This document shows, one piece after another, positions 1 to 62,381 of a stretch of 62,381 nt of DNA. The stretch spans positions 1-62,381 of the forward strand of contig JANWWS010000041.1 in assembly GCA_025055765.1 (NCBI GenBank), given 5' to 3'. The notes below the pieces were generated by a model. That model was not told the DNA's origin. It saw nothing but the letters and a program-made list of their open reading frames with translations, and did no database searches. This stretch comes from Leptospiraceae bacterium (GTDB lineage Bacteria > Spirochaetota > Leptospiria > Turneriellales > Turneriellaceae). The position numbers and the translations under genes are program-made. How positions within the stretch are numbered: position 1 is the stretch's first letter; every line of letters begins with the position of its first letter.

Positions 1-1
1 T

Positions 2-238
2 GCGTTAGTGCGTTATTTGGATAGTTTTCTTTCTGGGGTAATTCCGTATTGGAGGCTATTCTGGTATGGTATGAAGTTGGTGGTGAGGCACAAGTGTTAT
101 TACTCCACGGTGGTGGGGATCCCCATAGTGGATTTCCATAGCAAGGAGTTGTTTTCACCCCAGGACTATCACCGCAAGCCGCCGGGGGACTTACCGATGT
201 ATTTGCGCTATTATTGGCAACGCCGTTTAAGTAGCTGA
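2..238 (+). CDS. C-terminal part of an unrecognised protein (partial at left edge)
   Basis: The frame is open to the left edge; a GTG at position 8 could be a start, but two sense codons precede it, so this is more likely the tail of a longer gene. The visible 76 or so residues hold a short hydrophobic aromatic stretch (IPYWRLFWYGMKLVV) and then a polar, Tyr- and Pro-rich tail ending at TGA. I do not recognise a family. A membrane-anchored segment is possible from composition only. It precedes the long leader of ppsA and is probably not in the same operon, as 314 bp separate them. Confidence 0.5.
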   Translation, partial: ALVRYLDSFLSGVIPYWRLFWYGMKLVVRHKCYYSTVVGIPIVDFHSKELFSPQDYHRKPPGDLPMYLRYYWQRRLSS

Positions 239-355
239 GTCTTGTTGCCCTGTGGCAAACCCGATATGGACATCGAAGTCAGTTTGTCTTTTGCCGGGAG
301 GTGTATAGCGCTTCTTCGTGCCGTAAATCCGACTTTAGGTTAAGAGCAAATAATT

Positions 356-379
356 GGGATGATTCTCGCGAGAAATCCC
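356..379. repeat. Inverted repeat with perfect 12-bp palindromic core
   Basis: The core TTCTCGCGAGAA (363-374) is a perfect palindrome. It is flanked by GGGAT (356-360) and ATCCC (375-379), which extend the pairing with a two-base bulge. No T-run follows, so it does not resemble an intrinsic terminator. It could be an operator or part of an RNA leader. Function is unknown. Confidence 0.5.
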
Positions 380-487
380 GATAACGATCCTTCTACAGGA
401 AGTTTGTCTAGGTCAGGTTATGGGTCCCGGTAGTGTTTAATTCTCTGGTAAATTCATCAAGGGGTGTTAGACAAATCCATCGTAGGT

Positions 488-511
488 TTGCCCTCGGGGC
501 AATTTCTGTTT
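488..511 (+). terminator. Short hairpin with T-rich tail (terminator or attenuator)
   Basis: TTGCCC (488-493) and GGGCAA (497-502) form a perfect 6-bp stem with a TCG loop, followed by a T-rich run to 511. The stem is short for an efficient terminator. Its position only about 50 bp before ppsA favours an attenuator or the end of an upstream transcript over the stop of the gene ending at 238. Confidence 0.35.
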
Positions 512-522
512 ACATAATGTAA
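510..522. promoter_or_regulatory. Perfect dyad TTACAT-A-ATGTAA before ppsA
   Basis: The 13-bp sequence TTACATAATGTAA has perfect 6-bp arms around a central A. It ends 30 bp before the ppsA start codon. It overlaps a possible -10-like CATAAT. This geometry fits a repressor site for a dimeric regulator, but no regulator is known for it here. Confidence 0.35.
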
Positions 523-552
523 TGGCCTTTAGGCTGTAGCGAGAGGTGTTAG

Positions 553-2958
553 ATGGCTTACCGCTTTATCCGCCGATTTGCAGAGTTAAGGATTGAGGAC
601 GTTCCACTTGTGGGGGGCAAAAATGCTTCCTTGGGTGAAATGTACCGAGAGTTAAAGGAAAAAGGGATAGAGGTCCCTGATGGTTTTGCAGTTACGGCTG
701 AAGCCTATCGTTATTTTTTTAAGAAAACGAGGTTAGACGAAAAAGTTATGGAAATCCTGAAAGGGCTAAATACCCATGATCTACAGAACCTCCAAGAAAG
801 GGGTGCACGAGCTAGAGCTGCCATCCTGAGGGAAGAGCTGCCCTTGGAAATCCGGGAAGAGATCTTGCAAGCCTACCATGAGTTAAGTGCTGGGCTCCCT
901 CAGGGTGTGGATGTTGCCGTGCGGTCTTCTGCTACGGCTGAGGATTTACCCGATGCAAGCTTTGCAGGCCAGCAAGAGACGTATCTAAATGTTCGGGGGG
1001 ATGTAGCCGTGCTCGAGGCCTGCCGCCGGTGTTTTGCATCGGTTTTTACGGATCGAGCTATTTCTTACCGCCATGACAAGGGCTTTGATCATTTCAAAGT
1101 GGCTCTTTCTGTGGGGATTCAGCGGATGGTTCGTTCGGACCTGGCTAGTTCGGGGGTCATGTTTTCCATCGATACAGAGACAGGGTTTCGCGATGTGGTC
1201 CTCATCAATGCAGCTTATGGTCTCGGAGAAAATGTGGTACAGGGAACGATAAATCCTGACGAGTATGTTGTTTTTAAGCCAACCCTCATGCAAGGTTTTC
1301 GGCCAATTTTGCAGAAAAAAATTGGCACTAAGGAGTTTAAACTGGTCTATGACGAGGGTGGGCAGAAAATGGTCAAAAATGTGCCAGTACCCGAGCCTGA
1401 TCGCAAGAAATTTGTCCTGAGTGATGAGGAAATCCTTACCTTGTCGCGTTGGGCTATTATCATTGAGGATCATTACAGTAAAAAACGAAATGTCTATACG
1501 CCTATGGACATGGAATGGGCCAAGGATGGCATTTCCGGGAAGCTGTATATTGTACAAGCTCGGCCTGAGACAGTTCAGTCCCGCAAAGATTATTCCCGCA
1601 TTGAGATTTACACCCTTAGGCAGCGTGGGAAGGTGCTTGTTACGGGTAGGAGTGTGGGAGAGAAGATTGCCACAGGTCCTGTGCGGGTAGTCAAAACGGT
1701 TGCTGGTATCCATGCTGTAAAGGAAGGTGACATCCTTGTGACTGATCGTACCGATCCTGATTGGGAGCCCGCCATGAAGAAGGCGGCCGCCATTGTCACG
1801 AACCGTGGCGGAAGAACCTGCCATGCCGCCATAGTCAGCAGGGAGTTAGGGGTTCCGGCGATTGTGGGTACCATCAACGGAACGGATATTTTGAAGGATG
1901 GTCAAAGGGTAACAGTTTCTTGTGCCGAGGGTGACACGGGGTATGTTTACGAGGGGGAACTTCCCTTCGAAAGAGAAATTCATGATTTCTCAGCTGCGGC
2001 CAGGCCGAAGACAAAAATTATGATGAATATTGGCAATCCTGAGGAGGTATTTCGCCTGGCCCAGATACCCAATGATGGGGTAGGGCTTGCTCGTCTTGAA
2101 TTCATTATTACTAGCTATATAGGCATCCATCCTCTAGCCTTATGTTATTTTGACAAGTTGCCGGATGGACGCCTCAAGGAACGAATTATGTCTCTTACGG
2201 TGGGGTATGAAAACAAAGAGGACTTTTTTGTCGATAACCTAGCGCGGGGTATAGGGATGATTGCGGCTGCCTTCTATCCCAAGGATGTCATTGTGCGCTT
2301 AAGTGATTTTAAGACGAACGAGTATGCCAATTTAATTGGAGGTGAGCTTTACGAGCCCAAGGAAGAAAATCCCATGATTGGTTTTAGGGGAGCCTCTCGT
2401 TATTACCATGAGCGGTATAGGGATGGTTTTGCTTTGGAGTGCCGAGCTCTAAAAAAAGTACGGGATGAGATGGGGCTTACCAATGTTAAAATCATGGTAC
2501 CCTTTTGCCGCACTGTTGAGGAGGGACGCAAGGTAATTGCCGAAATGGAAAAGCATGGGTTAAGAAGGGGGGAAAATGGGCTTGAGATTTATGTCATGTG
2601 TGAAATCCCCGCTAATGTCATTTTAGCGGAGGAATTTGCGCAAATCTTTGATGGATTCTCCATTGGTTCCAACGATCTAACCCAGCTCATTTTAGGCGTG
2701 GATCGGGACAGTGAGATTGTGGCTTCTATTTTTGATGAGCGGAATGCTGCGGTTAAGGCTATGATTGCTGAGGCTATCCGCAAAGTGCGTGCCGCCGGGA
2801 AAAAGATAGGTATTTGTGGTCAGGCTCCCAGTGACTATCCCGAGTTTGCGGCATTCTTGGTGGAGCAGGAAATCCATAGTATCTCTCTAAATCCGGATGT
2901 GGTTTTAAAAACCACGGCTCGTATTATGGATGTGGAGCAGAAGCTTGGTTTAAGGTGA
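553..2958 (+). CDS. ppsA: Phosphoenolpyruvate synthase
   Basis: Converts pyruvate, ATP and water to PEP, AMP and phosphate, the entry reaction of gluconeogenesis in the cytoplasm. The 801-residue length fits the family (about 790). The N-terminal ATP-binding domain opens with LVGGKNASLGEM. The mobile phosphohistidine domain carries GGRTCHAAIVSRE, with the catalytic His near residue 424. The C-terminal PEP/pyruvate TIM barrel shows IGSNDLTQLILGVDRD and GICGQAPSDYPEF. The start is fixed by GAGAGGTG at 541-548. A DUF4236 gene follows after 3 bp. The dyad-rich leader suggests regulation. A PEP synthase suits an organism that builds sugars from fatty-acid or amino-acid carbon, as leptospires do. 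Confidence 0.96.
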   Translation: MAYRFIRRFAELRIEDVPLVGGKNASLGEMYRELKEKGIEVPDGFAVTAEAYRYFFKKTRLDEKVMEILKGLNTHDLQNLQERGARARAAILREELPLEIREEILQAYHELSAGLPQGVDVAVRSSATAEDLPDASFAGQQETYLNVRGDVAVLEACRRCFASVFTDRAISYRHDKGFDHFKVALSVGIQRMVRSDLASSGVMFSIDTETGFRDVVLINAAYGLGENVVQGTINPDEYVVFKPTLMQGFRPILQKKIGTKEFKLVYDEGGQKMVKNVPVPEPDRKKFVLSDEEILTLSRWAIIIEDHYSKKRNVYTPMDMEWAKDGISGKLYIVQARPETVQSRKDYSRIEIYTLRQRGKVLVTGRSVGEKIATGPVRVVKTVAGIHAVKEGDILVTDRTDPDWEPAMKKAAAIVTNRGGRTCHAAIVSRELGVPAIVGTINGTDILKDGQRVTVSCAEGDTGYVYEGELPFEREIHDFSAAARPKTKIMMNIGNPEEVFRLAQIPNDGVGLARLEFIITSYIGIHPLALCYFDKLPDGRLKERIMSLTVGYENKEDFFVDNLARGIGMIAAAFYPKDVIVRLSDFKTNEYANLIGGELYEPKEENPMIGFRGASRYYHERYRDGFALECRALKKVRDEMGLTNVKIMVPFCRTVEEGRKVIAEMEKHGLRRGENGLEIYVMCEIPANVILAEEFAQIFDGFSIGSNDLTQLILGVDRDSEIVASIFDERNAAVKAMIAEAIRKVRAAGKKIGICGQAPSDYPEFAAFLVEQEIHSISLNPDVVLKTTARIMDVEQKLGLR

Positions 2959-2961
2959 GCC

Positions 2962-4071
2962 ATGTGGAGGTTTCGTAGAAGGTTGCGTATTGCTCCAGGT
3001 CTTTATTTAAACTTCAGCACTTCAGGGGTCAGTGCCACTATAGGGCCGCGGGGTTTGAGTATTAACCTCAGTGAGAAGGGAGTGTATTTAAATATGGGCT
3101 TGCCTGGTACAGGAATTTATAGTCGCACGAAAATAGGTCCTACCATTACCAGTGCTTCATCGAGGTCGGCCCCTCAGGAACGTAAGCCCATGACACCTTT
3201 AAAAAGTGCTCCTGTGGGTAGTCTTACTACTATGGAACTTTCGGAGTTAAGGCAGGAGTTTTATCAAGTTTTAAGGGGTAAGTATGAGTTAGAGCAAAGA
3301 TGTCAAAAGGCAAAGAGGGTTTACCGGGCCACTTATGTCTTTGTCGTTTTTGCTAAGTTGATTCTCTTGGGATTCTTGCCAGTTTTTCGCCGTCTTCTTT
3401 TACAAAAGGCCATGCGCTATCATCGACTATGTTTAAAGAGGGATAAACAGATGCTTATCGTTGAGGCTAAGTTGGAGGGGAGTTTCGCCCAGGAATTTGC
3501 CGCTCTTGTGGAGGCCTTTAGTAAACTCACACAGGGAGGGGAAGTTTGGGATGTTGTGGCTCGGGATTTTGTCCCTGCCAATGCAGCATATGATCTTTCC
3601 TTTGGCCAGTGTGAAAGGGTATCTGTAAGGCTTTCCTTTGGTGAATCTAAGTTCCTTAAGATTTTGGATCACCATACTCTTTGTTGGCAAAATGCCAATG
3701 GAGCTACTTTATATTTTTATCCCTTTTTCGTAATTGCTGAGGACCTAAGCGGTATGGATATTGCTTTTATTGATTATAAGAGCTTATTCTTACGGCATGG
3801 CCGAGTTCGCTTTTTAGAAAATAAGCCCCTTCCAGGGTATGTAAAAAGGCTTGGAGAAAGCTATCTTTATGTGCGCCGGGATGGCATGAGAGATATGCGT
3901 TATCGAGAAAATCCCTCTTTTCCAGTAGTGGAATACTACAAGGTGCATTTTGAGACACCAGAGGGATTAAATGAGCTCTATCTATTTGCGAGCTCAAGAG
4001 AAGCTGAGGATTTTTGTTGCCGATTGGAAAAATATATTGAACACTTAAGAAAAATAGGCTTCAGTTTATAA
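2962..4071 (+). CDS. DUF4236 domain membrane-associated protein
   Basis: The N-terminal 55 or so residues match the DUF4236 pattern: a short basic start (MWRFRRRLRIAPG) followed by LNFSTSGVSATIGPRG and a Gly-rich stretch ending GLPGTGIYSRTK. The function of this domain is unknown. A Ser/Pro linker follows, then a predicted helix with a hydrophobic segment near residues 117-138 (VFVVFAKLILLGFLPVF), and a soluble C-terminal half of about 220 residues that I cannot assign. The gene lies 3 bp after ppsA with its ribosome site inside the ppsA end, so the two are probably cotranscribed. Any functional link to PEP synthase is unproven. Confidence 0.75.
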   Translation: MWRFRRRLRIAPGLYLNFSTSGVSATIGPRGLSINLSEKGVYLNMGLPGTGIYSRTKIGPTITSASSRSAPQERKPMTPLKSAPVGSLTTMELSELRQEFYQVLRGKYELEQRCQKAKRVYRATYVFVVFAKLILLGFLPVFRRLLLQKAMRYHRLCLKRDKQMLIVEAKLEGSFAQEFAALVEAFSKLTQGGEVWDVVARDFVPANAAYDLSFGQCERVSVRLSFGESKFLKILDHHTLCWQNANGATLYFYPFFVIAEDLSGMDIAFIDYKSLFLRHGRVRFLENKPLPGYVKRLGESYLYVRRDGMRDMRYRENPSFPVVEYYKVHFETPEGLNELYLFASSREAEDFCCRLEKYIEHLRKIGFSL

Positions 4072-4076
4072 GAAAT

Positions 4077-4748
4077 TTAGCCAAAGTGCGTCTTTACGAA
4101 GTGGCTGTGCATAAGGTGTCGCCCCTTTTGATGTTCTTGGTGAGATAGAATGTTTTTTTTCATTAGTATTTGGTACATCCATGTAGCAAGAAATCTAGCA
4201 TCTTCGGTTGGCGTATAATTTGTTTTGCAAGAGGGGCAGAGAAATCCGCTTTCTACAATATAGGCTTTTGGAAAAAATTCTTTTTTGCCACATACATAAC
4301 AAAAAAGTTCTTTTTCATAAACACCAAGCAGAGTATAAAAACTGAGGTAAAAGTCAGAAACTAAAAAATCCTTCTCGTCAAGAGAAAGCTGTTTCCATGC
4401 CTCTAGGATTTTATGTGACAATGCGAAGACCTCTTTATGAAGTAGATCATGAGTTAAAAGCTTAAGTGGCTCCATCATTTCGCTTAAAAGCACGAGGTCC
4501 TCGTATTGAGGGTTTATACTGTAAGGGCTAAGTACAAGCTTTGACTCACGAGGCACGGCTGTGTCTTGCCTCACATAGCCCAACAAAACTTCCCAAATAG
4601 TTCCTGGCATAAGGTGGAATCTTTCGCGCCGGCGCGATTTGAGTATTCCTGGAAATTTTATTTTCATGGCTCTGCCTTCTTCACTTAAAACCCTGCAAAG
4701 AAGGGATTCATTGGGCAAAGCTTCTTTTGTTATTATGAGAACTTTCAC
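4077..4748 (-). CDS. recO: DNA repair protein RecO
   Basis: RecO works with RecF and RecR to load RecA on SSB-coated single-stranded DNA. The 223-residue product has the GILKSRRR stretch of the N-terminal OB-fold and a C-terminal zinc-ribbon pair, CYVCGK and CPSCK, seen in many RecO proteins. It starts with GTG at 4748 and overlaps the end of ybeY by 41 bp, so translation is probably coupled. The ybeY-recO neighbourhood is common in bacteria and supports the call. The 3' end faces the DUF4236 gene across only 5 bp, with no terminator between them. The N-terminal half is diverged, hence confidence below certainty. Confidence 0.82.
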   Translation of the reverse strand: MKVLIITKEALPNESLLCRVLSEEGRAMKIKFPGILKSRRRERFHLMPGTIWEVLLGYVRQDTAVPRESKLVLSPYSINPQYEDLVLLSEMMEPLKLLTHDLLHKEVFALSHKILEAWKQLSLDEKDFLVSDFYLSFYTLLGVYEKELFCYVCGKKEFFPKAYIVESGFLCPSCKTNYTPTEDARFLATWMYQILMKKNILSHQEHQKGRHLMHSHFVKTHFG

Positions 4749-5253
4749 TTCTAGTGGTTAAGCCTAGGTTACTGCGAAAATTCAGGAGAGCGACAAGTTT
4801 TTCTTCAATTTCGCAGAAAAGCTCTTTTTGTTCAGGAATCTCATGGTCAAGCCCTGCGGCGTGGACAAGGCCGTGTATGCTTAAAAGTAAGAGTTCTTCC
4901 TCCGGTTGGTTATGGTAAAATTTGGCTTGATGGAGGGCTTTGGGATAGCAAATGAAAATATCGGCATAGTGTTGACTCTTCCCGCGCTCGCCGGGAAAAG
5001 TAAGTACATCCGTCACTTCGTTTTGGCCTCGGTAGCGCAAGTTAAGGTGCTTTATTTTACTCTTGCCAGTAAAGATAATGTTTGTCGTTTCCCTTAAAGT
5101 AAAGGGTTGAGCTGACATTCGAGCTAAAATGTCTCGAATGCGTTTTGCAAAGCGAGAGAATTGCTCTTCAAGTTGTTGTGCAAAAAGAGTTGCTTTTCGA
5201 TTTTTGGTTTCGTTATGGAAAAAAAAGGGCATTATGATTGGGCCAGTTTGCAA
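4708..5253 (-). CDS. ybeY: Endoribonuclease YbeY (rRNA maturation)
   Basis: YbeY is a zinc-dependent single-strand endoribonuclease that helps 16S rRNA 3' maturation and ribosome quality control. The signature HGLVHAAGLDHE matches the H-G-x-x-H-x5-H metal site near residues 121-132. Upstream, NLRYRGQNEVTDVLTFP matches the conserved family core. At 181 residues it is slightly longer than usual because of N- and C-terminal extensions. It overlaps the STAS gene upstream by 22 bp and recO downstream by 41 bp. All three genes are probably one transcript. Confidence 0.93.
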   Translation of the reverse strand: MQTGPIIMPFFFHNETKNRKATLFAQQLEEQFSRFAKRIRDILARMSAQPFTLRETTNIIFTGKSKIKHLNLRYRGQNEVTDVLTFPGERGKSQHYADIFICYPKALHQAKFYHNQPEEELLLLSIHGLVHAAGLDHEIPEQKELFCEIEEKLVALLNFRSNLGLTTRSESSHNNKRSFAQ

Positions 5254-5600
5254 GCCGACTCAAGATCTTCAGCAATAGTAAATCTTGAGATAAGGTCCGT
5301 CATCTCAAAAAGATCTTTTACAAAGGGGGTTGGCTTCGTAAGTACAAGTTTTCCTTTGTTTTGATCAATGGTTTTGGCTATGGTGAGAAACAAGGTTATG
5401 CCGCTACTATTCATGTATTCCAATTCCGAGATGTTTAATACCACCCGATAGATTTTATCTGAGAATATACTGCGAATTTTCTGGTTGAGATCAAGTACGT
5501 TGTCTGCTGTAATTTTACCAGAAAAATGGATTACAAGTACACTCTCCTCGCCAGATTTTCTTAGCTCGGTTTTGAGACTCACTAGATTTTCTAGTGGCAT
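5232..5600 (-). CDS. STAS-domain anti-sigma factor antagonist
   Basis: A single-domain STAS protein of 122 residues like SpoIIAA/RsbV. Such proteins bind serine-kinase anti-sigma factors and are switched by phosphorylation. The motif EYMNSSGITLFL places the expected phospho-acceptor serine at residue 65 or 66. No kinase (RsbW/SpoIIAB) or PP2C phosphatase gene is adjacent, so its partners must be elsewhere. It leads the minus operon with ybeY and recO. A second STAS protein occurs at 18332-18661. The physiological output is unknown. Confidence 0.88.
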   Translation of the reverse strand: MPLENLVSLKTELRKSGEESVLVIHFSGKITADNVLDLNQKIRSIFSDKIYRVVLNISELEYMNSSGITLFLTIAKTIDQNKGKLVLTKPTPFVKDLFEMTDLISRFTIAEDLESACKLAQS

Positions 5601-5882
5601 GGCACAGCCTAAACACGGCTTTCAAAAAAACAAGTCTTTTTGTCTCGCTCCTCTTGGAATTTCCCAGCTAAGCCCAGGATTCAGGATTTGTGAAGAGTCT
5701 CCTTCTATGCTTTAAATTGGCTAGGTGTGGATAGCTCGAAGAGGAAAATAGCAGTTTCCCTATTCCATAAACTTTTACTTATCTTCGTTTACCACTTTGG
5801 TCTTGAGTTGGGGCTTTAGTTGACAGTATGGTTTGGCTTTCGTCGTATAGTTTTTGAGAACACCTCCTAAGGTTGGGCGAAC
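5601..5882. other. Divergent intergenic region between STAS and methyltransferase genes
   Basis: A 282-bp gap between divergently transcribed operons, so it should hold promoters for both. No ORF or clear hairpin was found. On the plus strand TTGACA (5820-5825) precedes TATAGT (5846-5851), but the spacer is 20 bp. Overlapping weaker hexamers at 5844-5850 give 18-19 bp. Confidence 0.4.
5820..5851 (+). promoter_or_regulatory. Possible sigma-70-like promoter for the murG operon
   Basis: A perfect -35 hexamer TTGACA at 5820-5825 is followed by TATAGT at 5846-5851, about 32 bp before the methyltransferase ATG. The 20-bp spacer is longer than the usual 16-18. The nearer CGTATA (5844-5849) gives 18 bp but is a weaker match. 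Confidence 0.3.
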
Positions 5883-6710
5883 ATGGTAATGTGTCCTGTA
5901 TGCGATAGCCCCACAAAGGTTGTCGAGGAGCCTTTTTACCGCTGTCCTCGGGATGGACTCCTTGTCTACGCCGAGGGAACGGAGCTAACCTACGAAGATG
6001 ACTATTTTGGCCTCGAGTATAAGAACCAGTATGGAAAAACATACTTAGAAGATAGGGAGGCGATTCTTGCTAGGAATCATTGGCGTCTTAAGGAATTCCA
6101 TACCCGCATTCGCCTTAGTGGGAAAAAGAAACGTCTACTTGAAGTTGGCTGTGCCTATGGGTTCTTTTTGGAAGCAGCGAAAAACTACGGGTACGAGTTA
6201 GAGGGTTGGGAACTTTCCCAAAAGGCAGCCCAATATTGCCAGAATAGAGGTTTTGCAGTAAAGGTGGGGGACTTCTTTGCTCTTTATGAGAATTGGCAAA
6301 AGCAAAAAAGACCACCTTATGATGTTGTGGCTGCTTTTTATACCATTGAGCATTTTCGGTGGCAAAGGCAGTTTTGGAGTGCTGCTGCTCATCTGGTTTC
6401 TCGAGGGGGTTATCTTTTATTATCGCTGCCTTCTTGTTGGGGGCCTTTGTTTTATTTTCACCGAAGAAAATGGTATGAGAATCATCCTCGTGACCATTTT
6501 GTAGACTACAGCCCGCGAAGTTTAGCAAAAATTGGCAAAAGTTTTGGTTTTAAATTATTATTGACAAAGTCAGAGGGGATCCATCCTAACCGGTTTTGGG
6601 GGGGATCATTGCCCTTTCTGCGGTCTTTTTTCCGCAAAATTCAAGAAAAAATCCCTTTTTCTGATACCATCTATGCTGTCCTTAGAAAAGACAGAGATGA
6701 GTCATTTTGA
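5883..6710 (+). CDS. Class I SAM-dependent methyltransferase with N-terminal zinc ribbon
   Basis: The 275-residue product begins with a Cys pair pattern (CPVCDS and later YRCPRDG) typical of a small zinc ribbon. The SAM-binding motif I LLEVGCAYGFFLEAA lies near residues 83-97 and a post-I acidic residue in WELS. The later stretch DVVAAFYTIEHF fits motif II, and GGYLLLSLPS fits a later strand. This architecture resembles methyltransferases of the Methyltransf_11/23 group that act on small molecules or sugars, but the substrate cannot be inferred. It is the first gene of the plus operon that includes murG. It overlaps the next gene by 14 bp. Confidence 0.82.
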   Translation: MVMCPVCDSPTKVVEEPFYRCPRDGLLVYAEGTELTYEDDYFGLEYKNQYGKTYLEDREAILARNHWRLKEFHTRIRLSGKKKRLLEVGCAYGFFLEAAKNYGYELEGWELSQKAAQYCQNRGFAVKVGDFFALYENWQKQKRPPYDVVAAFYTIEHFRWQRQFWSAAAHLVSRGGYLLLSLPSCWGPLFYFHRRKWYENHPRDHFVDYSPRSLAKIGKSFGFKLLLTKSEGIHPNRFWGGSLPFLRSFFRKIQEKIPFSDTIYAVLRKDRDESF

Positions 6711-7878
6711 AAATCTACTTTCTCAAGCCAAGGAGATCTATCATGTCTTGTGGCAGTGGGAACTCCATTTTCATGATTGGATTAACAAAAAGAAAGATAT
6801 TCCCTCATACGTAGAGTCAACCTTTTCTGGGGAAGACTGGAAACGCCAATGTGAGCCCTTCCCGTTAGTATTGCCTTCCCTTAAAGGGAAAACAAAAGAA
6901 GAGCTTTGCCTGGAAAACGGCATAACGATCGTTGTGCGCTATCGTGATGATTTGGAAAACTCGGTATACCTTGAAGGTCGCACAATTAGAGCTAAAGCTA
7001 ATAATCCGGTGGATTATCTTGCTTGTGCTGCTATATTGGCGCGCTATCCCTGGCTGGAGGTGGATATTCCTGTCTATGAGGGTACGAAAGATCCGGGACT
7101 TTTGCCTTATCCCGTAAAACGCTACTTTTTTCGCCGTATTCTACTTGGCCGAAAGCCCTCGGCTGGCTTGCGTTTTCTGGACCAAACAACCTGGCTAGAT
7201 GTTTACATGCCCGAAGTTACGGCGGGAAAGAATCTAAGCCAGAACCGCTACCATGCCTACGATATATACGAGCATCTGCTACGTGCCTGTGATGCCGTAT
7301 TAGAAGCTGATGAGGAGGTTCGTTGGGCTGCCCTTCTGCATGATACGGGTAAAGTTAATACGAGAAAACTTTTGCCCAATGGGGAGGCGAGTTTCCACAA
7401 CCATGAAATGATTTCCGCTCGCCAGACGGTCGACATCATGAAACGCTTAGGTATTCCCCGGGAACTAGGCCAACGCGTGCGTTTTCTTGTGCGCAACCAC
7501 ATGTTTCATTATACGGACGAATGGACAGACCGTGCTGTACGTCGCTTTATGCGTCGGGTAAGTCGGGAAGATTTAAAAAAACTCATTGCTCTGCGCTTAG
7601 CGGACCGCAAAGGCTCAGGCAAAAAAACAGCCTTCCCGCGTGCCTTACAAAAACTTATCTTGCATATCGAGCAAGTAGAAAAAGAAGAGAAACGATTCAA
7701 GGTCAAAGACCTAGCCATAAATGGCTATGATCTAATGAAACTGGGCATGAAGCCGGGACCTGAAATGGGGGCTCTCTTGCGCCGTTTTACGGAAGCAGTT
7801 GCCTCAGGGCTTTTGGCCAATGATCCCGAAATACTTTTAGCACGAGCTCGGGAGGAAATAAGCCGTAAGGCATCGTAA
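6697..7878 (+). CDS. HD-domain protein resembling the C-terminal half of CCA-adding enzymes
   Basis: The central region has the HD metal-binding signature: HAYDIYEHLL, then ALLHDTGK with His-Asp near residue 215, FHNHEMIS, and RNHMF. The C-terminal stretch NGYDLMKLGMKPGPEMG followed by LLANDPEILLARA is what CCA-adding enzymes and poly(A) polymerase-like proteins carry after their HD domain. However, the 190-residue N-terminal part lacks the GG-x-x-RD and acidic DxD motifs of the nucleotidyltransferase head. It may be a phosphohydrolase or a very diverged tRNA enzyme. I chose the ATG at 6697; an ATG at 6673 would overlap the upstream gene by more. The gene overlaps murG by 1 bp. Confidence 0.75.
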   Translation: MSHFENLLSQAKEIYHVLWQWELHFHDWINKKKDIPSYVESTFSGEDWKRQCEPFPLVLPSLKGKTKEELCLENGITIVVRYRDDLENSVYLEGRTIRAKANNPVDYLACAAILARYPWLEVDIPVYEGTKDPGLLPYPVKRYFFRRILLGRKPSAGLRFLDQTTWLDVYMPEVTAGKNLSQNRYHAYDIYEHLLRACDAVLEADEEVRWAALLHDTGKVNTRKLLPNGEASFHNHEMISARQTVDIMKRLGIPRELGQRVRFLVRNHMFHYTDEWTDRAVRRFMRRVSREDLKKLIALRLADRKGSGKKTAFPRALQKLILHIEQVEKEEKRFKVKDLAINGYDLMKLGMKPGPEMGALLRRFTEAVASGLLANDPEILLARAREEISRKAS

Positions 7879-8945
7879 TGGAAAAAAAAGAAAAAGCCAT
7901 TTTTATTGCAGCTGGTGGGACAGGTGGCCATATCTCTCCTGGTGTGGCTCTAGCGGAGGGATTCTTGAAAAAAAAAGTCAGGGTGGTTTTTTTTAGCCTC
8001 GAAAAAGATAGAGATTATCCTGATCTCGAAAGGCTGCGAATGTTTGAAGGGGTTCATGTGGTTTTTTATAAGGCCCCTCCGCTTCCCTCCAAAGTATGGC
8101 TTTGGCCCAGGTTTGCGAAAAATCTCATCCTCTCGTTGGGGCAGGTAAGAGAGCAACACAAACTCTATCAGGTAGTAGCGGCCATTGGGATGGGGGGATA
8201 CCCTGCTTTTCCTTTATTGCTCTACTCCAAGTTCATGAAGATCCCCTACTTTCTTTGTGAGCAAAATTCTGTCATGGGTTTTGTGAGTCAGCTTTTTGCA
8301 AAAAGAGCACAAAAAGTCTTCCTCTCCTTCCCTATGAAGACAAATGCGAGCCACTATGTATTTACAGGAAATCCCCTACGGTCGCAATTTCAAAAAAAAG
8401 TTGTGGTTCGGAAACCAACTAGCTTTAGAAAAATCCTCATTGTGGGGGGGAGTCAGGGAGCCAGGGATTTAAATGAGCTATACCTAAGGATGATAGAAGA
8501 TCCTTTTTTTGAAAATTGGCAGATTATCCTTAGCACAGGCAAAAACCACTATCATGCTATTTATCCTAAAAAACGTAAGAAAGACCAAATCCTGCCCTTT
8601 ATTACTGACATGCCCAGGTTTTTAACAAATTGCGATGTGGTCTTATGTCGCGCAGGAAGTGGTACCCTTTATGAAGTCATTTGGGCCCAAAAACCCTCTG
8701 TGCTTTTCCCATTTCCCTATGCAACTAAGAATCATCAGTACTACAATGCTCTTTATTTAAAAGAACAGGGGGTGAGTGAAATCATAGATATTCGTCCCTT
8801 TTCTGCAAAAGAGGCCGTATGCCGTCTCAAAGAGATTTTGCAGAGCCACAAACTTAAAGAGATGGCCGATGCCGTAGCCCAAAAGAAGGTTCTTCCACTA
8901 ACCGCTCATGAGGTTATTGTAAACGAGGTTTTGCAGCTAGCCTGA
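7878..8945 (+). CDS. murG: UDP-GlcNAc:undecaprenyl-pyrophosphoryl-MurNAc-pentapeptide transferase
   Basis: MurG adds GlcNAc to lipid I to make lipid II at the inner face of the cytoplasmic membrane, the last cytoplasmic step of peptidoglycan synthesis. The glycine-rich loop GGTGGHISPG lies at residues 14-23. The C-terminal UDP-GlcNAc site shows GGSQGARDLNE and later CRAGSGTLYEVIW. Its 355 residues are standard length. The ATG overlaps the previous stop codon (TAATG), so translation is probably coupled. It sits outside any visible mur/fts cluster. The coding sequence keeps its frame through an A9 tract and a T8 tract, which is relevant to the broken gene at the right edge. Confidence 0.95.
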   Translation: MEKKEKAIFIAAGGTGGHISPGVALAEGFLKKKVRVVFFSLEKDRDYPDLERLRMFEGVHVVFYKAPPLPSKVWLWPRFAKNLILSLGQVREQHKLYQVVAAIGMGGYPAFPLLLYSKFMKIPYFLCEQNSVMGFVSQLFAKRAQKVFLSFPMKTNASHYVFTGNPLRSQFQKKVVVRKPTSFRKILIVGGSQGARDLNELYLRMIEDPFFENWQIILSTGKNHYHAIYPKKRKKDQILPFITDMPRFLTNCDVVLCRAGSGTLYEVIWAQKPSVLFPFPYATKNHQYYNALYLKEQGVSEIIDIRPFSAKEAVCRLKEILQSHKLKEMADAVAQKKVLPLTAHEVIVNEVLQLA

Positions 8946-8947
8946 AA

Positions 8948-10492
8948 ATGAGAGTAGCTATTACCATATCGTTTGTTTTCTTTATAAGTATAAGTAGGCT
9001 TGAGGCAAGCTGGGCTATTTTGCCGGTGCGCGTTGAGGGCGAAACACTGCCAAATCTATCCGGCTTTGAGCTTTCACGTCTTGCTGTGTTGTATCTTGAA
9101 TATGGGGGGATATATGCGGTAACACCGGTCTCTCTTGTTGAGCGAGCTTACCGCAAGTTTGAGCTCACAAGCTCTTCTCCTTTGCCTCCAAATGTGGCAG
9201 TGCGCCTGGCTCAGGAGTTAGACTGTGAGCGGCTCCTTCTTTTGCTTGTAAAAAAAACGGCACAGGGGTATCGATGGGAAAGTCTTGTATTTTATCCCGA
9301 GTCTCTGATTTCGGGAGATCCCATAGAAATTGAAAATCCATCCTTATGGGATGGACTAGGAGAGCTTCTTCGCAGGCGATTCCCCCATTTTCGCAGACCC
9401 ATATCTCATGTGAAACCAGCTGTGCCCGTTATTTTTCTGATAGAGTTAAGTGCAGCTAATCAGAGGGAGATAGAGGCTCTCTCTGAGATGTTAGTACCAA
9501 GAGGGGGGCTCTACGGTGTCTGCGCGGTTTCTGCCGCGGGTGAAATCAAAGAAAGCCCCTTTCCCCAAGAATCTCATGAGGCAAGCTTGTTTTTAAAAAG
9601 ACTAAGAACAGAGGGTAGTACAGCTGCCCAGCATTTATCTAAAGCTGTGTTTTGTGCCGAGTCCCAGATAAAAAGGCGCCAGTTGACTAAGGTAATTTTT
9701 TATCTTTTGGTGGGCTCGGCGCCGCGAGATGAGGGGGAGAAAAATCGGTTAAAAGGGTATATGCGACAACTAGCATCAAAGGGGGAGGTTCATGTTTTGG
9801 GCAGCGGCAGCCTCTCCTTTGAAGAGAGAAACTTTTATGAGGATCTTACCCGAGAACTTTCCTCGCAGACGAAGTCTGAATACCATGACATCCTCTACCG
9901 CAAGAAAATGGGGTTGAGCACTGGTGAAAGCTGGTATGTATTTAAGCGGGGCTTTCATTTGCTAGAATCCCAAAACCAAGATGCTACAGAGGCGTTCTCG
10001 GTAAGTGTGCCGGCTCATCTTCGCCAATACTTTCACCCAGAACGCTTGTCTGAGATGTACCGTAAGCTCTCCCAAAATCAAATCCTCTCAGAGGGACGAC
10101 TCGAGGTGGCCATTCCGAGCTTAATAGCCAAGAGCGAGGAGCAAAAAGAAAAAAGAAAAGGGTTTGCTCGTATCTTACTTGAGTTCCCAGAGGGTCAGTT
10201 TTGGTTTACGATACCCCATAGGCTAAAAAAACCCCCATCTTTGGGGGAGACGGTGAGCCTTGCCTTGCTTTTAACTCGCGGGCGTTATGGAATTCCTGTA
10301 GAAAATGACCCGGCCTTTGTAAAAATCTATGAAAATTACGCAGATGTCCCGCAAAGCCTCCTCTTGAACCTTAAAGATTACTTGAAAAACCCAGAAAAAT
10401 ACCTAGACAAAAGTATAGGCAAGACCTCCCTCTATATCCTTACTGGTAGGTTGCGGGAAATACGTTTAAAGCAGGCAGATATTTATGAATAA
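8948..10492 (+). CDS. Secreted protein with possible VWA-like middle region
   Basis: The product has 514 residues with an N-terminal hydrophobic signal-like segment (VAITISFVFFISIS) ending near ...RLEASWA, so it is probably periplasmic or surface exposed. The N-terminal third (to about residue 150) looks like a compact alpha/beta domain with repeated references to a family I do not recognise. Around residues 155-320, PVIFLIELSAAN and later VIFYLLVGSAP give the strand pattern of a degenerate von Willebrand A-like fold without an intact MIDAS motif; this is weak. The gene starts 2 bp after murG and overlaps the following lipoprotein gene by 8 bp, so all three share a transcript. Confidence 0.6.
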   Translation: MRVAITISFVFFISISRLEASWAILPVRVEGETLPNLSGFELSRLAVLYLEYGGIYAVTPVSLVERAYRKFELTSSSPLPPNVAVRLAQELDCERLLLLLVKKTAQGYRWESLVFYPESLISGDPIEIENPSLWDGLGELLRRRFPHFRRPISHVKPAVPVIFLIELSAANQREIEALSEMLVPRGGLYGVCAVSAAGEIKESPFPQESHEASLFLKRLRTEGSTAAQHLSKAVFCAESQIKRRQLTKVIFYLLVGSAPRDEGEKNRLKGYMRQLASKGEVHVLGSGSLSFEERNFYEDLTRELSSQTKSEYHDILYRKKMGLSTGESWYVFKRGFHLLESQNQDATEAFSVSVPAHLRQYFHPERLSEMYRKLSQNQILSEGRLEVAIPSLIAKSEEQKEKRKGFARILLEFPEGQFWFTIPHRLKKPPSLGETVSLALLLTRGRYGIPVENDPAFVKIYENYADVPQSLLLNLKDYLKNPEKYLDKSIGKTSLYILTGRLREIRLKQADIYE

Positions 10493-10958
10493 GAGACTTT
10501 GGAAAAGGCTCAAGAGAGTGTTTTCCACGAGCTTTCCTTTTGTGATTTCTCTTTCCTGTGCCAATAATATTCCCTTCTTAGAGGAGAGGATCCTTAAGCG
10601 CCCGGTAGGGATTTCCATAACAGCCAATCAGGGGCTCACCTTTACTTTGCGCTATTATGTCCAAAATCAGGAGCCTACCTTCGATGGCTATGATCTTTTT
10701 ATTAAAAGGGAACCCATTGGGGATGGTGAGGTCTTTGGTGCTCTTGGCCCCGCCAATCTTTATGGCAATCTGCCCACGTTTTTGCATGGGCCCGAGGAAT
10801 TTGACCCGAACCGGCCTATAGAAAGACTTATCTCTACGATTGATGGGGCTAGGTTATTTGAGGCAGGTGTTAGATACTACTTTAGGATCTGTGCCCATTC
10901 CCGTAGAGGTTTTCGTTCCGACCCCTCTGAAGAGGTTAGTTCCATAGCCCTGCCCTAA
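10485..10958 (+). CDS. Small lipoprotein with fibronectin III-like C-terminal end
   Basis: A basic N-terminus and hydrophobic core lead to a lipobox-like FVISLSC with the Cys near residue 25, so a lipoprotein is likely. The mature part has about 130 residues. The C-terminal phrase AGVRYYFRICAHSRRGFRS resembles the last strands of a fibronectin type III domain, where the pattern YxFRVxAxNxxG is usual. Overlap with the secreted gene upstream by 8 bp suggests the two products work together at the envelope. The function is unknown. Confidence 0.6.
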   Translation: MNKRLWKRLKRVFSTSFPFVISLSCANNIPFLEERILKRPVGISITANQGLTFTLRYYVQNQEPTFDGYDLFIKREPIGDGEVFGALGPANLYGNLPTFLHGPEEFDPNRPIERLISTIDGARLFEAGVRYYFRICAHSRRGFRSDPSEEVSSIALP

Positions 10959-11035
10959 AGTGTTAGCCAGGGGTAACAAGAATTATACCCGAAAAGAGTT
11001 GTCATGGATAGAGGGGAAGTTATGGAGGTTTGCGG

Positions 11036-12295
11036 ATGAAACTTAGAGTGATGATGTTTTCCGATTCTTATCTTCCCAAAATCGATGGAGTGGGGATCTC
11101 CACAGACCGCTTTTGCCGGATTTTAGCAAAGAAAGGCCATGAATTTCTTATCTGTGCCCCGCTCTATGAAAAAGACAACCACATGGGCAATGATAAAAAC
11201 ATTAGAGTAGAGCGCTTTGGCAATGTATCGTTGCCTTCCTATCCTGATGTGAAGATTGTTTTACCGGCGCGAAAAAAATTAGACAGACTTGTCAAAGAAT
11301 TTCGGCCTCATTTAATTCATTTTCACACCCCGGGGATTTTAGGTCAGTTTGGCATTGCTGTTTCTCAAAAACACAAAATTCCTCTTATTGGTACCTATCA
11401 TACTATGATGAATGAGCTTGGCACGTACCTTTCCCCCATAAGGCTTCTACGGCTAGACCGCCTTTTAAGTCGTTTTATGAAAAATAAAGGGGTGCGCAAG
11501 GCGGTTAAGGATGCCGAACGCAAGAGGGAGAAATCTTTTACCAACCGCTTGATCTTTCGCATAACAAATCGGGTTTATGAAAAGGGCCAAGTGATTATTA
11601 CTCCTACCGAACTTGTAAAAAAAGAACTAGAGCTTTTTGGAGTAATGACCCCTATTGTCATTATTTCAAATGGGATGGATCTATCTTTATTTAAGGGAAA
11701 AGCAAAAAAAAAGCCACATTCCCCTCCACGATTGCTCCATGTTGGTCGCTTGGCTCACGAGAAGAACTGTGATGTGGTGTTAAGAGCTTTTGCTCGTATC
11801 CATGAAAAAATACCAGGTGCTACCTTGACTTTCACAGGTGATGGTCCTTCACGGGAAAGTTTAGAAAAAGAAGCTCGAGAGCTTGGGTTACAAAACCAAG
11901 TGAGTTTCACGGGTTTTATACCTCACGAGAAACTACCGGAAATTTATGCTGCTCATGATCTTTTTGTGACTGCTTCTACCATGGAAACCCAAGGTCTTGT
12001 TGTACTTGAGGCATTAGCTATGGGTTTACCTGCCGTTGGCGTGGATGCTTATGCCCTTCCTGAAGTTATCCAAAATGGCTTAAATGGCTACATTGTTCAT
12101 CCCTTTGACAGTGAAGGACTAGCCGCAGCAATAGCGAGCATATTACAAAACCATGATCTCTATGCTCGTTTTTCTGAGGCAAGCTTGCAAATTGCTTCTG
12201 CTCATGAGGTACACAGCTGTGCCGAGAAACTAGAAAAGCTCTATCTTAGGGTAGCCAAAGGGGAGTTTGCTCACTCCTCTTCAGGAAACAGGTAA
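11036..12295 (+). CDS. GT4-family glycosyltransferase
   Basis: A GT-B fold glycosyltransferase of about 419 residues. The N-terminal domain begins MMFSDSYLPKIDGVGIS, a pattern shared with diacylglycerol glucosyltransferases and similar membrane-associated enzymes. The C-terminal donor-binding domain has LLHVGRLAHEKN, LTFTGDGPSRESLE and the E-x7-E region METQGLVVLEALAMG. The acceptor may be a lipid, but this is inferred from family resemblance. The ATG at 11036 is preferred because GGAGGT sits at 11024-11029; a TTG at 11030 is too close to that site. Its end overlaps the opposing ferritin-like gene by 25 bp. Confidence 0.88.
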   Translation: MKLRVMMFSDSYLPKIDGVGISTDRFCRILAKKGHEFLICAPLYEKDNHMGNDKNIRVERFGNVSLPSYPDVKIVLPARKKLDRLVKEFRPHLIHFHTPGILGQFGIAVSQKHKIPLIGTYHTMMNELGTYLSPIRLLRLDRLLSRFMKNKGVRKAVKDAERKREKSFTNRLIFRITNRVYEKGQVIITPTELVKKELELFGVMTPIVIISNGMDLSLFKGKAKKKPHSPPRLLHVGRLAHEKNCDVVLRAFARIHEKIPGATLTFTGDGPSRESLEKEARELGLQNQVSFTGFIPHEKLPEIYAAHDLFVTASTMETQGLVVLEALAMGLPAVGVDAYALPEVIQNGLNGYIVHPFDSEGLAAAIASILQNHDLYARFSEASLQIASAHEVHSCAEKLEKLYLRVAKGEFAHSSSGNR

Positions 12296-12807
12296 CTTTC
12301 TTTTTCTTGCAAGGCTATGGGCTGATAGAAGACGAGGCAGCCAGTTAGCATGTGGGCTCGCTCGCGGTTAAAGGTAGCCATTTGGCGAAATAATGTTTTA
12401 ATGGCGATGTCGTCAAATTTATCACTAAATTTTTCAAAAGCATGGCTAGCATCCTCCGCTTCCTGTTGGGCAAGGCGTAGGGCTTCAATTTCATTTTTTT
12501 GGATGTTTGCCTGCTTGTTGCGATCAAGTCGGCGCATAAGTTTTTGAATCGCTGTTGCTTGAAATTTATAGACTTCTCCCAAATATTTGAGATTGGGCAA
12601 GCCTGGGGAGCCAGAAAGCTCTTTGTAGAGTTCCTCAATTAACCTAACATGCTCTGCACTGTCTTCTGCTAAATCATAGAAAAAATCTCGTACCGGGCCA
12701 TCAGAAAGCTCATCGTAAGCGCGCAGACAAAAGTCAAAGAAATCCTTTTCGTGCTGAATAGCTGCGGCTACGGCCTCAAGAAAATTCGTATGGCGAATAC
12801 TCCCCAT
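12271..12807 (-). CDS. Ferritin/rubrerythrin-like four-helix protein
   Basis: Four predicted helices carry carboxylate/His pairs in the order expected for a diiron bundle: EKDFFDF in helix 1, EDSAEHVRLIEE in helix 2, QQEAEDASHAFEKF in helix 3, and NRERAHMLTG in helix 4. This suggests a rubrerythrin-like oxidative-stress or iron protein, without the C-terminal rubredoxin domain. I place the start at the ATG at 12807, which has AGGA about 8 bp upstream; a TTG at 12840 would add 11 residues. It is the last gene of the long minus operon and overlaps the plus-strand glycosyltransferase by 25 bp. Confidence 0.68.
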   Translation of the reverse strand: MGSIRHTNFLEAVAAAIQHEKDFFDFCLRAYDELSDGPVRDFFYDLAEDSAEHVRLIEELYKELSGSPGLPNLKYLGEVYKFQATAIQKLMRRLDRNKQANIQKNEIEALRLAQQEAEDASHAFEKFSDKFDDIAIKTLFRQMATFNRERAHMLTGCLVFYQPIALQEKESYLFPEEE

Positions 12808-12844
12808 ACGTTTTCCTATATGCTTGTATTGCTTTGTCAATCGC

Positions 12845-14014
12845 TTATTTTACAAGGGCGGCTATATTTTGGGCAAAGTTTAAGAAGAGTTTCTCATCGG
12901 TATGTTCGAGCACCGAAGGCCTGGCATTTTGACCCATGGTTTTGAGCAGCTCTCGCTGCCTCAGCGTTTCATCCATTACTTCGCAGAAGTGGTGGTAATT
13001 TCCTGCAGAAAACAACCTACCATTAAATTTATCTCGCACATAGTCTTTAGGTCCTCCCTTATCGGATACGACAACAGGTATCCCCGATGCTAAGGCTTCG
13101 AGTACGGTTTTGCCCAATGTCTCGGTAGGGGATGGCAGAACATAGAGGTCAGCAGAGGCATATATTTTTTGTAATTCTTGACCTCTTTTAATGCCGAGAA
13201 AGTGAATGTTTTTTTGCTGGCCATATTCTTTCTCATAGCTATCTTTCTCGGGGCCTGAGCCAACTAGAACAAGTTCGCAATCTTGGGGATTTTTTTGGCG
13301 AAAATACTCGAGCAAAAAAAGAATATCCTTAACACGGGTGATACGGCCTACGTATAGCACAATAAATCTATCCTCCTTGATACCGTAGCTATTCCAAATC
13401 TTGCGATTTGCCCAACGGGGGTTAAACGTGTCAATATTTACCCCCGCTGGATAATACCGGAGTTTATGGGCAGGGTGTCCCTTTTTTATCTTAAGATCCC
13501 AGAATTCTTTCGTACGCACAAAAATTAAATCAGCTTGTTTTTGGTATTGTTTGAGATAAAAAAGTCCTGCTACATTGAGCACCGGCTCCACAAGAGGGTT
13601 CCCAAAGATAATTCCCTTGCTTAGTTTTTTAGCATAGGAGTCCATGTCGGTGTGGTAGATATCAACCCATGGCAAATCTAAGATCTTGGCGGCAGCCATG
13701 GCCATAAGCCCCATAACTCCTGGTGTGTTTGAGATCAGTATATTTGCCTTAATTTTTTCAAGATACGAAATAAAATGAAAGAAAATGGGTATATGAAAAG
13801 CTGTTCCTGCATAAAAAGTGTTGGTGGAGATGCTTAAGATTGGCTTAAGTACATGAAATGGGGGAAATGGTTTCTTGTAGCAAGTCAATGGTTGCCAAAA
13901 AACTCCGTGTTTTTTTGCTTGCGCATACATTTCTTCGGTATCTGTAATAATGCCAGAGACCTCGTCGAATATGTCAGCAATCCAGGCCGCCCGTAATTTG
14001 CGGATGTCCCCCAT
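12845..14014 (-). CDS. GT4-family glycosyltransferase
   Basis: A second GT-B glycosyltransferase of 389 residues, different from the one at 11036. It begins MGDIRKLRAAWIADIFDEVSG. The donor-binding half has VLYVGRITRVKD, LVLVGSGPEKDSYE and the motif SPTETLGKTVLEALASGIP with the E-x7-E acidic pair. Such enzymes often act on glycolipids; family resemblance to mannosyl or glucosyl lipid transferases is inference only. It sits 8 bp downstream of sixA and upstream of the ferritin-like gene. Two GT4 genes separated only by that gene, on opposite strands, suggest a shared glycolipid or surface-polysaccharide role. Confidence 0.86.
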   Translation of the reverse strand: MGDIRKLRAAWIADIFDEVSGIITDTEEMYAQAKKHGVFWQPLTCYKKPFPPFHVLKPILSISTNTFYAGTAFHIPIFFHFISYLEKIKANILISNTPGVMGLMAMAAAKILDLPWVDIYHTDMDSYAKKLSKGIIFGNPLVEPVLNVAGLFYLKQYQKQADLIFVRTKEFWDLKIKKGHPAHKLRYYPAGVNIDTFNPRWANRKIWNSYGIKEDRFIVLYVGRITRVKDILFLLEYFRQKNPQDCELVLVGSGPEKDSYEKEYGQQKNIHFLGIKRGQELQKIYASADLYVLPSPTETLGKTVLEALASGIPVVVSDKGGPKDYVRDKFNGRLFSAGNYHHFCEVMDETLRQRELLKTMGQNARPSVLEHTDEKLFLNFAQNIAALVK

Positions 14015-14022
14015 TTGCTATA

Positions 14023-14526
14023 TTATAGCCAAGACCTAATAATTTTACCAGAAAAAAGAAGACGAAGGCTTGCGTTATCGCTTTCGGCTTCTTTCCATCG
14101 ATCAATTTGCAAATCAACCACAGCTGCTGTAGCTGTGGTCAAGCGTACCATGGCATCGCCTCGGCTTATGAGCTTTGCTACAAAAGTCTCGAGGGCGGGG
14201 TTATGCCCTATGAGGGCAGCCATATGCACGTGCTCTGGGATTGTGCGAATAGCTTCAAAAGCACTGTCTATGGAGCCAGGATAGAGATCTTCCCAAAGGT
14301 GTAGAATATTGTGGTTTTTTTTCTTTAAAATTAATTTTGCTGTATCTAAGGCCCTTTTGGCGGGTGAGGAGAGGATATATTCAGGAAAAAGCTGAGCTTT
14401 TCGTAAGGCTTTTCCTAAAATTTTCGCTTCTTCGATACCTCTCTCGTTTAGGGGGCGTTCGAAATCAGAAAGATGGCTATTTGAGTGATCAGATTTTGCG
14501 TGGCGAATGACAAGTAAGGTTTTCAT
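14023..14526 (-). CDS. sixA: SixA-type phosphohistidine phosphatase
   Basis: A short histidine-phosphatase-superfamily protein of 167 residues. The catalytic RHAKS motif is at residues 8-12 (LLVIRHAKSDH), and the second His lies in the AALIGHNPAL stretch. SixA in E. coli removes phosphate from histidine phosphotransfer proteins such as ArcB and PtsN-related NPr. Its target here is unknown. The start overlaps the argC stop by 4 bp, which indicates translational coupling. Confidence 0.88.
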   Translation of the reverse strand: MKTLLVIRHAKSDHSNSHLSDFERPLNERGIEEAKILGKALRKAQLFPEYILSSPAKRALDTAKLILKKKNHNILHLWEDLYPGSIDSAFEAIRTIPEHVHMAALIGHNPALETFVAKLISRGDAMVRLTTATAAVVDLQIDRWKEAESDNASLRLLFSGKIIRSWL

Positions 14527-15551
14527 AAGAGAGCTGCACTTTCCCTAAGGCCTAGCATGAGATTCATGTTTTGCACTGCTTGTCCTGCGGCTCCTTTGCG
14601 CAGGTTGTCTATGGCAGAGACAATTTCAAGAAGTCCAGTTTTTTCGTCAAAATAAAATGAAAAATCAAAAAAGTTAGTGTGTTGGACTTTTTGTAGCTCT
14701 AGCATATCGGGATTTTCGCAATAACGTACAAAGCTTTCTTTTGCTGCATAAAGGGAGGCTTTTTTTTGCAACTCTTGCAAGCTAAGTTTCTCCCTTGTGT
14801 GTAAATAGACTGTTGTTAATATGCCTCGGTAGAGAGGTAATAGGTAGGGGGTAAAGCGTATGTGTATGGCCTTTTGGGCAAGCAAAGCCGCCTCTTGTTC
14901 CATTTCTGGTACATGCTGGTGTTTTATAAGGCGGTAGGGTTTAAAATTTTCATAGACCTGAGAAAACACGAGAGTATCCTTTTCCCTTCGCCCCCCTGCG
15001 CCTGAAGTGCCACTTTTGGCATCGACAATGATCCAGTTTTCAAAAGCATCAAAAAGTTCGCCCAGCCATGCCAGAGATAATAACACGGCTGTAGGATAGC
15101 AGCCTGGGTTTGCTATCAGATGGGCTTTCCTAATAGAATCGCGCTTAAGTTCGGGTAGGCCATACACCGCTTTTTCTAGGAGAAATTCAGCTAAGTGTTT
15201 TGTGTTGTAGTATTCTTGGAATATCTCCTCGTTTCTTAGACGAAAAGCGCCTGAGAGATCGATCACTTTGATGTTTTGTTGGAGGAAATGAGGCACATAT
15301 TGTAACGAGACATCCTCTGGGGTGCAGAGAAACACAAGATCAAGCTTAGGCCAGCTGAAATCCTGGGGCGAGGAGAGTTTTAGCTGGGCATAACGTGTTA
15401 GATCCAACTGGGGGAGAGCTTCGGCTAGGGTTTTGCCGGCAAAATCAGTTGAGGTGGCATATACAAGTTCTACTTCGGGATGGGCGGCCAAGATTTTTAA
15501 AAGCTCTCGTCCCGTAAAGCCTAGGGCTCCTAATATGCCCACCCGATACAT
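14523..15551 (-). CDS. argC: N-acetyl-gamma-glutamyl-phosphate reductase
   Basis: ArgC reduces N-acetylglutamyl-phosphate with NADPH in arginine biosynthesis. The Rossmann start VGILGALGFTGRELL is at residues 4-18. The active-site Cys lies in ANPGCYPTAVLLS near residue 151. A substrate-binding His is visible in IKHQHVPEMEQE. The length (342) is normal. No other arg gene is in the window, so the pathway is dispersed. It lies 2 bp downstream of the cyclophilin gene and overlaps sixA by 4 bp. Confidence 0.94.
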   Translation of the reverse strand: MYRVGILGALGFTGRELLKILAAHPEVELVYATSTDFAGKTLAEALPQLDLTRYAQLKLSSPQDFSWPKLDLVFLCTPEDVSLQYVPHFLQQNIKVIDLSGAFRLRNEEIFQEYYNTKHLAEFLLEKAVYGLPELKRDSIRKAHLIANPGCYPTAVLLSLAWLGELFDAFENWIIVDAKSGTSGAGGRREKDTLVFSQVYENFKPYRLIKHQHVPEMEQEAALLAQKAIHIRFTPYLLPLYRGILTTVYLHTREKLSLQELQKKASLYAAKESFVRYCENPDMLELQKVQHTNFFDFSFYFDEKTGLLEIVSAIDNLRKGAAGQAVQNMNLMLGLRESAALL

Positions 15552-15553
15552 AA

Positions 15554-16399
15554 TTACTCAAGAAGGATGATCTTTTCAATAACCACCTTTTGTTTGGGTT
15601 TGTCGTTTTCGTCTCGTTCGATAGCCGCAATTTTCTGAAGGACATCCCTTCCCTTAAGGAGTTTACCGAAAACAGTATGCTTTCCATTGAGGTAGTGATT
15701 ATCGACAATATTAATGAAAAATTGGCTGCCATTGGTATTGGGTCCAGCATTGGCCATAGCAATAGTGTATTGGCTTACTGGGACAGATGGCAAGCGATCA
15801 TCAAAGCGATATCCGGCTAGTTCTAAAAGCTGTTGGACACTTAGTTCTTCTAGTTGTTTGATTTCTTTTTGAAAAAGGGCGTTAGCTTCCTTCATTTTCT
15901 TTTGTAAGTCTTCTTGGGAGCGGATATTGAGCTTTTCGAAAACCCTTTGGCGCGCTACGAGTTGGGCTTCTCGTTGGTAGGAGGGGGCATCTTTTAGTTT
16001 AATTTTATCTAAACCCAGAGCCTTTGCCGAGATTTCGTCCTCAAATTGATAGCCAGGACCTCCGGTACCGTCCCCCCGGGGGTCTCCTCCTTGGATCATG
16101 AAATTTGGTATAACCCGATGGAAGCTGAGCCCTTCATAAAAAGGTCTTTTGGCTTTTTTGCCATCCGTGTCGGTAAATTCCTTTTTTCCTAAAGCAAGCC
16201 CTAAAAAGTTTTCTACGGTACGCGGTGCTACGTTAGGGTAGAGCTCTATGTACATGTTTCCTAGGTTTGTCCTCATTAAGATAAGTGGGTTATCTTGGCT
16301 TTGCATGGGCTCTTCGAGCTCTTTAATGACATCCCTTTTCTTTGTTTGGCAGCTCACACTGCCTATGGTTAGTAAGGCTAATAAAATATATTTTCGCAT
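15554..16399 (-). CDS. Cyclophilin-type peptidyl-prolyl isomerase lipoprotein
   Basis: The N-terminal sequence MRKYILLALLTIGSVSC ends in a lipobox with Cys17, so it is probably a lipoprotein. The cyclophilin core is split by an insertion of about 80 residues: RTNLGNMYIELYPNVAPRTVENF, then PFYEGLSFHRVIPNFMIQGGDP, then the insert (about residues 125-205), then YTIAMANAGPNTNGSQFFIN and LNGKHTVFGKL. The catalytic residues (Arg in HRVIP, and the SQFFI Gln and Phe) are kept. It likely helps fold secreted or outer-membrane proteins in the periplasm. The insert is a charged, helical segment that could serve as a client- or partner-binding arm. Confidence 0.9.
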   Translation of the reverse strand: MRKYILLALLTIGSVSCQTKKRDVIKELEEPMQSQDNPLILMRTNLGNMYIELYPNVAPRTVENFLGLALGKKEFTDTDGKKAKRPFYEGLSFHRVIPNFMIQGGDPRGDGTGGPGYQFEDEISAKALGLDKIKLKDAPSYQREAQLVARQRVFEKLNIRSQEDLQKKMKEANALFQKEIKQLEELSVQQLLELAGYRFDDRLPSVPVSQYTIAMANAGPNTNGSQFFINIVDNHYLNGKHTVFGKLLKGRDVLQKIAAIERDENDKPKQKVVIEKIILLE

Positions 16400-16476
16400 A
16401 GGGCGGATGTAGGTAACCCAAGCAAGGGGTCAATCGTAAATAAAAAGCATAATCTTCATGGTCATCTAACTATTTT

Positions 16477-17031
16477 TTATCCCCAAACTGTTCGCCAATA
16501 TGTGTGAGCGTAAGCTATTATTCCCCCGGTGAAGGTTATAGCAATAAGATAGACAGTAATTTCTCTATAAGGCAATTCTAAAAGATAAAAAAGCCCGGCT
16601 GCGGCACAAAAGCCCACCCCAAATTTACCCCACCAGTTGGGCTTACCTAAAATATTTTTTTTTACTAATAGATAAGTGCCAAGCCAAATACCCGCAATTT
16701 CCCGTACTAAAATAAACAGAAAAAGCCACAGAGGTAGCGAGCGGTAAAGGACAAGAGCGAGGAACCCCCCTAGAATAGCAAGTTTGTCTGCCAGTGGATC
16801 TAGGTATTGTCCGAGAGGTGTCTCCTGGCCTAGGATACGAGCTAAGAATCCGTCTAAGAAATCTGTGATAACCATAACAATTAAAATAAAGACAGCCCCC
16901 ATGTTGGCCTTAGGGTTTTGTTTACCTTCCCGGATGAGATACCAAAGGGGGGGCAAAAGAAAAAGACGCAGGAGTGACAAGAAATTCGAAAGAGTGAAGA
17001 TGCGGTACGCAAAGACCTCACGAATGGTCAT
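16477..17031 (-). CDS. pgsA: CDP-diacylglycerol-glycerol-3-phosphate 3-phosphatidyltransferase
   Basis: An integral membrane CDP-alcohol phosphatidyltransferase of 184 residues. The signature D-G-x2-A-R-x8-G-x3-D-x3-D is present as DGFLARILGQETPLGQYLDP followed by LADK. Four or more hydrophobic segments surround it. PgsA makes phosphatidylglycerol phosphate, the precursor of phosphatidylglycerol and cardiolipin. Homologues that make other phospholipids share the motif, so the specific substrate is the usual assignment and not proof. It follows purA after 3 bp. Confidence 0.86.
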   Translation of the reverse strand: MTIREVFAYRIFTLSNFLSLLRLFLLPPLWYLIREGKQNPKANMGAVFILIVMVITDFLDGFLARILGQETPLGQYLDPLADKLAILGGFLALVLYRSLPLWLFLFILVREIAGIWLGTYLLVKKNILGKPNWWGKFGVGFCAAAGLFYLLELPYREITVYLIAITFTGGIIAYAHTYWRTVWG

Positions 17032-17034
17032 AAA

Positions 17035-18306
17035 TTAGCGGATCTTTATTGTGTTGTCCCTTCCTGGGCCAACGCTTAGATAGCGTATTGGTATTCCTGT
17101 GAACTTCTCAATAGCATGAATGTATTTCTTGGCATTCTTAGGAAGCTCGTCAAAGTGACGGCACTCATTTATGGGCTCAAGCCACCCCGGAAATTCTTCG
17201 TAGATCACTTGTACTTGGTCAGCATCATAGGTAGGAAAGTGAGATATTCTCTTGCCGTTGAGTTCATAACCAATGCCCATTTTTATAACGGGGAATTGGT
17301 CTAAGACATCGAGTTTGGTAAGAGCCAGTGCCGTAAGGCCATTTACCCTGGCGGCATGTCGTACTACTTCGCAGTCAAACCATCCGCAGCGCCTCGGTCT
17401 TCCCGTAGTAGCCCCGTATTCTTGACCAATTTGACGTATTTTTTCACCCACCTCGCCCTTCTCTTCCGTCGGGAAGGGACCCTCTCCTACCCGGGTAGTG
17501 TAGGCTTTTGTGATGCCAATTACTTCATTTAAGTAATGGAAGCTGATACCACTTCCCGTAATGGCACCTCCGGTTGTGGGGTTTGAGCTTGTGACATAAG
17601 GGTAGGTGCCAAAATCCACATCCAGCATGGTGCCCTGCGCCCCTTCTAAAAGTACTTTTTTACCTGAGGCTAGTTCCAGGTTCAGATAATAAGGCACATT
17701 AATAACAAATTCCTTGAGTCTAGAACGTAACGAAAGTAAATAATCTTTTAACTCGGCAAATTTTATGGGATTTGTTTCATATAGGCGGGTGAGTATCGCA
17801 TTTTTCATTTCGACAAGCATGGGAAGGCGCTTTTCAAAAAAGTTGTCACTAAATAAATCACCAATACGTATCCCCCATCGGTTGACCTTATCTCCGTAGC
17901 AAACCCCGATACCCCTTTTGGTAGTTCCTATACGGCTTTCTTTCGCCATTTCTTCTCTTAGTATATCTATCTGGCGGTGGTATGGTAATAATAGGTGGGC
18001 ATTGTCTGCAATACGGATTCTTCCTCGGGTTTGAATGCCACGTCTTTCTAGTGCCTCCATTTCCTCAAAAAGAGCTTCAGGGTCTATTACCATTCCCCCG
18101 CCTAAGACACATATGGTATTGGGGTAGAGGATACCCGACGGTATTAAATGAAAGACATACTTTTCTTCGCCAACCATTACGGTATGGCCTGCATTGGCTC
18201 CGCCCTGATAGCGCACCACGATTTCGGTTTCTTCAGAGAGATAATCAATAATCTTTGCCTTGCCTTCATCTCCCCATTGGGTTCCTACAATTAAAGTGGC
18301 AGGCAT
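17035..18306 (-). CDS. purA: Adenylosuccinate synthetase
   Basis: PurA joins IMP and aspartate with GTP, the first committed step to AMP. The N-terminal loop IVGTQWGDEGKAKIIDYL carries the catalytic Asp and the G-D-E-G-K signature, with Ala in place of the usual Gly in GKGK. The second signature is GIGVCYGDKVNR and the substrate region is VLLEGAQGTMLDVDFGTYP. Length 423 is standard. It sits in a long minus operon, after the STAS gene and before pgsA. Confidence 0.96.
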   Translation of the reverse strand: MPATLIVGTQWGDEGKAKIIDYLSEETEIVVRYQGGANAGHTVMVGEEKYVFHLIPSGILYPNTICVLGGGMVIDPEALFEEMEALERRGIQTRGRIRIADNAHLLLPYHRQIDILREEMAKESRIGTTKRGIGVCYGDKVNRWGIRIGDLFSDNFFEKRLPMLVEMKNAILTRLYETNPIKFAELKDYLLSLRSRLKEFVINVPYYLNLELASGKKVLLEGAQGTMLDVDFGTYPYVTSSNPTTGGAITGSGISFHYLNEVIGITKAYTTRVGEGPFPTEEKGEVGEKIRQIGQEYGATTGRPRRCGWFDCEVVRHAARVNGLTALALTKLDVLDQFPVIKMGIGYELNGKRISHFPTYDADQVQVIYEEFPGWLEPINECRHFDELPKNAKKYIHAIEKFTGIPIRYLSVGPGRDNTIKIR

Positions 18307-18331
18307 AAGCCAGCTTTGTAAGGGCTACTAC

Positions 18332-18661
18332 TCAGTCAAATTTTTCTATAGCCTCTGTTTTTGTCTCAGCTATATCGAAAATCTGGTCAAGCATGGTTAC
18401 TTCAAACAGTTTTTGCAGGTTTGGAGAAACGACAATAAGTTTAAGATCTCCCCCCTCTTGCTTGTAAAGCCTTTTGTAAGTTACCATGATTCCTAGCGCC
18501 GAGCTACAGATATGGCTTACCTCAGTTAGATCGAGGACTACCTTGTAATGGCGCCTTGCATGAAAGGACTCTAGTAGATTTTCTAAATCATCCGTTTGTG
18601 CTTGCTGGATATTTCCTTCAAGTTTCACAAAAATAACGCCGTCTTCTTCAAATTGCCTCAT
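18332..18661 (-). CDS. STAS-domain anti-sigma factor antagonist
   Basis: A 109-residue single STAS domain. VVLDLTEVSHICSSALGI holds the conserved Asp of the first turn and the potential phospho-acceptor Ser53/Ser54. The start is supported by a GAGAGGGG ribosome site just upstream. It lies between gtrA and purA with no kinase or phosphatase gene near. Sequence similarity to the STAS protein at 5232 is low beyond the fold, so they may serve different anti-sigma kinases. Confidence 0.86.
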   Translation of the reverse strand: MRQFEEDGVIFVKLEGNIQQAQTDDLENLLESFHARRHYKVVLDLTEVSHICSSALGIMVTYKRLYKQEGGDLKLIVVSPNLQKLFEVTMLDQIFDIAETKTEAIEKFD

Positions 18662-18698
18662 CCCCTCTCTTGCGGTTCATCGCATGTCCAATGAAAAG

Positions 18699-19112
18699 TC
18701 AATTTGTTTTTTCTCTCTTTTGGCTAAAGACCCAATAACGGCTCAAGAGATAGCCCGAGATAACATAGACCCCCGAGGCTAGCAGTTGGGATATAAAGAA
18801 AGGCAATCTTCCAAGCCGGTAAAGAATGCTTAACGCCACAAGATTTAAAACGTAAGAAAAAGCCATGCTTGACAGAAACTGAAGGTATTCCTTCCAAAAA
18901 TTCCCTTTGCTTTTAAAATTGTAGGTGCGGTTTAGGTAAAACGAAAGCATGATACCAAAAAAATAGCCGAAAAAATTCGCTAGCTCTGCGACAACCCCCA
19001 AGGTGTGGAGAACAAAAATTAAGGTGAACCCAAATAGGGTGTTGATTACCCCGATGATAAGGTAGTTCGCGAAGCTCCTATGGCCAAATTTTTGCCAGAA
19101 AACTTTTATCAT
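18699..19112 (-). CDS. GtrA-family membrane protein
   Basis: A 137-residue protein with four hydrophobic segments. FANYLIIGVINTLFGFTLIF is the usual start of the GtrA family and ISGYLLSRYWVFSQK the usual end. GtrA-type proteins are thought to flip or carry polyprenyl-phosphate-linked sugars across the membrane for glycan decoration. GAGGT lies about 11 bp before the ATG. It leads the minus operon. The divergently transcribed DUF2079 genes, also large membrane proteins, suggest a shared role in periplasmic glycosylation. Confidence 0.85.
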   Translation of the reverse strand: MIKVFWQKFGHRSFANYLIIGVINTLFGFTLIFVLHTLGVVAELANFFGYFFGIMLSFYLNRTYNFKSKGNFWKEYLQFLSSMAFSYVLNLVALSILYRLGRLPFFISQLLASGVYVISGYLLSRYWVFSQKREKTN

Positions 19113-19157
19113 AAAAATAGTTTACCTCGGCATAAGAATTGGTATTGGTTTTGGGGC

Positions 19158-19186
19158 GCCATGGGCAAAGTTACATAAGCCATGGG
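19158..19186. repeat. Two GCCATGGG direct repeats 21 bp apart
   Basis: GCCATGGG occurs at 19158-19165 and 19179-19186, so the start-to-start distance is 21 bp or about two helical turns. The core CCATGG is itself palindromic. Both lie in the 103-bp divergent region between gtrA and the first DUF2079 gene. A third GCCATGG is just inside the coding region at 19224-19230. This may be a regulator site; chance is not excluded. Confidence 0.35.
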
Positions 19187-19215
19187 TTTTTCTTAAAATT
19201 TGCTTTTCGAGTAGT

Positions 19216-20787
19216 GTGCAAGGGCCATGGTATCTGCCCGGCAAGCAGAATTTGGGGGATATCTTGCATAGCCGCTCACTGAGCCTTTTGGCCGTGGCTC
19301 ATGTTGCTGGTATATTCCTCGGTTTTCGCACAGACCAACTGTTTGGCCTTGTCACCTTAGGATTGTCGCTGCTTTTCTTACGGTATTATTATGAAAAGAA
19401 AATCATCCCGTTTACAGAAATCATTGGTAAGTTTCCTCTTTTCGTTTTTTCGGTATGCTGGCTCTTGCTGTGGCTTGCCGTTGTTTTTCTTGAGTACTTT
19501 TCTTTTCAATACAATCTTGCCGATACAGGTATTTTTGCCCACCAATTGATTTATTATTCTAAAAAAGGAGACTATTACAACTACATTTTGGGCTTACCTG
19601 CACTTAGCGATCACTTTACCCCAGGACTTTTAATTTTTACACCCTTATTTCAATTAAAGGAAAGTATTTTGTGGCTGCCACTTTTGCGCCTTTTTAGTTA
19701 TGCTCTTTCTGTCATTTTTCTTTATAAAATAGCCGTTCTCCTTTTCCACAAGGAGCGAGGTTATGTAGTCTTGGCGGTGCTCTTATGGCTTTTTAATTCT
19801 GCCTTTCTCAGGGTTTTGCGCTACGAATTCCACCCCAGTAGCCTTGCGGTTGGTATTCTTTTTGGAGCTTTTTATTTGCTACTCAAAGGCCACAAAATTA
19901 AAGCCTACCTCACTCTTTTGCCCTTAATTTTTTTTAAGGAAAACCTCATCTTAGTGTATCTTAGCTTTGGCCTATATCTCCTTCTTTATGAAAAAGAAGC
20001 AAAGAGTGGTCTTGTCTATATGTTCTCTTTTGCCATCTTTGGGTTTCTCATTTATTTTTCTATCCCGTTTTTTACAGGAGGAGTGCCACTTGTCCAGGGG
20101 GAGAAATTTGGTCCATTTACGCTTTGGGGGCAAAAAATAAACTTCGTCTTGAGGCTTTTAACCACCGTGTTGCTGTTACCTGCTCTTAGACCAAGTCTCT
20201 TTCTTGTTTTTTTAAGTAGTACTGCGGCTTCCCTGGCTTCTCGCCATCCTCCTATGGTAAGTCTAACATTTCACTACCAAGACATCCCTGTTAGCATAGG
20301 GATGCTTATGGCGGTGGTGGCACTTCGAGACATGAGAGAGGGCAAGATAAAAATTTGGCTTTCTTGGGGCCATATGCTAAAGCCCATTATGGTACTGCTT
20401 TTTTTATGGGAAAATTCCTTAACCCCTGTCCATGCTCTTCGCCAAGCTTTACCTCAAGCTCACCATCTTGTGCTTTTGGGGGAAATACAGCAGGTTAAAA
20501 AAAAGCTACCTCATGATGCTACCCTGGTGGTAGAAGACAGCCTGGGCCCCTACTTTCTCGAATTCCCTTACTTGCGTAGCCTCCGTCATGAAGAATGGGA
20601 AGATCTTATGGCAGGAAAAACTCCCACAAGATCTATAGGCAAGGTCTTTGTCATTTTTGCGGAGGGTGTCAATCCCTGGCCGCTTACCAAAGAAAAATGG
20701 CAGGGATTAGCTGAAAGACTTTCTTCTGAACCATTTCACGAGCTGGAAAGCTCCTTTCGCTACCTTAAGATCTTTGAAAAAGTCTAA
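19216..20787 (+). CDS. DUF2079 multi-pass membrane protein (copy 1)
   Basis: A 523-residue protein with about ten hydrophobic segments. The conserved first-loop region DTGIFAHQLIYYSKKGDYYN followed by LPALSDHFTP is typical of DUF2079, a family resembling GT-C membrane glycosyltransferases. The Asp in the DTG motif could be the catalytic carboxylate on the periplasmic side. The start is a GTG; no strong ribosome site was seen. A related gene follows after 5 bp. The sugar donor and acceptor are unknown; the nearby GtrA protein suggests polyprenyl-linked sugars. Confidence 0.83.
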   Translation: MQGPWYLPGKQNLGDILHSRSLSLLAVAHVAGIFLGFRTDQLFGLVTLGLSLLFLRYYYEKKIIPFTEIIGKFPLFVFSVCWLLLWLAVVFLEYFSFQYNLADTGIFAHQLIYYSKKGDYYNYILGLPALSDHFTPGLLIFTPLFQLKESILWLPLLRLFSYALSVIFLYKIAVLLFHKERGYVVLAVLLWLFNSAFLRVLRYEFHPSSLAVGILFGAFYLLLKGHKIKAYLTLLPLIFFKENLILVYLSFGLYLLLYEKEAKSGLVYMFSFAIFGFLIYFSIPFFTGGVPLVQGEKFGPFTLWGQKINFVLRLLTTVLLLPALRPSLFLVFLSSTAASLASRHPPMVSLTFHYQDIPVSIGMLMAVVALRDMREGKIKIWLSWGHMLKPIMVLLFLWENSLTPVHALRQALPQAHHLVLLGEIQQVKKKLPHDATLVVEDSLGPYFLEFPYLRSLRHEEWEDLMAGKTPTRSIGKVFVIFAEGVNPWPLTKEKWQGLAERLSSEPFHELESSFRYLKIFEKV

Positions 20788-20792
20788 GCTAT

Positions 20793-22406
20793 ATGGGTAT
20801 TTTTTCTCAAAGGGAAGTATGCTCGAAAGTAGCTAGTTTCTTGCCCGTACTTTTACTTTTCCATATTCTTGGAATATCTTTGGGTCTGCGCACAGACCAA
20901 CTTTTTGGACTAGTTACCCTTATCTTTAGCCTTGCCTTTCTCTGGGTTTATTACATTACAGGAGAGATACCATCGCGTCTTTACCAACTCCTGGATAGAA
21001 GGCTTGTATTCTTACTGATTTCGTTATACCTACTAATGTGGCTCGCTGTGATCTTTCTTAAGGAAAGAAGTTTTCAATACCATCTCTTTGACACAGGTAT
21101 TTTTTCGCATAACCTCATTACTTTTCTTAAAACAGGAAGCTATTATAGCTCTATTTTAGCTATGCCAGCTCTGGCTGATCATTTTACGCCTTTATTGCTC
21201 CTATTCTCTCCACTGTTTGCTATAGAAGAGAGCATTATTTGGCTACCTCTCATAAGGTTATTGGCCTATGCGGCTTCGTTTTATTTTTTGTACAAGATTA
21301 CGAAAAGCCTTGGTTTTCCGCCTTTTTTGCAAAGTCTATTCTTACTTTTTTGGCTTTTGCAGGCTCCTTATGTTCAAGTCTTACGCTTTGAGTTTCAGCC
21401 AAGTAGTTTAGGTATACCTATTGTGTTAGCTGCCTTTTATTTAATTTTAGAGAAAAAAATATTAGGGGCATATGTCATTCTTTTAAGCGTCCTTGGCCTT
21501 AAAGAAAACATGGTTTTAAATTATGCTCTCTTTGCCCTATACTTTCTTTTCTATGAAAGAAGTATAAAACTCTTTCTTTTGTGGTTTTTTTCAGCCCTTG
21601 TCTTTGGTTTCGCTATTTATTTTTCCATTCCCATTATAACACAAAGTCCCGTGCACCATGAGAGTCACTTTGGTTTATGGGAAGCTTGGGATAAGAAAAT
21701 TTTATTTGTTTTAAAACTCTTGCCTTACTTTGCTCTTTTGCCTTTATTTTCTCTACGCTCTTTGCTTCTTTTTAGCGCCTCATGTGCTCTGAGCTTTTTA
21801 AGTAGGCATCCTAATATGTTTACTTTAAACTACCACTACCACGACATCCCTACTCTTTTTGGCCTTATAACAAGCCTTCTCGTGGTAAAAAACATACAGG
21901 AAGGTAGAATTGCTCTTTGGCGAAAATACCAGTTTCATCTAAAACCACTGCTTTTCTTGCTTTTTCTCTGGGTTAACACCAAAACCCCTGCGCGAACTCT
22001 ATATCAGGCTATTCCTCGCGAAGAGCACCGAATTTTACAAAGAGAAATTGAGATGCTCAAGTCTATGCTCCATGGTGATGAGATACTTGTGGTGCAAGAA
22101 AACATAGGAGCCTCGTTTCTTTCTTTTCCCCATTTGAAATCTCTTAATGAGGAAGACTGGTTAAAGTACAAAGATATAAGAGAGCTCCATGAACGGCTAG
22201 GTCCTCTTGTGTTATTTATCTTTCCTGTGGGTATTACCTCGTTGGAAATAGGTCATTTTCCAGAGAGCTTTTTATATCAAGAAGTCAAAGATAGGCCTTT
22301 GATTCCGGAGTTGCGTTACCTACGTGTCTATTGTTTTTTAAGGGGAGAGAGTCAGCAGTTGTGGCAAAAAGGCTGTTTAAAATCGCCAGCTGGCCGAGAG
22401 AGCTAA
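20793..22406 (+). CDS. DUF2079 multi-pass membrane protein (copy 2)
   Basis: A paralogue of the preceding gene: both share LRTDQLFGLVTL-type sequence near the start, the DTGIFxHxLI loop, the xLPALxDHFTPxLLxFxPLF stretch, a K-E-N block and the NYHYHDIPTLFGL-type region. This is a tandem duplication that has diverged extensively. It carries about ten membrane segments and has 537 residues. The C-terminal 150 residues are likely a soluble periplasmic domain. The 3' end overlaps the opposing FadL-like gene by 30 bp, with no terminator in between. Confidence 0.83.
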   Translation: MGIFSQREVCSKVASFLPVLLLFHILGISLGLRTDQLFGLVTLIFSLAFLWVYYITGEIPSRLYQLLDRRLVFLLISLYLLMWLAVIFLKERSFQYHLFDTGIFSHNLITFLKTGSYYSSILAMPALADHFTPLLLLFSPLFAIEESIIWLPLIRLLAYAASFYFLYKITKSLGFPPFLQSLFLLFWLLQAPYVQVLRFEFQPSSLGIPIVLAAFYLILEKKILGAYVILLSVLGLKENMVLNYALFALYFLFYERSIKLFLLWFFSALVFGFAIYFSIPIITQSPVHHESHFGLWEAWDKKILFVLKLLPYFALLPLFSLRSLLLFSASCALSFLSRHPNMFTLNYHYHDIPTLFGLITSLLVVKNIQEGRIALWRKYQFHLKPLLFLLFLWVNTKTPARTLYQAIPREEHRILQREIEMLKSMLHGDEILVVQENIGASFLSFPHLKSLNEEDWLKYKDIRELHERLGPLVLFIFPVGITSLEIGHFPESFLYQEVKDRPLIPELRYLRVYCFLRGESQQLWQKGCLKSPAGRES

Positions 22407-23843
22407 AATAATCACATCGGCCGAGTACACATAAGAAGGGTTGAGGGGATCTTGGATTACCTTTTGCGAGGTTCTTTCTGTCCAGATTTGCCACTGCACG
22501 CCAAAATTTAGCTCCGTCGCAACTTTGGTAATCTTATTTGGTTGCAAAAGATATCCAACGCCTAATGCTAAAATGAACTTATCGTTGTCTAGAAAGTTTG
22601 TTTCTCTAACCTGGTCAGGGGTAAAAGCAGGTTGGTAAGCAAAGCCTGTGCGGGCCCACAGTGGTTCTTTCCTTAGCTGAGGGATAATGGTGCCAAGGCG
22701 GATTTCTGACGCAAATTTGGGATAAAAGTAAATATTCTGGAATTTATCGATTTGATAGTTCTTTTTGTTTTTATAGTAATAATCTTTTGCTTCGCTAAGA
22801 CGAAAATTTCGCCAAAGTTGCATTTCAATGTCAAAGTGAAAGCGTAGGTCGCTTGTGTGAAAATAACTAATTCCATAGGTGATGGTATGGGGGGTATAAA
22901 AATCAAGTACCGATAGCCGTAGAGGGAGATTAATGTACAAAAGTCCTGTGGTAGCTGTTGCAGAAAGCGGGTTGAGTTCCATGTATTGTTCACCTCGATA
23001 AGCAATACCTATGAGCAACTCTTTTCGCTGAAGGAAGGTACCAATATTAAGTGGCTGGCGATACTGGATACCCACCACAGGCGCAATGCTGGGGGTAAGC
23101 TCAAGTAAGACTTCTTGTTCTGGAATTTGTTCGTTTGTTGTAGGGTCAATATCAACATCTGTCATTTTAAATTTGCCCTGCCCGCCCGCAAACATAGAAG
23201 CACCGGCCCCTAGACTAAGTCGGTCTTTCCATACTTGGAAACCAAGGCCTGAGATCAATACCAGTCGTTGGGCCTCTCTTCCCAGACGCAAAAAATTATA
23301 CGATTCGGCGCTTGTGTCACTTACTGTAGCGACAACGCCGCTGTCTCGAATAGCAAGCGCAAGGCCTAGTTTTATAGGTAGGTTTTGGGGAGTTTCGACG
23401 ATATTGCGGAAATCAAACGAAAGCCCCAATTGAACAACTCCATAGCTCATGTTTGAGGTTGCCTTCTCTATGTTACTTTTTACCGTCGGATGGTTGGAGG
23501 CGGCCTCAATAACAGGTACACTTATCTGAAAAAGATAACTCATTCCAAGTTCGGAAGGGTAAAAGCGTTCCTCTTTTTGCAGAGCCTCTATTTCATCTTT
23601 CGAAAGAGGCTCTCCTTCCGGGGAGGTGATGGGGGTGCCATAGACACTAAGTTCTAAGAAAGGCCATGGGGAAGCAAGGCCTGCCATGTTAAAGTATGCG
23701 CTGGTCCAATCGTTGACATTGGCCACACGGGCTCCCGCCATAGCAATACCTTTTGCTGAAAAACCAAAGGAATCCGCTAAGTTTGCAAAAAGGGGTGGTG
23801 TAAGTACAAGGGGCCACAAAATGATCCGACACAACAGGTTCAT
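22377..23843 (-). CDS. FadL/OmpP1-type outer-membrane transport protein
   Basis: The 488-residue product starts with a signal peptide (MNLLCRIILWPLVLTPPLFA). The mature N-terminus SFGFSAKGIAMAGARVANVN and then DWTSAYFNMAGLASP match the FadL/TodX N-terminal hatch pattern. The end ALSASWRF has the terminal Phe expected of a barrel recognised by BamA. FadL proteins take up long-chain fatty acids or other hydrophobic compounds; leptospires live on fatty acids, which fits. It lies 12 bp downstream of a giant lipoprotein gene, so the two are likely cotranscribed. Confidence 0.87.
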   Translation of the reverse strand: MNLLCRIILWPLVLTPPLFANLADSFGFSAKGIAMAGARVANVNDWTSAYFNMAGLASPWPFLELSVYGTPITSPEGEPLSKDEIEALQKEERFYPSELGMSYLFQISVPVIEAASNHPTVKSNIEKATSNMSYGVVQLGLSFDFRNIVETPQNLPIKLGLALAIRDSGVVATVSDTSAESYNFLRLGREAQRLVLISGLGFQVWKDRLSLGAGASMFAGGQGKFKMTDVDIDPTTNEQIPEQEVLLELTPSIAPVVGIQYRQPLNIGTFLQRKELLIGIAYRGEQYMELNPLSATATTGLLYINLPLRLSVLDFYTPHTITYGISYFHTSDLRFHFDIEMQLWRNFRLSEAKDYYYKNKKNYQIDKFQNIYFYPKFASEIRLGTIIPQLRKEPLWARTGFAYQPAFTPDQVRETNFLDNDKFILALGVGYLLQPNKITKVATELNFGVQWQIWTERTSQKVIQDPLNPSYVYSADVIILALSASWRF

Positions 23844-23855
23844 GGCAAAACCCTT

Positions 23856-26800
23856 TTAAAAAGTTTCTTGGATCATTTGGTAATATTTAAAGTTAAGCTC
23901 TGGGCTAAAGGTAAAACGATGCTGTTTGTACGCGGTTTCTGCGAAGTTGCGCAAGAGCTGCGAGAGCTGGGGCCAGAACATTTCCTTTTTTGTCTTGTTT
24001 TGACAATAGGGTGCGTTTTTACCCGTGTAGCAGCGCATAGCTTGAGTGTTGGCAAGTGTTCTTAAATCAAGAAGTACATCTATGCCACTATACTCGGGAT
24101 CGGTTTTCATTTGAGAGAGATAAGTTAAAAAGCCATCAGGGGCAAAGCCAGCAATACCCATCTCTAAAAGACCAACATATTGGCCCTGGAAGGCAGAAAT
24201 AAAATGGCTTAAGTCTTGGGCTACATTTGAGATGGGATAGGTATATTGCTCTAAATGAGAGTCATAAAAGAAACGGCCAACTACCCTCTTAACAGCCTTT
24301 AATTCTTCTGGCGTGAAGTTTGTGGCATCAAGAAAATCTTTCTGAGCCTTGACGAGATCGCCCGTTATGTATAGGCAGTTGGGGCTGTTATTTAAGGGAT
24401 CATCATCTGTACAAGTTACGTTTATGGGGTTCAATGGATTAAATAAATCATTCATGGCCAACATAAAGGCCTTCAGGTACTTATTATCCCTAAGGTCTTG
24501 GTAGAGCTTGCGGAATTTGCTCTGAGAGAGCAATGTATTTTTGCTAAGGTAGTATTCAATAAAGTCCCGCATGGTAATTGTATCTTGGTCAAAGACATTA
24601 TTGCCATTGATGTCAGTAAATTCCCCTGCTTCAATCGTACCATTTTTATTGCGGTCAACACTGGGTTCGTCTAATGTCTTGTTGTAGAATTCTGCAAAAA
24701 GGTCGTCTTTAATTTTATCTATTTTTTGGTCGTAATTTAAATCAAAGACAAAGTCGATAATTTCATTGACCTTGGTGATCGTATTGCCTACTAGTTTGTC
24801 ATTGAGATACCATGCTATGTTGTCAAAATGCAGCACATAGAAATGGGGCTCGTAGATATTGGGTTCCGGTACATTCACTGTACATGTAGTACCAACATTG
24901 GTCTTGACGGTTATACTTTTGCCAGGGCTATAGGCGGCATTTACAAAACGTAAAATTCCTCGGTTGTAGATACCATCTTTGTTTGCATCGTAAAAACCTT
25001 GGTTAGGTCCTCCTGAGCAGGTAGGTTCACCCAAAAAGAGCGAACTAAAAAGTACTTTTTTCTTAAAGTCATAATCCTCACCAAAATAATCCGCTAAAGT
25101 CTTACTAATTTCATCAAGTTGATCACCCCAGTTGTTAGTAGCCGTATTTTTAAAATTATCGAAGTCAAAGTTGTAAAGTTGGCGAGGATCGTTGAGTTTA
25201 AGGTCGACAACTAAGTCTAAGATACCATCGGTAATATATTTATCTGTAATTTTAGATTTAGCATTTAAGAAGCCAAAAACTTTGTCTATATCCTCGTCAC
25301 TAACGTCAAGCGATAGTGACATATTTTGAATGTCAAAATATTTGTTTAGTATACCTACGCCCTCTTTTACAGCCTTCTTTACCTCTTCATCAGTGGTGAG
25401 TTTTCTCAGGTAGGCTAAAAAGCTTTTTAGTTGGTTAATGGGCTCATCACTTGTGCCATTAGGTTTGCCTTGGGCATTTTTTCCTAGATTATTCGTGGGG
25501 AATTTGCCTTCATCAATGACTCTCTTAGTCGTAAAATATCGTAATTTATCAATATTTTTCAAGCTACCCGGGTTATTGCCTTTAAAAAGCTCGAATTGGT
25601 TCATGACGTGTTGGGTTAGCGTGCGGATCATATTCTCCACATCATTTATTAGGGGGTCGAGATAGGCCACATTAGCGTATTTATTGGTGACAAGCTTCGG
25701 TAGAAAACCATTGCGCATCCCCGGGGCTGTCTCGGTGAGGAGGTTAATTAAGGATGTGGCATTATACTCTGGTAGGTTGTTTGAGCTTTGTTTTCTTGCT
25801 TCATTTAGGCTTGTAAGCAAGGTGAGGAAGGTGTCAATGTGTTCCCGAAATCCATTGGCCTCAAAGTTACGTATTTCCACAATGTCTCGGTTTTCCCCGG
25901 GGGCAACCAAGTTACCATTGGTTTTTCGGATACCTCCATCCTCATGCATCGTACCCACAATGATGGCGAAGGGTACCACAATGCCGCTAAAGCGGCTTTC
26001 ACTTGCTCCCGTATAGGCATACCAGGTGGCCACATTGCCCGCGGCATCATAAGTACGTGGGTATTTGATACAACTAGCTGTATGGGAGGGCTTGCAAGTG
26101 TTCGGATTTGGATTTACGCGGGGTACAGGGGGGAGATCCCTCGCCTTTATGCATCCATTTTGGTAATTTTCAAAAAGATCCGGCTGGCCGTTTGAGCCAG
26201 GAGAGATAGTGCCGGCTACGCAAACAGTGTCATCGGCTGGGAAATAGGTGTCATAAAATTTCTTAAATTTTAACAAATTGGGATCTGGTCCCTGTGCGGG
26301 GTTGTGCATGAGGTCGGAGGGTGTATAGCGAGCCTCGGCCATGGCCAAGATGGGGGCAAAATTTTCCCCAATGATAGCTGGCGTCACAGGGCCGTTACCG
26401 AGGGTATCCCAAATTTCTTGGAAAACATCGACAATGACCATGGTTAGTCCCCAATAACGCCCATTGATTTCTAAGACCACACTGGAATCGGCAGGTTCAA
26501 AAGAGGTAACCCCAAAGCGAACCGTGTAAGCGCCATCATGGATACCTTCGCTGATAAAACCGTTGCCACTGTTGGGTATAAGGCCATTGGAGCGGGCGGA
26601 CATATTCGCTACATTGCTATTCCAGCGTCCGTTATCTGTGGGGTTAGGTCCCGCTCGCTTTGCGTTGGTTACCCCATAGATACCATTCGCGTTAATGGTT
26701 GAGATGACAGCAAAAGCGGCTCCGTTGCAGAAGCCAGTGCACAAGTCGGTATCACCCGACATGGGAATCACAAAAGTATATTTTTTGTATTTGAGTAGCC

Positions 26801-29402
26801 ACTCCAAATTCGCGGTAATGGCCTCTTCCAAGGTGTCAAAATCAATCTGCACTTTAGGCCAACTAGTACAGTAGGAATTATTGTGATAGTTTTGGTTGTT
26901 GCTCGGCCGAATATATCCAAAACGGGGGTATGAGTAGGTGTTCACCCCATCCGTACGAGAGTCCATATAGCATGGATCGCCAGGGTTGCGGGGTATGTAG
27001 ATTCGCTCATAAACATGGTATTTGCCTTCCCCGCTAATGATGTCCCCATTTTTGTCCTGGGAGGGGTCGCATGGCCATGAGCAGTCTTCAAAACCCGCGT
27101 TGCTCCCCATAGCAACGTTCTTCTCCGTGTAGCTACCGCTAAAGCTTGGCCTATACTTTAGAATAACTCTGTAGGTGTCTGTGTAGTAATCATTGCGATA
27201 CTTGGGAACGCTACCATTGGGTGCCCGCCCCTTATAGGTGTAGGGGCCATAACCCATCCAAAGGTTGAGGGCCATCTCGGCCATTACCCAATTTGCCGTC
27301 TTTGTCTTCGTTGTCTCGATATCCCCTTGCTGGCTTGAAAAGCGGCCTTGCCATCCATGGTTATTGAACCCACCTGGGCCAGAGTGACCTTCTCGAGAAA
27401 TAAACCGACCTGGGGATAAAAGCTCAAAATCAAACATTCCTAAATAAGTGGTATAATGTTTTCCGTTTCGATATACCCGAGTATCACAGGGGGGATGGCC
27501 AGGGCAGGCCACTCGTACGTGCATATCTGGCAAGGGGTTAGGCATGTCAATGGTGCGAATACCATTGCTGTCAATATTGGCTCCCATAGAGGCAAGTGAT
27601 TTCTGTAAGGTAAGCTCAGCTGGGGCATTTTCTTGATCTACAAAACCATTGGAGGCAGCGATCGTATACAGGAGGGCAGAGAGATATGGCAGATTGCGGT
27701 AGGCCGTGTTTGTACTTCCGGGGGGTGTGGCCCAAGCTGGTGCTGTACCGGGAGCCTCGCCGTACGGGTTTAACATAATAGCATTGCGCAGGCTATACTG
27801 CAAGGAGCCAATGTACTTGAGCAAACTGCGTTCGGGATCGTTAAAATATTGCACCGCGTCGTCAGCGTCAAGGACCCAGCGGTTATGTGTTGCGCTATAA
27901 AAGCGAGTTTTTAAATATAAGTAAATGTTATTTAAGATAGCTGAGAGCATGCTCTCCCCGCTATAGGTTGGGTTCACTGGTAGTACGGAGGAGAGGTTCG
28001 AGCGTGCCTGTTCCCGAAAGTGGTTGTAAATGTTTTGGCTCGAGTAGCGCTGGGCCATCTGCACCACAGGCCCGTCATTGTCTATGCTTGAGGTCCCATC
28101 AGAATATAAAATCCCCTTAAAGAAGGGGTCGGTTCCCGTGGCGGCATCGTAGGTCCAACCATTCCACAAGATGTTGCGCAATTTGGGCTTGGTATAGGTC
28201 GACAGCGCATTCTTGTAGCCAAAGGTCGCGTGATGGACAAGATCCTTGCCAAATTTGTAGAGAGGATTCGAGTAGATCACGCTTAGATCGGTGATTGTAT
28301 CGTCATCTAAGTGGGAAAGCAGCGGAGAGTCTTCGTATAGACTATCTAAGAGCCACTCAAATAGATACTCTCGGTTTACGTTATTATAATCAGAATTGCC
28401 TGGGGTGTTGTCGCTGTAGGCGGGGTTTTTTATGCTAAGATGGGCTGCCTCGAGATCAAGGAGAGGCTTACCTTCAGCGAATATGTAATCCTTGCGCAAA
28501 ACCGTATAACCATGGGTTACAAGGTAATCGGTAATAGAGACCTTATCGGGGTCTTTAATTAGCCAATCCGCCAGAGTGGCTTCCACATCTTTTATTTTTG
28601 CCACATCCTGGCGGAGGCTATAAGCCATATCGGCCATGCGGTTTTCCACATCCCCCGCATCCCGGATCGTTTCTAGAACCTTGCGCATAAACTGGCCTGG
28701 TCCCTCTTGTGGAGGGGTGCGGCCTTCATAAAAGCAATAGGCGATGCGCAACATATCATAGAGGTCTGCCAAAGCATTGCGGCCATCGTATTGGCTGGCG
28801 GGCATGGCGGCAGCAAAATCGCCTGCAGGATCTTTACATCTCCGCCACAAGGTGAGGGGTGCAAAGGTGTTATGGCCAGGGGGGGAGTTAATGTGGTCGT
28901 TTGGGAACAGGGGGTTTATGTCTGCCACGTAGCGCACAAGGCGCGCCAAGACAGAGCTTCCATAAGTGATTGCCGAGGGCTCAACATCTAAGATACGACT
29001 GCCCACTTGCACCGCTGTGTTGAATTCTTCGGTGTCGTGGTTTTGGTAATACCGAGCTAACTGCGCAATATCGTAGGAGAGCGAGTCGAAGATCCGTGGC
29101 AGCGGTGCTGGGATTGCGGGGTTCGATGAATCTGTGAGATCTGCCAAAGTAAGCAAAAACTTAAGGCTCGCCACGGGATCGCGATGGACAAGAGCTGTCA
29201 TCTTTTGGTTGAATTCTTTGGCATTGAGCTTACGGAAGGCCGAGAGGATCGCTGGTGTCTCGTTAAAGATTTCGGTGAGTTTTACATCTGCCTCTGGTTC
29301 AAAAGATTGAAAGTCTGAGCGCCCGGGTGCACATTTCGTAAAAACGAGCACCCCAATGGAAATGAGCAAGATCCATTTTTGGTTTTTTAGTTTTTTCCCC
29401 AT
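23856..29402 (-). CDS. Giant lipoprotein with Ca-binding-type Asp loops
   Basis: At 1848 residues this is the largest gene of the window. The N-terminus WILLISIGVLVFTKC is a hydrophobic segment ending in a lipobox-like Cys24; Lys at -1 is unusual but spirochaete lipoboxes are relaxed. No domain was recognised across the first 1400 residues, which are rich in Asn, Pro, Tyr and Gly with scattered Cys. Around residues 1467-1604 several DxNxDG-type loops occur: DANKDGIYNRG, DLNYDQKIDK, DRNKNGTIEAGE and DINGNNVFDQD. These resemble EF-hand or dockerin-like calcium loops. The ribosome site AAGGGAGG precedes the ATG. Cotranscription with the FadL gene suggests a surface or periplasmic partnership. 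Confidence 0.8.
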   Translation of the reverse strand: MGKKLKNQKWILLISIGVLVFTKCAPGRSDFQSFEPEADVKLTEIFNETPAILSAFRKLNAKEFNQKMTALVHRDPVASLKFLLTLADLTDSSNPAIPAPLPRIFDSLSYDIAQLARYYQNHDTEEFNTAVQVGSRILDVEPSAITYGSSVLARLVRYVADINPLFPNDHINSPPGHNTFAPLTLWRRCKDPAGDFAAAMPASQYDGRNALADLYDMLRIAYCFYEGRTPPQEGPGQFMRKVLETIRDAGDVENRMADMAYSLRQDVAKIKDVEATLADWLIKDPDKVSITDYLVTHGYTVLRKDYIFAEGKPLLDLEAAHLSIKNPAYSDNTPGNSDYNNVNREYLFEWLLDSLYEDSPLLSHLDDDTITDLSVIYSNPLYKFGKDLVHHATFGYKNALSTYTKPKLRNILWNGWTYDAATGTDPFFKGILYSDGTSSIDNDGPVVQMAQRYSSQNIYNHFREQARSNLSSVLPVNPTYSGESMLSAILNNIYLYLKTRFYSATHNRWVLDADDAVQYFNDPERSLLKYIGSLQYSLRNAIMLNPYGEAPGTAPAWATPPGSTNTAYRNLPYLSALLYTIAASNGFVDQENAPAELTLQKSLASMGANIDSNGIRTIDMPNPLPDMHVRVACPGHPPCDTRVYRNGKHYTTYLGMFDFELLSPGRFISREGHSGPGGFNNHGWQGRFSSQQGDIETTKTKTANWVMAEMALNLWMGYGPYTYKGRAPNGSVPKYRNDYYTDTYRVILKYRPSFSGSYTEKNVAMGSNAGFEDCSWPCDPSQDKNGDIISGEGKYHVYERIYIPRNPGDPCYMDSRTDGVNTYSYPRFGYIRPSNNQNYHNNSYCTSWPKVQIDFDTLEEAITANLEWLLKYKKYTFVIPMSGDTDLCTGFCNGAAFAVISTINANGIYGVTNAKRAGPNPTDNGRWNSNVANMSARSNGLIPNSGNGFISEGIHDGAYTVRFGVTSFEPADSSVVLEINGRYWGLTMVIVDVFQEIWDTLGNGPVTPAIIGENFAPILAMAEARYTPSDLMHNPAQGPDPNLLKFKKFYDTYFPADDTVCVAGTISPGSNGQPDLFENYQNGCIKARDLPPVPRVNPNPNTCKPSHTASCIKYPRTYDAAGNVATWYAYTGASESRFSGIVVPFAIIVGTMHEDGGIRKTNGNLVAPGENRDIVEIRNFEANGFREHIDTFLTLLTSLNEARKQSSNNLPEYNATSLINLLTETAPGMRNGFLPKLVTNKYANVAYLDPLINDVENMIRTLTQHVMNQFELFKGNNPGSLKNIDKLRYFTTKRVIDEGKFPTNNLGKNAQGKPNGTSDEPINQLKSFLAYLRKLTTDEEVKKAVKEGVGILNKYFDIQNMSLSLDVSDEDIDKVFGFLNAKSKITDKYITDGILDLVVDLKLNDPRQLYNFDFDNFKNTATNNWGDQLDEISKTLADYFGEDYDFKKKVLFSSLFLGEPTCSGGPNQGFYDANKDGIYNRGILRFVNAAYSPGKSITVKTNVGTTCTVNVPEPNIYEPHFYVLHFDNIAWYLNDKLVGNTITKVNEIIDFVFDLNYDQKIDKIKDDLFAEFYNKTLDEPSVDRNKNGTIEAGEFTDINGNNVFDQDTITMRDFIEYYLSKNTLLSQSKFRKLYQDLRDNKYLKAFMLAMNDLFNPLNPINVTCTDDDPLNNSPNCLYITGDLVKAQKDFLDATNFTPEELKAVKRVVGRFFYDSHLEQYTYPISNVAQDLSHFISAFQGQYVGLLEMGIAGFAPDGFLTYLSQMKTDPEYSGIDVLLDLRTLANTQAMRCYTGKNAPYCQNKTKKEMFWPQLSQLLRNFAETAYKQHRFTFSPELNFKYYQMIQETF

Positions 29403-29540
29403 TTTCCCTCACATCCTCCCTTCGTATTTTATATATGCCCCTCTTATTTGGGGCAGGGTCAAAAAGAAGCTATGAGTTACCGGGATAGATTTTACTTGGC
29501 AAAAATCCACCCCTCTAGCGTTATGGGACGATACTAGACT

Positions 29541-31361
29541 ATGAGTGGTAACGCCATTTTTCAATACTTTGTACATCTGGCGAGGATTCTTTGGTTCTTG
29601 ATGTTGGCGATGTCAGGGGCTCATATTTTGCGCTGCACCAAAGGGGTTGATGTCATAGTGCGCTCGCTGTGGCAAAAAATTGACAAAGGAGAATGTCCCA
29701 CCTCCTGGCATGAGCTGAAGAGCTTTTTCCCAAACTTAGACATCCGCAATAGAGAGAACGATCCCCTTTTGCATGTGCTTGCAGAAAAAGAGATGTATAA
29801 CTGCCTCGAAGAGGCTCTTCGGGAGGGGGCTGACATCACGGTGCGCTCCAAGGATGGCAGAACCCTTCTTTTTCGCGCTGCCGAAAAAGACCAGTTACCC
29901 TTGTTAGAAATCCTAGTGCAATATGGGTACCCTATACGAGAAATCAATGAGGAAAACAAGAATGCTACCGAGGTAGCTGCAGACAAAGCTTCTTGGCGAG
30001 TTGCCGAGCGGCTTGTCCAGCTTGGGGTACCCCACCGAGGTGCTTCTCGCTGGCTCTACCAGGCGATACTGCAGAATGATCTAGAAAAGGGGAGTATGGC
30101 CCTTAAGCTAGGAGCATCGCCTATCTCGGCTGTCACCAAAGACCGCAACCCTCTCATGCTGGGCGCGGAGCTCGGGAGACTGGCTTTTGTTAAGCTTATG
30201 GTGCAGCGCAATATAAACGTAAATGAGACGCCCCTTCCGCAAATTACCGCAACAACTCTAGCGTTTGCTAAAAATCACCTCGATATAGCGCGTCTACTCA
30301 TGGACAAAGGTGGTTACGATCCTCAAGCAAATCCCTTGCTCTTTCAAGCCATTGATGAGGATAGCCCAGAAAAAATCGCTCTTGCCCAAGCAAGGGGAGC
30401 AAACCCCCAAGCCGTGAAAGAGGGACTCCCTGCCTTACATTATGCCTATATAAAAGGAAAAAACCAGGCTCTCAATAAACTTATAGAAATATCCCCTGAT
30501 TTGAATCAGCAAGATGCTTCAGGTCAAACTTTGCTTTTCCTTGCGACTCGCAAGGAAGATGTTCCTTTTATTAAGCGTTTATTGGAAAAAAAAGCAGACC
30601 CCAACATCGCGAACTCCCTGGGATATACCCCATTAATTTGGGCTTCCGCAGAGGGGTATGAAGAAGTGGTAGAACTATTGCTTGGCTCTGGGGCGGATGT
30701 ACATCGGGAAATCCACAAAGGTGGCTCGGCGGTATACTGGGCACGTGAGAGAGGTCATGAGAGGATTGTCAAGCTTCTACTAAAGGCAGGTGCCATTGAC
30801 CCTGACAACTTCCTAGCCTTAATTGAGGGGGTGCGCTCGAGTGATGTGCAAAAAACACGCCAGGCGCTAGCGGCCCGGGTGAACGTGAATGCCCGTAACA
30901 AAGATGGCTACTCAGCCATCATGTTTGCGGCACACCAGCCAAATGTGGAGATAGTGGATATGCTTATAAAAGCGGGGGCCGAGATTAATGTACAAGAAGA
31001 CGAGGGCTATACCCCTCTTATGATTGCCTGTTGGAATAACTACTATGAGATAGCCGAAAGACTTCTAAAGGCAGGCGCGGATACGAAACTGCGCCATAAA
31101 ACAGGCCGTAGTGCTCTCATGATTGCCACTTGGAAAGGTTCGGTAGAATTGGTGAGGCTATTAGCCCAAAGATCGGACATAAACGCCCAGGATAACGAAG
31201 GTTGGACTGCCCTTATGTTTGCAGCCAGTGAAGGAAATGTAGAAAAAGTAAAGGCTTTGCTATCCTATGGTGCCTCAAAGGCCCTTAAGAACAAAGCAGG
31301 TAAGACAGCAAAAGACATTGCCCTAGGCAAGGGCTATGAAGAATTAGCTAAGCTCCTCTAG
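29541..31361 (+). CDS. Ankyrin-repeat protein with N-terminal hydrophobic anchor
   Basis: A 606-residue protein with a hydrophobic N-terminal segment (near residues 8-30, ILWFLMLAMSGAHILRC), so it is probably exported or membrane anchored. The remainder consists of ankyrin-type repeats of about 33 residues; clear units include GYTPLIWASAEGYEEVVELL, EGYTPLMIACWNNYYEIAER and GWTALMFAASEGNVEKVKAL, with more than ten further imperfect copies. Ankyrin repeats mediate protein binding; the partner is unknown. Divergent from the giant lipoprotein gene across a 138-bp gap. Downstream are a possible structured RNA and fliA. Confidence 0.88.
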   Translation: MSGNAIFQYFVHLARILWFLMLAMSGAHILRCTKGVDVIVRSLWQKIDKGECPTSWHELKSFFPNLDIRNRENDPLLHVLAEKEMYNCLEEALREGADITVRSKDGRTLLFRAAEKDQLPLLEILVQYGYPIREINEENKNATEVAADKASWRVAERLVQLGVPHRGASRWLYQAILQNDLEKGSMALKLGASPISAVTKDRNPLMLGAELGRLAFVKLMVQRNINVNETPLPQITATTLAFAKNHLDIARLLMDKGGYDPQANPLLFQAIDEDSPEKIALAQARGANPQAVKEGLPALHYAYIKGKNQALNKLIEISPDLNQQDASGQTLLFLATRKEDVPFIKRLLEKKADPNIANSLGYTPLIWASAEGYEEVVELLLGSGADVHREIHKGGSAVYWARERGHERIVKLLLKAGAIDPDNFLALIEGVRSSDVQKTRQALAARVNVNARNKDGYSAIMFAAHQPNVEIVDMLIKAGAEINVQEDEGYTPLMIACWNNYYEIAERLLKAGADTKLRHKTGRSALMIATWKGSVELVRLLAQRSDINAQDNEGWTALMFAASEGNVEKVKALLSYGASKALKNKAGKTAKDIALGKGYEELAKLL

Positions 31362-31671
31362 AAGTCGTTGAGTATCTTGCCTCTATGGGGTTAGTATAGC
31401 AAAACTCCTCCTGGCAAGAGCGGTGAGAGCACCCTTTGGGTCTCGTAAGCCATATTCGTATTGGATGTAAGCTTATTTTCAAGAGCTTGGTAAAGCGCCT
31501 TCTTTTTGCATTTTCGCTTTGGCATGCCAGGAGGTGGGGTCTTTTGGCTTAAGCTCCCACTGAAAGGCAGAGCGGCTTTATGAGCTCTTTGAATTACAGC
31601 ACGTGGGATGGCAGAGTTTCTATGGCAAAATTCTTGACATCTTTATGTCACAAGTTTTCCTGGCAGAGTTC
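31362..31671. other. 310-bp non-coding region between ankyrin gene and fliA
   Basis: No convincing gene. It contains a long-range inverted repeat (31407-31416 with 31525-31534) enclosing several smaller hairpins, listed separately as a candidate structured RNA. A further short dyad AGAGC...GCTCT near 31571-31591 is followed by TTTG, which may be a weak terminator. The ATG codons at 31603 and 31645 are in frame with fliA but lack a ribosome site. Confidence 0.4.
31405..31537 (+). ncRNA. Candidate structured RNA closed by a 10-bp helix
   Basis: CCTCCTGGCA (31407-31416) pairs perfectly with TGCCAGGAGG (31525-31534). The helix may continue inward by AGAGCG with CGCTTT (one G-U) after a GGCA bulge. 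Inside are a GGTG-AGAG-CACC hairpin and a CCATA-TTCG-TAT-TGG hairpin with a UUCG-type tetraloop. The sequence does not match tmRNA, RNase P RNA, SRP RNA or 6S RNA by motif. It may be an independent small RNA or a leader for fliA. The strand is assumed to be plus. Confidence 0.35.
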
Positions 31672-32463
31672 ATGGCACGAGACAAATCTAAATTTGATGA
31701 AATAGATGAAAATGAGCTTTGGAAGGAGTATGTGAAAACGAGAGATCCCCAAATCCGTGCCTACCTTATTGAAAAATATGCGCCTCTTGTGAAATATGTC
31801 GCTGGCAAGGTGGCGGTAAATATGCCGCACAATGTTGAATTTGATGATCTCGTAAGCTATGGCACCTTTGGGCTCATCGATGCCATTGATAAATACGATC
31901 CCAACAAAGATGTGCTGTTTAAAACCTATGCTATTACCCGCATTCGAGGTCAAATCTTTGATGAATTGCGTAACGTTGACTGGATACCCCGCTCCATTCG
32001 GCAAAAAGCGAAGCAAGTCGAGAAAATCATTGTCGAACTTGAAAACAAAATGGGTCGTACTGTTGAAGATGAAGAGATAGCCCAAGAGCTTGATCTCTCT
32101 GTTGAGGAATTCCGCACCTTAATTTCAAAATTAGCAGGCACAAGCCTTGTGTCTTTAAATGACATTTGGCATGGCAGCGATGATTCCGATGACCTCTCCT
32201 TTATGGAGACTATTGAGGCAAGTGATAATACAAATCCTGATGTTATTGTCGAAAGAGAAGAGATTAAGCAAATGATTATTGATGCGATTAAGAAATTACC
32301 TGATCGGGAAAAGAAAGTGATTGTGCTTTATTACTACGAAGACCTCACCCTAAAGGAAATTGGGGAGGTGCTTGAGGTCACCGAATCTCGAGTCTCCCAA
32401 CTGCACACAAAAGCCATTATGCGCCTTCGAGGTCGCCTGGCTCAAATGAAAAACCTGCTTTAG
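31672..32463 (+). CDS. fliA: FliA/WhiG-type RNA polymerase sigma factor
   Basis: Sigma-28 family factor that transcribes late flagellar and motility genes. About 263 residues from the ATG at 31672 ([10 protein letters not shown]), which I prefer over upstream in-frame ATGs at 31645 and 31603 because family members begin near here. Region 2 shows [20 protein letters not shown] and [19 protein letters not shown]. Region 3 has [14 protein letters not shown]. Region 4 has [20 protein letters not shown], a helix-turn-helix. The strong resemblance to leptospiral FliA-like sequence is the best taxonomic clue here. An anti-sigma FlgM gene is not visible. The stop overlaps the rsmA GTG by 1 bp. Confidence 0.93.
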
Positions 32464-33287
32464 TGCCTCATCCAGCCCAAGAGTTAAAAAGACTTGGTAT
32501 TAGGCCACGCAAAAGTTGGGGCCAGAATTTTCTCGTGGACATGAGTCCCCTTTGGGGCTCTGAACATTTATTTCTGAAGGACAAGGTTATACTTGAAATA
32601 GGCCCCGGGCTTGGCATGATTACACAATACTTTAGCCAACTTGGCTTTAGCATGATTCTTGTCGAAAAAGATAAGATCTTAGCTCATGATTTGCAGCAAC
32701 GTTTCCCCCAACATGAAGTTATCTGTGCAGACTTTCTAGACCTTGACTCTGATTTCTTTAAGAAAAAGGGGGTGTGCCAAATCATCAGCAATTTGCCTTT
32801 TTATATTACGACCCCTATTTTAGAAAAAGTAGTTCTTTTTTTGCCGGAGGTGGAGAGAGCTCTCTTCGGTATGCAAAAAGAAGTGGCCCAACGAATTGTG
32901 AAAGAAAAGGGCAGCTCCCTTGCCCTATTCATGAAGGCTTTTGGGGAAAGCCAAATTTTTCGCCACATTTCACGCCGCGCTTTTTATCCTGAGCCTGAAG
33001 TAGATGTCTCTTTCTTATTTTGGAGAAGGCAAGAAAAGATTGCCCAAAAAAGAGAGTTTGAACTCTTGCTACGCGCTCTTTTCTGGGGGAGAAGGAAAAA
33101 AATAGCCACAAGTCTTCTGCGTAGCCCCCATCTTGCGCAGGCAAAATTGTCTTTTCATATAAGGCGTCGCCTGGAGGAACTCAAAAAGAAAGAAATTGCC
33201 AACCTCATGGAAAGACGAAGCGATTCCCTTTCTTTTAGCGAAGTGCAAACTTTATTTTGCTTTCTTTTTGACGACCCAGCTTCTTAA
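32463..33287 (+). CDS. rsmA: 16S rRNA adenine dimethyltransferase
   Basis: RsmA/KsgA dimethylates two adjacent adenines of helix 45 of 16S rRNA. Conserved features: RKSWGQNFLVD near the start, SAM motif ILEIGPGLGMITQYF, and NLPFYITTPIL, the catalytic N-L-P-[YF]-[YF] motif. Length is 274 residues. It begins with GTG overlapping the fliA stop by 1 bp, so translation is probably coupled. The 3' end runs 53 bp into the opposing dxs gene, and both C-termini look genuine. Confidence 0.93.
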   Translation: MPHPAQELKRLGIRPRKSWGQNFLVDMSPLWGSEHLFLKDKVILEIGPGLGMITQYFSQLGFSMILVEKDKILAHDLQQRFPQHEVICADFLDLDSDFFKKKGVCQIISNLPFYITTPILEKVVLFLPEVERALFGMQKEVAQRIVKEKGSSLALFMKAFGESQIFRHISRRAFYPEPEVDVSFLFWRRQEKIAQKREFELLLRALFWGRRKKIATSLLRSPHLAQAKLSFHIRRRLEELKKKEIANLMERRSDSLSFSEVQTLFCFLFDDPAS

Positions 33288-35178
33288 GCTCAGCTCCAAT
33301 GATAGAAGCTAAAGATTGCGGATCAAGCCCGTATTTTTTCTCAATTGCGGGAATACTGCCATGTTCGATTGGTTTTTCCGGATAGGCAAAGATGCGTACC
33401 TTTTTTTCGGGGTAATGTTTAAGTATAAGGAGGGCTATTTTTTCTCCCATGCCACCGCTTTGCACATGGTTTTCTAAGGTAAAGATGTAGGGCTTATCTT
33501 GACTGAGCTTTAAAAGACTTTCGATATTCAAGGGTCTTAGACAGCGGATAAGCACAACCTGAAGGGAAAATCCTTCCTGTCTTAGAATTTCGGCCGCGCG
33601 CAGGGCGTTGTCTTTTATGGCACCTTCAACAAAAAGTAAACCATGTTCACCTTCAACCAAAACCTCGGGGAGATAGGGATCCCACGGCTTGGTGAAAAAG
33701 GAATTCTCTTGGATTTGCTGGAGTACCGAAGCTGCTATGTCTTTTCGTGGAAAGCGCACAGAGATGGGTCCTTCCTCAAAAGAGGCCATGAAGTTAAGAG
33801 CACAAGCCAAATCTTCCCCATCACTAACGGAAAGCAAGGTGATGTGAGGTATTGCTGACATATAGGCAATATCGTAGAGACCCTGGTGAGTTTCCCCATC
33901 CCCCCCAACGCAGCCGGCTCGGTCAATAACAAGTCTCACTGGTAGGTTCATTAAACAAATATCGTGGATTAATTGATCATAACCCCTCTGCAAAAAAGTG
34001 GAATAGATACACAAAAAGGGTTTTAATTTTGCTTTTGCCAGGGCTCCTGCAAAGGTGGTGGCATGCTGCTCGGCAATACCGGTATCGAAAAAACGCTCCG
34101 GAAAGTTTTCTGCAAATTCGTTGAGCCCCGAGCCCTCTTTCATAGCAGGTGTGATAGCTAAGATGGTGGGATCTTGTTTACCAAGGAGGGTAAGAGTTCG
34201 GCCTACAATTTTGCTTAGGCTTACTTTTTCTGTTGGGGCAAGCCCCTTTTCTGGTTCAAAGGGACTGACTCCATGGTACTTCACCGGATCTTGCTCTGCT
34301 TTTTCATAACCTTTTCCTTTGCGGGTAACTACATGTAAAACAGTGGGTTCCTCTACATAGCGTAACTTTTCAAAAATATTTACAAGTCTTACTACATCAT
34401 GCCCATCGATGGGACCTAAATAGCGAAATCCCAATTCTTCAAAAAATTGGTGATCGGTCACTAGGCCTTTCATGCTAGCGCCCAGCCGATGCAAAAAGCG
34501 ATTTAAGATTTTGCCCATGCCAGCAAGTCGGCTAAGCCACAAAAACCAACGGCGGCTTACGCGATTGTACATCTTATGGGTTATGAGCCGACTTAGGGAA
34601 TAAGAGATGGCCCCCACATTGGGGGAGATGCTCATTTCATTGTCATTTAAGACAATTAAAAAGGGGGTCTTTAGATAGCCTGCATGGTTCATGGCCTCAA
34701 AAGCCATGCCTGTGACAATAGAGGCATCCCCCACAATGGCGACCACGGCATAGTTCTCTTTTATTTCGCCATTTTTTAACTTAAGATCACGGGCCACCGC
34801 TTCAGCAAAAGCTTGACTTACGGCGGTTCCAGCATGGCCCGTTTCGTAGAGGTCATGCTCTGATTCGGAGATCTTGGGAAAACCGCTAATACCCCCTAGG
34901 GTACGAACGGTATGGAGCCTATCCTTTCTACCCGTCAAAATCTTATGGACATAGGTTTGATGACCGACATCCCAACAAAGCCTATCTTTAGGGGAATCAA
35001 ATACATAGTGCAGAGCAACCGTTAGCTCAACCACCCCTAAGTTAGAGGCAAGATGGCCCCCCGAACGGCTTACTGTATCAAGTAAAAACTGGCGCAGCTC
35101 TTCACACAGCGGCGGAAGCTCTGTGGGAGACAGCATTTTGAGATCTTGAGGAGAGTTTATTTTTTCAAGATAGCCCAT
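33235..35178 (-). CDS. dxs: 1-deoxy-D-xylulose-5-phosphate synthase
   Basis: The thiamine-diphosphate enzyme of the MEP route to isoprenoids, joining pyruvate and glyceraldehyde 3-phosphate. The 647 residues include SGGHLASNLGVVELTVALHY, CWDVGHQTYVHKILTGR, the ThDP site AIVGDASIVTGMAFEAMNH and LNDNEMSISPNVGAIS, and the GIAEQHATTFAGALA Glu region. Length is slightly above the family norm. It follows a Trm112-like gene after 2 bp. Its 3' end overlaps rsmA by 53 bp. Confidence 0.96.
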   Translation of the reverse strand: MGYLEKINSPQDLKMLSPTELPPLCEELRQFLLDTVSRSGGHLASNLGVVELTVALHYVFDSPKDRLCWDVGHQTYVHKILTGRKDRLHTVRTLGGISGFPKISESEHDLYETGHAGTAVSQAFAEAVARDLKLKNGEIKENYAVVAIVGDASIVTGMAFEAMNHAGYLKTPFLIVLNDNEMSISPNVGAISYSLSRLITHKMYNRVSRRWFLWLSRLAGMGKILNRFLHRLGASMKGLVTDHQFFEELGFRYLGPIDGHDVVRLVNIFEKLRYVEEPTVLHVVTRKGKGYEKAEQDPVKYHGVSPFEPEKGLAPTEKVSLSKIVGRTLTLLGKQDPTILAITPAMKEGSGLNEFAENFPERFFDTGIAEQHATTFAGALAKAKLKPFLCIYSTFLQRGYDQLIHDICLMNLPVRLVIDRAGCVGGDGETHQGLYDIAYMSAIPHITLLSVSDGEDLACALNFMASFEEGPISVRFPRKDIAASVLQQIQENSFFTKPWDPYLPEVLVEGEHGLLFVEGAIKDNALRAAEILRQEGFSLQVVLIRCLRPLNIESLLKLSQDKPYIFTLENHVQSGGMGEKIALLILKHYPEKKVRIFAYPEKPIEHGSIPAIEKKYGLDPQSLASIIGAELKKLGRQKESKIKFALR

Positions 35179-35180
35179 GT

Positions 35181-35423
35181 CTATAGTTTTATACCAAGCT
35201 CATAGATAAGTCGCGGGATGTCATCTTCAATAATATATAAAATTCCTTCTTCTGGTTCTACAAGGGCAGCCGTGATCTTTTTCTCGATAGTTTCTCCGCC
35301 GATATTTCTTAACTCATGGCGGGCTATCTTTTGGTTCATTTTATCTATTTCATCTTTTGTTGCGAATCGCAAGGGTTTTTTACTTTTGGGGCAGGCTAGG
35401 ATTGCCAGAAGGGAGGGATCCAT
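35181..35423 (-). CDS. Trm112-family small protein
   Basis: An 80-residue protein with DPSLLAILACPKSKKPL at the start and EEGILYIIEDDIPRLI at the end, both hallmarks of Trm112/YcaR. In bacteria these proteins often bind and stabilise methyltransferases, though the partner here is unknown. The zinc-binding cysteines of the eukaryotic family are mostly absent, as is normal in bacteria. It leads dxs by 2 bp and is likely cotranscribed with it. Confidence 0.86.
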   Translation of the reverse strand: MDPSLLAILACPKSKKPLRFATKDEIDKMNQKIARHELRNIGGETIEKKITAALVEPEEGILYIIEDDIPRLIYELGIKL

Positions 35424-35506
35424 AACGCAGCGCTGATGGCCAAAAATAGGCCGTCAACCATCTTAAAAACGATTGCCACGGGCTTCTCTTTTTAGAGCTT
35501 TCCTCA

Positions 35507-35959
35507 ATGCCTTGGTTTAGTGCTGAAGTAAGAAGAACCATACCGGCCTGTGCCGACGTGGCCTTTAATACTATTTGTGATTTTGAAAGCTATCCCCAAT
35601 GGATTACCACAATTCGGCAGGCAAATCTATTAAAAAAAACCCAACATGGAAGTGTTGTGGAATTCCATGCCCACCTCATCGTACGTACCATCCGATATGT
35701 GCTAGACTACGAAATAGATCCTCTCTTACGCTGCCTACGCTGGACTTTTTTAGAGGGGGATATCTTGAGCACAAATGGCGAGTTTTTGGTCCTAGAAGAG
35801 GGAGCTCATGCGAGTCTTGCGATATATCGTATACATGCGGATCCTGGCTTCTATGTAAACGAGTTGCTGTTGTTTCTGCTCAAGGAGACAGTTATGGCCG
35901 GGGTTCTGCGGGACCTTGAAAAAGAGGTTCGGCGGCGCAAAAATCTTTTAATTTTATAG
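35507..35959 (+). CDS. SRPBCC/START-like (Coq10-type) protein
   Basis: A 150-residue protein with the Coq10/aromatase SRPBCC pattern: a beta strand (FSAEVRRTIPACADVAFNTI) and CDFESYPQWI, which matches the YPQFLPWV-like region of these proteins. A long hydrophobic C-terminal helix (FYVNELLLFLLKETVMAGVL) follows. Such proteins bind lipids or quinone-like ligands in a deep pocket. Ligand unknown; nearby dxs (isoprenoid supply) and, farther away, ubiA are consistent with a quinone link but do not prove it. Confidence 0.75.
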   Translation: MPWFSAEVRRTIPACADVAFNTICDFESYPQWITTIRQANLLKKTQHGSVVEFHAHLIVRTIRYVLDYEIDPLLRCLRWTFLEGDILSTNGEFLVLEEGAHASLAIYRIHADPGFYVNELLLFLLKETVMAGVLRDLEKEVRRRKNLLIL

Positions 35960-35963
35960 CATC

Positions 35964-35998
35964 TTTTGTCTCATTTCTGCAAATTTTTTGTCTAATTT
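35964..35998. repeat. Two imperfect 13-bp direct repeats
   Basis: TTTTGTCTCATTT (35964-35976) and TTTTGTCTAATTT (35986-35998) differ at one base and are 22 bp apart. They lie just upstream of the small ORF at 36017. TATATAA at 36003-36009 is close to them but too near the ATG to be a normal -10 for it. Confidence 0.3.
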
Positions 35999-36016
35999 GG
36001 GTTATATAAGAGGTGT

Positions 36017-36439
36017 ATGGTTGAGCTGAGAATTTCCAAATATTTATTAAGGTACTTGTTGCAGGAAGGCGGTTTAGATCGCCACCAGTGGGAAAAGCTT
36101 TTGAGTGGCTTTTGTGGCTTCCCTGTAAAGATTCCCCGCTTTTTTTGGGAGGTGGAGCTATACGTACGGCATGGGGCTAAGCCTCCCTTGGTACACCTCA
36201 TCTGCCACGTACCTCCCCATTTCCCTGGTTTAGATGGGCGAAAAGAGATCCACAGCCGACTAAGAAGGCATGTCTTAGGCTCTATCTACCGGGAAGTTAG
36301 CCTGGGGCATAGCCATAGTAGTAACGCCATAACCAACGGTAGCGATCGTATTCCCCTCGCGTTACCTTCACATAATGATGAGTTTCGTGAATGGGGATTT
36401 GCTCCACAAAATAATCGAGGTCTTGGGAAAACTGCCTAA
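36017..36439 (+). CDS. Small hypothetical protein, overlaps slt at its 3' end
   Basis: A 140-residue frame with AAGAGGTG just before the ATG. The first 95 or so residues (MVELRISKYLLRYLLQEGG and on) look like a real soluble protein with normal hydrophobic periodicity. The last 47 codons run antisense through the slt C-terminal coding region (143-bp overlap), and their composition is unusual (Ser, His, Asn rich), so the true protein may be shorter if there is a frame break near 36297. I do not recognise a family. If it is not real, 35960-36296 is a 337-bp empty stretch. Confidence 0.45.
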   Translation: MVELRISKYLLRYLLQEGGLDRHQWEKLLSGFCGFPVKIPRFFWEVELYVRHGAKPPLVHLICHVPPHFPGLDGRKEIHSRLRRHVLGSIYREVSLGHSHSSNAITNGSDRIPLALPSHNDEFREWGFAPQNNRGLGKTA

Positions 36440-38570
36440 GCCACTCAACTAAGCGGCCAGGCCCAGCATTGTAAGCGGCCGCAATTTTCTCAAAGGTAGG
36501 AGAATAGTTGCGGCTAAGGTCATGATAAAACTTAGCACCTAAAAGGATGCTGTGCCTGGGATTATACAAATTAAGCTGGGAAAGTCGCAAAGTACGGTTC
36601 AACGTCTTTGCAGTTGCCGGAAGTAGCTGCATGAGCCCCCGCGCGTTGGCGCTGCTTGTGGCCCGGGGATTAAACATAGACTCTTGTTTCATAAGAGCAT
36701 AGAGTTTTTCTGGTTCGAGGGAGAAACGCGCAGCAGCTTCCCGCACAGTGGCAAGCCAGGGTGTGGGGTAAAAGGTGCGTATGGCGCGGTCGCTCATGAA
36801 AAAGATATCAAGCCGGATCTGCTTTTGGCGGGCATACTGCTTGAGGTAGTAGAGCTTAGTAGCGGGCTGGTCTAAAAACTCCCCCATTTGATACAAGATT
36901 AAGTTCCTTTGGGAACTATGCTCGAGATAGCGCATGGCTTCTTGAGAAAACCCTATAGCAAAAAGAAAGGCTCCTTTGATCTCCCTCTCACTGAGCCTTC
37001 GACCTAAAAGAGCCAGTTCTTGTTCAAGCTCAAGCCAGAGCACATCTACCGCAAAACGAGGGTTTTTGCGTTTTTCTTGAAAAAAGGAGCGCAAGGCAGT
37101 TTCATGCCCCCCGTTGGCCGCAAGCCATTGGCGAAGCTCAGCTATACTTCCTTTTTTGGGGAGGCTCTGCACATTGTCTTCCCTGCCGGCAAGCAAGGCT
37201 CTTTCTAGGTAAGTATCTTCTGGGGAGTTTAAATAAACTGCCTGAAACCATTTCTTGGCTTCCTTGAAATTTCCCTCCGCGGCAAGGAGTTTGCCCAGGT
37301 GGTAGCGGGAATGGCCACCCACGGGAGAATCTCTTGTTGCTTGAATTAGCTCATAAAGACAACTTTTTGCCTTCTCTTTTTCTTGGGAGAGAATATACTC
37401 GAGGCATACCGAAAAGGCTGTTTTTTCAGCGTAATAGGAATCGGGGTCATGCTTCTGGAGGTAATAGAGTGCTTCTCGCAAACGCTCAGGGTGGTTCGTC
37501 TTGTAAAGAGCCTTAATACGATTAAGGGCTACCTCCCGTACCGGGAATTTTTCGGGTACCACAGCTATAATCTCCTCAAAACGATTGGCCTTCCAGAGAC
37601 GGTTTGTGGCATCTTGCAGCAAGGCACCTTGCTCGCGAATTGAGAGTTTGGCAAATCCCTCTTGTATTGTGCTCTGGGCATTGGCGAAATCTTTTGTGTC
37701 AATTAACAAGCGGGTATAGTTTTGATAGTAATAGTACTGGTAGGGATAAAGTGCGCTTTGGCTAAGTTCCTGAAAAAGGGCTTTTGCTGCTTCATACTCT
37801 TTCATGATGCGATAAGCCTCGGCTAGGCGCAGCTTTTCGTGGCTTGTTAGCTCTTGCCTTGGGACAAAACTCATAAGACGTCGTGCTGCCTGAAGATACG
37901 TAAAATCATTGGCGGGATATTCGAGTACTTTTTGGTAGATTTGGCGTGATTTTGTGCTATCCCCAAGTTCAAGAAAAAGATCGGCGGCATTAAGAAAAAA
38001 CTCAGGGTCTTGTATTTTTTCGGCTTGGTTTAGATAAAAACGGGCTGCCTCGGATTTATCTATTAGGCTTAAGTAACGACCATACTGGGCAAGATAGGGT
38101 CGGTATAGGGGATGGCTTTCGGTTAAACTTTTTTTTAATTCTTCAAGAAACCAAAGGGCTGCCACTATGTGCTTTTCCTCTAGGGCAAGCTGAGTCAAAG
38201 ACAGGAGAGCCTCTTCATAAAAGAGGGATTTGGGTATTCTAGTGGCTTTGCGGAAAAACAGGACAGCTTGTTCACTGTTGCGGATGGTTTTTCCTGGCGC
38301 ATGTTTAATAAAGCCACTTTCGCAAAAAAAAGTGAAAGCCTCAGGCAGATCTTTTTCTCTTAGGGCCTCTTTGGCTATGCGGTAAGCTAGGGTGTATTTT
38401 AAATGGGGGTGGGGAAATCTCCGATAAAAATTCTTTAATTCTTTGTAGCTTTCGGCATGAAAATGCCGTAAAGCTTTGCCTAATTCCTCGAGTTCTTTGA
38501 GATCTCGGCTGTGTCCCACTACTGTAAGAAAGAGCTTTGTAAACACAATAAGGAGAGCCCACCTTATCAT
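36297..38570 (-). CDS. slt: Soluble lytic murein transglycosylase
   Basis: A 757-residue periplasmic enzyme that cleaves peptidoglycan glycan strands, releasing 1,6-anhydromuropeptides. It has a signal peptide (MIRWALLIVFTKLFLTVVG), a long superhelical region of TPR-like helices, and a C-terminal goose-lysozyme-like catalytic domain. The catalytic Glu near residue 630 lies in LMKQESMFNPRATSSANARG, with LMQLLPATAKTL and AAYNAGPGRLVEWL following. Slt70-like architecture and length both fit. It is divergent from mltG across 57 bp, giving two peptidoglycan-lytic genes back to back. Confidence 0.92.
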   Translation of the reverse strand: MIRWALLIVFTKLFLTVVGHSRDLKELEELGKALRHFHAESYKELKNFYRRFPHPHLKYTLAYRIAKEALREKDLPEAFTFFCESGFIKHAPGKTIRNSEQAVLFFRKATRIPKSLFYEEALLSLTQLALEEKHIVAALWFLEELKKSLTESHPLYRPYLAQYGRYLSLIDKSEAARFYLNQAEKIQDPEFFLNAADLFLELGDSTKSRQIYQKVLEYPANDFTYLQAARRLMSFVPRQELTSHEKLRLAEAYRIMKEYEAAKALFQELSQSALYPYQYYYYQNYTRLLIDTKDFANAQSTIQEGFAKLSIREQGALLQDATNRLWKANRFEEIIAVVPEKFPVREVALNRIKALYKTNHPERLREALYYLQKHDPDSYYAEKTAFSVCLEYILSQEKEKAKSCLYELIQATRDSPVGGHSRYHLGKLLAAEGNFKEAKKWFQAVYLNSPEDTYLERALLAGREDNVQSLPKKGSIAELRQWLAANGGHETALRSFFQEKRKNPRFAVDVLWLELEQELALLGRRLSEREIKGAFLFAIGFSQEAMRYLEHSSQRNLILYQMGEFLDQPATKLYYLKQYARQKQIRLDIFFMSDRAIRTFYPTPWLATVREAAARFSLEPEKLYALMKQESMFNPRATSSANARGLMQLLPATAKTLNRTLRLSQLNLYNPRHSILLGAKFYHDLSRNYSPTFEKIAAAYNAGPGRLVEWLRQFSQDLDYFVEQIPIHETHHYVKVTRGEYDRYRWLWRYYYGYAPG

Positions 38571-38627
38571 GTACTTAAGCCAAAAAAGTGCTTACAAGCT
38601 GTCAATGCATTGTAGCTAAAGCTATCC

Positions 38628-39623
38628 ATGGGGAGCATAAAGAAAATTCTCACAAGGGCTATTTTCATTGTGGTTTTCCTCGTTCTTGCCTTCGTGGTTT
38701 TTTTTCTTATATCCTTAGGTTCCCCTGGTAAGGGTGAAAAAAGACAAGACTTTGTTGTTAGGTCAGGATGGGGTGCTTACGCTGTTGCCAAGGAGCTTCA
38801 CCAGCAGGGTTTGATTAAAAGCCGTCGTGCTTTCCTTTGGTATTTACGTCTTTCTGGGAAGATAAACGAGCTCAAAAAGGGTGTCTATGAAATTCATGAT
38901 GGCATGAGCGGTTTTTACGTAGCTGATCTTTTAACAAGTGGTAGGACAAAGAGCATTAGTTTTACTATCCCTGAGGGGTACAACAACCGACAGATTGGTG
39001 ATTTGCTAACCGAAAAAGGGTTCTTTCATTCCCGCGCAGAGTTTTTGCACTACGCATCTGATAAAGATTTGCTCGAGAAGTATAAAATTCCGGCAAAGAC
39101 TGCGGAAGGCTATCTTTTTCCCGAGACCTACACAGTGCCTGTCGGTTATGACAAGAAAAAAATTATTGCTTTAATGATTGAGCAATTCTTTGAAAGTACA
39201 AAAGACCTCCCATTGCCCCGAGATCCCGTCGAGAGGCATAATTTGGTTATCCTGGCCAGCATTGTTGAAAGAGAAGCCCAAGTAAAAGAAGAAAGACCTC
39301 TTATTGCAGGTGTCTTCCACAATCGCCTCAAGGCTAACTATCCTTTGGAATCTTGCGCCACCATACAGTATTTGTTTGAACGGCCCAAAAAGAAGCTTTA
39401 CTACAAAGACCTTGAGATTAATTCCCCCTATAATACCTATAAACACCGTGGTCTTCCCCCTTCCCCCATAAGTAATCCTGGGCTTGAGGCAATAAAGGCA
39501 TCGTTAAATCCGGCCCAGACTAGCTACAAGTTTTTTGTAGTAAAGGGTGATGGCAGTCATCATTTTTCGCAAAGCTATGCGGAGCATTTAAAAATGAAAA
39601 AGCTTTATTTAGGGTCCCACTAA
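38628..39623 (+). CDS. mltG: Endolytic transglycosylase MltG (YceG family)
   Basis: MltG cuts nascent glycan strands at the inner membrane and sets glycan chain length. A single membrane-spanning segment lies near residues 10-32 (TRAIFIVVFLVLAFVVFFL). The periplasmic part shows FTIPEGYNNRQIGDLL (LysM-like start) and the catalytic Glu region ASIVEREAQ with FHNRL, followed by YNTYKHRGLPPSPISNPG. The 331 residues are of family length. It is divergent to slt and 60 bp before secA on the same strand. Confidence 0.93.
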   Translation: MGSIKKILTRAIFIVVFLVLAFVVFFLISLGSPGKGEKRQDFVVRSGWGAYAVAKELHQQGLIKSRRAFLWYLRLSGKINELKKGVYEIHDGMSGFYVADLLTSGRTKSISFTIPEGYNNRQIGDLLTEKGFFHSRAEFLHYASDKDLLEKYKIPAKTAEGYLFPETYTVPVGYDKKKIIALMIEQFFESTKDLPLPRDPVERHNLVILASIVEREAQVKEERPLIAGVFHNRLKANYPLESCATIQYLFERPKKKLYYKDLEINSPYNTYKHRGLPPSPISNPGLEAIKASLNPAQTSYKFFVVKGDGSHHFSQSYAEHLKMKKLYLGSH

Positions 39624-39683
39624 AGCGGAAAATCGGTTGGCAAAGCACGGCATTTTTAAAAAAGATTCCGCAAAGGGGGTGGG

Positions 39684-42236
39684 ATGGTTACCACCATATT
39701 AAGGCTTCTTTTCGGCTCAAAGCATGAAAGAGATATAAAAAAATTACGCCCTATTGTTGATACCATAAATTCATACGAAAGTGAAATTGCGGCCTTATCC
39801 GATGAAGAATTAAAAGCGCGGGGCAAAAACCTTCGTCAACGAGTGGAAAACGGGGAAAGCCTTGATTCTGTTTTACCAGAGTGTTTTGCTGTAATTCGAG
39901 AAACCTCCAAGCGAACGTTAGGAATGAGGCATTTTGATGTGCAGCTTATGGGGGGGATTGTGTTGCACCAGGGCAAGATTGCCGAGATGAAAACAGGGGA
40001 GGGCAAAACCCTTACGGCAACTTTGGCAGTAGCCCTCAACGCCTTTAAGGGGCGAGGCGTGCATGTTGTTACTGTAAACGATTATCTGGCCCGTCGCGAT
40101 GCGGAGTGGATGGGTCCTATTTACCGCTTTCACGATCTAAGTGTAGGGGTCATCACAAGCCAAATGTCCCATTTAGAACGACAAAGAGCTTATGCCTGTG
40201 ATATCACTTACGGAACTAATAATGAGTTTGGCTTTGATTACCTACGTGATAACATGGTAGAACACCGCAGCTTTCGCGTGCAACGTGGACATTACTATGC
40301 CATTGTCGATGAGGTAGACTCCATACTCATTGATGAGGCGCGCACCCCACTTATTATTAGTGGCCCAGCAGATCTCGACACCGAAGGGTATATCCGCGTG
40401 AACCGTATCATACCGCACCTTCAAGACAAAGTAGACTTTGAAATTGATGAAAAAGCTCGTACCGTACTTTTAACAGAAATGGGGGTCTCCAAGGTAGAAA
40501 AGCTTTTAGGTATTGAAAACCTCTACGCTGCGCAAAATATTGAATTGGTTCACCATGTACACCAATGCCTAAGGGCGCATCACCTTTTCCACAGGGATGT
40601 AGATTATGTGGTGCAAAATGGGGAGGTCATTATTGTAGATGAGTTTACGGGTAGGCTCATGTATGGCAGGCGCTACAGCGATGGCCTCCACCAAGCAATT
40701 GAGGCAAAAGAAAAAGTACCAGTTAAGCAAGAAAACCAAACCTTAGCTACCATTACCTTTCAAAATTATTTCCGCATGTATGAAAAATTAGCGGGCATGA
40801 CCGGTACGGCAGATACCGAGGCTGAAGAATTTCGCAAAATTTATAAGCTGGATGTGGTGGTGCTGCCCACCCATAAACCAATGATACGTGTGGACTATCC
40901 CGATCGCGTCTACCGCACTCAAAGAGAAAAATTCCAGGCCATTGTCGAAGAGGTGAAGGAGTGTTATCTCCGGGGTCAACCCGTTCTTTTGGGAACTGTA
41001 TCCATTGAGAATTCGGAAAAGCTATCCAAACTTTTGCAGCAAAAAGGCATACCTCATGCCGTTTTAAATGCCAAATACCACGAAAAAGAAGCCGAGATCA
41101 TTAAAGAAGCGGGCCAAAAAGGTAGAGTAACCATTGCTACCAATATGGCTGGTCGCGGCACCGACATTGTACTGGGACCAGGTGTAAAGGAACTGGGTGG
41201 TCTCCATGTGATTGGTTCAGAAAGGCATGAGTCAAGACGCATTGACAACCAATTAAGAGGCCGTTCGGGTAGACAGGGAGATCCTGGCTCTTCCCGTTTT
41301 TACCTCTCCCTCGAGGACGAGCTTATGCGTATCTTTGGCTCAGATAGGCTTGGCCCAATTATGGAAAAGATAGGCATGAGGGAGGGGGACTCGATTGAGC
41401 ATCGCATGGTAACAAAGGCCATAGAGCGAGCGCAAAAGAGGGTTGAGGCTCATAACTTTGAAATCCGTAAGCATCTTTTAGAGTATGACGATGTAATGAA
41501 TACCCAGCGAAACTACATTTATGGGATAAGAAATGAAATCCTAGACAAAGATGACATCACCCCCCTAGTGGAAGAGTATATTCACGATGCTCTACTCGCG
41601 AAATTAGAGCAATTTCTACCGGGAAAATCGCCAGCAAGTTGGAATCTCGAGGAACTAGAGCATTACCTTCACAATTCGCTTGGCATAAGCATCAAAAAAG
41701 AAGATCTGGAAAGGAAATCCTACACCGAAATCTATAAATTCTTAACAGAAGAGGTGCTCTCTTTTTATAGGCAGAAGGCAAAAAAATACGGGGAGGCCAA
41801 CATGAGGGCCTTAGAGAGGCTTATCTCCCTTCAGGTCATCGATCATAAATGGAAGGAGCACCTTTATGCCATAGACCAGTTAAGGGAGGGGATGTGGGCA
41901 GTGGGTTACGCTGAGCGCAACCCCCTTGTGGAGTATCGCTTGAGGGCTTTTGAGCTCTTTGAGGCCATGGTCCAATCTATTAAGGAAGAAATTATGGAAT
42001 TCCTGCTCAAAGCAGAAATCGTAGAGCCCGTAGCTATAGAAGCTCCAGCAGAATACCACGAAGTTGGGCAGGCAATCCATTCTAGTTTAAAGAGTTTCGA
42101 CCTAACTTCAGCCGAGGAACTCATGGAAAGAACGGTTAAAGAGGCCTTGAAAAAACCAGTGGATCAACAGAAAAAAGCCAAAAGCACCCCTGGTGGTGCC
42201 TCGCAGCGACGCTCTTCTCGCCGTAAAAGGGCTTAG
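39684..42236 (+). CDS. secA: Preprotein translocase ATPase SecA
   Basis: SecA drives post-translational export through SecYEG. The 850 residues carry Walker A in [11 protein letters not shown], the [20 protein letters not shown] motif, the [10 protein letters not shown] helicase motif and [15 protein letters not shown]. The family C-terminal zinc-binding SEC-C motif (CxCxSGxxxxxCH) is absent; instead the chain ends in a basic tail ([10 protein letters not shown]). AAAGGGGG precedes the start. The 3' end overlaps gltA by 4 bp on the opposite strand. Confidence 0.97.
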
Positions 42237-43351
42237 CGTGCTGTTATAGGTACGTATTTCACATTGCGAGGACCAATATACTCGGCGCGTGGTCGTATGA
42301 GGCGGTTGTTTTCGTACTGCTCAAAAATATGAGCAATCCATCCAGCCGTACGCGCTACAGCAAAAACAGCCGTGAACATATCGGTTGGGAATCCCAGGGC
42401 ATAAAATACAAGGCCCCCGTAAAAGTCTACATTGGCTCTAAGATTTTTTTTCTTGAGCATATAATCCTCAACAGCCAAGGCCGTTTCATAAGCTTTTTCG
42501 TATCCTAGTTGTAGGCAGAGCTTTTCAGCCATTGCTTTTAGGATAGGCACACGGGGATCTCCCTCTTTGTAAACACGGTGGCCAAAACCCATAATACGTT
42601 CTTTTCTAGCAAGACGTACATCTATCCACTCCGGTACAGCCTGGGGATCCCCAATGTCTAGAAGCATCTCCATGGCTTTTTGGGTGGCACCTCCATGCAG
42701 AGCTCCTTTTAAGGTAGCAAGAGCACTTGTAATGGCAGCATACATGTCAGCTAAGGCTGCGGTGACAATTCTAGCATTAAAAGTCGAAGCATTAAGCTCA
42801 TGCTCGGCGTAGAGGACAAGTGCTGTCTCAAGAGTACGTGCCGATATTTCATCGGGTTCCTCCCCCCATAACATATAGAGAAAGTTTTGTGCAAAGGAGA
42901 GGTCTTGTCTTGGCTCAATGATAGATTTGGCCTTTCGGTGGCGTTCAAAACCCGTGACTAGGACAGGAATTTTCGCTAAAATACGGATGGCCTTTCTTTC
43001 ATTTGCCTCATAAGTTAGGATATCCGCTTCATGGTCATGTAAGGCTAAAGCGGAGACCAGGGTACGTAGGGCAGCCATGGGATGGGCCTGGCGGGGCAAA
43101 TGGTGGATCATCTCCTGAATTTCCCAGGGAATTTGATTGTTTTCGCGCAGCTCCTTTTTGAGTCTGTCGAGTTCTCGCACCCCTGGTAGACGACTGTACC
43201 ACAGAAGATAGACCACTTCCTCAAAGTTAGATTGACGGGCCAATTCTTCAATTGGGATGCCCCGATAATACAAAGACCTGCCCTCTATGAGAGTTATGGA
43301 AGAGGGCATAACCTTAACTTCTTCAAGACCAGCGTGATGGTCTGTTGACAT
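42233..43351 (-). CDS. gltA: Citrate synthase
   Basis: Condenses acetyl-CoA and oxaloacetate, first step of the TCA cycle. The 372-residue length and sequence fit the short bacterial type (CitZ-like), which also includes methylcitrate synthases. Catalytic residues are visible: His in EHELNAST, His in MGFGHRVYK, and Asp in NVDFYGG. The [11 protein letters not shown] loop binds CoA. Substrate preference between oxaloacetate with acetyl-CoA and propionyl-CoA cannot be settled by sequence alone. It sits after two envelope protein genes on the minus strand and overlaps secA by 4 bp. Confidence 0.94.
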
Positions 43352-43369
43352 AGATCTATTTCATGCTAA

Positions 43370-44131
43370 TCACTTGGCGGAGACATCACTTAGGTTTAAT
43401 TCTATCTCCCCATCTTTCTTTCCAGGACCCTTGGGTTCTTGGATTACTTGCTCCGATTTTATTCCCCCTTTTTCCAAAAGGTAATCAGCGATAGCCTTTG
43501 CATAGTATTCCGAGATGGCCGTGCTTGTTTTGGTATCCTTTTGACTACGTGTTAGGATATTGAGCTTGGCATCCGGTTGTTTACGCATCACCGAATGAAT
43601 TTTATCAAGCGAGCGCTTAAAGTTGTCTGTTAGCGGTCCAATTTGGTCAGCTTTAGCTACTTCTTTATTGCCTGGTAATACAAAGGCATTTATGGCAGTG
43701 TAACTACCGGAGAACCGGTTTTCCCCCTTGCGTTTAAGTCCTGCCTCCAGTAAAGCTATGGAAACCCAAGTGGTGTCGCTCTCTACTTTTTTCTTGTAAT
43801 AATCCCTTTCTCGGTCAAGCATTTCTTTTTGTATTTTGCGCCGCTCGGCTTTGTATAAAGCGGTTTGACTATAAATGGAGGCAAGGGTGGCGTAAAAGCT
43901 GGCTTTTGCGTACTCTCCATTTTCATAGAAGTTTTGGGCTAAAGCCAGGTAGTTGCGGCAAAAGAAATATTCTTGAAAGGGGATGTATTCTGCTAAATCT
44001 TTGCGTTCCGTGACAACCCTTATGTTTTTTTCCGCATCCTCAATTTCCACCTTCACTTGGGCTTTGGAAACTTTCTCGGCAGCCAGTACTGACGAGAAAA
44101 AAAAGAACAAAGCAATATAGCGCCACTTCAT
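43370..44131 (-). CDS. Periplasmic OmpA-like protein with DUF4398-like front half
   Basis: Signal peptide MKWRYIALFFFFSSVLAA. The next part (about 40-115) is a helical, coiled-coil-like region with YLALAQNFYENGEYAKAS, resembling TPR or DUF4398-like segments. The C-terminal 100 residues (AKLNILTRSQKDTKTSTAIS and YAKAIADYLLEKGGIKSEQV) follow the OmpA-C pattern, but the key peptidoglycan-binding Asp/Arg residues are not clear. It is 10 bp downstream of a DUF4398-like lipoprotein gene. I think the pair form an envelope anchor, but this is inference. Confidence 0.65.
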   Translation of the reverse strand: MKWRYIALFFFFSSVLAAEKVSKAQVKVEIEDAEKNIRVVTERKDLAEYIPFQEYFFCRNYLALAQNFYENGEYAKASFYATLASIYSQTALYKAERRKIQKEMLDRERDYYKKKVESDTTWVSIALLEAGLKRKGENRFSGSYTAINAFVLPGNKEVAKADQIGPLTDNFKRSLDKIHSVMRKQPDAKLNILTRSQKDTKTSTAISEYYAKAIADYLLEKGGIKSEQVIQEPKGPGKKDGEIELNLSDVSAK

Positions 44132-44141
44132 GGTCCCTCCT

Positions 44142-44519
44142 TTATCGCAGTTCTTCCTCTAGAGATTTGAGTTGGTTACGTGCAATTTCAAGTTCCTTCT
44201 TTGCCCGTGCAAGCCTCAAATAGGCCTTTGCCTTGGCAGCATGGTAATAGGCAGGTTCTTCGTTTTCTTCGTTAAGTTCGGTACGGGCGTCGCGTACAAA
44301 TTGTTCGGCTTTTAAAAATTCTTGAGGGGCATATTCAGGAAGTCTCTCTAATTTTTCTTTTTCAAGTTCTTCTTGAGCTTCTGCCACTTCTTTTTGTGCC
44401 ATTTTTAAGGTAATTGTCTCGGGTGCCCGAATAGGTATATCGGAGCGCACCTCTCCTGAGCCGCAAGAAATTGCTTGGGCTATCCACAAACAGGCCAAGA
44501 TGATGACAGACCTTTGCAT
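44142..44519 (-). CDS. DUF4398-like lipoprotein
   Basis: About 125 residues from the ATG at 44519, chosen because AGGAGGGG lies directly before it; an in-frame ATG at 44534 has no such site. The N-terminus ILACLWIAQAISC ends in a lipobox Cys. The mature protein is a long helix-rich stretch with YYHAAKAKAYLRLARAKKEL near the middle and coiled-coil character, matching the DUF4398 pattern. It is probably an outer-membrane or inner-membrane lipoprotein with a partner encoded next (43370). Confidence 0.75.
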   Translation of the reverse strand: MQRSVIILACLWIAQAISCGSGEVRSDIPIRAPETITLKMAQKEVAEAQEELEKEKLERLPEYAPQEFLKAEQFVRDARTELNEENEEPAYYHAAKAKAYLRLARAKKELEIARNQLKSLEEELR

Positions 44520-44717
44520 ATCCCCTCCTACCATTCTTGTTGTATGTGCCCTATAAGAAAAAGCTTTTACTAAGTACAGCTTTTTTTACAATACAAAATT
44601 GCTGGCTAAATGGTAAGTTTCGTACAAATATCTCGCTTAGGTTTTCTAAACACCGGCCGAGGATAGAGAAGGGCTGATTCGGCTTGACCGACTAAGGCTA
44701 TCCTTTTCCCTGTCTCT
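44520..44717. other. Divergent region with dyads before the XRE-cupin gene
   Basis: The 198-bp gap carries promoters for two diverging units. On the plus strand GGATAG (44661-44666) pairs with CTATCC (44698-44703), and TAGAGAAGGG (44664-44673) can alternatively pair with CCCT-G-TCTCTA (44708-44718), which includes the A of the start codon. Between them TCGG and CCGA form a small stem. No ribosome site is visible before the ATG. This could be an operator or a folding leader. Confidence 0.35.
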
Positions 44718-45302
44718 ATGCTCCCCGAAGGGAAGGGTGAGGATCTTTCTCATGTGGTGGGGCAAAACCTAAAGGCACTTCGCTCCTCCCGAGGTTATTC
44801 CCTCGAGAAACTATCTCAACTTTCCGGTGTGTCAAGGGCAATGCTTGGTCAAATTGAGCTTGGCAAAAGTACGCCCACCATAAATGTATTGTGGAAAATT
44901 GCCCGGGCCTTAAATGTGCCTTTCTCGGCTCTTATCTCATCAGAGAATAAATCACCCTCTATTGTACTAAAAGCTAAGGATGCAAAAGTATTGTCGTCCC
45001 AAGATGGCCAGTATGTCTCCCGTGCTCTTTTCCCTTTTGAAAAAAGCCGGCAGGTTGAGTTTTACGAATTGCGCATTGCCCCAGGTTATACAGAAAATGC
45101 CCCAGCTCATCCTCCGGGTACCGTAGAAAATTTGGTTTTACATTCAGGGGCTTTGGAAATTGAAGTGAATGGAGCAAAATACAAGCTTGAGCCTGGCGAT
45201 GCCATTTATTTTGAGGCGGATGTCCCCCATAGCTATCATAACCCTTCCCATGAGACAGCACTTATTTATTTGGTAATGACCTATGCCCGTAATGTAGGCT
45301 AA
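44718..45302 (+). CDS. XRE-family transcription regulator with cupin domain
   Basis: The 194-residue product has an N-terminal helix-turn-helix (HTH_3) at about residues 15-68: LKALRSSRGYSLEKLSQLSG, then RAMLGQIELGKSTPTINVLW. A flexible linker leads to a small C-terminal cupin: HPPGTVENLVLHSGALEIEV, LEPGDAIYFEADVPHSYHNP. Such regulators often respond to a small metabolite in the cupin. The ATG is without a clear ribosome site; a GTG at 44754 is a fallback. Its targets are unknown, perhaps its own divergent promoter. Confidence 0.88.
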   Translation: MLPEGKGEDLSHVVGQNLKALRSSRGYSLEKLSQLSGVSRAMLGQIELGKSTPTINVLWKIARALNVPFSALISSENKSPSIVLKAKDAKVLSSQDGQYVSRALFPFEKSRQVEFYELRIAPGYTENAPAHPPGTVENLVLHSGALEIEVNGAKYKLEPGDAIYFEADVPHSYHNPSHETALIYLVMTYARNVG

Positions 45303-45304
45303 AT

Positions 45305-47230
45305 TTATTTGAAAAGCACGCGAAAGGGACTTGCAGGAAATTCCCGTAGCAAGAGAGACTCCTGTTGGTTTTCGCGTGCCAGATAAAACAAAATTTCTTC
45401 CCGTAAAAACCTAGCCTCCTCTAGAGAAATTAGCTTTTTTAAAATGGCAAAGCCCTCCTCCCGTGTTTTCTTCTCTAGCATGAGATAGCGGGCATACCAA
45501 TAAAGCAAGAGTGCCTCCTGCTCGCTTTTAGGCTTCGCTGATTTTTCTTTAAGCCATGGGTAAGTAATAAAATCTTCATCTTTTAGGAGATGGGGGAAAC
45601 GCGCCACTAAGAGGGCAAGACTTGCGCTTTCCTCGTCACGTGGGAAATGACGCAATAGGAACAACAGATAAACAGCTTCGTTTCCTTTTTTGCCGGGATC
45701 TTCTAAATACTTTTCGAGGAGAGCCTCTGCCTGAGGTAGTTGGTTTTGTGTGAGAGACCACAGGGCTTCATAATAATAGCGTTCCCTTCTTGGCTCCAGT
45801 TGACTGAGGTATTTAGCCAATGATTCATAGTCGCGCAAAGCAAAAAGACATAGCAAATAGAGCTCTAAATTTTCCTCGCTGGGATGCCTTTCCCATAGTT
45901 CCCGCACGGCTTTAAAGTCCTTCATCTGAAACAGTATTTGCTCTTTGTCACGGTGTAACTGCAAGTCCTGAGGAAACTTTTGCAGGAGCTTTTCGTTTGC
46001 TGCTAGAGCTTCTTGGTAGCGGCCTTGAGAAAAAAGAGCTTTTATATAGAGGCGACTGAGCTGGCTATCTTGGTCCACTTCTTTTCCATAAAGAGAAAGC
46101 ATCAACTGGTATCTTGCATTGTGATAGAGATTTTGGTATATACGGTGAAAGATTTCTTTGTTATCGGCGATACGACATTCTACAAATAGCTTGGAAAGCT
46201 CCTCATTAGAGAGCTCTGCCATATATGAGATGGCGGCCTCGAGGGAAAGGCGGCATCTCTCCTTGGGTACGACCTCGAGCTTGGCAAGGTAAGCACGTAT
46301 ACCTAGCTGTCTTTGGATATTCATGCGTAGCTGCTCGTAAAGATAGAGAGGGATTTTCTCTTCTTGGCGAGCTTTCTCTAACTCCATAATAGCCTCTTCG
46401 CTTTTTTTTAAACTCAAAAGATAAAAAATTTTTCGCTCATAAAAATAGTGACCTTTGGCTTCAGCTATTTCTAAGATCTTAAGAGAAAATTCAGCAAAGC
46501 CCTTTTCAAAAAAGGCCTCGGCAATTTCATGGCATAAAGCAGTTTTTTCATGACAAAGTGCTTGAGCTTCTTCAAAAGCATATTTTTCTTTTTTTTCACT
46601 TAAGTGCAAAATAAAGCTCAGCCATTTTTTTTGATCGAAAGAGATGGCGTTTTCGGATTGTAGCAAAAATCTGGCCTTGTCATAGTCTCCTGTAAGTATA
46701 AGATGTTCTATCTTAAGTCGGTTTTTTTCTTCATCTGAGTATGGTGAGAGCTCAATGATTTGGCTAATTTCAGGACTTTTTTCTCCTAAAAGGCGCTGCC
46801 AATTTTCTCGGCCTAAGGGTAGGGGGTTTCGGCTATAGAAAAAAAGAAAATTAGCCCAGTCTTTTTTTTGAAGGAAAAGCCTTAGTAGACGAAGAGCCAG
46901 GTATGATTCATTTTTTAGATGCGAGGCATGTTTTTTTATGGACTCCAGGGCTTGGTTATCTTGCTTTTGCAGGTAGATATCCACAATGCGATTAAAGGCA
47001 TGGCGGCCGATGCTGTCGTCTTGATATAAGAGTAAAGAGAAAATTGGAAAAGAGCTCTCAAACTCACCTGAGAGGTAAAGGCATTCTGCATAATAAAATT
47101 TTTCTGCTCGTGAAAGAGAGTCGAGGGGCACAGAGGCCCCCTTTTTTAAGCATTGCCGGATATCCCCTTTTTCATAATAGTCTTGCAGACCTAGCTGTAT
47201 CGTTAAGAAAAAAGCAAGAGGTAAGGCCAT
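45305..47230 (-). CDS. TPR-rich secreted or periplasmic protein
   Basis: A 641-residue protein with a signal-like start (MALPLAFFLTIQLGLQDYY). Beyond it are many helical hairpins of TPR type; for example YIKALFSQGRYQEALAANEK and AYEEALKKL-like segments, with length of about 34 residues each. No enzyme domain is recognised. Probably an envelope scaffold or cell-wall assembly factor. It lies 12 bp after ubiX on the minus strand, as last gene of that operon. Confidence 0.72.
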   Translation of the reverse strand: MALPLAFFLTIQLGLQDYYEKGDIRQCLKKGASVPLDSLSRAEKFYYAECLYLSGEFESSFPIFSLLLYQDDSIGRHAFNRIVDIYLQKQDNQALESIKKHASHLKNESYLALRLLRLFLQKKDWANFLFFYSRNPLPLGRENWQRLLGEKSPEISQIIELSPYSDEEKNRLKIEHLILTGDYDKARFLLQSENAISFDQKKWLSFILHLSEKKEKYAFEEAQALCHEKTALCHEIAEAFFEKGFAEFSLKILEIAEAKGHYFYERKIFYLLSLKKSEEAIMELEKARQEEKIPLYLYEQLRMNIQRQLGIRAYLAKLEVVPKERCRLSLEAAISYMAELSNEELSKLFVECRIADNKEIFHRIYQNLYHNARYQLMLSLYGKEVDQDSQLSRLYIKALFSQGRYQEALAANEKLLQKFPQDLQLHRDKEQILFQMKDFKAVRELWERHPSEENLELYLLCLFALRDYESLAKYLSQLEPRRERYYYEALWSLTQNQLPQAEALLEKYLEDPGKKGNEAVYLLFLLRHFPRDEESASLALLVARFPHLLKDEDFITYPWLKEKSAKPKSEQEALLLYWYARYLMLEKKTREEGFAILKKLISLEEARFLREEILFYLARENQQESLLLREFPASPFRVLFK

Positions 47231-47242
47231 ATGCTGACAATC

Positions 47243-47854
47243 TTACCCCTGCCATGGGGTTACAAGCCTTTTGTTTAACCCTAGATGCAAAAATATGCGA
47301 TCGCAAATGAAATCATAAAGTTCTGTGAGGCTATGGGGCTTATGGTAAAAACCTGGAGCCGCAGGCATAATTACGGCACCCGCAAGACTCAGTTGGCGCA
47401 TATTCTCAATATGGATAAGACTTAACGGTGTTTCACGTATTACGAGAATAAGCTTTCTTTTTTCTTTCAGGGAAACATCGGCAGCTCTTTCAATGAGATT
47501 TGACGTGTAACCATGAGCTATGGCAGCCAAGGTTTTCATGGAGCAGGGAATTACCACCATCCCATCATGCGCAAAAGAGCCACTTGCAGGCCTCAGTCCC
47601 ACATCGCCATGAGGCAATATTTCATATTTCCAACATACCTCGCTTTCTTCACCATTAAAGAATTCTGTCAGGACTTGATCAAATTGAGGCTCGTTTTTTG
47701 AAAAATTTAATTCATCTTTCGCAATACGCCAAAAAACCGGAGAAAAAATCAGATGAGCCTCAACAGGTAGTTTGCTAAGCTGGTAGAGCAGTCGCAAACC
47801 ATAAGCAGCACCGGAAGCACCGGTAAGGGCAATGACAAAACGCTTCTTATCCAT
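47243..47854 (-). CDS. ubiX: Flavin prenyltransferase UbiX
   Basis: UbiX prenylates FMN to make the cofactor of UbiD-type decarboxylases. The start RFVIALTGASGAAYGLRLLYQ binds FMN; the middle has IPCSMKTLAAIAHGYTSNLI, and the C-terminal part holds ETPLSLIHIENMRQLSLAGA and IMPAAPGFYH. The 203-residue length is normal. It overlaps ubiA by 8 bp, so translation is coupled. UbiX next to UbiA fits ubiquinone or menaquinone (futalosine) biosynthesis. No UbiD is in the window. Confidence 0.93.
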   Translation of the reverse strand: MDKKRFVIALTGASGAAYGLRLLYQLSKLPVEAHLIFSPVFWRIAKDELNFSKNEPQFDQVLTEFFNGEESEVCWKYEILPHGDVGLRPASGSFAHDGMVVIPCSMKTLAAIAHGYTSNLIERAADVSLKEKRKLILVIRETPLSLIHIENMRQLSLAGAVIMPAAPGFYHKPHSLTELYDFICDRIFLHLGLNKRLVTPWQG

Positions 47855-48737
47855 AATGGCGCACCAGAGTGTCGAGAAAAAGACCCGTGAAGAGAAATAT
47901 ACTTACGAGAGCATTATAATTGAAAAAGGCCGTAGGTATCTTTTCTTTTTGAAATTGGCCCAGAAGTCCAATTTCCCGATGTTCTAGGTATAGCAAGACA
48001 GCAATTAACGAGAGAAAAATATAATAAAGAACTCCCAGCCTGCGAAAATAACCCAATCCCACTAAAAGTACCAGCATGACGATATGAGAGACGAGGGCTA
48101 CTAGTTGAGCTTTTTTTATACCCCACCTTGCAGGTATCGAATAAAGACCTGCTTTGCGATCAAACTCTTCATCTTGTTGGGCGTACAAGATGTCGAATCC
48201 TGCTATGTAAAAGAGCAAAATAAAAAACAAGAAAAGAGAATTGGCCGTAATATTTCCAATTAACGCAATATCAACAGCCAAAGGGGCTTGGCCAATAGCG
48301 GCACCAAGCCAAAAGTGGCAGAGATAGGTAAAACGTTTGGTGTAACTATAAAAAACTAAGAGAAAGGCAGCCAAGGGGGCAAGCTTCACGGCCAGGGGAT
48401 TTAAGAGATAGGCAAAGAAAAACCCAAGGAAAAGTAAGAGAAGAGCAAAAAAAAGAACCTCTTTTTTGCTGAGAACTCCCATGGGTATTTCTCTATTGCG
48501 GGTTCTTGGGTTTTGAGCATCAAAAAAAGCGTCACTTATCCGGTTAAACGCCATGGCAAAACCTCGAAAGGAGGCAAAGGCAAGTACTATGTAGACAAGT
48601 TTTGGCCACGAGAATAGGAACATCCCCTGGTCCCATAAAAGGACAATAGCCGACAAGGCAAAGGGCAGCGCAAACAAGGTGTGGGATAACTTTATAAGGG
48701 CGGCATATTGGCGGATTTTCCCCCAAAGGGACTTCAT
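47847..48737 (-). CDS. UbiA-family polyprenyltransferase
   Basis: An integral membrane prenyltransferase of 296 residues with 7-9 hydrophobic segments. The first Asp-rich motif is NRISDAFFDAQNPRTRNREI and the second YAQQDEEFDRKAGLYSIPAR; both bind the diphosphate with Mg2+. It could attach a polyprenyl chain to 4-hydroxybenzoate or to a menaquinone precursor. The pairing with ubiX fits either the ubiquinone or the MqnP-type menaquinone route, and I cannot separate these by sequence. It overlaps ubiX by 8 bp. Confidence 0.9.
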   Translation of the reverse strand: MKSLWGKIRQYAALIKLSHTLFALPFALSAIVLLWDQGMFLFSWPKLVYIVLAFASFRGFAMAFNRISDAFFDAQNPRTRNREIPMGVLSKKEVLFFALLLLFLGFFFAYLLNPLAVKLAPLAAFLLVFYSYTKRFTYLCHFWLGAAIGQAPLAVDIALIGNITANSLFLFFILLFYIAGFDILYAQQDEEFDRKAGLYSIPARWGIKKAQLVALVSHIVMLVLLVGLGYFRRLGVLYYIFLSLIAVLLYLEHREIGLLGQFQKEKIPTAFFNYNALVSIFLFTGLFLDTLVRHYG

Positions 48738-49441
48738 TATTTCATTTCAAGCAAATACTGCACCTGTACCCTTTGTGAGAGATCTAGATCATAGATTTTG
48801 CGGTCTAGGTATTTTCGAGTGCGCCGTAAGTATTTCTTATAAGTTTCAATTAAGTTCATTCTTTTCTCGAAATAGCGTATTTGAGGCAAGGTAAATTCCG
48901 TGATTTTTTCAAAAGGTTTTTTTTGGTCTCTTCTTTCCCAGTATACTATTAGCATGTCGTCATTGCGGTCAAGTTCTGGTATCTCCTTAGTGGTAGCGGT
49001 CTCGGCTTTAAAGAAAGGGGTGGGGTTAATGATATCCCGTTGCTCTTCTATGAATTGAATGCCCAATAGATTATTTCTTGTGAAGCGTAACATGATCTTG
49101 TTGATCTTCTCACCATCAAACCAAATGTGGCAGGTACCGTTGTAGCGATAGCGCTCGGAGATGGACTTAATAGATTCGCCAAAAGCAATGGGTAAAACTA
49201 AATTGGCCTCATCCCCGGCTCCCTTCTTAAATACCTCACCTTTTTCTGGATAGGTGGCCAGTTTCTTTAATTGTTCTGTGATCTCCCGATGTAGCACATC
49301 AAGTTCGATGTCTCCATAACCGGTTGCTTCTGCTTTTTTTTGGGCTTCTTCTTGCTGGGCCAAAATTTGAGGGTCAAGGATTTTCTGCCCCCAAAGGCTG
49401 GCGAGGGGCAAAAGCAAAGTCAAAAGCCAAAACATTTGCAT
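48737..49441 (-). CDS. Hypothetical exported protein
   Basis: A 234-residue protein with a signal peptide (MQMFWLLTLLLPLASLWG). The mature part has a helical stretch (ILAQQEEAQKKAEATGYGDI), a central beta-rich part (GTCHIWFDGEKINKIMLRF) and a very basic C-terminal helix region (YKKYLRRTRKYLDRKIYDL). I do not recognise a family. It leads the ubiA-ubiX-TPR operon; the shared base with the ubiA start (48737) suggests tight coupling. Probably periplasmic. Confidence 0.6.
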   Translation of the reverse strand: MQMFWLLTLLLPLASLWGQKILDPQILAQQEEAQKKAEATGYGDIELDVLHREITEQLKKLATYPEKGEVFKKGAGDEANLVLPIAFGESIKSISERYRYNGTCHIWFDGEKINKIMLRFTRNNLLGIQFIEEQRDIINPTPFFKAETATTKEIPELDRNDDMLIVYWERRDQKKPFEKITEFTLPQIRYFEKRMNLIETYKKYLRRTRKYLDRKIYDLDLSQRVQVQYLLEMK

Positions 49442-49584
49442 AATTCCTCTTGAATATCGACTTTCCCAAACGGCAAACTTAAAACTCTCTCATTTAAAGA
49501 TAAGCAAATTATTTCTGGTGGGAAAAAAATCTTATACATGTAGGGTTTCTGAAAAGAAAATGGTGGCTTACCGATAATGAAAAA

Positions 49585-50709
49585 GTGAAAAATGGAACAT
49601 CCGCTTGCCTTGTAGGTCTATTTCTCATTTTTTGTAGTCCACCCGCCCATTATCGAAGACAAAAAACTTCAGAGGGCCCCTACAAGAGAACTATTCCCGA
49701 GAGCTATTCTGGACCCAAAAGTATAGTGCGGGTCAAGCTTCATGAAGGCCCTCTTCTGCCTATCTATGCCAGAGAATACACCTTTATCTCACAGCGAAAT
49801 AAAATCTATGGCCGAGGGCAGTTTTTACCACCTACGGGTGGCATTTTTATAAGTCGCGAGAATGAGTTTTCGCTTAAAGGTCAACCTTACAAAGGGAAAT
49901 TGGAAATTCTTGCCCAAAGCCATACCTATCTCTATATCAACCACGTCGAGCTTGAAGATTACCTCATATCTGTGCTGGGCCATGAAATGAGCCATAGTTG
50001 GCCACTAGAGGCTCTCAAGGCTCAAGCGGTGGTTGCGCGTACCTATGTCTTGCACAAAATGAGATCCCATGCAGAAAAACCCTACGATGTTGATGGAACG
50101 ACAAACCATCAGGTCTATGGTGGTATCCCCGAAAATGCCTTTCTTTTGCAAAGTGCTGTTCGCTTAACCGAGGGGGAAATCCTCACCTACGAAGGGATGC
50201 CCGCCCAAGTTTTTTTTCATTCTTCCTGTGGGGGCCATACCGCATCCTCGGCGGAGATCTGGGGAAGTGAGTTGCCGTACCTTCCAGCAAAAAAGTCTTT
50301 CTATTGTGCCCCAGCCCCGGTTTATCGCTGGCAATTTGTCATGTCATTAAAAGAGCTGGCTCGGCGTTTGGGTTTACGGGATCTTAGAAAAATTGAGGTA
50401 GTCGAGCGTACTAGCTCCCAACGTGTAAAAAACCTGGTTATCTACACGCGCTTTCGTAGATATAAACTTAGTGGCGAGGAAATTCGCCGAAAGCTTGGTC
50501 CCACTTTACTGAAATCAACCTTGTTTGTTATAAAGCAAAGGGCGGGCAAATTACAATTCCAAGGCAGGGGGTATGGCCATGGGGTAGGACTTTGCCAGTG
50601 GGGTTCCCGCTTTATGGCCGAAAATCACAGCATGGATTATCGTAAAATCCTAGAACATTATTTTCCCGGAACCCGTCTGATTCGCTGGATTATCCCCAAA
50701 ACAGTGTGA
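49585..50709 (+). CDS. SpoIID/LytB-domain lipoprotein
   Basis: A 374-residue protein that starts with GTG. FLIFCS at residues 13-18 is a lipobox-like end to the N-terminal hydrophobic region. The SpoIID domain has VELEDYLISVLGHEMSHSWP and LEALKAQAVVARTYVLHKM, then FFHSSCGGHTASSAEIWG and YGHGVGLCQWG. SpoIID proteins are lytic transglycosylases that cut stripped glycan strands; in non-sporulating bacteria they join cell-wall remodelling. A M23 peptidase gene follows 34 bp later, so the two may cooperate. Confidence 0.85.
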   Translation: MKNGTSACLVGLFLIFCSPPAHYRRQKTSEGPYKRTIPESYSGPKSIVRVKLHEGPLLPIYAREYTFISQRNKIYGRGQFLPPTGGIFISRENEFSLKGQPYKGKLEILAQSHTYLYINHVELEDYLISVLGHEMSHSWPLEALKAQAVVARTYVLHKMRSHAEKPYDVDGTTNHQVYGGIPENAFLLQSAVRLTEGEILTYEGMPAQVFFHSSCGGHTASSAEIWGSELPYLPAKKSFYCAPAPVYRWQFVMSLKELARRLGLRDLRKIEVVERTSSQRVKNLVIYTRFRRYKLSGEEIRRKLGPTLLKSTLFVIKQRAGKLQFQGRGYGHGVGLCQWGSRFMAENHSMDYRKILEHYFPGTRLIRWIIPKTV

Positions 50710-50743
50710 ATTTTGGCATGAAACCCCGAGGACATACATAATT

Positions 50744-51751
50744 ATGCATATGTACGGGGGATTAACTTTCGAAGAGGTTTTTGGCATCCGTTCGGGCGGG
50801 ATGTTTTTGCGCAATTTGTTGTATGCCATCCCCCGTTCTTTGAAAAATCAGGCTTTTCAAGTCGATATCAGCTCTTTGGGGTTTCTAAGGCCAGATCTTT
50901 CTATACCGGCTTATCTAGGGATTTACCCACGAGATCGGCTGGCACCCATCTACCATTTATTCGACCGCACGGGTGGTGGCAAACGTTATTCACACCGTAT
51001 TACCCGGCGCTACTGCCGGGATTATCGTGGGCAAAGGCTAACCTATGATGAACACAATGGAGTTGACTTTGTCTGCCCGCCGGGCACACCTATTTGTGCG
51101 GCAGCTGCGGGCCATGTGGTGTATATCCGCCGCCGCTTTCTTCGGGGAGGAACTACCCTCATTATAGACCACGGCTATGGACTTGTAACCCACTATACCC
51201 ATATCGCACGCCCCTTGAAGAAGATAGGAGATTTTGTGAGAACGGGTGAGGAAATCGCTATCTCGGGAGCTCAGGGCATGGATATGACCTTATTTTTTCC
51301 TTGGATCCCTCCCCACCTGCACTTCACCGTGTTTTTTCAAGGTCGTCCCGTAGATCCTTTTCTTGCCCCCCAAGAGGAGGATCGCCCAGGAACCTGGGCA
51401 AGACGCAACGATCCCCGACCTCAGCAAGTGGTGCCAAAAGAGCCTGAACCACCTTTTTCTGAGGTAAACGAAGAAGTTATTGCCATACTCTGGGACAAGG
51501 TAAGCGATGGGGAGATTCGCCGTGAGATGGAACAAGTTAGGGGGAATAATCACGCGCTGGCAGCTCTACTCGAAGATAGTCTTTTGCACGATGAGCTTTT
51601 GTGGCCAGAGGAAGTACGCTCTCTTTCGCTGCGAATGGCGGATTCGGCTTCGCTTAGGAAAGCCCAAGAAATCAAGCTATACCTTCCCCTATCTGCTTCT
51701 TTATACGATGGAGCTAAAATAGCGGACGAATTCGAAATTTTCTCTCGTTAA
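50744..51751 (+). CDS. M23-family peptidase (LytM-like)
   Basis: A 335-residue protein with a LytM domain. Metal ligands are visible: His and Asp of HNGVDFVCPPGTPICAAAAG near residue 105, and HLHF in PHLHFTVFFQGRPVDP near residue 190. Between them GTTLIIDHGYGLVTHYTHI is the central strand region. There is no obvious signal peptide at the annotated start, so the start may be elsewhere or export may be nonclassical. The C-terminal 110 residues are unrecognised. It probably cleaves or binds peptidoglycan peptides. It is 34 bp downstream of the SpoIID gene. Confidence 0.82.
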   Translation: MHMYGGLTFEEVFGIRSGGMFLRNLLYAIPRSLKNQAFQVDISSLGFLRPDLSIPAYLGIYPRDRLAPIYHLFDRTGGGKRYSHRITRRYCRDYRGQRLTYDEHNGVDFVCPPGTPICAAAAGHVVYIRRRFLRGGTTLIIDHGYGLVTHYTHIARPLKKIGDFVRTGEEIAISGAQGMDMTLFFPWIPPHLHFTVFFQGRPVDPFLAPQEEDRPGTWARRNDPRPQQVVPKEPEPPFSEVNEEVIAILWDKVSDGEIRREMEQVRGNNHALAALLEDSLLHDELLWPEEVRSLSLRMADSASLRKAQEIKLYLPLSASLYDGAKIADEFEIFSR

Positions 51752-51788
51752 AATTTCGGGCGAAATGAAAAAGTTTGTCTCTTTCTCG

Positions 51789-51803
51789 AAGTTACTGTAA
51801 CTT
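51789..51803. promoter_or_regulatory. Perfect 15-bp dyad upstream of the HNR-repeat gene
   Basis: AAGTTACTGTAACTT has perfect 7-bp arms and a central T. It lies 70 bp before the ATG at 51874 and 37 bp after the stop of the M23 gene. No T-run follows, so a terminator is unlikely. TTGACA is seen at 51829-51834. The dyad may be the binding site of a dimeric regulator, possibly the product of this gene. Confidence 0.45.
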
Positions 51804-51873
51804 ATTTTCTAAGAGAACCAAACACAAAGTTGACACCTTGTTTAAAATTTTGAATGTGGAAAAGGAGGATAAG

Positions 51874-52536
51874 ATGCCAGCACGCAGAGAAATAAATCCG
51901 AAAGAGGCACTCGATCACTTGAAAAGCATCTATGAGTTGTATTTAAAGGAAGGTCGTGACCCGAAAAGATTTACCATCCGGCACTACAATCGGCTGAACG
52001 AAAATTCTCATTACTACATTGACGTTTATGTAAAAAAGCTAGGGGGATGGAACCATTGCTTGCAAAAAGCAGGGATACCGTTGGGATTTAGACAATATAA
52101 GGAATTTGGTAAAGAAGAGGTAGGCCAATATGTGAAAAAAGTTTACAAGATATACCTTCAAGAGTCATCCAAAGAGGCTCGCTACAAGAATCAAGAGAAA
52201 ACCTTTCGCATGCGAGACTATGTAGAATACAACCCGAAAGCAGGTAATCGCTTTTCTCTCGCCGTCGTGCTGAAGAGGTTTGGTTCCTGGTCTAATCTTT
52301 GCCGTGAGTTGAAAATTCCAGTGGGTCGCAGTCGTGGCCTAACCCAGCAGCAAGTTATTGATCATGTCATGCAGGTTTATGATCGCTTTTTGAAAAAAGA
52401 AGGCCCCGATGCCATTTTCTCAAAGGAGATGTATGACAAATACAATTTTATAGATGATGTGTATATCTCCTCAAAGTTAGTGGAGCGTCGTTTTGGTACC
52501 TGGGTTGCGGCGAAAAAGCAGCTTAAAATTAAGTAG
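51874..52536 (+). CDS. Protein of three homing-endonuclease-associated (HNR-like) repeats
   Basis: A 220-residue protein. Start chosen at ATG 51874 because AAAGGAGG lies just before it; a frame opened at 51775 would include no such site. Three similar units run at about residues 9-71, 80-151 and 157-220. Each ends with a Trp motif: LGGWNHCLQKAGIP, FGSWSNLCRELKIP and FGTWVAAKKQLKIK. This is the pattern of the homing-endonuclease-associated repeat, a predicted DNA-binding helix-turn-helix unit. No nuclease domain is present, so the protein is probably a DNA-binding factor. The dyad upstream and its own transcription unit suggest autoregulation. Its 3' end overlaps the opposing barrel gene by 8 bp. 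Confidence 0.75.
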   Translation: MPARREINPKEALDHLKSIYELYLKEGRDPKRFTIRHYNRLNENSHYYIDVYVKKLGGWNHCLQKAGIPLGFRQYKEFGKEEVGQYVKKVYKIYLQESSKEARYKNQEKTFRMRDYVEYNPKAGNRFSLAVVLKRFGSWSNLCRELKIPVGRSRGLTQQQVIDHVMQVYDRFLKKEGPDAIFSKEMYDKYNFIDDVYISSKLVERRFGTWVAAKKQLKIK

Positions 52537-53311
52537 TGCTTATCTTGCCGACACGATAGAGAAAGGCTACCCCCAAGCGTAGCTGGTTATTCCAGAGAAC
52601 CGCCTTCGAGTAGTTGCCTGTCGCCCCCTGTGTGAGGTCTAGGGGTACCAAATAATCTCCAACGCGGTAAAGTTCAACATCAAAGTCTCCTATGCCAGGA
52701 GCCACTGCTCTACCTGCAATGCGGTCAAGTCGTTGGATTTCCATAACAATCAAAAAGCTAAGGGAGAGCCGATCACTAAACTCTAGGTTGTAGCCAGAGC
52801 CTACTTCTAGAGAAAGCCCCATAATTTGCGAAAAATTTGCTTTTGCCTCACCAAATGAGGAGTAAAGTTTTAGGTCCATGTTGGCAAAGACAAGTCCCAC
52901 ATTGACCCCTAGAAAGAGGGATTTTCGGGTAGGTAAAAGATAATAACGGTAGTGTATAAAGGGGACAAAACCACGCAGGGTTAAATCCCAACTTTCCGTG
53001 GTATTAGCTAGGATGTACTGCTGCCTTATGGTTGTTGGTACAAAAAAATAGCGCAAGCCTGTTCCAAAATAATGCCGGTAAAATGGGCTAAGCGAAAAAC
53101 CAGCTGAGAGATGGACAAATTCACTTAGGAGCTCCAGATGTTCGTGTTGGGCAGGAATGGTTTCACTTAGGTTTTTTCTTAGGTTTGGCCAAAGCCTGTT
53201 AAACGAGTCGGCAAAACGACGACCCCAGTCGGCAGCTAGCGTAATTTCACCCTCAATCGCGGTCGAGGGTCTTGCCACAAAAAGGAAAAGCAATAAAGGA
53301 AGACGTCTCAT
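52529..53311 (-). CDS. Outer-membrane beta-barrel-like protein
   Basis: A 260-residue product with signal peptide (MRRLPLLLFLFVARPSTA). The rest alternates polar and hydrophobic residues as in beta strands, with many aromatic residues (YYFGTGLRYFFVPTTIR-type stretches, HYRYYLLPTRKSLFLGVNVG). No family recognised. The C-terminal end is RLGVAFLYRVGKISTT rather than a terminal Phe, so barrel assembly signals are not clear. It is cotranscribed with the MsbA-like gene upstream (4-bp overlap). Confidence 0.6.
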   Translation of the reverse strand: MRRLPLLLFLFVARPSTAIEGEITLAADWGRRFADSFNRLWPNLRKNLSETIPAQHEHLELLSEFVHLSAGFSLSPFYRHYFGTGLRYFFVPTTIRQQYILANTTESWDLTLRGFVPFIHYRYYLLPTRKSLFLGVNVGLVFANMDLKLYSSFGEAKANFSQIMGLSLEVGSGYNLEFSDRLSLSFLIVMEIQRLDRIAGRAVAPGIGDFDVELYRVGDYLVPLDLTQGATGNYSKAVLWNNQLRLGVAFLYRVGKISTT

Positions 53312-55278
53312 TTTTTGTGAAACTGCATCTGGTAGAGTTCTCGGTACAGACCTTTTTTTGCCAGCAATTCCTTGTGAGTTCCTCTTTCCACAATTCTCCC
53401 CTTATCTAAAACTAAAATGAGATCAGCATGGTATATGGTGGAAAGGCGGTGGGCGATCACAAAGGTGGTTCGGTTTTTCATAAGGCTGTCAAGAGCTTTT
53501 TGTACGAGTCTCTCAGAAGTGGTGTCTAGGGCACTTGTGGCTTCATCTAAGATAAGGATTTCCGGATCTTTTAGTAGGGCCCGAGCGATGGAAAGCCGCT
53601 GTCTTTGCCCCCCTGATAGCATAAGTCCTCTTTCGCCAACGGGTGTGTCGTAGCCCATGGGCAGTTTTCGAATAAATTCATCGGCATAGGCAAGCCGAGC
53701 CGCTTCTTGAATTTTTTCAAAGGGTATGTCTTGGCGTCCATATGCGATGTTCTCCCGAATAGTACCATTAAAAAGAAAGATATCTTGGGTTACGACGCCA
53801 ATTTTACGGCGTAGATCTTTTAGGCTTATTTGTCGTATATCCACCCCATCAAACAAAATGGCGCCCTCATCGGGATCATAAAAACGAGGTATAAGATCCA
53901 CGAGGGTTGATTTTCCGGCTCCCGAGTGGCCAACAAGAGCCACTGTCATGCCCACCTTAACGGAAAAATTAATATTGCGTAAGACCACCTTGTCTGTTCC
54001 GGGGTAGCGAAAGTTGACCCTATGGAAGGTAATGCCTTCTTTTAGTTTCCCCATAGGAATCGGATTAACTGGTTCTAGCGAAGGCTTAGGCATATCGATG
54101 ATTTCAAAGATTCTGGCCCCTGCTGAACCTGCCCGGTGAGCTAGATTGTACCAATTGGCCATCTGCTTTATGGGGCTAATGAGAACAAGTAAGGTAAAGA
54201 GAAAGAGGAAAAAGCTTCCCGAGGTAAATTCTCCCCCAATAATTTTAATACCACCATAAATGACGAGACCTACTACGATGAGGGAGGTGGCAAATTCCAC
54301 GACGGAAGGACCCAGTGCGTGGTTAAAACGGTAGCGAAAGGTTTCTCGGTAAAGGGAGTGATTGATTTTTTCAAAACGCTGGGCTTCATAGTCTTCCATC
54401 CCGAAAGCACGAATAACCCTGATGCCACTAATAACCTCTTGAAGATGGCCATTGAGATCGGCTAAGCGTACCTGTTCGTTTGTGGTGATACTCTTGATTT
54501 TTCGTGAAAAATGGCTGACTGGCCAGAGAAAGAGAGGAACTCCTAATATGGTTAAAAGCAAAAGTTTTACACTAATTAGGGCTAAGATTATGATATGGGT
54601 AATGATAATAAAGAAGTTGTTAATGGAGACACGAAAACTCTCCGACACAGCTTCGGAAATTAAGGCGACATCATTGATGATGCGGCTCATGAGGATACCT
54701 GTCTTTTCCCGAACAAAAAAAGAAATGGGCAATTCCACGACCCTTGCATAAAGTTCTTTACGGATATCTCTTAAGGCTAAAAGTCCAGCCGAACTAATGA
54801 AGTACACGGTACCAATATAAAAGACAAGCTTGAGTAAATATACAGGAATTGTTATGATAGCCACCGCAACAAGAACTTCTAAAGCCTTAAAAGGCATGAG
54901 TTTTTCATTTAACAGGAGCCTAAGCTCGAGATAGTAGAGCTTAACTTTGCTCCAAAGGGGTCTTTCTTGAAGAGCATTTGATGTATTTATTCTTTGACTT
55001 TCAAGCCATGCCAAATCATCCTTATAAAGTACGCTTTTCTGCATGAGGGCTTTAAGCCGATCGCAGAGAGCATGCTCACACAAAAATTGCATTTCTTCTT
55101 TTTCAAAACGCAATTGAAAAGGTTTTTCCCCGCCGGTTTCTAGCACGTCAAAGATAGGCTTTAGAGCTGAGAGACTTAGCCCATTGAAAATAGATACAAA
55201 AAAACTGCAGATAATACCGAGAATAAAGCGGCTACGGTAGGGTTTTAGGTAGCTTAGAATGCGCCAAAAGTGTCGCAT
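53308..55278 (-). CDS. MsbA-like ABC transporter (lipid or drug exporter)
   Basis: A 656-residue half-transporter with an N-terminal membrane domain (six hydrophobic segments) fused to an ATPase domain. Walker A is VALVGHSGAGKSTLVDLIP, the Q-loop VTQDIFLFNGTI, the signature LSGGQRQRLSIARALL and Walker B EILILDEATSALD. The N-terminal 100 residues contain an extra charged segment between the first two helices. Similar proteins flip lipid A or other lipids. The specific substrate is not proven. The downstream barrel gene overlaps it by 4 bp. Confidence 0.88.
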   Translation of the reverse strand: MRHFWRILSYLKPYRSRFILGIICSFFVSIFNGLSLSALKPIFDVLETGGEKPFQLRFEKEEMQFLCEHALCDRLKALMQKSVLYKDDLAWLESQRINTSNALQERPLWSKVKLYYLELRLLLNEKLMPFKALEVLVAVAIITIPVYLLKLVFYIGTVYFISSAGLLALRDIRKELYARVVELPISFFVREKTGILMSRIINDVALISEAVSESFRVSINNFFIIITHIIILALISVKLLLLTILGVPLFLWPVSHFSRKIKSITTNEQVRLADLNGHLQEVISGIRVIRAFGMEDYEAQRFEKINHSLYRETFRYRFNHALGPSVVEFATSLIVVGLVIYGGIKIIGGEFTSGSFFLFLFTLLVLISPIKQMANWYNLAHRAGSAGARIFEIIDMPKPSLEPVNPIPMGKLKEGITFHRVNFRYPGTDKVVLRNINFSVKVGMTVALVGHSGAGKSTLVDLIPRFYDPDEGAILFDGVDIRQISLKDLRRKIGVVTQDIFLFNGTIRENIAYGRQDIPFEKIQEAARLAYADEFIRKLPMGYDTPVGERGLMLSGGQRQRLSIARALLKDPEILILDEATSALDTTSERLVQKALDSLMKNRTTFVIAHRLSTIYHADLILVLDKGRIVERGTHKELLAKKGLYRELYQMQFHKK

Positions 55279-55327
55279 GCCATAAATCCTACTTGGGTTC
55301 GTTGTGTTTTGGCAAAAAAGTCATATT

Positions 55328-55395
55328 TGCCTCAAGGATTTACAACAGGCAGCATGTCAAGCATCCAAGCTGGCATGATGCTGGAGTGCCTCAAG
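55328..55395. repeat. Leader repeats upstream of thrB
   Basis: TGCCTCAAG occurs at 55328-55336 and 55387-55395. Between them CAGCAT (55350-55355) pairs with ATGCTG (55378-55383), forming a hairpin with a long loop. The arrangement lies in the 159-bp divergent region between the MsbA-like gene and thrB. A role in thrB regulation is possible but not shown. Confidence 0.3.
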
Positions 55396-55437
55396 CAAAT
55401 TTGTTTGAAAGGGAGTTTTTTCTTCAAAAGCTGACCT

Positions 55438-56406
55438 ATGCCCATTAAAGTCACCGTACCGGCTACTTCAGCTAATATTGGGCCAGGTTACGATGTATGG
55501 GGTATTGCTCTTAATTTAAAGAATACTTTTTCTTCAGAACTTGATTTAAAGGCAAAGAGCCTGTGCGAGTTTGAATTTGTTTACTCCGATTTGGTGCGGC
55601 AAACTACGACGGGGGATATCACGATACCTAATGGGGAGGATAATCTTTTTTGCAAGGCCTACCGCTTTCTTTTTGCAAAGGCCAAGAGGAAGCCCTTGCC
55701 CATTAAGGTGAGGTGTGAGGTGAATATTCCCTTAGAAAGAGGGCTTGGCGCTTCTTCTACGGCTGTCTTGGGGGGGATGATCACCGCCAATGAGGTTTTG
55801 CGAGACTACTATGAAGAAGCCTATAGTTTGGAGCAAATATTTGATTTTGCCACGGACGTGGAAGGCCATCCTGATAATATTGCACCAGCTCTTTATGGGG
55901 GGTGGATTTTAAGTGTATGGCATCCCACAGAACAGCGATACAAAATATTTCCATTAAAGATAGAAGCACCGGTGAGAATAGCGGGGGTTATTCCACACCT
56001 AACTTTAAATACGGAAAAAGCACGCTCCGTAGTGAAAGACCACTTTGAGCTAAAAACCGTTATCGCTCACGGGGCGCGCATGGCACTTCTTGTGCATTTG
56101 CTAGGTAAAAATAGTTGGACAGCAAGCGAGCGCGAAAATTTTTATTTAGCACTTGAAGATGACATCCACCAGAAGCAAAGAGCTGACTTTGTACCAGGGA
56201 TGTACGAAACTTTTGCGTATTGGAGATCTCTCGGGTGTTATGGAGCTTTTCTTTCTGGGGCAGGTACAACACTTCTTGGTTTTTGGCAAAGTAACTTTTC
56301 GTTTGAAAATATTTCGCTGGGTAAAAAATTAGAAGAGTACCAGGTACAGGCCACGCCGCTTTTTTTGGAAATTGATAGGTATGGGGTCTTGGTAGAAAAA
56401 AGTTGA
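55438..56406 (+). CDS. thrB: Homoserine kinase
   Basis: A GHMP-family kinase of 322 residues that phosphorylates homoserine in threonine synthesis. The start VPATSANIGPGYDVWGIALN holds the N-terminal substrate motif. The ATP-binding motif is NIPLERGLGASSTAVLGGMI, and a later loop is FLSGAGTTLLGF. Ala in GLGASS instead of the more usual Ser is within family variation. No thrC or hom gene is near. It leads a plus operon with the small acidic protein and the cyclase. Confidence 0.9.
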   Translation: MPIKVTVPATSANIGPGYDVWGIALNLKNTFSSELDLKAKSLCEFEFVYSDLVRQTTTGDITIPNGEDNLFCKAYRFLFAKAKRKPLPIKVRCEVNIPLERGLGASSTAVLGGMITANEVLRDYYEEAYSLEQIFDFATDVEGHPDNIAPALYGGWILSVWHPTEQRYKIFPLKIEAPVRIAGVIPHLTLNTEKARSVVKDHFELKTVIAHGARMALLVHLLGKNSWTASERENFYLALEDDIHQKQRADFVPGMYETFAYWRSLGCYGAFLSGAGTTLLGFWQSNFSFENISLGKKLEEYQVQATPLFLEIDRYGVLVEKS

Positions 56407-56434
56407 AAATTTCAGCTTTGTGCGAAGGTTGGTT

Positions 56435-56818
56435 ATGCCGCAAAAGGCCATTCCCTTTGACTTATTTGAAAACCAAATTTGGCTTCTCTACTATCCTGAC
56501 TATAGAGAATGGGGCATAGCGCAAAAAAAGGGGCAGAGGTGGTCTTTTTTTAGGCCAACAGAAAAAAACATATGGGACGGCGAGTTTGGGTTAACTGACA
56601 AAGATCCACAGCATCTCATGCAGCTTTTTGTCGTGGCTTTAGGTGCTGTGGAAAGAAAATATGAACTTGCCATGTATATCCGCAATCGCTGGGAAGCCGT
56701 AGAGAAAATGCTAGAGCTGTGGCTCATGAACAAGGAAGTTCAAGTAGAAGATGCTGACGTTCCTGGTAATGATGTTGGAGAGCCACCTCCAGAAGAAAGA
56801 GAAGGAGAGCAACTATGA
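56435..56818 (+). CDS. Small acidic hypothetical protein coupled to the cyclase
   Basis: About 127 residues from ATG 56435 (MPQKAIPFDLFE), preceded by AAGGT; an in-frame GTG at 56420 is an alternative. It has a compact N-terminal region with many Trp residues (IWLLYYPDYREWG, GQRWSFFRPTEKNIWDG) and an acidic tail (VEDADVPGNDVGEPPPEERE). No family recognised. It overlaps the cyclase gene by 4 bp, so the two proteins are made together and may interact. Confidence 0.65.
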   Translation: MPQKAIPFDLFENQIWLLYYPDYREWGIAQKKGQRWSFFRPTEKNIWDGEFGLTDKDPQHLMQLFVVALGAVERKYELAMYIRNRWEAVEKMLELWLMNKEVQVEDADVPGNDVGEPPPEEREGEQL

Positions 56819-58452
56819 GGCTTACTACATCTCTTGTTAGTGAAAAAGAGCAAAGAAGACTTGAAAAAATTAAAAAAGACCAAGAATACAAGGCAAATGA
56901 AATCCGCTTTGGCATAAGAAAAAAGCTTATTTTACTTTTTTCTTTGCTCATTTCTTTAATTGTGCTTGGTCTTACGCTAATCTCTACCCGGCAGCAGACT
57001 AAGTCTCTTTTGGAAGAAAAAGATAAACAAGCCCGCATCATTGGGCGGGGTCTTTTGGCGGCTATCCGGAGTAGGCTTGTTGAAATCTATGGTATACATG
57101 CAGAGAAAATTAAGGCTTTCACAAGTGAAGCGGAGTATGTTAATTTTTACCGCCAAAATGAATTTATAGAGTTGCTATTTGAAGATATTGATGGGGTAAA
57201 AAAACAACCTGATCTCGTCTATGCCTATGTCTTAGGTAAGCATAACATTGTCTTAGGTCATACGCGAGCTGATGTAAAACCGTATAGTAAATTTTCCTTC
57301 CCTGCTGGGGTCGAAAGCTATTTAGATTTGCTAACGCAAAAGCAGTTACCCGAGATGATAGCAACAAAAATTGAACATGAAATTCAGGAAGATAACAACC
57401 GGCGCGTTATTGAGGTCCTAGACTACGCTATGGGGATATCCTTTAAAGATAACCCGCAGCCACAAGATTATATTGGGGAGCTCCATATTGGCATCAGCCT
57501 GGAATCGGTGAACCAACAAATCTTTATGACAAAGGTGAATCTTCAGCTTGTGGGCTTAATCGCTCTTGGTGTGGGAGTATTTGTGGCTATTGTTTTTGCG
57601 TCGCTCATTGCCCGGCCAATTCAAAAGGTCATTGCAGGGATGCGTCGTGTTTCTCAGGGTGATTTCTCTGCAGATGTAACCGTCCGCTCTCGCGATGAAG
57701 TGGGACTTTTGTCGAAGACCTTTAATATAATGATTAAGGGTATGAGTATATTAGTATCTCCGGAAGTGGCCCAGGTGGTTCTTTCTGGTGAGGACCTGCT
57801 CAAGGGTGGGCAAAAGCGTGTGGTCACGGTGCTTTTTTCCGATGTTCGTAGCTTTACGACTATTTCAGAAAGCCTCACCCCTCATGAGGTGGTTCTTATG
57901 CTAAATGAATATCTGGAAATCATGACTGATATCATCATAAAGCATGGGGGGGTGGTAGATAAATTTGTCGGGGATGAAATATTTGCTGTCTTTGGTGCCC
58001 CTTTTGATCACCCACAGCATCCTTTGTCTGCCTGTGCGACAGCTCTTGAAATGGCGGAGGCTCTAGCAAAGCACAATGCCGAGCGTAGGAAACAGGGTAA
58101 AAAACCTATTGAAATTGGTATTGGTATCAATACTGGGGAAGTGATTTCGGGAGCCATGGGGAGCACAAAGCGGGTTGACTATACTTCCATAGGGGACTCA
58201 GTAAACTTAGGAGCTCGGTTGGAGGGCACAAACAAAGTCTACGGTACGCTCTGCATTATTTCCGAATTTACGTACGAATATGTAAAAGACGACGTGGTTG
58301 TTCGAGAACTTGACCTGATTCGCGTAAAAGGTAAGAACGAGCCCGTAAAAATTTACGAACTAATAGCCCTGACCCCTGCTGGTGCGCAAAAAGAAGAGAA
58401 ATACGTGCGAGAGCTACAGGAGGCCAAGGAAAAAAAGAAACGGGCTCGCTAA
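56815..58452 (+). CDS. Adenylate/guanylate cyclase with periplasmic sensor and HAMP
   Basis: A 545-residue class III cyclase. Two membrane segments (near 42-63: ILLFSLLISLIVLGLTLIS; near 241-265: LIALGVGVFVAIVFASLI) flank a periplasmic sensor of about 175 residues. A HAMP linker (RPIQKVIAGMRRVSQGDFSA) follows, then the catalytic domain with FSDVRSFTTISESLTPHEV, GGVVDKFVGDEIFAVFG and the later GIGINTGEVISGAMGS. Both metal Asp residues are present. The substrate cannot be fixed from the sequence alone. The ribosome site AAGGAGAG lies before the ATG. Confidence 0.9.
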   Translation: MRLTTSLVSEKEQRRLEKIKKDQEYKANEIRFGIRKKLILLFSLLISLIVLGLTLISTRQQTKSLLEEKDKQARIIGRGLLAAIRSRLVEIYGIHAEKIKAFTSEAEYVNFYRQNEFIELLFEDIDGVKKQPDLVYAYVLGKHNIVLGHTRADVKPYSKFSFPAGVESYLDLLTQKQLPEMIATKIEHEIQEDNNRRVIEVLDYAMGISFKDNPQPQDYIGELHIGISLESVNQQIFMTKVNLQLVGLIALGVGVFVAIVFASLIARPIQKVIAGMRRVSQGDFSADVTVRSRDEVGLLSKTFNIMIKGMSILVSPEVAQVVLSGEDLLKGGQKRVVTVLFSDVRSFTTISESLTPHEVVLMLNEYLEIMTDIIIKHGGVVDKFVGDEIFAVFGAPFDHPQHPLSACATALEMAEALAKHNAERRKQGKKPIEIGIGINTGEVISGAMGSTKRVDYTSIGDSVNLGARLEGTNKVYGTLCIISEFTYEYVKDDVVVRELDLIRVKGKNEPVKIYELIALTPAGAQKEEKYVRELQEAKEKKKRAR

Positions 58453-58923
58453 CTACTTTGCGGCCAGAGTTTCGATACGGCTTACGCTGCCATCCTCTGC
58501 AAAATAAACGCGCTTGTTGCGCCCAGGTAAATCTACACTTACTATGCGGTTTTTTTGCACATTGCCAATGCCCAGCACACTTTGTTCTTTCTTACTAAAC
58601 ATAATAACACGCACGGGTTCATCGTTTTCATATACCACACTTTTGTCTACAATACCATTTTGGTCGGGATCATAATCTACCGAACGGATTTTGCCTTCTT
58701 TAAGGTGGATGCTCTTTTCATGAGCCCCGTCGCGGTTTTGGTCAATGCGATAGACCCCCTCTGTGGCGCTAATCTGTTCGTATTGGCCAATAACCTGCCC
58801 CTCGTTATCTTTTATGTCTCTTTTTTCACCAACTTTTAAATTCTCTGTCTCTTCTTTACTAGAGCAACTAGCCAAGAGAAGAGCAAAAAGCAACAAAGAC
58901 GCTTGTAAGAAAAACTTTTTCAT
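58453..58923 (-). CDS. Lipoprotein with Asp-rich calcium-type loops
   Basis: About 156 residues from ATG 58923, chosen because AAGGGAG precedes it; the GTG/ATG at 58953 gives 10 more residues. Signal LLLFALLLASC has a clean lipobox. The mature protein has repeats of D-x-N-x-D-G type: DQNRDGAHEKS and DPDQNGIVDKS, followed by similar beta-hairpin units with VRVIMFSKKE and NKRVYFAEDGSVSRI. These resemble EF-hand/dockerin-like loops or a beta-propeller repeat. The 3' end abuts the cyclase stop with no gap. Function unknown. Confidence 0.72.
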   Translation of the reverse strand: MKKFFLQASLLLFALLLASCSSKEETENLKVGEKRDIKDNEGQVIGQYEQISATEGVYRIDQNRDGAHEKSIHLKEGKIRSVDYDPDQNGIVDKSVVYENDEPVRVIMFSKKEQSVLGIGNVQKNRIVSVDLPGRNKRVYFAEDGSVSRIETLAAK

Positions 58924-59110
58924 AAAAGGCTCCCTTACCAATTTTGTTCCCAACTTTTCGGCTTCTATAATTTGTAAAACAGTTTTTCGCCTCTATTTTC
59001 CTATAACAAATAATCTTTGGAGAGCTTTTCGCCGGCCCACTCATATCTAAAACATATGTTTTTTGAGGAAATCCATAATAGAGGAACCAGGTGCAACAAA
59101 TTTTTATAAA

Positions 59111-59725
59111 CTAGGATCTAGGATTTTTTATGTGGGCTAGTGTCCAAAACATTTCCGTGGCTATGTATTCGGCACTTTTTCGGTAGGCTTCCTTCTCCTC
59201 AGGGGTGTTGTCCCAATTCTTAGGGTCATCATAGGGTAAAGAAATCCGGCTATCGGCGTTGGGAACAAAGGGACATTCCTTCTCGGCAGTGGAACAAACC
59301 AAAACAGCAGCAAAATGGCTTTGGGGGTTTGCCCCATCACTATATTTTTTGGAGAAAAGTAAAAAGCTTTCCCTTAAACTAAAGACTCGATAAACGGTGT
59401 TACTAGCTCTTCTTTCTACATCCTCTATTAAGAAGCCAAAATCACGTAAAGTTTCCACCACAGTTGGATAGATTTCTGTCACCTGGTTGCCACCTGAAAA
59501 AGTGCGTATACGGCCCGGCATGAGGTAGTCGGCCGCAAGCTGCATGAAAGCTTGCGCAAAGACGGAGCGGCGAGAATTTAAGCTGCAGACAAAGACCAGC
59601 TGGGCTTCTTTTTGGCTTTCAATGTAGTCTGATAATTGCCGTAGGCTTTTTTCTCTCTCTATTGAGGGTACGTATCGAGAGGCAAGTTCTTCTAAGAAAT
59701 GAGCCTTCTCTCGTAATTTTTCCAT
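59111..59725 (-). CDS. Low-molecular-weight phosphatase/arsenate reductase-like protein
   Basis: About 204 residues from ATG 59725 (MEKLREKA); a GTG at 59734 is an alternative start. The CX5R loop is CSLNSRR, Cys47 to Arg53. Later DDPKNWDNTPEEKEAY is the conserved Asp-Pro region and CSTAEKECP carries two Cys of the thioredoxin-coupled arsenate reductase type. A helical N-terminal extension of about 40 residues precedes the loop. Either arsenate reduction or protein tyrosine phosphatase activity is possible. No arsenic transport gene is adjacent. Confidence 0.82.
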   Translation of the reverse strand: MEKLREKAHFLEELASRYVPSIEREKSLRQLSDYIESQKEAQLVFVCSLNSRRSVFAQAFMQLAADYLMPGRIRTFSGGNQVTEIYPTVVETLRDFGFLIEDVERRASNTVYRVFSLRESFLLFSKKYSDGANPQSHFAAVLVCSTAEKECPFVPNADSRISLPYDDPKNWDNTPEEKEAYRKSAEYIATEMFWTLAHIKNPRS

Positions 59726-59956
59726 GAAAATCACATAGCTTGGGCGCCTATTTCTTTGTCAATAGGATTAATACGGGCCACTGCAAATGCCAGAAAGCTC
59801 GTTGCCTTGACAATTAAGACTAGTATTTTTCCTTGTATAATTAAGAGACGAAAATTATTCGACATCGTGGGAGGCCCATACCCTAAGCCCCCCCCTAGGG
59901 AAGATGGCTTAATCCGCCATAATTTGAGTAGTAAAAATAGGCTTTGTGGAGGTTTT
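59726..59956. other. Divergent region and leader of rmuC with C8 tract
   Basis: A 231-bp gap. The perfect -10 hexamer TATAAT is at 59836-59841; TTGACA at 59807-59812 is 23 bp upstream, too far for the usual spacer. CCCTA (59881-59885) pairs with TAGGG (59896-59900) around a C8 tract (59888-59895). ATGGC (59904-59908) pairs with GCCAT (59916-59920). GGAGG precedes the rmuC ATG. Confidence 0.4.
59836..59841 (+). promoter_or_regulatory. -10 hexamer TATAAT for rmuC
   Basis: A perfect TATAAT with TTG just upstream. The -35 region is poor at the normal spacing; TTGACA is 23 bp away. It lies 115 bp before the rmuC ATG. Confidence 0.35.
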
Positions 59957-61126
59957 ATGGACTACCTCATGGAAATAGTCTTTTTGGCGGTGGGACTTCT
60001 ACTCGGCTATCTTTTGGCCCATTTTGCCTCGAAGGCACGCCTTGCTACGGTGGAGACTAAGCTTCAAATGGAGAGGGAACGCAGTGAAAAATTGGAGCGG
60101 GAGTACAGCCTTTTAAGTGAAAAATTTCGCAATGAATTTAAGTCCGTGGCAGATGCCATCTTAGCGGAACAAACCCATAAAGTGCAGGCAGATGCCCATT
60201 TGCGCTTGGAAAGTCTATTGCAACCAGTTCGAGAAAAGCTTGCTGAGTTCCAAAATTCTCTCATTCAGAGTATGGCCCAGCAAAGTCGAGATAATGCTGC
60301 CCTAAAAGAACAAATACGCCAGTTAACAGATTTGAGCAACCAAGTAAGTGCTGAAGCGAATAGGTTAACGAATGCCTTGCGCGCAGATTCCCGAGTCCGT
60401 GGAAATTGGGGCGAGATGGTTTTAGAGCGTCTCCTTGAAGTCTCTGGCCTTGAAAAGGGGATTCACTATGAAACGCAAATCACCCTGGAGGATGAAGAGG
60501 GAAATAAATATCGGCCAGATGTCGTAATTCATTTTCCGGAAAGTAAAGATGTCATTATTGACTCTAAGGTCTCTTTAATAGATTACGAAAAGCTAACGGC
60601 AGCAAGTGATCCTCAAGAACAGGAGAGCTTGCGTCAGCGACACTACAAGGCGCTGGAAAAGCACATGGATGATCTAAGCAAAAAAAATTACACATCTTTA
60701 AAGGGTATTAAAAGCCTCGATATGATTTTCATGTTTGTTCCGATAGAAGGTGCTTTTATGGAGGCTCTGCGCTACAACAGTAGGTTATATGAAGAAGGAT
60801 TTCGCAAGAAAGTGATCATTTTGACGCCAAGCACTCTACTAGCAACCTTGCGGTTGGTGCATACCATGTGGCAGCAGTACAACCAAAATCAAAATGCGCA
60901 AAAGATTGCCGAAGAGGGTGGAAAGCTTTACGATAAATTTTGCCAATTTTTAGATGACTTTAATAAAATTGGCAGTAAACTTTCAGAAGCCAGCAAAGCT
61001 TACGAGGAGGCTCTTAAGAAACTCAGTACCGGCAGGGGTAACTTAATCCAACAGGCAGAAAATTTTCGCCGCCTAGGGATTAGCAACAAGAAAACCCTGC
61101 CTGATACCTTAAGTCAAGAATGGTAG
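59957..61126 (+). CDS. rmuC: DNA recombination protein RmuC
   Basis: RmuC proteins limit inversion and rearrangement at short repeats; they have a nuclease-like core. About 389 residues from ATG 59957 (MDYLMEIVFLAVGLLLGYLL), with GGAGG before it. An open frame upstream to 59756 is unlikely to be coding because it contains the possible -10 and leader hairpins. The order is a membrane anchor (4-24), a coiled coil, then the conserved core RGNWGEMVLERLLEVSGLEKG, VIIDSKVSL and FMFVPIEGAFMEAL. Length is in the family range. Confidence 0.92.
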   Translation: MDYLMEIVFLAVGLLLGYLLAHFASKARLATVETKLQMERERSEKLEREYSLLSEKFRNEFKSVADAILAEQTHKVQADAHLRLESLLQPVREKLAEFQNSLIQSMAQQSRDNAALKEQIRQLTDLSNQVSAEANRLTNALRADSRVRGNWGEMVLERLLEVSGLEKGIHYETQITLEDEEGNKYRPDVVIHFPESKDVIIDSKVSLIDYEKLTAASDPQEQESLRQRHYKALEKHMDDLSKKNYTSLKGIKSLDMIFMFVPIEGAFMEALRYNSRLYEEGFRKKVIILTPSTLLATLRLVHTMWQQYNQNQNAQKIAEEGGKLYDKFCQFLDDFNKIGSKLSEASKAYEEALKKLSTGRGNLIQQAENFRRLGISNKKTLPDTLSQEW

Positions 61127-61175
61127 TTACCAAAAGAGACTCAATCCCCCTTATAGGGAAAGAAAGCCAAGTGAC

Positions 61176-61514
61176 TCAAAATCTAAGGGCAAAGCCGCCA
61201 AGGGCAAAGTTGCCCAGAGTCACTTTGCCTGCCTGCAACTGGGCAAAATTTTCGAAAGAGAGTACAAGCTCCAGGTTTTGGTTTAAGGGATAACACATAT
61301 CGAGCCCAAGTGCGGTAAAGGGCATGCTATTCGTCAAATTTTCATTGCGTAGGCCTGTAACTCTTATCTGCTGCACGACATAGCCTCCACCGAGCCGAGG
61401 GACAAGTCCCACCGTGGCGATAGGGAAGCGAAAGCCCAAGTAGGCACTTCCCATGAGATTTGACGTGGTGATCGCGAGGGCCTCGGTTAAATCGGTGGCT
61501 TTGGGGATATTCAC
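61176..61514 (-). CDS. Barrel-like fragment, 112 residues, no signal peptide
   Basis: A GTG start overlaps the lipoprotein stop by 4 bp (GTGA). The product alternates hydrophobic and polar residues as in beta strands (GSAYLGFRFPIATVGLVPRL) and ends with FALGGFALRF, a terminal Phe like outer-membrane barrels. It lacks a signal peptide, so alone it cannot reach the outer membrane. Adding one T to the TTTT run just before the GTG would join it to the lipoprotein frame and give a 170-residue lipidated barrel. It may be a separate coupled gene, a decayed fragment, or the second half of a gene with an assembly error. Confidence 0.5.
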   Translation of the reverse strand: MNIPKATDLTEALAITTSNLMGSAYLGFRFPIATVGLVPRLGGGYVVQQIRVTGLRNENLTNSMPFTALGLDMCYPLNQNLELVLSFENFAQLQAGKVTLGNFALGGFALRF

Positions 61515-61687
61515 GAAAAGCTGGTTCGAATATTTACATTGCCAATCGTGCTCGTGGAAGCTATGTTAACCCCGCTGGTACAGCCTGCGGTTGTGACCCG
61601 GTGCCGCTCACCTTGTAGGGGGATCGAACTACAGCCAGACACGAAAGCCAGAAGCAAAATTGCCCACAAGCAACACTGTCTGGTCAT
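61511..61687 (-). CDS. Small lipoprotein (or N-terminal half of a broken barrel gene)
   Basis: A 58-residue product starting with ATG at 61687, which overlaps the TGA of the repaired barrel frame by 4 bp (ATGA). The start MTRQCCLWAILLLAFVSGCS ends in a lipobox. The mature part is only about 40 residues (polar, Thr/Ser/Asn rich). Either it is a genuine small lipoprotein, or it is the front of the 61176-61514 frame with a one-base loss. Confidence 0.5.
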   Translation of the reverse strand: MTRQCCLWAILLLAFVSGCSSIPLQGERHRVTTAGCTSGVNIASTSTIGNVNIRTSFS

Positions 61688-62227
61688 AGGTAAAACCCAA
61701 TACGGACTCTGTAGGTAGGTGCGCTCAGGTCTGCGGCAGTATCTCTGGCATACTGCAATACGCTGTAACCGGCTTCCGCCTCCAAAAAAAAACGCTCCCC
61801 AAAAATAGAGGCTCATTCCCGCGATGGCCGTAATCCGTGTGGACCAATTAGCCCTGAGCTGGGAGGTCCCAAAATAGACAAACCCTGCGTCTGCACCGGC
61901 AAAGAAATCCACAGCGTGCCGGGGCAAAAAGTGCAGTGCCATCCCCAGCGTAAGTGGGTAGTATTGCATGCCCGGAGCTGCCAGCGAGAGGGGCAACGCA
62001 GCATTGCCGCGCACCCCGAAATAGTCTGTTGCGAAGAATTCGAACTGCCCTTGCAACAACTGCGCACGATAGGGCTCATGGTTTTCCTGGGACCAGCCAA
62101 GCGCAAGCTTCAGGTTGCCCTTTTGGATGCCATCGTTGAAATCCGCCGCCATCTGGTTTGGTGCCAGCGGGAGAACCTTCGCAAAAAGGGAGAACGCCAA
62201 AAAAATGGCCGATATTTTGTATTGCAT
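61684..62227 (-). pseudogene. Outer-membrane barrel gene with frame break at an A9/T9 tract
   Basis: The frame starts at ATG 62227 with signal MQYKISAIFLAFSLFAKVLP and has beta-barrel character (FFATDYFGVRGNAALPL, GMQYYPLTLGMALHFLPR). At the nine-A tract 61784-61792 (T9 in the coding strand) the frame shifts. Removing one T gives FFLEAEAGYSVLQYARDTAA and the end YRVRIGFYL, a natural barrel C-terminus, for 180 residues in all. The stop of that frame overlaps the next ATG by 4 bp, which strongly supports it. As read, the gene continues into the lipoprotein frame instead. This can be phase variation or a sequencing error. Confidence 0.65.
61784..61792. repeat. Homopolymer A9 (T9 in the coding strand)
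   Basis: Nine A residues inside the barrel gene at the exact point where the frame breaks. Nine-base homopolymers are slippage-prone in replication and also error-prone in some sequencing. The A9 tract in murG (7968-7976) keeps its frame. Confidence 0.7.
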
Positions 62228-62240
62228 GGAGCATTCACAC

Positions 62241-62264
62241 AAACTTGACGCCAGTGTCAAGTTT
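62241..62264. promoter_or_regulatory. Perfect 9-bp dyad upstream of the barrel gene
   Basis: AAACTTGAC (62241-62249) and GTCAAGTTT (62256-62264) are perfect inverse copies with a 6-bp spacer. It ends 14 bp before the ATG at 62227 in the minus-strand sense, so it may control translation or transcription of the barrel operon. Confidence 0.5.
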
Positions 62265-62294
62265 TTGGAGTTAAGGAATTTTGGTTAGGGAATC

Positions 62295-62327
62295 ACCAGA
62301 GGGCAGGGGGAGTTTTTGCCCTCTGGT
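62295..62327. repeat. 11-bp stem hairpin near right edge
   Basis: ACCAGAGGGCA (62295-62305) pairs with TGCCCTCTGGT (62317-62327) around an 11-base loop. A short T-run occurs within the loop, not after the stem, so it is not a standard terminator on either strand. It may end a gene beyond the right edge or be an element in the barrel-operon promoter region. The remaining 54 bases to the edge hold no visible gene. Confidence 0.4.
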
Positions 62328-62381
62328 CTCTGGTATAACTACTTTTGAATGGAGCTAAAGTCGGAAATTGAGGCCCAAAAA

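Follow-up and report, generated by a model that had tools for sequence, protein, structure and literature searches.

Phase variation through homopolymeric tracts is known for surface proteins, and slippage at runs of nine T is known in some bacteria. A different kind of precedent comes from sequence assembly, where chimeric contigs are cited for no less than 0.5% of assemblies from cyanobacteria (PMC10978663). The locus analyzed here is a barrel gene broken at a run of nine T. The window, that is, the whole stretch of DNA analyzed (62,381 bp), is the whole of contig C42 of a 50-contig assembly. With moderate confidence, the broken barrel was interpreted as a foreign fragment at the contig end, resembling the MAG SKYG32 (Leptospiraceae, JANWWX010000052.1), and most likely placed there by a chimeric join of short-read metagenome sequence. 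The features at the right-hand end of the window were as follows.

59756..61126, plus strand: RmuC family gene; it and the barrel fragment below are convergent
61176..61514, minus strand: larger barrel gene read as native, C-terminal third, truncated on its 5' side (62% with G001, 46% with SKYG32 P0004, matched part)
61515..61584, minus strand: gap of 70 nt between the native barrel fragment and the block, matched to no relative
61585..62381, minus strand: terminal block of foreign type, 797 bp, with 96.6% identity to JANWWX010000052.1 bases 944-1739
61585..61687, minus strand: putative lipoprotein alpha/beta-hydrolase gene, first 34 codons, ended by the join (SKYG32 protein, 352 aa)
61684..62227, minus strand: outer-membrane barrel gene (8 strands), broken; 180 codons when intact, as in SKYG32
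61784..61792, minus strand: T9 tract (T8 in SKYG32), F-F-L codons, between model strands 6 and 7
62355..62381, minus strand: SKYG32-type larger barrel gene P0004, last 27 bp, cut by the contig end

The barrel gene starts with an ATG at position 62227 on the minus strand, 154 bp from the contig end, and the run of nine reads as A on the plus strand and T on the minus strand. Read without the shift, the gene has 145 open codons before the tract; past the tract the reading continues out of frame, giving an ORF of 249 aa that ends at 61511. The other frame after the nine T encodes LEAEAGYSVLQYARDTAADLSAPTYRVRIGFYL and then reaches a stop at 61684-61686, which overlaps the ATG of the hydrolase gene (61687-61685) by 4 bp. 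In SKYG32, the barrel is an uninterrupted protein of 180 aa with eight T at the equivalent site. The earlier note had described a 180-codon barrel gene broken by the T9 tract; its coordinates proved exact, with the frame shift at 61784-61792, and the 4-bp overlap of the restored stop with the next ATG does mark a real pair of barrel and hydrolase genes.

Comparison of the block with SKYG32 over 797 bp showed 26 substitutions and the one extra T. Barrel codons 22-180 contained seven synonymous and no nonsynonymous substitutions, three of the seven lying beyond the tract, and codons 2-21 (the signal peptide region) contained 15 substitutions, of which seven were nonsynonymous (each judged singly). 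The shifted frame is real, as had been argued from the sequence of the window, since SKYG32 is intact with eight T and none of the seven differences in codons 22-180 changes an amino acid; either the barrel frame was lost only very recently or the additional T is erroneous. The conservation of the shifted codons would also suit transcriptional slippage or frameshifting across the T9, by which some full barrel would still be made at a tract length that permits slippage in some bacteria; however, a new break or an error explains the conserved codons equally well, and the tract occurred in none of the eight other full-length homologues examined (0/8), which leaves this reading highly improbable. 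Eighteen of the 26 substitutions lie within 76 bp (62165-62240 = L013:1085-1160) covering the intergenic end and the signal peptide, which suggests a patch that is hypervariable or has recombined.

A homologue search of 13 genomes of the family gave a match in 10 and none in three. The match in G011 (L011), the tenth homologue, is a fragment of 69 codons that ends short of the tract site. The other nine homologues are full-length: one from SKYG32, one from each of seven further genomes of the family, and the copy that this genome carries on contig C34. They align end to end with the barrel, both flanks of the tract aligning in 9/9, and their C-terminal GFY is invariant. The AlphaFold2 model of the SKYG32 barrel had a mean pLDDT of 85.5, with residues 21-31 under 50, and showed the elements of an OmpA/OmpW fold, namely a helix resembling a signal peptide (residues 2-21) followed by eight strands. 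Foldseek gave a best E value of 3.2e-6, and the top solved structures among the matches listed were OmpW, OprG, Ail, and OprF. The fold of the intact SKYG32 barrel is like that of OmpW (2f1v; TM 0.63/0.62) and of the OprF N-domain (4rlc; TM 0.58/0.76), but OmpW/OprF/OmpA-type barrels differ from it in sequence, with an identity of 9-18% over the 19 structure matches with E 0.001 or better. The barrel had no family match at cut-off in Pfam and NCBIfam, OmpW included, and its profile had no match in the PDB. The intact protein models as an 8-strand outer-membrane-type barrel, and the claim of an outer-membrane-type product agrees with this model. The tract falls after strand 6 and before strand 7, so the broken product would be without strands 7-8.

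The partner gene carries the Pfam domain Abhydrolase_1 (E 8.2e-24), and its product is probably a lipoprotein, as read from the N-terminus of the SKYG32 protein. An alpha/beta hydrolase directly follows the barrel in 9/9 family genomes with a full-length barrel, an adjacency seen in seven by direct comparison of the stretches and in G008 and G010 by match coordinates only. The SKYG32 hydrolase frame (L013:1478-2692) is open for 53 codons 5' of its ATG, so that in the T9 form the barrel frame and the hydrolase frame make a single ORF. Contig C34 carries a separate, intact barrel-hydrolase pair that belongs to this genome (G000:C34:20371-21925). The remainder of the hydrolase in the block was sought across this genome and was not found; the other hydrolase matches in the genome were the C34 homologue (49%) and partial, weak matches on C6 (34%) and C26 (22%). 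In the phylogenetic tree of the barrel, the block grouped with SKYG32 (97/92), and the C34 copy grouped with G001 (87/92) and G004 (100/100). In the tree of the hydrolase, the C34 copy again grouped with G001 (98/96), and G004 was placed elsewhere on a long branch.

Among the eight full-length homologues other than SKYG32, T runs at the tract site reached 7 at most, with the others at 2 to 6, and none (0/8) had a run of 8 or more. The F-F-L codons under the tract are kept by most homologues, and this coding accounts for the tract without any switch. Of the A/T runs in the window, 30 reach a length of at least 8 and four of these a length of 9, so the length of the tract is not unusual. Each of the remaining three runs of 9 falls within an ORF whose Pfam domains are complete or nearly so; one of these ORFs is the murG-like gene, which does stay in frame over its A9, as had been noted. 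Nothing found marks the T9 run as a conserved switch. These observations bear on phase variation, the mechanism put forward in the earlier note, in which slippage between T8 and T9 would toggle the barrel in a living population. Two related sequences do differ by one T in the tract, and the frame is set by the length of the homopolymer (T9 broken, T8 relative intact), but the tract is absent in 8/8 other full-length homologues, the F-F-L coding explains it otherwise, and it is one of 30 such A/T runs in the window.

Comparison of the window with the SKYG32 contig showed that 61585-62381 was the only matching part besides one match of 65 bp (48/65 bases, 74%), which links two larger barrel genes. 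SKYG32 (G005) is assigned to a different genus from this genome. Other matches of the last 20 kb of the window to the SKYG32 genome were one of 861 bp (65%) and two short ones of 50 and 39 bp (84-85%). The remaining SKYG32 contig had matches of 1.3 kb (68%), 125 bp (73%), and 56 bp (79%) in this genome. The GC content was 52.6% in the block, 44.3% in bases 1-61120, and 53.3% in the SKYG32 contig; the value of the block (0.526) was reached by none of 1216 overlapping windows of 797 bp in 1-61584 (mean 0.443, max 0.524). The segment before the block (61127-61584) already had a GC of 0.496, so that the rise is no clean step and the join is not placed by GC alone. The best relative changes abruptly at one point, as the match to SKYG32 begins at 61585, and both edges of the block lie inside genes. 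When two other high-GC contig ends (2/58) were compared with the family, no SKYG32-like block was found.

The broken barrel is not a whole resident gene: it lies in a foreign-type block, its partner is cut, and the genome has its own intact pair elsewhere. Only synonymous differences occur on either side of the tract outside the signal peptide region, so that the break is recent, a point in favour of phase variation; however, the partner gene is truncated in DNA atypical of the genome, and T9 and T8 come from two genomes, not from two alleles of one population. With an unconserved tract, a truncated partner, and a block from another genus at the contig end, phase variation is rejected as very improbable.

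On the other side of the join, the truncated larger barrel gene (61176..61514) is read as native and, by shared best hits, appears to be the orthologue of P0004, which in SKYG32 lies 127 bp upstream of the barrel. Among the 29 contigs that are at least 3000 bp long, none of the 58 ends carried the N-terminal part of this native barrel; the 21 contigs shorter than 3000 bp read as N. Across the whole genome, P0004 as the query matched C15 (41%, residues 3-160, inside a frame of 400 codons), C49 (34%, residues 1-150, 2 stops), and C6 (23%) only. All three were taken for paralogues. P0004 adjoins the small barrel in SKYG32 only (L013:1-1640); in G001, G004, and G010, the P0004-type gene and the small barrel are on different contigs or outside the same compared stretch. 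The 70-nt stretch was rejected as a barrel relative, since its DNA score was reached by 21, 161, 75, and 76 of 200 shuffles (G001, SKYG32, G010, and G004, respectively); its best protein piece, 8 residues against G001, was reached by 6 of 200 shuffles and was not relied on. Further into the contig, 59111-59734 encodes a protein of 207 aa with weak similarity to low-molecular-weight phosphatase / arsenate reductase, below curated cut-offs.

The partners at the join are not unrelated, as the best hits make the native gene the P0004 orthologue, and this makes a random chimera less likely. A random chimera would land on the P0004 orthologue about once in a thousand, by our own estimate and not by computation; at such a coincidence, real recombination at the locus is plausible. 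A real transfer between genera, in which a SKYG32-like fragment recombined into the P0004 locus of this genome and truncated that gene, would cover the P0004 end, the barrel, and the hydrolase start, with the barrel as a non-functional passenger and the longer tract as early decay. Best hits do make the recipient gene at the join an orthologue of the gene that borders the block in the donor, but the P0004 genes share only 48/65 bases (74%) in the sole DNA match seen, a poor anchor, both block edges cut through genes, and the contig stops with the block, so the far junction is not seen. Transfer would also gain from the low estimated contamination of the bin (0.71%) and from the lack of a long common word that could explain a misjoin, as 61128-61584 and the SKYG32 contig share an exact word of 10 bases at most; a k-mer-driven misjoin in 61128-61584 was rejected on this ground. 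Against it, the junction was matched neither in 17 other genomes of the order nor in viral contigs. Taken together, a real transfer is plausible at less than even chance. A particular form of it, an early-stage insertion in which the barrel-hydrolase fragment entered the orthologous barrel gene via homology and was already drifting by tract slippage, is tentative and rather unlikely.

The structure of the assembly bears on the remaining reading. In eight pairs, contig ends have an overlap of exactly 141 bp in common. By the contig end-overlap rule and the MEGAHIT k-list given in PMC10914622, this length is consistent with a de Bruijn assembly of short reads at k=141. A short-read assembly makes a long-read homopolymer miscount unlikely. 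The left-hand end of C42 is in a 141-bp pair, and its right-hand end had no match among the other 57 contig ends. The alternative of an assembly error in the earlier note was thus nearer to the evidence than phase variation, but a miscounted homopolymer, the form it was given there, is improbable in view of the 141-bp overlaps, and the suspect is the join at 61585. A chimeric join is suggested because the block ends with the contig, both of its edges are inside genes, and an intact resident pair lies elsewhere. On the best reading of the evidence, chimeric assembly is slightly likelier than real transfer.

Other contig ends showed features of their own. Contig C50 (L170, G000:C50:1-17261) has identical 141-bp ends and a GC of 0.453, and is probably a circular element of ~17.1 kb. 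The starts of contigs C26 and C36 (L107, L117) have in common a repeat that recurs every ~72 bp and may represent a CRISPR array split between contigs. The ends of contigs C32, C33, and C38 (L113, L114, L119, L147) share 1.2-1.6 kb at 81-83%, a repeated element.

Under the chimeric reading, 797 bp of DNA from a SKYG32-like Leptospiraceae population of another genus would form the contig end and meet a truncated native barrel gene near 61585, the two presumably having been joined during short-read metagenome assembly. In the source population, the gene would encode an 8-strand barrel, probably made together with the lipoprotein hydrolase. The longer tract would remove strands 7-8 and the C-terminal end, and with this loss the T9 copy should make no working barrel.

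The broken barrel gene is poor evidence for a genetic switch in this organism, and its analysis averts a false claim of phase variation from a contig end. A simple check applies to similar reports: does the suspect gene match the genome of its neighbours? If the join is real, the locus would be a direct case of inter-genus transfer at a barrel-gene locus in uncultured Leptospiraceae. No literature naming SKYG32 or JANWWX was found.

Compared with the described systems, the locus resembles the homopolymer phase variation of surface proteins, both terms of which occur in a paper on Treponema pallidum TprL (PMC7864442), in having a surface-type barrel gene and a difference in homopolymer length, but it differs in its unconserved tract, truncated partner, foreign block, and single tract length per assembly. 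It resembles chimeric MAG contigs (PMC10978663) in that sequences of two organisms are joined inside one contig; it differs from them in that best hits identify the native gene at the join as an orthologue of the neighbour of the barrel in its source, which would be rare in a random chimera.
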